A stretch of 38,556 nucleotides of DNA from Candidatus Altimarinota bacterium. Lineage in GTDB: Bacteria > Patescibacteriota > Gracilibacteria > BD1-5 > UBA6164. Below, in pieces: positions 1 through 38,556 of this stretch (the first letter of the stretch is position 1; each line of letters starts with the position of its first letter). Location: NCBI GenBank assembly GCA_028719245.1, contig JAQUKG010000004.1:1-38556 (forward strand), in the 5' to 3' direction. Position numbers and translations under genes: made by a program. The notes beneath the pieces are model-generated. The model was not told where the DNA came from. It made no database searches and was given only the letters and a program-made list of their open reading frames with translations.

Positions 1-1653
1 ACATTTATCACATTTTCTATCGAATAACCCTATAGAATTTCTTAAATTCATTCTATCAAGATGCCTCCTATCTGGATGTCTTCTAGGAATTGGTAAATTA
101 TGTTTTCTGTAAAATTCTAATTCTTGAGATATTATTTTAAACGGTTTTTTAGATATTTCACATTCAATTGCCCAATTTAAAATATCATCTGGAATGTCTT
201 TTATGTTATTTGGTAATTTAATTGCTTGGATTGTTTTTTCTACTTTTGGAAATGGGGTTTGATAATTTGACCAGTTAAAAATCCCTTGCCCTCACCCTTG
301 AATTCCCTCTCCCATTGGGAGAGGGTTAGGGTGAGGGCTGTTCTCGTGGTTAGGGAAGATTACCTGAAAATACTCCATTGCAACAGTCTCATTATATCAA
401 AATGGAGAAATTGAGCTTGGAAAAAATTCTCACCATTCTCAGGTTTTTTGCATATGTTCTATAATTTTTGGAACTAATATTTCATATTCTTCTTTTGTGT
501 ATTGTTTGTTTAGAATGCAATAGGATTTATTACGAAGTCAAATACATCAAAAAAGATTTGAGGAATTATTACAACAAAAAGAACAATATAGCAAATTATT
601 AATATTTCACCAACATGCTTCACTAAATATCACATTTTTTGTATTTTCTCAAATTGCTGATGATTCATAACATAATTCAGAATATCTTCACCATCTATTC
701 ATATCATAGCAATCCTTTCATCATTTTAAATTATGACAATATTTTGAATCTTCTTGATTATTATCATCAAAGCAATGATCCAAATTTTTACAATTAATTA
801 AATAATTTCAATTTACATTTTCATTATTTTTTCATATATAAAATCTCTTAGGCTTCATAATATCGTTATAAAATTCATTTTTCAGTAAAATATTCTTTTC
901 TTCTTTTTCATATTCTTCTTTGGAATATTGTTTATTATTTATAAAATATTGATTATTTACTAAATCAGAACAATTTATACAATTTTTACATCAAATACAA
1001 TTATCTAACGATAATGAATTAGAGCAATCTATACAATTTTTACAATATTTTAGATTAGAGCAATTTTTACAATCAATACAAAAATAACAATTTTCAATAT
1101 CAAATCAGTAAGTGCAATCTATTGATTTTTTTGAATTATATACATCACTACAATAATGACATTCTTCACAATAATCACTACAAAATGATAAATAACAATT
1201 TTTAGACCATCCTGATTGATTTACATAATCTGAATTTTCATTTGAATCTACATATAAATTCATGAAAGGAACTTTATGTTTTAATTCATTAAACTGTTCA
1301 AAAAAACATTTATTAAAATCAAAGTTTTGTCAATAATTTAATGGATTCCAATTATCACTCCACCAAAAATCTTGGTTATAAACTTTATAGAGTTTATCAG
1401 GAGAGAAAATTGAAATAATTGGTTTTCAAGTAGCATTGCAAAGCCTTTTATATAAATTTCTAATATTATTAAAACTAAGTCTTCTTTGTTGTCTGCAGTC
1501 TGGACAAAGTGTCGGAGGTGGAATAAGATATTTTTTTCATAAAAAATTAGGACTTACTTTTTCATAAAATTCTAAATCTTTATCTGTGATTGAAAAACTT
1601 GATTGGCAATGCTTACAAGTTTTTGTTTCTATAATTTTTTCGTTTGAAAACAT
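1..1653 (-). CDS. Cys-rich double zinc-ribbon family protein, copy A (3' end outside window)
   Basis: The frame stays open for 551 codons to the window edge when TGA is read as Gly. The start ATG at 1653 gives MFSNEK and a CKHC ribbon (residue 13 on), followed by CPDCRQQRR, a WW-S-DNW segment, a cysteine ladder, an NKQY cap, a second Cys-rich part, and a C-terminal module with HPD-RHLDRM. The window ends inside CDKC, so perhaps 25 residues are missing. Twelve cysteines between about 964 and 1116 lie on one three-residue register. A GC-rich palindrome (289-337) is read through in frame. Copy B ends 29 bp upstream, so the two are probably cotranscribed. I recall similar CPR proteins being auto-annotated as 'CaiB/BaiF family', which the sequence does not support. 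Function unknown; metal binding is inferred from the paired cysteines. Confidence 0.85.
289..337. repeat. GC-rich nested palindrome inside gene A
   Basis: Nested inverted repeat: outer arms CCCTCACCC (289-297) and GGGTGAGGG (329-337), inner arms CCCTCTCCC (305-313) and GGGAGAGGG (317-325). It is read in frame on the minus strand as a Pro/Gly-rich insertion (PHPNPLPMGEG). Its base composition is far above that of the surrounding DNA, which suggests a mobile palindromic element. Similar palindromes occur dispersed in unrelated bacteria, as far as I recall. Confidence 0.85.
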
Positions 1654-1682
1654 AATTTGATTTTAAAAAATAAATTTATTTT

Positions 1683-3479
1683 TTAATAAATCTCCTTATT
1701 ATAACACTCCTCACAATAAACAATTTCTTTTCTATCTGGAGAATAAGTAGCTTTAATTTCTTTATTACATTTATCACATTTTCTATCAAATAGTTTTCTT
1801 GGATTTCTTAGATTCATTCTATCAAGATGTCTTTGATCAGGATGTCTTTTAGGTATTGGTAAATTATGTTTTCTATAAAATTCTAATTCTTGAGCTATAA
1901 TTCTAAATGGTTTTTTAGTTATTTCACATTCTATTGCCCGGTTTAGTATATCATCTGGTATATCTTTTATATTTTCTGGCAATTTCTTTGCTGGTATAAT
2001 TTTATCTACTTTTGGAAATGGTGCTTCATAATCTGACCGGTTAAATAGTCATCTAATTAATCCCCCAGCTTCCGCTATGCTTCAGCTTTCCCCCTTTGGT
2101 AAAGGGGGAGACGAGGAACGAGTCGGGGGATTTATAGCCTGTTCACGAGTTAGTGGAAAATATTCATTTGCTATTGTTTCATTATATCAAAATGGTGATA
2201 TTGAGCTTGGGAAAAATTCTCACCATTCTTTTGTTGTCATCATATGTTCTATAATTTTTGGTACTAATATTTCATATTCTTCTTTGGTATATTGTTTATT
2301 TAGGATGCAATATTGTTTATATGTAACTCAAAAACATCAAAAACAATTTTTAGATCAAGTACAATTATAACAATATAATATATTTGATGCATTATCCCAA
2401 GTATTAATTGAAAATAATATATCAAATGAATTAGATCATACCGTTACTATTTCATATGATTTCTCAGACGATCAAAAAAAATCATAATCATAACAATTAA
2501 CAGTTTTATCTTTTGAACTACTCATTACAGAACAATATTTACAATTTTCCAAATTTCTTGCATCAAAACAATCAAACGAGTTTGAGGAATTATACAAATA
2601 ATCTCAAGTACAATTTTCATTTCAAAATCAATGAGAATATAGAGAAATTCTTTTAGAATTATTATTTAAAAAATCTAAATATAATTTATCTAAAGAATTA
2701 CTATTTTTTAATTCATTAATAATTTCATAATATTCATTTTCGGTATATTGTTTGTTATTTATAACATATTTTTTATCAACTAAATTATAAGACATAAAAC
2801 AATTTTCACAATTTTTGCAATTACACAAAAACTCAGAATTTAAACAATTATTTGAATCTATACAAAATTTACAATTTGTACAATGATAACATTCAATTAA
2901 ATTATATGAATTTTCACAAAAAAAACATCAAGTTGAATCTATTATATTTTTTGATTTTCTTATATTTTCGCAATAATAAGCTTTTTCCAAACTTCAAGCT
3001 TCAAATACTAAATAACTATCTTTATTATTTCAAGTAAAATTTCAATACATAGAATTCTCATTTGTCATAAAATGATTTATCAAATTATTATGAGGAACTA
3101 TTTTTACTAATTCTTCAAATTGACTAAAAAATGACTTAGTAAAATCAAAATCTACTCAATATTTTAAAACATCCCATTTATCACTCCACCAAATTTCTTC
3201 ACTATAAACTTTATAAGGTTTGTCTGGTGAGTACATAGAAATTATTGGTTTTCAAGTTGCATCACAAATTCTTTTGTAAAGTTTTCTCTCATTTCTAAAA
3301 GATAATCTTCTTTGTTGTCTACAATTAGGACAAAGAGTTGGTGATGGAATATTATATTTCTTTCATCAAAAACTAGGACTTACTTTTTCATAAAATTCTA
3401 AATCTTTGTCAGTGATTTCAAAATTTGAATTACAATTTGGACAAGTCTTTACTTCTACTACTTTTTCGTTAATTGACAT
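1683..3479 (-). CDS. Cys-rich double zinc-ribbon family protein, copy B
   Basis: Complete 598-residue member, checked codon by codon with TGA = Gly. Order: N-terminal ribbon with C13/C16 and C50/C53 (CPNCRQQRR); W-rich SDKWD segment; first Cys-rich ladder ending in the cap NNKQYTENEYYE; second Cys-rich part ending in LNKQYTKEEYE; the family block VPKIIEHM; then the C-terminal ribbon (LEFYRKHNLPIPKRHPDQ, CDKC, CEEC) that mirrors the N-terminal one. A palindrome at 2059-2132 adds about 25 residues just before the C-terminal ribbon. It is the first gene of the A-B unit, with a candidate promoter at 3551-3578, and faces the TrmB-like regulator gene across 171 bp. No enzyme motif is seen; function unknown. 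Confidence 0.88.
2059..2132. repeat. GC-rich palindromic element inside gene B
   Basis: Outer imperfect arms AATCCCCCAGCT and AGTCGGGGGATT enclose an inner hairpin CCCCCTTT-GGT-AAAGGGGG. The gene reads through it in frame (peptide contains SSPPLPKGESGSIAEAGG). It occupies the same protein position as the elements in copies A and C, just before the FNRSDYE segment, but its sequence is different. Confidence 0.82.
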
Positions 3480-3527
3480 ATTTTTAAAGATAAAAGAATA
3501 AAATATTTTTATTTTGGATTTTTAATT

Positions 3528-3547
3528 TTCTAAATTCAAATTTAGAA
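3528..3547. promoter_or_regulatory. Perfect palindrome, candidate operator
   Basis: TTCTAAATTCAAATTTAGAA: two perfect 9-bp arms around CA. It lies immediately downstream of the candidate -10 of the gene B promoter, so it would overlap the transcription start. The adjacent TrmB-like regulator is the obvious candidate ligand, but that is inference. Confidence 0.4.
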
Positions 3548-3550
3548 GTC

Positions 3551-3578
3551 TTTATAATTGTTTTTCACATATTGTAAA
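3551..3578 (-). promoter_or_regulatory. Candidate promoter for copies B and A
   Basis: On the minus strand TTTACA, a 16-bp spacer and TATAAA, about 70 bp upstream of the gene B ATG. Such matches are common in AT-rich DNA, so support is moderate. Confidence 0.35.
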
Positions 3579-3588
3579 GTATAAAAAT

Positions 3589-3616
3589 TTGATATATATA
3601 TTTATTGTTATATTAT
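3589..3616 (+). promoter_or_regulatory. Candidate promoter for the first TrmB-like regulator
   Basis: TTGATA, 16 bp, TATTAT. The predicted start near 3623 gives a leader of about 28 nt before the ATG at 3651. Confidence 0.4.
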
Positions 3617-3629
3617 AAGCAAAATTATA

Positions 3630-3647
3630 TGTGATAACATTTTCACA
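3630..3647. promoter_or_regulatory. TGTGA-N8-TCACA inverted repeat before regulator ATG
   Basis: Perfect 5-bp half-sites separated by 8 bp, ending three bases before the ATG of the TrmB-like gene. The position suits autorepression; spacing differs from the classical CRP site (N6). Tentative. Confidence 0.3.
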
Positions 3648-3650
3648 ACT

Positions 3651-4412
3651 ATGCAATTTACAAAATATTTTAAAGAATTAGGATTTAATGAAAAAGAATC
3701 TATAATTTTTCTGAATTTATATAAACTCTGAACTCAGCCTGCAAGTGTTATTGCTAAATATTCAAATCTTGAAAGAACTTATGTATATAAAGTTTTATTA
3801 AAATTATGTGATGAAAATTTAGTTTCTACAACAACAAAAAATTGAGTAAAGAGTTTTTTTATCCCTGACATAAATATTTTAAAAAAATATGTTAAACAAA
3901 AGCAAAATAATTATAAAAAACTAGAAGAGGACTATCAAAATATAGAAACTGAACTTTTGCAATTTAACAAAGAATATAAGTCAAATATTCCTAAAATAAC
4001 TATTTTTGACAATATTGATGGACTTAAAAATATTTATGAAGATATATATAATTATGTGAAGCAAAAAAACTTTTTATCAATAAAATTTTTTGCTTCAAAC
4101 ACATTTGAATCTAACTGAAGCTGAAATGAAATCGTTAAAAATATAAGAGAAATATTTTTTCAAAGATTAAATGAAAATAAAATTATTTTAGACACTTTTT
4201 TATGAAATTGAATTAGTCTAATGGAAAATTTATGAAAAACAAATAATATTTTAGATCTTCAAAATCTACCAGCATCAAATTCTTCTATAAATATAATTAT
4301 AGCTTGAAGTATGGTTTACATAATTATTTTTAAAGATATTCCAACAAGTTTAAAAATTGATAATGAAGAACTTGCTTTTTCTCTGCATTTTATTTTAGAA
4401 CATTTGAAATAA
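3651..4412 (+). CDS. TrmB-like winged-helix transcriptional regulator 1
   Basis: 253 residues. The first 75 form a winged helix-turn-helix typical of TrmB regulators: FKELGFNEKESIIFLNLY, then an LERTYVYKVLLKL recognition-helix region and a wing ending VKSFFIP. A charged helical linker (about 75-110) leads to a C-terminal ligand-binding-type domain starting IPKITIFDNIDGLK. TrmB proteins are known from archaea and CPR bacteria and respond to small molecules. The gene is divergent from the A-B cluster and heads a probable three-gene unit with the membrane protein 35 bp downstream. The ligand cannot be predicted. Confidence 0.8.
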
Positions 4413-4447
4413 ACTATTTAATTCTATATAAATTAATAAATAATAAT

Positions 4448-5071
4448 ATGTTTTACTATTTAATATTTTGGTTAATTAATTGTTTAATAACTTTATTTTT
4501 TATTATTAAAAATAAAAATAAATTGTTAATTACGAGTTTAATATATATAAATTTCTTGATTGTTAAATGGAAGATAATTACCATTATATTTGCAACAATT
4601 TGAGTTATTTTAACTTGAATAATTTCAAAAGACCCTACTTGGGATATATGAATTTCCTTATGAATTTCATTTTTATATTTTTATACTTCTCCATATGTAA
4701 TTTGAATTTTTTATAGATTCTTTAATTGATTATATAAAGATTTATTAAATTTATATATTTCAATAATTCTATTATTATTCTCTTCTTCTTGGTTTTATGA
4801 CTGATATAATTTCATTTATTTACACTGATACTACCCAGAAACTTGGATATCAAATTTTGTTTTTTCTATTCCAATATATATTATAGCTGGTATGTTTTGG
4901 AGTTTAGAATATGAAAACTGAAAATGAGTATTTTTTTCATTTCAAAAGAAAGAATGGATAGAATATATATCCCCTAAATGAAGTTTTAAAAATTTATTAA
5001 TATATATATTGATAATAGTTTTTTTATTAGTATATATATTTACATATTTTTTATATTATTTTTTAAAATAA
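4448..5071 (+). CDS. Polytopic membrane protein, function unknown
   Basis: 207 residues, strongly hydrophobic, with roughly five or six membrane-spanning stretches (for example MFYYLIFWLINCLITLFFII at the start and LLIYILIIVFLLVYIFTYF near the end) and aromatic-rich loops. I do not recognise a family. It follows the TrmB-like regulator by 35 bp and precedes the next ATG by only 4 bp, so the three genes are likely cotranscribed. TGA is read as Gly at several points. Confidence 0.75.
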
Positions 5072-5075
5072 ACTT

Positions 5076-5408
5076 ATGAAAAAATTTTTGATATTTATTT
5101 TATTAATTATAACTTATTTTTATATTAGTGGTTTAACTGAAGAAAGTACGAGAATAAAAGCTGATGATATAATAAAAAATATTATGCTTTATAAAGACGA
5201 AACATGAAAATATCCAAATAGTTTAGATGATTTAATTCCAAAATATTATAAAAAAATACCTATACATTATTCGTCAATTGATTATAAGTTTCATTATTAT
5301 TTATTAAGTAAAGAAAAACAGGATTTTCTCTTTTATTATACTTATTATTTCCCTTTTTGAAGATTTAGTTATTCTGAGGAAAGAAAGACTTGGTTTAATC
5401 TTGATTAA
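5076..5408 (+). CDS. Small N-terminally anchored protein, weakly pseudopilin-like
   Basis: 110 residues. One hydrophobic segment (residues about 4-18, KFLIFILLIITYFYISG) is followed by a soluble domain with DETGKYPNSLDDLIPKYYKK, reminiscent of the short 'GxYPxSLxDL' stretch in GspG-like pseudopilins; no prepilin peptidase site is evident. It starts 4 bp after the membrane protein gene and ends 7 bp from the convergent glycosyltransferase gene. Could be an accessory to the membrane protein. Function unknown. Confidence 0.65.
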
Positions 5409-5415
5409 GATTATA

Positions 5416-7086
5416 TTATTTAATTCTATATAAAATTACTTTTTCTCAAGCATTTTCAAATTCTTTTATTTTTTCAAATCAAGGAAGTTTTATATTTGAA
5501 TTATTAAGCAAAAAAATTAAATTTGGTCTATATTTTTTAAAATCAATACTATCTACAACTAAATAATTTATTTCATTAAAACGAGCATATTCAGCTAAAG
5601 AAGATAATTTTTGAGTATATGGAGTTAGCCATCTTTCCCGAGCTCATGCATAATAAGTTACAACTGGAAATCTTTCCATAATTTTTAAATTTGTCCTAAA
5701 ATCATTTTGTTTTATCCATTCTCATGCTATTTTTTTAACTTGATATTTTGTGTCTTCGTTTTTAAATGTGTTATAATAACTAAAAGTTCAAAGAGAATAA
5801 ATTCAGATAAAAAGTATTGAAAATAAAATATATTTAGTATTTTCTAAGAATTCGCTAATTTCAGTTCAAAGTTTTTCAATAGAGTAAACTATTAAAAATA
5901 TAAATATTGGTAAAAATACCAAAAAATATCTATCTAAAACAAAAAATAAAGTAAAAAATAAACTTGCAACAGTGAATAAACTTGCAAAACTGAATACAAA
6001 ATATCAATCTCAGTTTTTAATTAAAATAATTAATGAATAAAAAATTAATAAAAATGGAATTATTAAAAGTATTAAAAATAATTTATTTTGGTAAAATATC
6101 TGATTTCACTCTATTTTATAAAGACTAAAAGCATTTCAAATAATTAAATTTGGTAGGTTATTTGTATAAAGTTTTATCTGATTTTCTTTTATTCTTTCAA
6201 TGATTTTCTGTGGATTATTAAGTAAATAATATTTAAAGCTCTGACTTTCTTCTGGTTTATCATATTTTAGTCATCAAGCAAATCAGGCAATTAAATGATG
6301 ATTATCTGAAGTTAATTCTCAAACAGCTTGTTCAAATCCATCATCATCCATTTTAGAAACTCATCTTAATTCTGCTTGTCTTAAATTTGCACTTCATTTG
6401 TTAGTCAATCACCGTTCTCAAGTTATAGAATGTAGATGAAACAAATATGGTGAAATAAATATAAAAAACGAAATAATTACAGTCAAATAATTAAAAAATG
6501 CTTTACCGAAAGTAATTTTTCCTGATAAAAGTAAATATAAAATAATAAGTCAAATACTTCATAAATAAATAAATGCTTCAGCTCTAGTAAAATACAAAAG
6601 TGCTAACATTAATCATAAAAAAATACTTCAGGAAAAATCTGGAATATCTCTATATCTTAAAATTCAAATAAAAAGTATTAAAAACAAAGGTAAATAAATA
6701 TTCTCTGATAATATATTTATATTGTAATTTAAAAGTATTGGCGATAAAAATATTAAAATTAAAAATAATGCATTATATTCAGACTTTAAATAGTTTTTTC
6801 AAATTAAATAACAGGCTAAAACAAATAAATTAAATAATGCCATATTTACTATAAAAGCTGATAATATATCATTTTCTGCTATTTTTCAAACTAATGCGAT
6901 TGGCATACTATACAAAAAACCAAACCATCAATTTCAAAATCAACCAATGGAAGTATTTTTAAAATAATGTGCCATTTGTAAATATGCAAAACTATCAGGT
7001 ATTTTTAAAATATCATTTATTTTTAAAAACCAAATATGAAGCGAATTTCATAAAATGAAAATTATTGCAAGAATGTATTTATTCAT
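5416..7086 (-). CDS. GT-C type membrane glycosyltransferase (PMT/ArnT-like)
   Basis: 556 residues with about ten to twelve hydrophobic segments. Near the N-terminus, after the first membrane segment, is an acidic loop (KIPDSFAYLQMAHYF); such a loop aspartate is catalytic in GT39/ArnT-like enzymes that use polyprenyl-phosphate sugars. RAEAF follows a middle helix, and the C-terminal soluble part carries YARFNEINYLVVDS, a common ending of this class. Likely glycosylates an envelope polymer or protein on the outer face of the membrane. Last gene of the lipoprotein-pyrH-glycosyltransferase unit (27-bp gap). The donor and acceptor are unknown. Confidence 0.7.
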
Positions 7087-7113
7087 AGGAAGTTAGATTA
7101 TTTAATTATTTTT

Positions 7114-7806
7114 TTATCCTACTTTAGTTCATTCATCAGCTAAAATAGTATTTTTTATAGATCATAATTTTGATAAATTTGCTATTTTTAAAATTAATTT
7201 ATTATCTCTTGCCAAGGCTATTGCTGTAGAGTCCATTACCTTTAGATTTTTTGACAAAACTTCATCATAAGTTATTTCTTTATACATTTTGGCATCAGAG
7301 AATTTTTTTGGATCTTTATCATAAACTCCATCAACCATTGTAAGTTTTATAATCATATTCGCTTCTATTTCTAAAGCTTTTAAAACTCACCCAGTATCGG
7401 TTGTAAAATAAGGATTCCACATTCATCAAGAAAAAATAACTACATTTTTTTCATCTAAATATTTTAAAGCAACTTTTTTGTCAAATCTTTCTCAAACACA
7501 ATCAATTTTAGTAGCTGTCATAAGTTTTGAATTAATTTTATTTTTTTGTAAATATTCACTTAAAGCAATTCAATTCATAATAGTTGATAACATTCACATA
7601 TAATCTAAACTAACTCTATCAATTCAAAGTGAATTTCAATCTGTTCATCTAAAAATATTTCATCATCAAATAAATATCGCTATTTGAATATTTTCTTTTA
7701 ATAAATCTTTTAAACTATCACAAATAAAATCTAAAACTTTTACATCAAATAGTCAATCTCAATTTTCAGCCAATGCTTCTCAGGAAATTTTTAATAATAC
7801 TCTCAT
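7114..7806 (-). CDS. pyrH: UMP kinase
   Basis: 230 residues, close to the usual 235-240. Phosphorylates UMP to UDP in the cytosol. Visible motifs: N-terminal KISGEALAEN, the phosphate loop GGGNIFRG (around residue 50, whose three glycines are all TGA), [16 protein letters not shown], a TATKID segment, [13 protein letters not shown] (about 127-139) and the [12 protein letters not shown] nucleotide-binding segment. The three consecutive TGA codons at an invariant glycine run are direct evidence for code 25. Sits 24 bp after the lipoprotein gene. The ribosome recycling factor gene that often follows pyrH is not here. Confidence 0.93.
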
Positions 7807-7830
7807 TATATTTTATTTAGTTAAAAAATA

Positions 7831-8838
7831 TTATTTTAATAAATCTTGAAATAATTTATCAGAATTTATTGTATCAAAAATGTGAGATTTTAATTCATCA
7901 CTTTTTATTTGTAATTCAGAACTTGTAATTCAGCTTCAACTATCAAGTAAAATCTTTCCATAAATTCATAATTTTTGAGAAATATATTGTTTTTCATATT
8001 TATATTCATTTCAAGATAAATATAAAACATAAACTGAGAAATTATTTTCATCAATTATTGGTCTACAAGTATTCCAGTAATACCAAGTATAATTTTGCTT
8101 TAAATAATCTCATAAATTTACACAATTAATTCAAGATAATTCATTATTTACACTTCATGTAAAATTGTCAATGTTAGAATAATTAAAAGTTTCATCATCA
8201 TTAATTTTAGGACTTCAATAAGTAATTTCATTAGTTAATAAATTTTCTAAAATATCTCAACTTAAAGTATTTATAGTTGTTCAAGAAGAATTTAGAATAT
8301 CTCAGCTCATAGACTGGAGCTTTTTAGAATTTACTATAAATAAATCAAGTTTTACGGATGAAATTATTTTATCTTTAACATATCACTCAAAAGTATATTC
8401 ATTTAATCAAAAATCTAAAACTGCATATTTTTTATAAGCTCTATATAAAAAATCTTTATTTCATTTTTTATAAGTTTTTAGTTCATAATTATCAACAGGA
8501 AAGGTTGAAGTTTTATTTTGAAAAATAACTTTTATTTTGTCTATTTCTGAATTTAAAACAATTCATTTTATATCTAAATTATCTTTAATATTTTCAATGT
8601 TTGAGATATTTTCTAAACTAATAGATTTATCATCTGTTAAATAATTAATTTCAAAATATGATTTTTCTTCTTGAATTATATTAGTTGTTCAAGTTTTATC
8701 TGAATTAGAATTATTTAAACTAATTGTAGTTCATGAACTATCTAAAAGAGTTTCTTTTGCATTTTGAATCTCAGCTTTATTAGGTCAAAAACAAGAGGCA
8801 AGTAAAATAGGTAAAACAAAAATAATTAATTTCTTCAT
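7831..8838 (-). CDS. Predicted lipoprotein, function unknown
   Basis: 335 residues. The start MKKLIIFVLPILLASC is a lipoprotein signal peptide with lipobox LASC, so the mature protein would be lipid-anchored through Cys16. The rest is rich in Asn, Ser, Asp and Lys, with repeated short SS-TT/N segments and no recognised domain; two conserved-looking cysteines (INCVN and NTCRP) are near the C-terminal third. First gene of the unit with pyrH and the glycosyltransferase, with a candidate promoter at 8961-8988. Confidence 0.75.
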
Positions 8839-8960
8839 AATTTTTAATTAAAAAATAAAAGACATTTCTGATTATAGAATTTTTAGCTTAAAAATCAATA
8901 AAAAACAAAAAAAAGTAATAAGTCAAAACATTTTTTAATTTTTAAATTTTATTATGAATT

Positions 8961-8988
8961 AATGTAATATTAAAAAATAAAGTGTCAA
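8961..8988 (-). promoter_or_regulatory. Candidate promoter for the lipoprotein-pyrH unit
   Basis: Minus strand TTGACA (8983-8988), 16 bp, TACATT (8961-8966), about 120 bp upstream of the lipoprotein ATG. The -35 matches consensus; the -10 is weak. Confidence 0.35.
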
Positions 8989-9239
8989 AGAAAAATAACT
9001 TAAATCTCCCCAATTTTTCATAAATTAATATAAGAGAATAAAGATAATTGAGCTGAAACTCGGTTATTTTTATTGATATTATAATAAGATATTTCTGCTA
9101 ATATTAGTGTATATCATTTTTATGAATATTTTTGAAAAAACATTGTAAAGTGAAATTATTAAGAAAAGGATATTATTAGGCAATAAATTAGATTTAGTTT
9201 AGGAAATAATAGATGATATATTTACTAAATAACAATTTA
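8989..9239. other. Intergenic region without recognised gene
   Basis: Together with 8839-8988 this is the longest gap in the left half (401 bp) between nrdB and the lipoprotein gene. No convincing ORF, tRNA or strong hairpin was seen; it probably holds only the 3' region of the nrd transcript. Confidence 0.5.
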
Positions 9240-10283
9240 TTAAAACTCCCAGCTTCAATTCATAGAAGTTGATTGTGAATAATTTGTAACTGTTGATTCA
9301 AAGAAATTTCATTTTTCTGAATTATTATCTTGAAGTCTATCAAGATGTTTATAAGGATTAGTTATAACTTCTGGATAAAGTGGTGAAATTCATAACATAC
9401 TAAGTCTATTATTAGCAAGCCGTTTTGTGTAATTTTCTATATTGTGATGACTCATTCAAATAATATTTTTTCATAAAATATGTTTTGACCATTTTATTTC
9501 TTGATCTACAGCTAATCACATCATTTCATTTATCATATTTTCATCATATATTTCTGGAAATTCTTTTTTAATTTCTTTAATAATATTTGCAAAAATAGTC
9601 ACATGAGTTAACTCATCTCTTCTAATATAATTAATCATTCTGTCTGTTGCAACCATTTTTGTTGAATCAGCTAAAGTGTCAAAAAAGGCAAATCAATTAT
9701 AAAAATAAATACTTTCTAGTAAAAAGTTTCAAATTATTCAAGCAAAGAAATTTTTATCATTTGGATGATCTATAAATTCTTGATAAATACCTCAAATAAA
9801 TTTATTTCTTTCAAGTAAATGTTTATCTTCTCTCCAAAAATAATAAATATTATCTCTTTCTTTACTATCAACAACAGTTTCAAGAATAGTTGCATAAGAT
9901 TGAGAATGAATTGCTTCTTGATATGCTTGAATAGAAAGTATTAAATTTACTTCTGGTGCTGTGATGTAATCATTAAAATTTGGCAAATTTACAGTTTGAA
10001 TACTATCTAAAAATATTAAAAATGATAAAATTCATTTATAAGCTCTTCTTTCATCATCTGTCAAAAGGTTTTTAAATTGAATTGCATCTTCTCAAAGTCC
10101 AGAAACCTTTTCAGGAATCCAAAAGTTTCAAATCATTACTTGATACATACTTTTTGCCCAAGTATATTTTGTGGCATTTAATTGAAATAACCCTGTAGAG
10201 TTTCATTTTATTATTGTTCTAACTGAAACATTATCATCTCAAGCAGGATTAAATATAGGATTTGCTTGCATTTCTTTTGTCAT
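9240..10283 (-). CDS. nrdB: Class I ribonucleotide reductase, beta subunit
   Basis: 347 residues. Supplies the radical for reduction of ribonucleotides by NrdA. Diiron ligands and the radical tyrosine are recognisable: D93 in FLDS, E123 and H126 followed by Y130 (QEAIHSQSY), the glutamate in LESIYFYNWFAFF, and the E-H pair in RRDELTHVTIF. This is the classical tyrosyl-radical arrangement. The C-terminus ends NGSWEF, consistent with a tail that docks on the alpha subunit. Third gene after nrdA and an unknown gene on the same strand; no nrdI or separate activator is seen in the window. Confidence 0.93.
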
Positions 10284-10366
10284 ATTTTTTAATTATAAAT
10301 TAAATGTAATTTAGTTATTTATTTTTTTAAGTTAAATTAACATCCATAATTGTTCTTAAATTATTC

Positions 10367-11014
10367 TTAATCAAGAAGTTGTAGAATAAGATCTCTATTT
10401 GAAACAGTATGTGATTGATGATTTGTAGGAATAGCTTGTTTAATTTTATCAATAAATTCGGTTATTTTATCATTTAGTATTACTCCATCATCATCAGTAC
10501 ATATTAGTATAAACTCAAAAAATCTTCTAATTTCTACTCTAAGTCATTCATAAGCAGTGTTATCTTTTTCACACCAAGTATCTCTTCTTTCTAATAATAA
10601 TTTTAATGCTAAAATATTATTTCAATAATAATCTCTCAATATTTCATACACACTTTGATCTTTTTTCATAATGTCATCAATAATGGAATTAACTAATTCA
10701 ATTTCTGAATTTAATAATTCTTCGTCATATAATTCATCTTTACTTAATCAATATAGTAAAGCATTTACAATAGATGATTGTTCTCTTCTTAATATTTCTA
10801 TTATTTCTTCAGGACTTAATGCTAAAATCTTAGCAATTACTGCTTCATATTCTTGACTAGCTTCTTCTAATTCTACACCTTCTTTTACTTCTAATTCAAC
10901 TGACATTTTTCAAGTATATTCTGATAATTTAGCTCATACATCTTGATCTAAATTATATACTTCTACTATTTTTCTTTTTAAACTAGTTATATCATTACCA
11001 AGAGTTCCAATCAT
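10367..11014 (-). CDS. Hypothetical protein between nrdA and nrdB
   Basis: 215 residues, acidic and mostly helical in appearance (runs such as KEGVELEEASQEYEAVIAKI and SPEEIIEILRREQSSIVNAL), soluble, no membrane segment and no Cys cluster. I do not recognise it. The position between nrdA (66 bp upstream) and nrdB (83 bp downstream) suggests cotranscription and perhaps a link to ribonucleotide reductase, but there is no motif to support a function. Confidence 0.7.
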
Positions 11015-11080
11015 ATTTTATTTTTATTTTATAAATTAATTAGCCGAATTATATCTTATAATTGGTCTAATTACAAATTA

Positions 11081-13690
11081 TCAACTACAACTTACACATT
11101 CATTTACTTCTAATGTCATACTTCTTACATAATAAACTGTTTTTATACCTTGTTTATGGGCTTTTATATAATATTCATATAATTCTCTTGGACTTACTTT
11201 TGCTGGATTTACTATCCATTCAAAACTTATTGATTGATCAACCCATTTATAAATAACAGAAATCATATCAATTACATCATTCATATTCATATGAACATAT
11301 TCTTTATAATACCAAAAATTTTCATTGTTTAGATTTGGAGCTACCACAACACTTGGAGCCACCATATTTGTTTCAACAAAATATTTTTTATAAATTGGTA
11401 ATAATGCTGCTGTAGTTCAAACAACTCAAGCTGTTGAAGTATTTGGTGCTGGTGCTATATGATAACCAAATCTAAGTCAATTAGTTTGAATAGATTTTAT
11501 TAAACTAGACCAATCACAATTAGTTTTTGAATTTTCTAAAAACCATTTATCATCTTTTCCTAAAACAATTCATTTAGAATATTCACTTCAATCAAATAAT
11601 TCATATTTTCATCTTTCTAAAGATAATTTATTTGATGCTAAAAATGTTTCATAAGCAAACTTTTCCATCATTTTATCAACTAATTCTCTAGCTTCTACAC
11701 TATCATAAGCTATTTTACTAACTGCCAAATATTCAGCTAATCCTAAAAATCAAAGTCAAACTGAACGATACTTTTTAGCTGTAATTTCAGTTTCTTTAAC
11801 GGGATAAAAATTTAAATCAATTACATTATCAAGAATTTTCATAACAATTGGAATAACTTTTTCAATCGTTTCATCATCATTTACTTTTGCAATATTTATA
11901 CTTGCTAAATTACAAACTACATTATCTCAAGGAGTATATTTTATAGAAATTATTCAGTCTTCTAGAGTTTCTTCTATAAATTTTGAAGGAGAAGTATTTT
12001 GACAAATTTCAGTACAAAGTTGAGTAGAATATATATTTCAAGCATGTTTATTTGGATTTAATGCATTTACTGTATCTCTAAAAAATACATATGGCATACC
12101 AGTTTCTACAGTTCATTTTAGAAATTTCTTAAATAAATCTTTTGCACTTGTTTTTTCTTTTAATTCTATTTTTGGATTATTTTCACACTCAACATAAAAT
12201 TTAACAAATTCATCTCCAAAGAAATCTTGTAAAGCTTTTCAAGTTTTATCTTTAACTTCTTTTGGATCAAATAATGTCCAATCTTCATTATTTTGAACTC
12301 TTTCCATAAATAAATCTGGAATAGAAACTGCTGGAAATACATCAAATGCTTTTCTTCTAATATCTCAAGTTTCTGTTTGTAAATCTAAAAAGTCATAAAT
12401 ATCTTTATGCCACATATCAAGAGTTACAGAAATACTTCAAGCTCTAGCTCATAATTGATTTACAGCAATTGCAGTATCATTTATAACTTTTATCCAAGGA
12501 TTAACTCAACCTGAAACTCATTTAGTTCATCTAATAGTTCATCATTTTGATCTAATATTTCATAAATAAACTCAAACTCAACCTCAAAATTTTGATACTT
12601 GAGCCATATTTTCTATATTATGATAAATTGCTCTAAGATCATCATCTACATTAAAAACAAAACAACTTGATAATTGGTTATAATTTGTTCTAGCATTTAA
12701 TAAAGTTGGAGTTGGAAGTGAAATCATTGCTTTTGAGCAATATTCATATATTTTGAAAGCTACTTCTAACCTATCTTCTTTTTTTTCAGGAATTGCTAAA
12801 AATAAAGCTGCACTCATATACATTTCTTGAGGAAGTTCTTTAATTATTTTGTTTGGATTTAATAAATACCTTTTTTTATACATAAGTAAAGTTGTATAAT
12901 TATATGTAAAATCAGTATCTTTTTTTAATCTTTTTCAAGCTTCAAGTATATCTTCTTGCGAATAATATTTATAAAAATCTTTATAATAAAGTCAGGCACT
13001 TATATATTCATCAAATAATGCTTTATATGTTGATGGTTTATAAATATCATTAATATTCATTTTCCTATTATTTGTGGCTTCTTTATACAAATCAATTGTC
13101 ATAAGTCTTCAAGCTATATATTGCCAAGAGGTATTTTCTACAGTTATTAAATCAATGGAAGATTTTATCATCATTTTTAATATGTCTTTTGTTTTTATTC
13201 AATCAACCATATATTTATTTAAAGAATTTTCTAAATCTTCAAATTTACAAATACGAGCTAATCAAAAGGAAACTCTTTTATAAGTATTTTTTACTTTTTC
13301 TATATCAAAAAATTCTTTTTCTCAATTTGATTTAATTATTTCAAGTGAATTCTGTTTCAATTTTTCTTGAATTTCTTGCTTTTCTATATTTCTTTCAAAA
13401 GTTCTTTTTTCTCTATAAATAATATATTTTTTTGCAATATCAAAATATCAAAATTCCATCAATTTATTTTCAACTACATCTTGAATTTCTTCAATAGTCA
13501 AAACTTTTTCATTATCAGAATTAAGTAAAATATTTGATAAATATTCAATAATTTCATCAGCTAAAGAATCAATAAATTTAAAATCACTATAATTTGCAAC
13601 TTCTCAAGCTTTTTCAATAGCTCTTTCTATTCTAGTTCTATCAAATGGAATTAAATCACCACCTCTGTTTCTTATAAATTTTATTTTCAT
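11081..13690 (-). CDS. nrdA: Class I ribonucleotide reductase, alpha subunit
   Basis: 869 residues. Reduces ribonucleoside diphosphates in the cytosol. An ATP-cone occupies roughly residues 3-95 ([19 protein letters not shown]). The catalytic barrel follows with NQLSSCFV (first active-site Cys), a glycine-rich GVSGGVNPW region in which glycines are TGA, TQLCTEI, and CNLASIN (second active-site Cys). The C-terminus ENECVSCS-type tail carries the CxxC pair that is re-reduced by thioredoxin-like proteins. An N-terminal cone suggests dATP allostery. The upstream 218 bp hold several repeats that may be regulatory. Followed by an unknown gene and nrdB. Confidence 0.94.
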
Positions 13691-13721
13691 AATCTCATCA
13701 ATTAATTTTTAAGAATAAACT

Positions 13722-13762
13722 AAAAAATAAATAAATATCTAAAAAATATTTATTTATTTTTT
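13722..13762. terminator. AT-only 16-bp perfect hairpin in nrdA leader
   Basis: Arms 13722-13737 and 13747-13762 are perfectly complementary, with a 9-nt loop, and contain no G or C. Each side ends in a run of six T or A, so it could terminate the pheS transcript or act in the nrdA leader. Because it is AT-only it may be chance low complexity. Confidence 0.35.
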
Positions 13763-13771
13763 TGTTAAATC

Positions 13772-13783
13772 AATGTATACATT
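13772..13783. promoter_or_regulatory. AATGTATACATT palindrome upstream of nrdA
   Basis: Perfect 12-bp palindrome about 80 bp upstream of the nrdA ATG. On the minus strand it covers a possible -10 (TATACA) 18 bp downstream of TTGTTA. It does not match the NrdR box well. Candidate operator only. Confidence 0.3.
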
Positions 13784-13816
13784 TTTTGAATTATTGCTAA
13801 CAAAAATAGAACAATT

Positions 13817-13849
13817 TTGTTAAAAACTTTTTATAATTGTTAAAAACTT
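13817..13849. repeat. Direct repeat TTGTTAAAAACTT, two copies 20 bp apart
   Basis: Copies at 13817-13829 and 13837-13849, on one face of the helix (period 20 bp). A partial third copy (TTGTTAAA) is at 13762-13769. They lie between pheS and nrdA, upstream of the possible nrdA promoter, and may bind a regulator. Confidence 0.4.
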
Positions 13850-13908
13850 AATAGTAAGTATTTAACATAGTAATTTATTAAAAAACTTAAAAAAATATTA
13901 ATATTTTT

Positions 13909-14958
<1,050 letters not shown>

Positions 14959-14988
14959 AAATTATATTTAATGGTAAAATTAAGTTTG

Positions 14989-15016
14989 AATATATATATA
15001 AAAGCAAAAAAATCAA
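14989..15016 (-). promoter_or_regulatory. Candidate pheS promoter
   Basis: Minus strand TTGATT (15011-15016), 16 bp, TATATT (14989-14994), about 30 bp upstream of the pheS ATG. Confidence 0.35.
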
Positions 15017-15049
15017 AAAAAAATATTTATTGTATTAAATATAAAAACT

Positions 15050-16756
15050 TTAAAAACATAGAAGTAATGTATTATAACACTCTTCGCAATAAACAATTTC
15101 TTTTCTATCTGGACTGTAAGTAGTTTTAATATCTTTTCCACATTTATCACATTTTCTATCAAATAATTTTCTTGGATTTCTTAAATTCATCCTATCAAGA
15201 TGTCTTTGGTCTGGATGTCTTTTTGGTATAGGAATATTATGCTTTCTGTAAAATTCTAATTCTTGTTTAATTATACGAAACGGTTTCTTTGTTATTTCAC
15301 ATTCAATTGCCCGATTTAATATATCATCTGGAATTTTTGTAATATCTTTAGGTAATTTATTTGATGGTATTATTTTATCAACATGCGGAAATGGTGGTTC
15401 ATAAGTAGACCAGTTGTAGAGATAAGGCAATGCCTTATCTCTACTGATTGGGAAATATTCTTGTGCTACAGTTTCATTGTATCAAAAAGGACTTATTGAA
15501 CTTGGAAAAAATTCTCACCATTCTCAAGTCTCCATCATATGTTCAATAATCTTTGGAACTAATATTTCATATTCTTCTTTTGTGTATTGTTTGTTTAAAA
15601 TGCAATAGGATTTATTACGAAGTCAAATACATCAGAAACAATTGGAACAACCATGAATATCAGAACTATATAGAATATTATAAGTATTATCTCTTAAAAT
15701 CATGGAAAATAACAGATTTGAAACATTTATACTTGTATTCATAACCTCATATATTTTTGAGGCATTTAATCATACATAATTTGTATCATAAATGTCTTGT
15801 CAGATTATTATATCGGTAGCATTTTTTGCATTTTCTGTCTCCTTTACATTAAAAACATTATAACAATCTTTTGAATCAGATATTAAATTTCATACACAAT
15901 TTTGTGAGTTAAATATTATACAATTTTTAGTTGGGATTTTTTGAAATAAATTATTTATTTTTGTCGTATTTAAATTATAATAAATATTGGATAAAATACT
16001 TTCAAATTCTTCTTTATCTACTTGTTTATTAAAAACATAATATTTCTTATTTGAAATATTTTTACATCAGATGCAATGACTACATCATTCACAATTTTCT
16101 AAAAAATAGCAATTTTCACAGTTATTTGAATTTGCTGAATAAAAAGTTTTATAACAATTTCTGCAATTTGATGACTCATAGCAATTTTCACAATTATCAC
16201 AAGAATAAATATCAAGACAATCATTACATCTTAGACTAAAATTTGAATAATAGACATTCTCAATAACTCATCATCAAAAACAAAGGTAACTATTCTTTGC
16301 ATTGATAATATAATTTACATACTGAGAATTTTCATTTGCTTTATAAGTATTAGTGAGACAAACTTTTGGCACCTCTTTTGTTAAATTTCAAAATTGTTCA
16401 AAGAAACCTTTTTCAAAATTAAAATCTTTTCAATATTCAAGAGGATCCCAATTATCATTCCACCAACAATCTTGGCAATATATTTTATAATCTTTCTTAT
16501 CTTGTGAATACATAGATATACACTCTAAAGAGCAACTATCACATTTTCTTTTATAAAGATTTCTTTCATTACGAAAAGATAATCTTCTTTGTTGCCTACA
16601 ATCTGGGCAAAGAGTTGGTGAAGAAATATTGTATTTTTTTCCTCAAAAACTTGGTGAAACTTTCTCATAAAATTCCAAATCTCTATCAGTGATTTCAAAA
16701 CTTGAATTACATTGTTTACAAGTTTTAATTTCTATTAATTTTTCATCTTGAAACAT
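15050..16756 (-). CDS. Cys-rich double zinc-ribbon family protein, copy C
   Basis: Complete 568-residue member, checked codon by codon. N-terminal ribbon CKQC and CPDCRQQRR; a second CxxC-like pair in CDSC; WWNDNWDPLEYG; first ladder (about 16062-16233 on the DNA) with thirteen cysteines all on one three-residue register; cap FNKQVDKEEFE; second part ending LNKQYTKEEYE; then VPKIIEHM and the C-terminal ribbon. The extreme C-terminus is unusual, ending TLLLCF rather than KEIY. A perfect palindrome (15416-15444) is in frame. Its last 110 residues are almost identical to copy E, while the middle differs. Starts 31 bp after copy D. Confidence 0.88.
15416..15444. repeat. Perfect 14-bp inverted repeat inside gene C
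   Basis: Arms GTAGAGATAAGGCA and TGCCTTATCTCTAC around one base; in frame it encodes a short RDKALPYLY segment just before the NWSTYE motif. Same protein position as the elements in copies A and B but unrelated in sequence. Confidence 0.85.
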
Positions 16757-16787
16757 ATTTTAATTTTTAAAAGATAAATTTATTATT

Positions 16788-18509
16788 TTAATAAATTTCC
16801 TTATTATAACACTCTTCACAATACACTATTTCTGGCCTCTCTGTTGAATATGTAGTTATTATATCTTTTCAGCATTTATCACACTTTCTATCAAATAGTT
16901 TTCTAGGATTCCTAAGTGCCATTCTATCCATATGTCTTTGGTCTGGATGTCTTCTCGGGATTGGTAAATTGTGTCTTCTATAAAATTCTAATTCTTGTTT
17001 AATTATGCGAAATGGTTTCTTTGTAACTTCGCATTCTATTGCCCGATTCAGAATGTCATCAGGAACCTTATTTGCATCTTCTAGTAAAGATGTATTGCTA
17101 TACATCTCTACAGTTATAATTTTATCTACTCTTGGAAATGGTGGTTCATAATCTGACCAATTAAAATTCTCTTTTAATGCCTGTTCTCTTTTTAAAGGAA
17201 AATATTCATTTGCTACAGTTTCATTATATCAAAAAGGTGAAATTGAGTTTGGAAAAAATTCTCACCACTCTCAGTTAGAAATCATATGTTCTATTATTTT
17301 TGGAACCAATTTCTCATATTGTTCGCGAGTATATTGTTTATTTAAAACACAATACTCTTTTCGCTTTAATCAAATACATCAAAATAAATTACTAGATCAA
17401 TTTAGGCATAAAATAGTATAAAATGATTTATGTAATCAATTTGCCTGATTTTTTACAAAACAACAATTACTTATATTTAATCATCATTCATTACACTCAT
17501 ATCAATTTTCTACACTTCATAATGCATATGAATCATAAACGTTCTTTACATCAAAAGGTGCATAGGTTAGGTATTTGCAATCTTCACTTTTTCATACATC
17601 ATAAGAAAAATACACATTTTTTGAATTTGATATGTAATCTCCTAAACAATTTTCATTATCAAAATTATTTAGACATTTTTTAGGAGATTTAAGTGACACC
17701 TCTCTTGATAATTCACTGTTAATTTTTAAGTTAGATATCTGATGATTTTCTTTAAATAATAACTCCCATTCTTCTTTTCTAACCTTTTTTCAAAACCAAT
17801 AATAACTTGTATTTCTAAGAGAATGTGATCAAAAACAGTATTTACAATTAACCAAATCAGAAGAAAAATAACAGTCGGCTGAATCTTTAAGTGAATTTGA
17901 ATAAAAGCAATTATAACAATTAGACAAATCAAATGAAAAATAGCAATTATTTGATTCATAAGAATAAGAGCAATCAATTACATCATTACAATATTCACAA
18001 ATATAGGAATAGTAGTTATTTTTTCAAAAATCTGAGTTGAAATTCATATAACTATCTTTTAGTCAAAAACAGTTATTGTTGTATTCAGAATCTTCGGGTT
18101 TTATGTTCCAAAGGTTAATAAGGGGAACCTCCTTTAGAAGTTCATCAAATTGTTCAAAAAAACTTTTGCTAAAATCAAAATCTCTTCAGTAATCCATAGG
18201 ATCCCAATTATCACTCCACCAAAAGTCTTGATCATATACTTTGAACATTTTATTAGGAGAATAAATTGAAATAATATCTTTCTTGGTTGCATCACATTTT
18301 CTTTTGTAAAGTTTTCTTTCATTTCTAAAACTAAGCCTTCTTTGCTGTCTACAATCAGGACAAAGACTTGGTGAAGGAATATTATATTTTTTTCATCAAA
18401 AAACAGGTGAAACTTTCTCATAAAACTCTAAATCTTTATCAGTTATTTCAAAATTTGTATTACAATGTTTACAAGTTTTTGTTTCTATAACTTTTTCATT
18501 TTGAAACAT
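16788..18509 (-). CDS. Cys-rich double zinc-ribbon family protein, copy D
   Basis: Complete 573-residue member, checked codon by codon. N-terminal CKHC and CPDCRQQRR, WWSDNWDPMDYG, then a ladder in which many family cysteines are replaced by Ser, Tyr or Asn (for example NCYFSFDLSNCYNCFYSNS). The cap GKKVRKEEWE is divergent. The C-terminal ribbon has CDKC and CEEC, with an extra short stretch (EMYSNTSLLEDANK) before it. No palindromic element was found. It lies 29 bp after copy E and 31 bp before copy C. It is the most diverged member of the middle cluster, possibly functionally distinct. Confidence 0.87.
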
Positions 18510-18538
18510 ATTTTGATTTTAAAAAATAAATTTATATT

Positions 18539-20326
18539 TTAATAAATCTCTATATTATAACACTCTTCGCAATAAACAATTTCTTTTCTATCTGGACTGT
18601 AAGTAGTTTTAATATCTTTTCCACATTTATCACATTTTCTATCAAATAATTTTCTTGGATTTCTTAACTTCATCCTATCAAGATGTCTTTGGTCTGGATG
18701 TCTTTTAGGGATTGGAAGATTATGTTTTCTGTAAAATTCTAATTCTTGTTTAATTATACGAAACGGTTTCTTTGTTATTTCACATTCAATTGCCCGATTT
18801 AATATATCATCTGGAATTTTTGTAATATCTTTAGGTAATTTATTTGATGGTATTATTTTATCAACATGCGGAAATGGTGGTTCATAATCTGACCATTTAA
18901 AGTTTTTATTTATTGCTTCTTCACGAGTTAATGGAAACCATTCATTTGCTATAGTTTCGTTATATCAAAAAGGAGAAATTGAACTTGGGAAAAATTCTCA
19001 CCATTCTTTAGTTTTCATCATATGTTCTATGATTTTTGGAACAAGAGTTTCATATTCTTCTTTTGAATATTGCTTATTTAATATACAATATTGTTCATTT
19101 CCATGAAGTCATATACAACCAAAACAATTTGAAGCACTAGATAAAAATAAATCACAATAAATATTATGATGTCATCACCAAATTATATTAGAGAATAATA
19201 TATTTGTAGTTGCTCATCAACTACAATGTGTTTCGTAAATTAAACTTGATTTTTCTCACCAAATATCATAATCATAACAATCTTTTGCTCATCATCATCA
19301 CATCCAAAAACAATAAGCAAGATTTTCAGAATCTCTACATTCAAAACAATATTTTAGATTTTTGGAATTTTCACAATTATCACATGCAATAATCTCAGTA
19401 GAATTTAGGTTTGTTTCTCATTTTGATGGAAAAGATTTTTTAATTTTTTGATATTCATTTTCTATACTTTTTTTATTTTCTCAAGTAAATATTGATTTAA
19501 TAATCTTCTCAAATTCTTCTTTTTTTACTTGTTTATTAAAAACACAATATTCTTTATGATGAAGTCATTTACATCAAATACAATTTTTACAATCAACACA
19601 ATCTTCACAAAAACTACATCAAAAACAATTATGACATTTTAATAAATAAAAACAATTATTACAATATTTTGAATCAATTAATTCATAACTATTATTACAA
19701 TACTCACTATTATAACTATCTAAAACATTATTCGCATAAATAACATTTACACAATGATATGAATCTTCTACATATGAACAAGAATTTACTAAGTAGGAAT
19801 TTTTATTATGGTAAGAATGATTAGCAAATTCTGCATTTTCTTGAAATCAATTTAATAAAGCGATTCTTGGAACTTCTATTTGCAATTCTTTAAACTGCTC
19901 AAAAAAACTTTTAGAGAAATCAAAATCTTTTCAATAATCTAGTGGATTCCAATTATCACTCCACCAATAATCTTGATTATAAATTGTAAATTTTTTATCA
20001 GGTGAATAAATTGAGACTATATCTTTTCCAGTTGCATTACATTTATTTTTATATAATTTACTTTCATTTCTCCAAGATAATCTTCTTTGCCTTCTGCAAT
20101 CTGGACATAAAGTTGGAGAAGGAATTAGGTATTTATAACCCCCTCAGTCCCCCTTATCAGGGGGAAGTAGAGTTTTATACTCCTCCCCTGATAAGGGGAG
20201 GTTGGGAGGGGTTTTAAAACTAGGACTTACCTTTTCATAAAATTCTAAATCTTTGTCAGTGATTGGGAAACTTACATTACAATGTTTACAAGTTTTTGTT
20301 TCTATGATTTTTTCGTTTGAAAACAT
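18539..20326 (-). CDS. Cys-rich double zinc-ribbon family protein, copy E
   Basis: Complete 595-residue member. N-terminal CKHC; then a palindromic insertion (20137-20213) adding about 26 residues (PPNLPLSGEEYKTLLPPDKG) between EKVSP and YLIPSPTLC; CPDCRRQRR; WWSDNWNPLDYG; a dense first ladder (CHNCFGCSFCEDCVDCKNC, three-residue register); cap FNKQVKKEEFE; second part with NKQYSKEEYE; C-terminal ribbon ending CEECYNIEIY. Starts 4 bp after the HAD-like gene stop, so it is probably on the pheT transcript. Confidence 0.87.
20137..20213. repeat. GC-rich double-hairpin element inside gene E
   Basis: Imperfect outer arms (AACCCCCTC... and ...GGGAGGGGTT) enclose two hairpins with inverted cores: TCCCCC-TTATCA-GGGGGA and CTCCCC-TGATAA-GGGGAG. 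Read in frame. The CCCC-TGATAA-GGGG core is shared with the element in copies F and G at the same protein position. Confidence 0.83.
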
Positions 20327-20330
20327 AAGT

Positions 20331-20711
20331 TTACAAATTATTTATTAAAAACTTTTCCAATCAAGCTAAATCTTTTTTATCTTTATCATAATAAAAAGTA
20401 TTAATTCAAACGGTTTTAGCAGTATTTACAGCATCAATATTATGTTCAAAATAAACAACTTCTTCAATATTAAGTCAAAAATATTTTAGCATTATTTCAT
20501 AATATCTAGGATCAGTTTTATTTGGATTATGTTCTAAAGAAAAAACTTCATAAGGCATATTTATAATACCAAACTTTATTTTTTCTTCAGCATTTGCATT
20601 TGTAAGAATTATTTTTTTATTTGGAAAACTATCAAGTAATTTTTGTAATTGAATATTTACTCAATTTTCGCATACAAAAGTATTCCAAGCATCAACAAGT
20701 ATGATTTTCAT
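20331..20711 (-). CDS. Small HAD-like protein
   Basis: 126 residues. Resembles haloacid-dehalogenase family: IILVDAWNTF at the N-terminus (motif I position, Asp7), IILTNANAEE (motif II-like), and KTDPRYYEIMLKYFGL followed by VVYFEHNIDAVNTAKTVGI (motifs III/IV-like). Motif I normally reads DxD; here the second Asp is replaced (DAW), so phosphatase activity is doubtful. Too short for a full cap domain. Lies between the DUF1543 gene and copy E with gaps of 15 and 4 bp, indicating an operon with pheT. Confidence 0.72.
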
Positions 20712-20726
20712 AGTAAATAAATTATT

Positions 20727-20996
20727 TTATAATTCTTCATATTTAGTATTCCATTTTAAGCAATCTTCTTTTGAATTTTTTATAAGATTAATTTTATATC
20801 AATCTATATTTTCCACACAAATTATTCAATCTGTATGTAATTCATTTTTTATCCAAGTTTTAGATTTTGCTAATAATTTTGCTTCATCTTCACTAGATGC
20901 AACAACAAAAATCAAATCATGATCTTCTAATATTCAATTTGATTTTTTTCATCAAAGATAAACTCAATACAATTTATTTTTATAAATTTTAGACAT
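20727..20996 (-). CDS. DUF1543-like protein
   Basis: 89 residues. Pattern LYGVYLGGKKSNGILEDHD at the N-terminus, then IFVVASSEDEAKLLAK, a K..IKNELHTDG segment and VENIDGYKINL. This order (GG near the start, E-H/D, FVV, LHTD, GY) matches my recollection of DUF1543; function unknown. It sits 18 bp after pheT and 15 bp before the HAD-like gene. Confidence 0.6.
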
Positions 20997-21014
20997 AATC
21001 TTAAAATTAAATTT

Positions 21015-23384
21015 TTATCTTAAACTTCCTCATTTTTTTTCAACTTTTGCAACTATATTTTTTATTAGATTTCATTTAATTTCATCGCTTATAGTTCATT
21101 CCATTGATTGAATAAATACTTTGAAAGATAAACTTCTTTTTCAAGGCAATTTTTCTTCATTTTCATAAATGTCAAAAAGTTCTACTTTTTTAATTAATTT
21201 TTTATCTACTCAAGATATAGTTAAAGCTATTTCTCTTCCAGATAATTCTTTATCAACAACAAATGATAAATCAAAATTATTTTCTTGAAAATTTGATAAA
21301 TCATGAGCTTTTACTTTATTATAAAGATGTGGCAATAATTTTGAAACTTCTATTTCAAAAAATCAAACTCTTGTTTTTACATCAAATCTTTTTGCAACTG
21401 TAGGATGAATTTCTCAAACAAATCCAACTTCTTTTCATCTAACAATTATTTTTGCAATTCTTCATCCGTGAGCAAATGCTGGGTAATTTGAAGTAATTTC
21501 AAAATAAAAATTATCTACAAAAATCGTTTTAAAAAAATCACTAACAATATTTTGAATATCATAATAAACTAAATCTTTTGAAGCAGTCATTACTCAAGAT
21601 AAATAATAATCTTCACTAATTTCATTTCAATTTTTGGAAAAGACTTTTTCTATTTCAAACAATTTTATATTATTTCTATCTCTAATATTATCCTCTAATC
21701 CTCTCATTAAATTTGGAATTAAACTATTTCTCATATGAGTTTGTTCTTCACTTAATGAGTTTTTTAATGCAACACAATCATTTATATTTAAATTCAATTT
21801 AGTCGTTAAATCTTTATTAACAAAAGAATAATTATAAACATCAAAAAATCATCTACCAGTAAAGAAAGCTCTTGAATCATTTTTTAAATAATAAGTATTA
21901 TCTTGAACTATAGCTCAAAGGTTTATTCTTGGAACTGTTGTTATAATATTATCATAACCATCAATTCTAGCTATTTCTTCAGCAATATCAGCTTTAAAAT
22001 TTAATTCTTTTCTCCAAAATGGAATTAATAATTCATTTCAAACTTTTTTAATTCATAAATTCGCTAAAATATTTTCTACATAATCTTGCTTATAACTAGC
22101 TCAAATCAAGTTATTATAAAATTCTAAATCAAATTGTTGTTTAACAATTTCTTGTTTTTTAGTATAACTATCAAAATAATTTTCTAGTTTCAAATTTGGA
22201 AAAACTAATTTTAATTCTTCAACTATTAAAGATGTAGCATAACTTGCTAATTCTGGTAAAATATCTTTTTCAAATACATTTAATGCATCAGTTCTAACTC
22301 AAAGTTTTTTTCAAGTCATTCTCAAAACTGCTTGATCAAAATGAGCTGTTTCTATAATAATATTTTTTGTTGTCTCGCTAACTGCAGATGATTTTCATCC
22401 GATAATTCAACCTAAAGCTAACACTTTTTTATCATCAGCAATAACAATGTCTTTATCAGATAATTCATAAATTTTATCATCAAGTGCTTCTAAAGTTTCT
22501 CAAGATTTTGCATATCTAACTGTAATATTTCATTCAATTTTATCCCCGTCAAATATATGAGCTGGTTGTCCGTAAAAATACAAACTATAATTTGAAACAT
22601 CAACTAAAAGTCATTTAACTCAATGTCAAGCTGCTTCTATAATAGTTTCTATTTCTTCTCTTGAAATTGTATTTCAAACTCAAGAAACTTTTAATAAACT
22701 ATATCTTTGAACAACTTCTGGGATTTCATTTTTCGCTTTTAGTTCTGGCAGTTTAGAAAAGTCTATATTTTTATATTCTAAATCAAGTTTTCTTCAATTA
22801 ATAGTTGCTAATTCTCTTAATATTCACATATAAGAAAACATATCTGGTCTGTGGTTTATAGCTTTGTTATCTATTTCAAGTATTTCATCATCTTTTTCTA
22901 AAGCTTCAGATAAAGATTTTCAAGCAACAACATTTAAAAATGATAAATCTAAAATTTCTTTTTCACTTTTAGCTGGAAATTTATCTTTTAAACCTATTTC
23001 TTCACTAGCACAAATCATTCAAAAACTTTCTACTCATCTAATAGTAGTTTTTTTCATAACAATTTTTTCTCACTCTCAATGCCATAAAACACTTGCTCCA
23101 ATTTTAGCAACAGCAACTAATTGTCAAACTTCCAAATTTGAACCTCAACAAACTATCTGTAAATTATCTTTTTCTCAAATATCAACTAAACAAATTCTTA
23201 AACTATCGGCATCTGGATGTTTTTCAATTTTTATAATTTTTCCAACAACCATATTTTCAAAATCTTGTTTTTGAGAATTTATTTCTTCAACTTCAGCTGT
23301 ATGCATTATTAAATCCTGACTTGTTTTTAGAGCATTTTCTAAATAAGGTAAATATTTTTTTAGTATTTTATAAGAAACTTTCAT
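21015..23384 (-). CDS. pheT: Phenylalanyl-tRNA synthetase, beta subunit
   Basis: 789 residues, normal length. Order seen: N-terminal region MKVSYKILKKYLPYL; EMAP-type tRNA-binding domain (about 40-150; GKIIKIEKHPDADSLRICLV); B1/B3-4 editing region with FYGQPAHIFDGDKI; B5 region with EEIARIDGYDNI; catalytic-like core; and a C-terminal anticodon-binding FDX-ACB domain ending near KVEKKGGSLR. Editing and tRNA recognition subunit partnering PheS. It is transcribed first of a pheT, DUF1543, HAD, E, D, C run that ends next to pheS. The promoter appears to overlap the terminator of the preceding cluster. Confidence 0.95.
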
Positions 23385-23415
23385 ATATTATTTTTAAAAT
23401 ATAAATTTTTGCTTT

Positions 23416-23443
23416 ATAATAAAAAAAAACCTGATTTTATCAA
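23416..23443 (-). promoter_or_regulatory. Candidate pheT promoter overlapping a terminator
   Basis: Minus strand TTGATA (23438-23443), 16 bp, TATTAT (23416-23421), about 25-30 bp upstream of the pheT ATG. The -35 hexamer falls in the stem of the terminator and in the last codons of a truncated paralogue. Confidence 0.4.
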
Positions 23444-23448
23444 GTTTT
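23421..23448 (-). terminator. Rho-independent terminator after the F/G cluster
   Basis: Minus strand: 10-bp stem (one G-U pair) AAAACTTGAT / ATCAGGTTTT with a 3-nt loop, followed by a run of nine T. It would end transcripts from copies G and F before pheT. Confidence 0.55.
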
Positions 23449-23478
23449 TGTTTCTATAACATTTTCATCTTGGAACAT
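23438..23478 (-). pseudogene. 5' remnant of an eighth zinc-ribbon paralogue
   Basis: ATG at 23478 reads MFQDENVIETKT, the exact start of the family, then TGA TAA inside the terminator where the first CxxC should be. The upstream leader (TTTTGATTTTT...) also resembles that before other copies. The body is gone; the next family gene (F) ends 70 bp upstream. Probably a deletion remnant. Confidence 0.65.
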
Positions 23479-23514
23479 ATTTTGATTTTTGAAAATAAAC
23501 TTCCTTTTTATTCC

Positions 23515-23531
23515 TCCCTTTATTTAAGGGA
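23515..23531. repeat. Small palindrome upstream of the remnant
   Basis: TCCCTT-TATTT-AAGGGA in an unusually GC-rich 40-bp patch between copy F and the remnant. May be a degraded relative of the palindromic elements found within the genes. Confidence 0.4.
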
Positions 23532-23547
23532 AGGATAGTGGGGGTAA

Positions 23548-25359
23548 TTAATAAACTTCTTTGTTGTAGCAAGTTTCACAATAAACAATTTCGGGTCTTT
23601 CAGGAGAATAAGTTGTTTTAATATCTTTTCCACATTTATCACACTTTCTATCATACAGCTTTCTTGAATTTCTTAGTTTCATCCTATCAATGTGTCTTTG
23701 ATCAGGATGTCTAGTTGGAATTGGTAGATGATGTTTGATATAAAATTCAAGTTCTTGGGATATAATTCTATAAGGTTTTTTTGTAATCTCACATTGTAAA
23801 ATTCATTTTAAAAGTTCTTTGATATTTTTCTCTGCAACTTCTTTTCATACTTTATTTTCATCATAATTTTCTATACTTTTTGGTTCATAAAATTCTCAAT
23901 CATATCAGTTTTGTTTTTCGTAGTCTGACCAGTTGAATCATTTATTTATGGCTTCTTCTTTTGAAAGTGAGAAATATTCTTCTGCTACTGTTTCATTGTA
24001 TCAAAAAGGACTAATTGAACTTGGGAAAAATTCTCACCATTCTCAAGTTTTTTGCATATGTTCTATTATTTTTGGAACTAATATTTCATATTCTTCCCTT
24101 GAGTATTGTTTATTTAGAATACAATATTTTTTTCTACTCAATCATATACAAGCAAAACAATAATCACAATATTCACATAAATCACAATAAATGTTGTATC
24201 ATCAATATACTGTTGCATAACAAAAAATATTATTATATCAAGCAACTCACTCTCATTCATAACATTTTTCAGCTTCAGCTAGATTATTCATATCATAACA
24301 ATCTTTTCAATCATTATCTAAATCATAAATATATTTACAATTTTCACCTCTAAAAAGATTAAAACAGCTTATACAATTTTCACATTCCTTTAAATAATCT
24401 CATTCACAATTTTCTATATCAATATTATTATCCAATTTATGTATTGATTTTCACCTAACTTTTAAGTATTCTTTATATAATATTTCTTCATATTTATAAA
24501 TATTTAAAATTTCTTTTTCATATTCTTCTTTGGTGTACTGAATATTTTTTATACAATAATTTTTATTTGTTAAATTTGAACATAAAATTATATTTGTGCA
24601 CGAAGTACAAGAAAAAGAGTAATACATATTTGAACAATTATTACAAGTATCAGAATAAAAAGTTTTGAAACATTTATTACAATTAACCAGTCAATAACAT
24701 AGCTCTGAATCTTTGATAAATAAACAATCTAGACAATTCTTTACAAAATAAGATTCTTTACAAAACATACAAGACTCAGCATATCAAACATTAAAACATA
24801 AATAAGAATTTTTAATATGCCAACAATGATTGCAATAATCACTATTTTCAAAATCAGTATAAAGATTATTAGATTTTCTAGGAACAGATAATAAGAGATT
24901 ATTAAATTGTTCAAAAAATCATTTATTAAAATCAAAATCTATTCAATAATCTAAGGGATTCCAAGTGTCAGAAACATAAGTATTTTGTTCAAACACTTTA
25001 TAAGGCTTATCTGGAGAATAAATAGAAATGATTTGTTTTCAAGTTAGATCACACTTTCTATGATAAAGTTTTCTTTCATTACGAAAAGCTAATCTTCTTT
25101 GTTGTCTGCAATCTGGACAAAGAGTTGGTGATGGGATTAGGTATTTTAATTTTCAGTTTCATAAATCTAAAACCCCTCCTAACCTCCCCTTGTCAGGGTA
25201 GGGATTGTTTAATTCTCCCCCTGATAAGGGGGAGTTAGAGGGGGTTTCAAAAATAGGAGAAACTTTCTCATAAAACTCTAAATCTTTATCTGTTATTTCA
25301 AACTCAGAATTACAATGTCTACAAACTTTAGTTTGCATAACTTTTTCATCTTGAAACAT
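23548..25359 (-). CDS. Cys-rich double zinc-ribbon family protein, copy F (duplicate of G)
   Basis: 603 residues. N-terminal CRHC; palindromic insertion (25170-25247); CPDCRQQRR; a CDLTGKQI segment; a YVSDTWNPLDYG segment in which the usual WW is lost; first Cys ladder; IKNIQYTKEEYE cap; second ladder with CDLCEYCDYCFACIG and LNKQYSREEYE cap; VPKIIEHM; a lengthened acidic linker (YEKQNGYDGEFYEPKS) and the C-terminal ribbon with CDKC and CETC. Copy G looks identical in sequence. They form one tandem unit on the minus strand ending at the terminator near 23421. Confidence 0.87.
25170..25247. repeat. GC-rich palindromic element inside gene F
   Basis: Outer arms match at 12 of 14 bases (AAACCCCTCCTAAC and GTTAGAGGGGGTTT); the inner hairpin is CTCCCCC-TGATAA-GGGGGAG. 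78 bp, so it adds 26 codons in frame, after EKVSPIF. Same site and shared core as the element in gene E. Confidence 0.84.
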
Positions 25360-25407
25360 AATAATAGTATTAAGTAATAAGTATTAAGTAAATTTTTCGA
25401 TTATCAA

Positions 25408-27219
25408 TTAATAAACTTCTTTGTTGTAGCAAGTTTCACAATAAACAATTTCGGGTCTTTCAGGAGAATAAGTTGTTTTAATATCTTTTCCACATTTATC
25501 ACACTTTCTATCATACAGCTTTCTTGAATTTCTTAGTTTCATCCTATCAATGTGTCTTTGATCAGGATGTCTAGTTGGAATTGGTAGATGATGTTTGATA
25601 TAAAATTCAAGTTCTTGGGATATAATTCTATAAGGTTTTTTTGTAATCTCACATTGTAAAATTCATTTTAAAAGTTCTTTGATATTTTTCTCTGCAACTT
25701 CTTTTCATACTTTATTTTCATCATAATTTTCTATACTTTTTGGTTCATAAAATTCTCAATCATATCAGTTTTGTTTTTCGTAGTCTGACCAGTTGAATCA
25801 TTTATTTATGGCTTCTTCTTTTGAAAGTGAGAAATATTCTTCTGCTACTGTTTCATTGTATCAAAAAGGACTAATTGAACTTGGGAAAAATTCTCACCAT
25901 TCTCAAGTTTTTTGCATATGTTCTATTATTTTTGGAACTAATATTTCATATTCTTCCCTTGAGTATTGTTTATTTAGAATACAATATTTTTTTCTACTCA
26001 ATCATATACAAGCAAAACAATAATCACAATATTCACATAAATCACAATAAATGTTGTATCATCAATATACTGTTGCATAACAAAAAATATTATTATATCA
26101 AGCAACTCACTCTCATTCATAACATTTTTCAGCTTCAGCTAGATTATTCATATCATAACAATCTTTTCAATCATTATCTAAATCATAAATATATTTACAA
26201 TTTTCACCTCTAAAAAGATTAAAACAGCTTATACAATTTTCACATTCCTTTAAATAATCTCATTCACAATTTTCTATATCAATATTATTATCCAATTTAT
26301 GTATTGATTTTCACCTAACTTTTAAGTATTCTTTATATAATATTTCTTCATATTTATAAATATTTAAAATTTCTTTTTCATATTCTTCTTTGGTGTACTG
26401 AATATTTTTTATACAATAATTTTTATTTGTTAAATTTGAACATAAAATTATATTTGTGCACGAAGTACAAGAAAAAGAGTAATACATATTTGAACAATTA
26501 TTACAAGTATCAGAATAAAAAGTTTTGAAACATTTATTACAATTAACCAGTCAATAACATAGCTCTGAATCTTTGATAAATAAACAATCTAGACAATTCT
26601 TTACAAAATAAGATTCTTTACAAAACATACAAGACTCAGCATATCAAACATTAAAACATAAATAAGAATTTTTAATATGCCAACAATGATTGCAATAATC
26701 ACTATTTTCAAAATCAGTATAAAGATTATTAGATTTTCTAGGAACAGATAATAAGAGATTATTAAATTGTTCAAAAAATCATTTATTAAAATCAAAATCT
26801 ATTCAATAATCTAAGGGATTCCAAGTGTCAGAAACATAAGTATTTTGTTCAAACACTTTATAAGGCTTATCTGGAGAATAAATAGAAATGATTTGTTTTC
26901 AAGTTAGATCACACTTTCTATGATAAAGTTTTCTTTCATTACGAAAAGCTAATCTTCTTTGTTGTCTGCAATCTGGACAAAGAGTTGGTGATGGGATTAG
27001 GTATTTTAATTTTCAGTTTCATAAATCTAAAACCCCTCCTAACCTCCCCTTGTCAGGGTAGGGATTGTTTAATTCTCCCCCTGATAAGGGGGAGTTAGAG
27101 GGGGTTTCAAAAATAGGAGAAACTTTCTCATAAAACTCTAAATCTTTATCTGTTATTTCAAACTCAGAATTACAATGTCTACAAACTTTAGTTTGCATAA
27201 CTTTTTCATCTTGAAACAT
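25408..27219 (-). CDS. Cys-rich double zinc-ribbon family protein, copy G (duplicate of F)
   Basis: 603 residues, apparently identical to copy F in protein and DNA. It is the promoter-proximal gene: an extended -10 (TGATATAAT) lies about 45 bp upstream, and the gene is head to head with the second TrmB-like regulator. Domain order is as for copy F. If the duplication is real, the cell makes a double dose of this paralogue. Confidence 0.87.
27030..27107. repeat. GC-rich palindromic element inside gene G
   Basis: Identical duplicate of the element at 25170-25247, carried along by the tandem duplication. Confidence 0.84.
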
Positions 27220-27263
27220 AATTTAAAATTAAAAAAATAATGTTTTTGTAATTACAAGAGAAT

Positions 27264-27272
27264 ATTATATCA
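27264..27272 (-). promoter_or_regulatory. Extended -10 promoter for copies G and F
   Basis: Minus strand TGATATAAT, an extended -10; no good -35 at the usual distance. The start would be about 38 nt before the copy G ATG. Confidence 0.4.
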
Positions 27273-27316
27273 CTATAAGGAAATATTAAATATAATTATA
27301 TATGATAAATATTTAT

Positions 27317-27345
27317 TTGCATTATATAGCCTTTTTTATTATAAT
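27317..27345 (+). promoter_or_regulatory. Promoter for the second TrmB-like regulator
   Basis: TTGCAT, exactly 17 bp, TATAAT. Predicted start near 27352 leaves a leader of about 32 nt. Confidence 0.55.
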
Positions 27346-27383
27346 AATTCTGTTGAAAAAATTTTACAACTAACTAAGATTAT

Positions 27384-28136
27384 ATGATTATAGAAGAACA
27401 ACTATCTTTTTTATGATTATCAAAAAATGAAATTATAGTTTATATTTCTCTTCTTAAAACATCTTGAAATTATGTTAGCCAGCTTTCAAATCACACAAAA
27501 ATAGAAAGAGTAAGTTTGTATTATACTCTTGATAGTTTAACAGAAAAGTGACTTGTCTATTTTGTAAATAAAAATAAAATAAAATTTTTTATTCCAGAAA
27601 AACCTGAAAAAATTATAAATATTTATAAAGAAAAATTAAATATTGCTGAGGAAATTTTACCAGAATTAAAAATGCTTGAAAATACAAGTCTTAATAAACC
27701 TAGTTTTAAATATTATGAATGAATTGATTGAGTAAAAGAAGTTTTGAAAGAAATATTTGAATACAAAGATATAAAAAGTTATGCAAATTTATCAAATGCT
27801 ATGAATTATTCAAAAGATTTAGTTGATATTTACTTAAAAAAGATTCCAAAAGAAAATATAAATTTTAATATAATCTTACCTTATAAACAGGAAATTATAG
27901 ATTATTTAAATTCTATAAATACCGAAAATCAAAAGAAAGTTATTAATTATGTGTTTATAAATAAACAAGAATTTCCTTTTGAATATGATGTTTTTATAAC
28001 TGATAAAATCGTTTGAATTATATCTATTACAAATGGTGAAATTATTGCTATAAGAATAGAAAGTCAAGCTTATGCAAACTCTCAAAAAGCAGTTTTTAAT
28101 TTAGCCTGGCTTTGAGCTACAACTTTTGTGATTTAA
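27384..28136 (+). CDS. TrmB-like winged-helix transcriptional regulator 2
   Basis: 250 residues. Winged HTH at the N-terminus (LSFLGLSKNEIIVYISLLK, IERVSLYYTLDSL, wing ending KIKFFIP), a short coiled linker, and a C-terminal sensor domain starting PSFKYYEGIDGVKEVLKEIF and ending QAYANSQKAVFNLAWLGA, the usual end of bacterial TrmB-like proteins. Same architecture as regulator 1, with clear divergence. It lies head to head with copies G and F, as regulator 1 does with B and A, which suggests local control of the cluster. Ligand unknown. Confidence 0.82.
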
Positions 28137-28156
28137 ATTATTCTGAGATTGAAAAA

Positions 28157-28181
28157 ATAAATGCCATCAAATGGCATTTAT
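28157..28181 (-). terminator. Rho-independent terminator
   Basis: Perfect 11-bp stem ATAAATGCCAT / ATGGCATTTAT with a 3-nt loop; on the minus strand it runs into a T-rich tail (TTTTTTC). It would end the folD or small-ORF transcript; on the plus strand it could also serve regulator 2, whose stop is 20 bp away. Confidence 0.65.
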
Positions 28182-28300
28182 TACATATTTCAAGAAAGTT
28201 TTCAAATTCTTTCTTTTTTTGATTCCCTAGCTAATTTTATTAAATTAATTTTATTTTCTGATTTATGAGCTAGTAATATATTTTTGTTTTTATTTATCAT
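28181..28300 (-). CDS. Possible 39-residue basic protein, or small RNA unit
   Basis: ATG at 28300 reads MINKNKNILLAHKSENKINL, continuing to a TAA that touches the terminator hairpin; lysine-rich, with two TGA-coded glycines near the end. I know no family. The case for it is the unit itself: a good promoter just upstream (28331-28358) and a strong terminator directly after. A noncoding RNA of about 170 nt is the alternative. Confidence 0.4.
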
Positions 28301-28330
28301 AAATATTTTTATTAGAAATTAAGCTAATTA

Positions 28331-28358
28331 ATAATACATTTAATTTCTAATTTGTCAA
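28331..28358 (-). promoter_or_regulatory. Strong candidate promoter downstream of folD
   Basis: Minus strand TTGACA (28353-28358), 16 bp, TATTAT (28331-28336), located just after the folD stop. It drives a short region ending at the terminator at 28157-28181. Confidence 0.5.
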
Positions 28359-28385
28359 ATCTATGCATTTATTCTTCATAGTAAA

Positions 28386-29210
28386 TTATTTTTTATAAGC
28401 TTTTAAAGTATTTTTCATCAACATTGCAACTGTTAAAGCTCAAACTCAGCCAGGAACTGGAGTAATTTTATTTCAATTTTGAATAATATTTTCAAAATCA
28501 CAGTCTCAATAAATTTTTCAATCTATTACACTAAATCATACATCTATTACAACAGTATCTTTATTTATTTTTTCAGTTGTTAAAAATTCTGGGCTTCACA
28601 TTGCTGTTATAATTATATCAGCATTTTTTGTATAAAAATCTATATTTTTAGTTTTAGAATTACAAATTGTTAAAGTTGCTTGCATATTTATCAACATATT
28701 AGCAAGAGGTTTTCAAACAATATTACTTCTTCAAATGATAACAATATTTTTTCAAATTAAATCAATATTATAAAATTTACACAATTCAATAACTCAAGCT
28801 GGAGTACAAGGTTTTAGTCAAGTTTCATCTCAAATAACTATTTTTCATTGATTTATTGGATGAAATCAATCTACATCTTTTTCAGGATTTATAGAATTTA
28901 TAATTTCTTGTTCATTAATATGTTTTGGTAAAGGTAGTTGAATAATAAATCAACTTATATTTTCATCAATATTTAATTTATTTATTTCTTCTAATAAACT
29001 GATTTGAGAAATATTTTCATCAAATGTTAATAATTCAAAATCAACTCAAATATATTCAGCCCATTTTTGTTTTTGTTTTATATATCTAATACTTGATGAA
29101 TTATTTCATATTAATATTGCTCATAATTTAGGTTTCTTTTCTAAAGGAAGAATTTCATTTTTCAGTTCGTTATAAATTTTTTCAGCAACTATTTTTCAAT
29201 CTAAAATCAT
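28386..29210 (-). CDS. folD: Bifunctional methylenetetrahydrofolate dehydrogenase/cyclohydrolase
   Basis: 274 residues, slightly short of the usual 280-290. Interconverts methylene-, methenyl- and formyl-tetrahydrofolate in the cytosol using NAD(P). Motifs: YIKQKQKWAEYIGV (Tyr and Lys of the active site), IIQLPLPKHI, KDVDGFHPINQG, the nucleotide-binding VIIGRSNIVGKPLANML, and the C-terminal PGGVGALTVAMLMKNTL. One-carbon units would support purine or formyl-Met supply. Divergent from the TPP-enzyme gene. Confidence 0.93.
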
Positions 29211-29228
29211 TTTCTTTAAATTTAGGTT

Positions 29229-29257
29229 TTATAAATATATATTTTATTTTATGTAAA
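29229..29257 (-). promoter_or_regulatory. Candidate folD promoter
   Basis: Minus strand TTTACA, 17 bp, TTATAA, about 20 bp upstream of the folD ATG. Confidence 0.3.
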
Positions 29258-29324
29258 AAAACTAAAATACAAATTTTTTGATTTACTTAGTAGATTATTA
29301 TGAGAATTTTTAAAAAATAAAAAA

Positions 29325-29352
29325 TTTGAAATATCAAAAGTAATAGTATAAT
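29325..29352 (+). promoter_or_regulatory. Candidate promoter for the TPP-enzyme gene
   Basis: TTTGAA, 16 bp, TATAAT (29347-29352), about 36 bp upstream of the ATG. The duplication copies it, so the second gene keeps it (33026-33053). Confidence 0.4.
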
Positions 29353-29387
29353 AAAAATTGTTAATTTACTTTTTAAATCAATATATA

Positions 29388-31007
29388 ATGAAAGCTTCTG
29401 ATTTATTTATTCATATTTTAGAACAAAAATGAGTTAAAGTAATTTATTGAGTTCCTTGAGAAGAAAATCTTGATTTAATAGATTCACTTAGAAAATCTTG
29501 AAAAATTAAATTAATCCTTACTAGAAATGAACAAACTGCTGTTTTTATGGCAGCAACTTATTGAAGATTAACTTGAGAAGTTTGAGTTGCTATTGCAACT
29601 TTATGACCTTGAGCAACAAACATGGTAACTTGAGTTGCATTTGCACAATTAGGATGATTTCCAGTTATGGTTATAACTTGACAAAAACCAATTAAAAAAT
29701 CAAAGCAGTGACAGTTTCAAATAATTGATGTAGTTTCTATGATGAAACCAATTACAAAATATGCAACAACAATTATTAGTTGAAATAAAATTCCTCATAT
29801 ATTACATAATGCTTTTAAAATAGCTACATCTGAAAGACCTTGAGCCGTTGCAGTTGAACTTCCCGAAGATATTGCTTGAGAATTTGTTGAAAATCCAGAA
29901 CTAATTATTTCAAATGAAAAAGTTAGAAGACCTATTATAGATGAAAAATCTATTTTAATATTAAAAGAAGAATTACAAAAAGCAAAATCTCCAATAATTT
30001 TAATTTGAGCTTGAGCAAACAGAAAAAGAATTACAAAATATTTAACTGAATTTATTGTAAAATATAATATTCCATTTTTTACTTCTCAAATGTGAAAATG
30101 AGTTGTTAGTGAGGATTTAAAAGAATATCTTTGAACAGCAGCATTAACTAGTTGAGATTACATTCATAATGCTATAAAAGAAAGTGATTTAATTTTGTCA
30201 GTTTGATATGATCCGATTGAAAAGCCAACACATTTGATTTTAGAATGATGAACTAAAAATATTCATATAAATTTTTATGAATCAAATATTGATACTGTTT
30301 ATAATCCTTATATTGAAATTATTTGAGATATTTGAAATACATTTTGGCAATTATGTGAAACTGATATAGATAATTCAAATTGGGATTTTGAAAAAATATT
30401 TAAAATAAAACAAAAAAACATTAAATTATTGCAAGAAAATCTAGAAAATGAAGATATGTGAAATAATATAATTTGACCGAGACAACTTGTAAATGATGTT
30501 AGAAGTATTTTACAAAAAGACGATATAGTTGCTTTAGATAATTGATTATACAAAATATGGTTTGCTAGAAATTATATAACTTATTTTCCAAATACACTAC
30601 TTTTAGACAATGCTCTTGCTACAATGTGAGCTTGAGTTGCTTCTTGAATGGAAGCTAAAAGAATAAATCCACTAAAAAATGTTGTAGTTATAACTTGAGA
30701 TTGATGACTTGTGATGAATTTGTGAGATCTTGAAACTGTAGTTAGATTAAAACTTGATTTAACTATTATTGTTTTAAATAATTGAAGTTATTGAATGATA
30801 AAATGGAAGCAAACTGGTGCAAATATGCCTGAATGGGGGCTTGATTTTTGAAATCCAGATTTTGTAAAACTTGCTGAGAGTTTTGGTTGAATTTGATATA
30901 AAGTAGAAAATAAAAATGATTTTAAGAAAACTTTACAAAAAGCAAATGATGAAAAATGATTAAAAATAATTGATTTAAAATTTGAATATCCAAATGAAAT
31001 AAATTAA
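29388..31007 (+). CDS. Acetolactate synthase-like thiamine diphosphate enzyme, copy 1
   Basis: 539 residues. N-terminal pyrimidine-binding domain with VIYGVPGEENLDLIDSL and the catalytic glutamate E48 in LTRNEQTAVFMAATYGRLTG, then LGPGATNMVTG and VMVITGQKP. A central domain carries SERPGAVAVELPEDIA. The C-terminal pyrophosphate domain has VVITGDGGLVMNLGDLE (about 434-450; the glycines around the Asp are TGA) and LNNGSYGMIKW, the Mg-TPP motif. Closest to the large subunit of acetolactate synthase, but a relative (pyruvate oxidase, sulfopyruvate or other decarboxylase) is possible. No ilvN-like regulatory subunit or branched-chain pathway genes are seen. The RNHCP gene follows by 18 bp. Confidence 0.82.
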
Positions 31008-31025
31008 TAATTATGTGAAAATATT

Positions 31026-31337
31026 ATGCCTTTTAAAATGATAAATGAGAGTTTTCTTTGTGAAAGCTGTGGTAAAACTGTAAATAAACATCCAGAAGGA
31101 AGTGCTAGAAATCACTGTCCTTTTTGTTTATATTCTAAACATTTGGATCTTGAATTTCCTTGAGATAGAAAAAGCGATTGTTTTTGACTTATGAAACCGA
31201 TTTGAATTGATTATAAAAAAAATAAATGATGGATGATAAAACACTCTTGTCAAAAATGTGGAAAAGAAATATTAAATAAAGTTTCACCAGATGATAATTA
31301 TATTGATTTTGTAAGAGAAATAAATAAACTCAAATAG
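31026..31337 (+). CDS. RNHCP-type zinc-finger protein, copy 1
   Basis: 103 residues. Named signature RNHCPFC (residues 29-35) plus CESCGK at the N-terminus and CQKCGKE in the C-terminal half, giving three Cys/His pairs for metal binding. This matches the RNHCP domain family (function unknown) of small bacterial proteins. The start MPFKMINE is chosen because the earlier ATG at 31012 meets TAA after a few codons; the internal ATG of MINE is also possible. Stops with TAG. Likely cotranscribed with the TPP enzyme. Confidence 0.83.
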
Positions 31338-31350
31338 TCCAGGTATTATT

Positions 31351-31379
31351 TTGCTTTTAAGTAAATTTTATAGTATAGT
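31351..31379 (+). promoter_or_regulatory. Promoter for the giant gene, copy 1
   Basis: TTGCTT, 17 bp, TATAGT; the start would be about 23 nt before the ATG at 31409. Repeated at 35052-35080. Confidence 0.45.
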
Positions 31380-31408
31380 ATTTAAAATATTTCTTAATTT
31401 ATAAAAAT

Positions 31409-33052
31409 ATGGCATTAAGCGAAAATCCAGAATGAAAAGAAACAAAAGAAGCAGCTAATCAATCTAAATTTGATAATAAACCAAATCTAAATAGACAATT
31501 AGACGATTTTTGTCTGAGAAATTTTGAAAGTGATGAAACAAAATTTAGAGAAGATTTAAAAAAATTTCAAAGTGGAAATCCTGAAACCTATGAAGAATTT
31601 AAAACTTATATAAGACAAACTTCTCCGGAATTATTTTGATATGTTGAGTCAGAAGAATGAAAAAAAGATTTTCAAAACTCTATAAGTTCAAAATCAAATA
31701 AATTATTTATTAAAGCAGATATAAAAAGAAGAAATCTTTTAGGAGCTTTTAATAATGAATATACTTTAAATCCAGAACAAACCAAAAGAATAGAAGATGA
31801 ATTAGCCAAAAAAAATATAAAAGAATTAGATAAGCTAAAATCAAAAAGTAATTTAAGAAAGAAATTTGTAGATATTGTCTTTAGTAAAGATCCAAATAAT
31901 AAACCAACTATAAAAGATATAGATAAAGTTTTAAATCAATTAAAAGCAGATGTTAATTTTAATAACTTAACCTCAGATCAAAAAGAAGCTTTTGCTAGAC
32001 TTGCAAATCCTAGATTAGAAGTATTATTATCAGATGTAGAAGTTATTATACCATTACTTCTTACTCCAAAACAAAAGAAGGCATTTATAGCTTTATTTTT
32101 ACCAATAGTTTCCTTAAAACAGTTAGTTGATTGGGGAATATATAAAGAATCTGAAATTGTTCAAGCAATAGATGAAGAATTCAAAAATCGTTTGGAAACT
32201 GAATATGGTATACCAAAAACAGATTTATTAAAATATGTTTGAAAATGACTTTTTTTAAATTTGGAAGATATAGAAATTTCAACTCAAAATTTAGACAGAT
32301 TAGATAGTGAAGAACACTTAGATAAGCTTTTGTGAGAAGAATGAATTCAAAATTTTGTAAATGATTTAAAAGAATTTAGAAAAGAAACATCGGAAGATTA
32401 TAAAAAATCTTGACCTAAATGAATTGAAGAATTTAGAAAATTGCTTCCAACTTCAAAAGTTAACTGAGTAGAAAATTTTGATAAAAATTGATATATTGTA
32501 TTAGAATATAGAGATGTAATTAATTGAAAAGAAGTTAAACAAAAGAAAGTTTTAAGAATTGATAATACTTTTGATCATGAATTTAGTTATTCACTAGTTT
32601 CAAATTGATGAATTGTAAGTCCAAAATCTAGTAATACTTGAGCTACTAATTATTCTTATAAAGAATTTTTAGATTTAGTAAATGATAATTGATTCACTTC
32701 AATGAGCTGTTTTGACTATAATTGACTTTTGTGATATGTATCTAAACAAGAAGATCTATCTATAAATCAAGATGATTTTTGACTATCTGATTCCCAGGGT
32801 GTAAGAGATAAAAGAGATAAGCTAAATGCTGATTTATTGACAATAAAAGAAAGACTAAAAGCTGAAAATCCAACTTTAACAGATGCTGAAATAGAAACCC
32901 TAGAAGAATATACAAATTTAAAAAGTGAAGTTGACAAAGTAGAGGAAGAAGCCGGTAATTTGGAAGAAGATGATTTAGCTTCACTTATAAAGGAATTAGT
33001 ATGAGAATTTTTAAAAAATAAAAAATTTGAAATATCAAAAGTAATAGTATAA
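31409..33052 (+). pseudogene. Giant unknown gene, 5' fragment truncated by the duplication
   Basis: Identical to the first 530 codons of the full gene at 35110, up to ...SLIKEL, then the duplication junction fuses it to DNA from upstream of the TPP-enzyme gene. The chimera reads on for 17 codons (VGEFLKNKKFEISKVIV) to TAA, giving 547 residues. The stop lies within the promoter copy of the second TPP gene. It could still be expressed from its own promoter, but lacks more than half of the protein. Confidence 0.85.
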
Positions 33053-33053
33053 T
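33026..33053 (+). promoter_or_regulatory. Candidate promoter for the second TPP-enzyme gene
   Basis: Duplicate of 29325-29352 (TTTGAA, 16 bp, TATAAT), now lying over the end of the truncated giant gene. Confidence 0.4.
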
Positions 33054-33088
33054 AAAAATTGTTAATTTACTTTTTAAATCAATATATA

Positions 33089-34708
33089 ATGAAAGCTTCT
33101 GATTTATTTATTCATATTTTAGAACAAAAATGAGTTAAAGTAATTTATTGAGTTCCTTGAGAAGAAAATCTTGATTTAATAGATTCACTTAGAAAATCTT
33201 GAAAAATTAAATTAATCCTTACTAGAAATGAACAAACTGCTGTTTTTATGGCAGCAACTTATTGAAGATTAACTTGAGAAGTTTGAGTTGCTATTGCAAC
33301 TTTATGACCTTGAGCAACAAACATGGTAACTTGAGTTGCATTTGCACAATTAGGATGATTTCCAGTTATGGTTATAACTTGACAAAAACCAATTAAAAAA
33401 TCAAAGCAGTGACAGTTTCAAATAATTGATGTAGTTTCTATGATGAAACCAATTACAAAATATGCAACAACAATTATTAGTTGAAATAAAATTCCTCATA
33501 TATTACATAATGCTTTTAAAATAGCTACATCTGAAAGACCTTGAGCCGTTGCAGTTGAACTTCCCGAAGATATTGCTTGAGAATTTGTTGAAAATCCAGA
33601 ACTAATTATTTCAAATGAAAAAGTTAGAAGACCTATTATAGATGAAAAATCTATTTTAATATTAAAAGAAGAATTACAAAAAGCAAAATCTCCAATAATT
33701 TTAATTTGAGCTTGAGCAAACAGAAAAAGAATTACAAAATATTTAACTGAATTTATTGTAAAATATAATATTCCATTTTTTACTTCTCAAATGTGAAAAT
33801 GAGTTGTTAGTGAGGATTTAAAAGAATATCTTTGAACAGCAGCATTAACTAGTTGAGATTACATTCATAATGCTATAAAAGAAAGTGATTTAATTTTGTC
33901 AGTTTGATATGATCCGATTGAAAAGCCAACACATTTGATTTTAGAATGATGAACTAAAAATATTCATATAAATTTTTATGAATCAAATATTGATACTGTT
34001 TATAATCCTTATATTGAAATTATTTGAGATATTTGAAATACATTTTGGCAATTATGTGAAACTGATATAGATAATTCAAATTGGGATTTTGAAAAAATAT
34101 TTAAAATAAAACAAAAAAACATTAAATTATTGCAAGAAAATCTAGAAAATGAAGATATGTGAAATAATATAATTTGACCGAGACAACTTGTAAATGATGT
34201 TAGAAGTATTTTACAAAAAGACGATATAGTTGCTTTAGATAATTGATTATACAAAATATGGTTTGCTAGAAATTATATAACTTATTTTCCAAATACACTA
34301 CTTTTAGACAATGCTCTTGCTACAATGTGAGCTTGAGTTGCTTCTTGAATGGAAGCTAAAAGAATAAATCCACTAAAAAATGTTGTAGTTATAACTTGAG
34401 ATTGATGACTTGTGATGAATTTGTGAGATCTTGAAACTGTAGTTAGATTAAAACTTGATTTAACTATTATTGTTTTAAATAATTGAAGTTATTGAATGAT
34501 AAAATGGAAGCAAACTGGTGCAAATATGCCTGAATGGGGGCTTGATTTTTGAAATCCAGATTTTGTAAAACTTGCTGAGAGTTTTGGTTGAATTTGATAT
34601 AAAGTAGAAAATAAAAATGATTTTAAGAAAACTTTACAAAAAGCAAATGATGAAAAATGATTAAAAATAATTGATTTAAAATTTGAATATCCAAATGAAA
34701 TAAATTAA
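33089..34708 (+). CDS. Acetolactate synthase-like thiamine diphosphate enzyme, copy 2
   Basis: Appears identical to the copy at 29388-31007 in all stretches compared: 539 residues, catalytic Glu48, GDGG and LNNGSYG motifs. It carries its own promoter copy, so both could be expressed. Confidence 0.82.
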
Positions 34709-34726
34709 TAATTATGTGAAAATATT

Positions 34727-35038
34727 ATGCCTTTTAAAATGATAAATGAGAGTTTTCTTTGTGAAAGCTGTGGTAAAACTGTAAATAAACATCCAGAAGG
34801 AAGTGCTAGAAATCACTGTCCTTTTTGTTTATATTCTAAACATTTGGATCTTGAATTTCCTTGAGATAGAAAAAGCGATTGTTTTTGACTTATGAAACCG
34901 ATTTGAATTGATTATAAAAAAAATAAATGATGGATGATAAAACACTCTTGTCAAAAATGTGGAAAAGAAATATTAAATAAAGTTTCACCAGATGATAATT
35001 ATATTGATTTTGTAAGAGAAATAAATAAACTCAAATAG
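34727..35038 (+). CDS. RNHCP-type zinc-finger protein, copy 2
   Basis: Duplicate of 31026-31337, 103 residues, with the same CESCGK, RNHCPFC and CQKCGKE motifs and TAG stop. Confidence 0.83.
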
Positions 35039-35051
35039 TCCAGGTATTATT

Positions 35052-35080
35052 TTGCTTTTAAGTAAATTTTATAGTATAGT
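35052..35080 (+). promoter_or_regulatory. Promoter for the giant gene, copy 2
   Basis: Duplicate of 31351-31379 (TTGCTT, 17 bp, TATAGT), upstream of the full-length giant gene. Confidence 0.45.
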
Positions 35081-35109
35081 ATTTAAAATATTTCTTAATT
35101 TATAAAAAT

Positions 35110-38100
35110 ATGGCATTAAGCGAAAATCCAGAATGAAAAGAAACAAAAGAAGCAGCTAATCAATCTAAATTTGATAATAAACCAAATCTAAATAGACAAT
35201 TAGACGATTTTTGTCTGAGAAATTTTGAAAGTGATGAAACAAAATTTAGAGAAGATTTAAAAAAATTTCAAAGTGGAAATCCTGAAACCTATGAAGAATT
35301 TAAAACTTATATAAGACAAACTTCTCCGGAATTATTTTGATATGTTGAGTCAGAAGAATGAAAAAAAGATTTTCAAAACTCTATAAGTTCAAAATCAAAT
35401 AAATTATTTATTAAAGCAGATATAAAAAGAAGAAATCTTTTAGGAGCTTTTAATAATGAATATACTTTAAATCCAGAACAAACCAAAAGAATAGAAGATG
35501 AATTAGCCAAAAAAAATATAAAAGAATTAGATAAGCTAAAATCAAAAAGTAATTTAAGAAAGAAATTTGTAGATATTGTCTTTAGTAAAGATCCAAATAA
35601 TAAACCAACTATAAAAGATATAGATAAAGTTTTAAATCAATTAAAAGCAGATGTTAATTTTAATAACTTAACCTCAGATCAAAAAGAAGCTTTTGCTAGA
35701 CTTGCAAATCCTAGATTAGAAGTATTATTATCAGATGTAGAAGTTATTATACCATTACTTCTTACTCCAAAACAAAAGAAGGCATTTATAGCTTTATTTT
35801 TACCAATAGTTTCCTTAAAACAGTTAGTTGATTGGGGAATATATAAAGAATCTGAAATTGTTCAAGCAATAGATGAAGAATTCAAAAATCGTTTGGAAAC
35901 TGAATATGGTATACCAAAAACAGATTTATTAAAATATGTTTGAAAATGACTTTTTTTAAATTTGGAAGATATAGAAATTTCAACTCAAAATTTAGACAGA
36001 TTAGATAGTGAAGAACACTTAGATAAGCTTTTGTGAGAAGAATGAATTCAAAATTTTGTAAATGATTTAAAAGAATTTAGAAAAGAAACATCGGAAGATT
36101 ATAAAAAATCTTGACCTAAATGAATTGAAGAATTTAGAAAATTGCTTCCAACTTCAAAAGTTAACTGAGTAGAAAATTTTGATAAAAATTGATATATTGT
36201 ATTAGAATATAGAGATGTAATTAATTGAAAAGAAGTTAAACAAAAGAAAGTTTTAAGAATTGATAATACTTTTGATCATGAATTTAGTTATTCACTAGTT
36301 TCAAATTGATGAATTGTAAGTCCAAAATCTAGTAATACTTGAGCTACTAATTATTCTTATAAAGAATTTTTAGATTTAGTAAATGATAATTGATTCACTT
36401 CAATGAGCTGTTTTGACTATAATTGACTTTTGTGATATGTATCTAAACAAGAAGATCTATCTATAAATCAAGATGATTTTTGACTATCTGATTCCCAGGG
36501 TGTAAGAGATAAAAGAGATAAGCTAAATGCTGATTTATTGACAATAAAAGAAAGACTAAAAGCTGAAAATCCAACTTTAACAGATGCTGAAATAGAAACC
36601 CTAGAAGAATATACAAATTTAAAAAGTGAAGTTGACAAAGTAGAGGAAGAAGCCGGTAATTTGGAAGAAGATGATTTAGCTTCACTTATAAAGGAATTAG
36701 ATAGAATTGACCCTGATTGAGCACAATTTTGAGTTGATGAACAATGAAGAAATTCAGGTATTTGAAAATGAACTGTTTTAGAAATTCCAGAAAGTCAATG
36801 TGCTATAGTTGAATGAATAAATAATGAAGAGAGAAAAATTCAAATAAGTTATTATTGAAAAAAAGTTTCAATTTCATATGAAAGTTTTTTAGCTATTTTC
36901 AAAAAAAATAAAATTAAAAGAACTAAAAGATTTAATACTTTGGATGAATTTTTAGAATCAGCTAAAAGTAATAAAGAATTAGAAAATTGATTTAAAAATA
37001 TAAAAGTCAAGAATTGAAAATTAATTCCAGCTGACACTCCAGAGGATGTAGAAAAACCAACCGAGATAGTTTATTTTACAAGTAATGATAGTGAAGATTT
37101 AGTAAAAATAAATGATATATCCTGAGATAAAATTACATTTCAATATTGAGAAATAAAACAAGAAGAAAAGGAAGATAAAAAAACTCATAAGAAATCAAAG
37201 AAAACTAACTTACTTATAAAATGAGCTCAAGAATATACAGTTAGTTTAAATGATTTTTATGCTTTTTTAAAACAAAAAAAATTAACTCCAAATTCTACAT
37301 TAAATTCTAAAGATGAGAAGAGAAATTTACCAGAAGTAAAAGACGATCGCAGTAGAGGTTTTTGGACAAAAATCTTTGATAAATGATTTTCTATGCAGGA
37401 AATACTTCATTGATGAAAACTTATACTAGATTCTACTAAACATTATTTAGAAAAATGATCAGAAGTTCATTCTGCTAGGGTTGCATTATATTTTTGACAT
37501 ATTTTACCGGAAGAATTAAGATCTGAACTTGAACAAAAAGTTGAAGAAGAAGAAAAAGACTTAATGGATAAAGTAATGAAAAGTCTCTGAAAAGTTGATT
37601 CTAATATTGCAACAAGGAGAATATTATGATGGCTTAAATGTAAAGATACTCCAGAATATAAAAAAGAAGCTTGAATGATTTTTATGATGGAAAAATATTG
37701 AACTTTAACAGCAAAAGACCTTCATGTGGCTAAATGAAAATTTTTATGGTATACGGCTATGTGATGAAAAATAAGAGATCAAAATTACATAGATACTGAA
37801 GCAGAATGTAGAAGAGATAATATAGCTTTTACAGAAGAACAGTTAGTTTTTAACTTAATGAAAATTCAATGTAGACACAATAATTCATATTGAATTCATA
37901 GAAGATCTAGATTACATAAAGAATTTAAAGAAATAAGAGCAACTTGATTAGATTCTGAATATGATAAATGAATAAAAGATTGAAAAGATCAAAGTAATAT
38001 ACTTTGAAGAGTTGCTTGAGCTATTTCAGAATCTATGTGATGAACACATCCAAATGCTGCCTGATGGTTAGAAATGATAGTTGATAAAGGTTGACCTATT

Positions 38101-38556
38101 GAAGTAATGGAAAAAATACCTTTTATGTTGATGGCTTCTTGAGCTGCTTATAAACTTGATCAAAAAATAACAGATAAACTTAAGAACTTAACCGCTAAAT
38201 GAAAAACTATGCCAACTCTTAGGTGTATGAGATATGCAACAGATGTAACTCTTTATAATAATACAATAGTTGAAATATCAAGAGCCAGTTGAGATTGAGA
38301 AATGTTGGCATGGGCTGAGAGAATTAGAGATAACTCACTAAAAGCTAGAGATTTTGATAAAAGCTTTAATGAAAAAGAGTCTATACAAGATGCAATTAAA
38401 TTTTGGGATAAATATTGAAAACAATTAGCAAGAGCATTAAATATGCTTGATTGACAAGATAGAAATGAAAGATATGAAAAAACGGATAAAATAATTTTAT
38501 TAGAAGCAATAAAAGGGGAGGAATGAAATCCTATTCTAAAAGAATATTATAATCAT
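35110..38556 (+). CDS. Giant protein of unknown function (3' end outside window)
   Basis: 1,149 codons open to the window edge with TGA = Gly. No signal peptide (MALSENPE start). Residues 1-210 are charged and helical; a hydrophobic patch (LLLTPKQKKAFIALFLPIVS) lies near 215-235. Two beta-rich segments each lead into a 'F-D/L-F' tail: one near 365-440 (GYIVLEYRDVINGKEVKQKK then YKEFLDLVN) and one near 650-730 (EIVYFTSNDSEDLVKINDIS then YTVSLNDFYAFLKQKK), suggesting a repeated small beta-barrel module. Between lie acidic coiled segments. The C-terminal part is helical with many Trp and Gly (KFLWYTAMGGKIRDQNYID, THPNAAGWLEMIVDKG). I recognise no family; large proteins of this kind may be lineage-specific. 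Confidence 0.75.

What the first reader, a model, noticed from the sequence alone, without database searches (positions are those of the whole stretch)
35110..38556. Giant protein with no recognised family and repeated beta modules
At least 1,149 residues; two similar segments of beta strands each followed by a short aromatic helix (YKEFLDL and LNDFYAFL). In a reduced genome such a large gene is a costly investment and may act at the surface or in host interaction.
Basis: partly seen in the sequence, partly recalled or inferred. Interest (0 to 1): 0.5.

Follow-up and report, generated by a model that had tools for sequence, protein, structure and literature searches.

The report
Giant unknown protein shared across class
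A very large protein of no known family turns out to be an old gene shared by many lineages of one group of ultra-small bacteria, and in several of them it follows an unrecognised membrane protein in the same gene cluster, which suggests that it is the inner part of an undescribed membrane machine.

Summary
The open frame is real: 1149 codons (60 TGA read as glycine), cut by the contig end. Contig C108 overlaps that end (162 of 163 bases) and carries the stop, giving about 1339 aa. No curated family or PDB match was found. The protein is not private to this genome: 70 of 77 sampled genomes of its order have it, nearly always once. Its helical C-terminal domain is distantly homologous, through a profile chain with shuffled controls, to giants of roughly 800-2000 aa in 22 other families of the class; the phylum samples gave no convincing match outside it. 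In several of those families the giant directly follows a polytopic membrane protein (14 of 15 loci where that gene is held). It lacks a recognisable signal peptide or membrane segment, so a surface role is unlikely. Best reading: cytosolic scaffold of a class-specific membrane apparatus, perhaps tied to the VirB6 reported missing in Gracilibacteria; function is inferred. Residues 1-530 lie in an exact 3701-base tandem duplication or assembly artefact.

The parts
35110..38556 (+). giant gene, 1149 codons in the window (code 25), continues on contig C108 to about 1339 aa
   Evidence: relatives
35149..36144 (+). N-terminal helical region (residues 14-345), less conserved
   Evidence: model; alignment
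36193..36384 (+). beta module 1 plus helix YKEFLDLV (residues 362-425)
36493..36708 (+). long helices, coiled-coil-like (residues 462-533)
36772..36906 (+). beta module 2 plus helix YESFLAIF (residues 555-599)
37096..37278 (+). beta module 3 plus helix LNDFYAFL (residues 663-723)
37360..38556 (+). start of the conserved all-helical C-terminal domain (residues 751 onward), the part shared across the class
31409..33052 (+). truncated copy: first 530 residues of the giant plus 17 further residues read past the duplication junction
29299..32999 (+). first unit of an exact 3701-base tandem duplication
33000..36700 (+). second unit of the exact 3701-base tandem duplication

Best explanation
The gene encodes the window lineage's member of a class-wide family of giant soluble proteins. 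Shown: nearly always one copy in 70 of 77 sampled genomes of the order; no recognisable signal peptide or membrane segment; a helical N-terminal half, three small beta modules and a well-predicted all-helical C-terminal domain without a confident PDB match; distant homology of that domain to giants in 22 other families of the class; in eight of those families examined, mostly a gene cluster of small membrane protein, one or two further proteins, polytopic membrane protein, giant. Inferred: the giant sits on the inner face of the membrane as the scaffold or docking subunit of an apparatus built on the polytopic protein, which has the layout of a VirB6/TrbL channel; the beta modules and the helical domain are binding surfaces. 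In the window's family the cluster has come apart, the membrane protein being elsewhere in the genome, but the giant is kept.
For: Order distribution: 70 of 77 sampled genomes by the A4 profile, 22 of these being the profile's own members; 61 of the same 77 by the window's sequence alone. hhalign A4-A5 97.5%, E 8.7e-12, 400 columns; A5-A6 E 2.3e-8; A6-A7 E 1.2e-36; A5-A7 E 4e-9; A4-A6 and A4-A7 E 0.003 and 0.005 on the same region. Controls: A4-A5 score 114.6 against a maximum of 23.3 for 30 column shuffles and 38.9 for 30 block shuffles. A7 profile: 156 of 308 class genomes in 22 families, 4 being its own members, and 26 of 360 phylum genomes, all 26 in the class. Gene cluster: polytopic protein directly upstream, same strand, in 14 of 15 loci outside f1, f2 and f7 where that gene is held (17 loci fetched), with 8-15 hydrophobic segments in the 13 counted. 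A related protein stands divergently beside the giant in 3 of 11 f2 loci, all of genus g24. Hydropathy: no segment in nearly all giants. C-terminal model pLDDT 83.5, pTM 0.79.
Against: In f1, the window's own family, the giant mostly stands alone on its strand and the polytopic protein lies elsewhere in the five f1 genomes tested. In f7 the small membrane protein is next to it (13 of 17 loci) but the polytopic one is not. In the other 8 of 11 f2 loci no polytopic neighbour was seen among those printed. The polytopic protein matches no VirB6/TrbL model: Pfam 0 of 11; NCBIfam one sub-threshold conjugal-transfer hit in 1 of 11. A VirB4-type ATPase is not near the giant in any of 13 genomes with a match, though 10 of those have it on another contig. 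The f10 locus L127 has soluble neighbours instead. One of 30 block-shuffled controls reached E 0.0038, so the direct A4-A6 and A4-A7 links would not stand alone; the link runs through A5. One of the four weak f7 hits (G553) lies in a frame that looks like UvrC and was chance.
Confidence: 0.45

Rival explanations
1. Effector reading: the giant is a substrate exported through the membrane apparatus; the conserved C-terminal domain docks it and the variable N-terminal part acts on the partner cell.
For: Fast divergence and a size range of roughly 800-2000 aa; N-terminal parts differ between families, and 6 of 7 long f7 members carry HExxH at a similar place, with a weak IrrE/M78 Pfam hit in one; gene directly behind a channel-like membrane protein.
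Against: Nearly always single and near universal in the order, whereas effectors are usually patchy and multiple (recalled); no HExxH in the window's protein and none at a shared place in its order; adjacency to housekeeping genes kept within families.
Confidence: 0.2
2. Envelope or division reading: a cytosolic organiser of cell division or envelope growth, not part of a secretion apparatus.
For: Neighbours that I read as FtsZ, FtsA, RseP and DnaA in f7 and RseP and SecD in f1; in two genomes of the same genus a MurL-like and a PBP2/FtsI-like gene. All these names are mine from the sequences, not from a call.
Against: The ThrS/RecF loci in other families show no division gene that I recognised and keep the polytopic protein instead; neighbours near the origin are conserved in any case.
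Confidence: 0.2
3. Surface or host-binding protein.
For: Large size and beta modules; host-associated lifestyle of the group (recalled).
Against: No signal peptide or membrane anchor by hydropathy; no adhesin family match.
Confidence: 0.07
4. Mobile or phage-derived gene, for example a tape-measure or virion protein.
For: Large helical protein; weak Foldseek names of tape-measure proteins.
Against: No PHROG, phage-record or viral-contig match; best viral fold match E 0.4; fixed chromosomal place within families.
Confidence: 0.02

Closest known systems
Patescibacterial type IV secretion system (VirB4/VirB3/VirB6/TrsD), PMC12102498
   Same: The giant's usual neighbour in other families is a polytopic membrane protein with a signal-peptide-like start, like VirB6 in layout; f7 loci lie near dnaA, as the paper reports for T4SS genes in several classes. 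The paper finds VirB6 absent in class Gracilibacteria and suggests extreme divergence (abstract, passages, sections 12 and 14 seen; supplements not).
   Different: No VirB6/TrbL model matches the neighbour; the VirB4-type gene lies elsewhere; no T4SS component of this size or architecture is known to me. Whether the paper's class equals the tool's class is not established.
FESNov clade-specific novel families, PMC10849945
   Same: Catalogue of unknown families that mark whole clades, including Patescibacteria (passages seen).
   Different: I could not look up whether this family is in it; nothing in the passages seen describes it.
Small SH3/Tudor-like barrels (Spindlin)
   Same: Beta-barrel layout around module 2: Z 5.0-5.2 over 57-62 residues of model residues 523-606.
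   Different: Weak Z, 12-15% identity, no shared sequence family.

Membership tests
Known housekeeping or curated protein family | Pfam or NCBIfam match above curated cut-off | tested here: not met
   the best hits are far below cut-off, including NF011397 (19.2 of 234 bits) for relative L039
Surface protein or adhesin | signal peptide or membrane anchor | tested here: not met
   hydropathy scan only: P0001 none (best 1.57 against 1.6), 1 of 24 (A1), 0 of 22 (A4); no dedicated signal predictor on hand
Type IV secretion system component | gene next to virB4 | tested here: inconclusive
   PF19044, taken as a VirB4 marker from recall, matches in 13 of 14 genomes, never near the giant; 3 on the same contig at 44 kb or more, 10 on another contig
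Type IV secretion system component | sequence match to a T4SS family | tested here: not met
   giants: no T4SS family among the hits
VirB6/TrbL (for the membrane neighbour) | Pfam or NCBIfam VirB6/TrbL-type match | tested here: not met
   0 of 11 in Pfam, where a VirB2 pilin model at E 7.8 was the only conjugation-type name; 1 of 11 a sub-threshold conjugal-transfer hit, E 0.0045, 16.3 of 90 bits
VirB6/TrbL (for the membrane neighbour) | polytopic inner-membrane protein | tested here: met
   8-15 hydrophobic segments in the 13 loci scanned, hydropathy only
M78/IrrE metalloprotease | HExxH zinc motif | tested here: not met
   absent in P0001; present in 6 of 7 long f7 relatives at a similar place
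Solved fold | confident structural match in PDB | tested here: inconclusive
   no Foldseek E below 1e-3; best Z 7.9 on a coiled coil and 5.3 on the C-terminal domain

The most novel reading that the evidence does not exclude
The giant and its neighbours form an undescribed, class-specific inner-membrane machine, with the polytopic protein as the highly diverged VirB6 that a survey reports missing in Gracilibacteria and the giant as its cytosolic scaffold or loading platform. It would be the way these epibiotic bacteria exchange material with their hosts.
Probability: 0.25. Interest if true: 0.8.

Novelty: categorically new. Interest (0 to 1): 0.6.

Why it matters
A protein of 1300 residues kept by nearly a whole order, and by many families of its class, in reduced genomes points to a central unknown process. 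The link to a channel-like membrane protein in other families, and the report that VirB6 is not found in Gracilibacteria, turn an anonymous orphan into a testable candidate for a class-defining membrane apparatus. The family also gives a marker gene and a concrete target for structure work.

Tried and rejected
Whole-protein fold search gave only generic coiled-coil and weak barrel matches. The C-terminal model gave low-probability HEAT/ARM names and tape-measure names; all Foldseek E-values were above 0.1 and were not used as evidence. Phage and viral origin disfavoured; no anti-phage defence family. The first genome-contig scan with the single protein found no relative; a subset alignment found 16. 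The phylum scan with A1 found only the own genome and one weak match in G366, not followed. Of the four weak f7 hits, that in G553 sits in a UvrC-like frame and was dropped; G553 has a real relative on another contig. The A5 phylum scan gave one weak match outside the class, G374, E 4e-4, 65 positions, judged chance. An N-terminal motif seen in the A5 consensus was tested with a regular expression and did not hold (1 of 11). SMC and other PDB sequence hits for the membrane protein profile had E 0.037 or more and were discarded. A viral-contig scan for the duplicated 603-aa protein found nothing. Paper searches for a description of the family (6 searches of the held library) returned none; this is not proof of absence in print. 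PMC6744442 was seen in two passages, PMC8406219 in the listing only. Families f5, f11, f13, f15, f16 and f19 appear in no hit list that I saw; the tool does not list all misses.

Full report
1. The object. The window is the whole of contig C4 of a 1.35 Mb genome in 113 contigs, 90.7% complete. Under code 25 the frame 35110-38556 is open for 1149 codons, 60 of them TGA read as glycine. It ends because the contig ends. C108 (3087 bases) begins with 163 bases that match the contig end at 162 positions; its frame runs on to a stop, giving 1095 + 244 = 1339 residues. After the stop C108 has a prepilin-like gene on the other strand and a 458-aa gene. Two genomes of the same genus, L066 and L068, have the same order after their giant (the 458-aa gene compared by eye). 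The join is therefore well supported but not sequenced across. Gene names in this report (RseP, HD, Tgt, RlmN, SecD, DnaA, ThrS, RecF, FtsZ, FtsA, dUTPase, MurL, UvrC and so on) are my reading of the sequences, from recall; no call assigned them. The calls only show which genes are alike between loci.

2. The duplication. 29299-32999 and 33000-36700 are identical over 3701 bases in tandem. The junction shows one base of shared sequence and no longer homology. The first unit ends inside the giant, so 31409-33052 reads as the first 530 residues plus 17 others. A second exact pair, 23546-25362 and 25406-27222, 1817 bases, lies in the same contig. Real recent duplication and assembly artefact cannot be told apart here. 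The full-length gene is intact in either case. Upstream the window has an acetolactate-synthase-like ORF and a 103-aa ORF; two of three same-genus relatives (L066, L068) have RseP there, while L067 has the Tgt-HD-RseP block on the other side of its giant.

3. The protein. No Pfam or NCBIfam match over a cut-off, no PHROG, PADLOC or PDB sequence match. One NCBIfam hit of relative L039, E 6e-4 but 19.2 bits against a cut-off of 234, was taken as chance. The AlphaFold2 model from 18 sequences has mean pLDDT 75 and pTM 0.40: helical N-terminal half, beta modules at 362-425, 555-599 and 663-723, long helices at 462-533, a poorly predicted stretch at 739-780, then a helical domain near pLDDT 90. The C-terminal domain of relative L039, complete at its end, was folded alone: pLDDT 83.5, pTM 0.79, nearly all helix. 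No Foldseek PDB match reached E 1e-3 and the best second-look Z was 5.3 over 51 residues. A weak match does not prove a new fold. Module 2 lines up with Tudor barrels of Spindlin at Z about 5, a common arrangement at most. A hydropathy scan (mean of 19 residues, threshold 1.6) finds no segment in the window protein, whose best value is 1.57, and finds one in 1 of 24 of A1, 0 of 22 of A4, 0 of 11 of A5, 1 of 7 of A6 and 0 of 4 of A7.

4. Distribution in the order. A single-sequence search found it in 61 of 99 genomes, the own included: 61 of 77 of the order and none of the 22 same-class genomes of other orders. A profile of 22 sequences (A4) found 74 of 353 class genomes: 46 of 48 in family f1, 23 of 27 in f2, 1 of 2 in f3, and 4 weak ones outside the order, all in f7. 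Twenty-two of the 70 are members of the profile itself. The misses inside the order are G046, G030, G065, G054, G075, G069 and G051. Eight genomes show two matches; most are fragments or a split frame (in G000 the truncated copy), but G041 has two nearly full-length copies on two contigs. Relatives with names are mostly MAGs called Candidatus Gracilibacteria, with the complete genome 28_42_T64; a few bear broader names.

5. The class-wide family. Of the four weak f7 hits, L081 aligns collinearly at two places, L079 and L080 at the same anchor, and the G553 hit lies in a UvrC-like frame and is chance. The L081 protein, P0002, matches in 14 of 79 genomes, its own included. An alignment of 11 such f7 proteins (A5, 745-867 aa) compared with A4 gives 97.5% probability, E 8.7e-12, 400 columns. 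A5 leads to longer f7 proteins (A6, 7 sequences of 1149-1674 aa; E 2.3e-8) and to f10, f18 and f20 proteins (A7, 4 sequences of 1025-1324 aa; A6-A7 E 1.2e-36; A5-A7 E 4e-9). A4 meets A6 and A7 directly at E 0.003 and 0.005 on the same anchor region. Controls: A4 against 30 column-shuffled copies each of A5, A6 and A7 gave maximum scores 23.3, 22.3 and 19.6; 15-column block shuffles gave 38.9, 26.8 and 24.4; reversed profiles 15.7, 19.6 and 18.7; observed 114.6, 42.0 and 37.6. One of the 30 block-shuffled A5 copies reached E 0.0038, so an E-value near 0.004 is not proof by itself, and the chain rests on A4-A5. The membrane protein profile A9, a negative control, scored 19.8. With A7, 156 of 308 class genomes match, in 22 families and none of the hits in the window's order; 4 of the 156 are profile members. 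In the phylum sample 26 of 360 match, all in the class; with A5, 19 of 379, one of them outside the class and weak. Of the 36 same-class genomes of other orders listed, 34 are hit by A5 or A7; G094 and G359 are not. The giant is not always single there: G368 has a short and a long form on two contigs, and G615 and G535 have two long matches each.

6. Gene context. In f1, 15 of the 16 named loci were analysed (L052, a fragment, was left out): the next gene is a prepilin-like protein on the other strand in 14, RlmN follows in 14 and SecD in 13; RseP is found upstream on the other strand in 12. Flanking genes are mostly on the other strand. In f7 (17 loci) a small membrane protein precedes the giant on the same strand in 13 and dUTPase follows in 11; RseP, DnaA, ThrS, FtsZ and FtsA lie close by in many. 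In 17 loci of f6, f9, f10, f18, f20, f21, f22 and f23 the usual order is small membrane protein, about 500-aa protein, often a further protein of up to about 490 aa, polytopic membrane protein of 670-909 aa, giant, then in many a 450-900-aa protein, ThrS and RecF. The polytopic protein is directly upstream in 14; two loci (L167, L168) are cut by contig ends and one (L127, f10) has soluble proteins instead. In f2 a related membrane protein stands divergently beside the giant in 3 of 11 loci, all of one genus; a fourth of that genus (L062) has a gene of like length that I did not read. With the f2 protein as query, a relative was found in 12 of 12 genomes tested, weakly in f7, and in the window's genome on contig C19.

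7. What it does. The shared gene cluster, the lack of membrane segments and the conserved helical domain favour a cytosolic partner of the polytopic protein. That protein looks like VirB6/TrbL in layout only: Pfam finds no such model, NCBIfam finds one sub-threshold conjugal-transfer hit in 1 of 11 members. PF19044 ATPases, taken as VirB4 markers, are present in 13 of 14 genomes but not beside the giant. PMC12102498 reports that VirB6 is scarce in Microgenomatia and absent in Gracilibacteria and that T4SS genes are often near dnaA (passages, sections 12 and 14). That fits but does not prove the link; the classes may not be the same set. The mechanism is an inference at about 0.45; the family and its spread are much firmer.

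8. Further signs. Giants end in alanine in 19 of 59 deduplicated sequences against 24 of 493 neighbouring ORFs of 150-999 codons (Fisher p 2e-9). Split by group: 13 of 37 against 7 of 294 in the window's order (p 2e-9), 6 of 22 against 31 of 353 in the others, with more neighbours counted (p 0.014). Endings such as LAA recall ClpXP-type degrons (recalled), which would mean regulated turnover. The sequences share ancestry, so the p-values are too small. Six of seven long f7 members have HExxH at a similar place, with a sub-threshold IrrE/M78 hit in one member.

9. Novelty. No description was found in six searches of the held library. The FESNov catalogue (PMC10849945, passages seen) may contain parts of the family; I could not check. 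I rate it categorically new as a protein family and gene cluster; if the VirB6 link is right it would become a new variant of a type IV secretion system.

Noticed in passing
29299-36700: Exact 3701-base tandem duplication carrying an acetolactate-synthase-like ORF, a 103-aa ORF and the first 530 codons of the giant; real or assembly artefact.
   Followed up: partly
23546-27222: Second exact duplication, 1817 bases, of a 603-aa cysteine-rich protein (sub-threshold CxxC-x17-CxxC NCBIfam hit); a 574-aa ORF on C19 (L159) looks alike by eye, and shorter repeats elsewhere in the window suggest a multi-copy family.
   Followed up: partly
L119, L118, L120, L121, L122, L125 (f7 long members): HExxH zinc motif at a similar place in six long relatives, absent in the window's protein; possible protease domain in one lineage.
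   Followed up: partly
C-termini of the family: Terminal alanine in 19 of 59 giants against 24 of 493 neighbours; possible degradation signal.
   Followed up: partly
L126:3-11161, L163-L175: Conserved gene cluster (small membrane protein, 500-aa, often a further protein, polytopic membrane protein, giant, 450-900-aa) beside ThrS and RecF; the members tested have no curated family.
   Followed up: partly
L127:5057-12723: In f10 the giant's neighbours are three soluble proteins of 158, 428 and 930 aa; two of them begin with similar short N-terminal sequences (SFAxNRL).
   Followed up: no
f1 loci L039-L053: Prepilin-like gene convergent to the giant in 14 of 15 f1 loci; the one from L066 has a sub-threshold PilV match.
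   Followed up: partly
G041 (C75, C76); G368, G615, G535: Genomes with two giant matches on different contigs: nearly full-length twice in G041, a short and a long form in G368, two long ones in G615 and G535.
   Followed up: no
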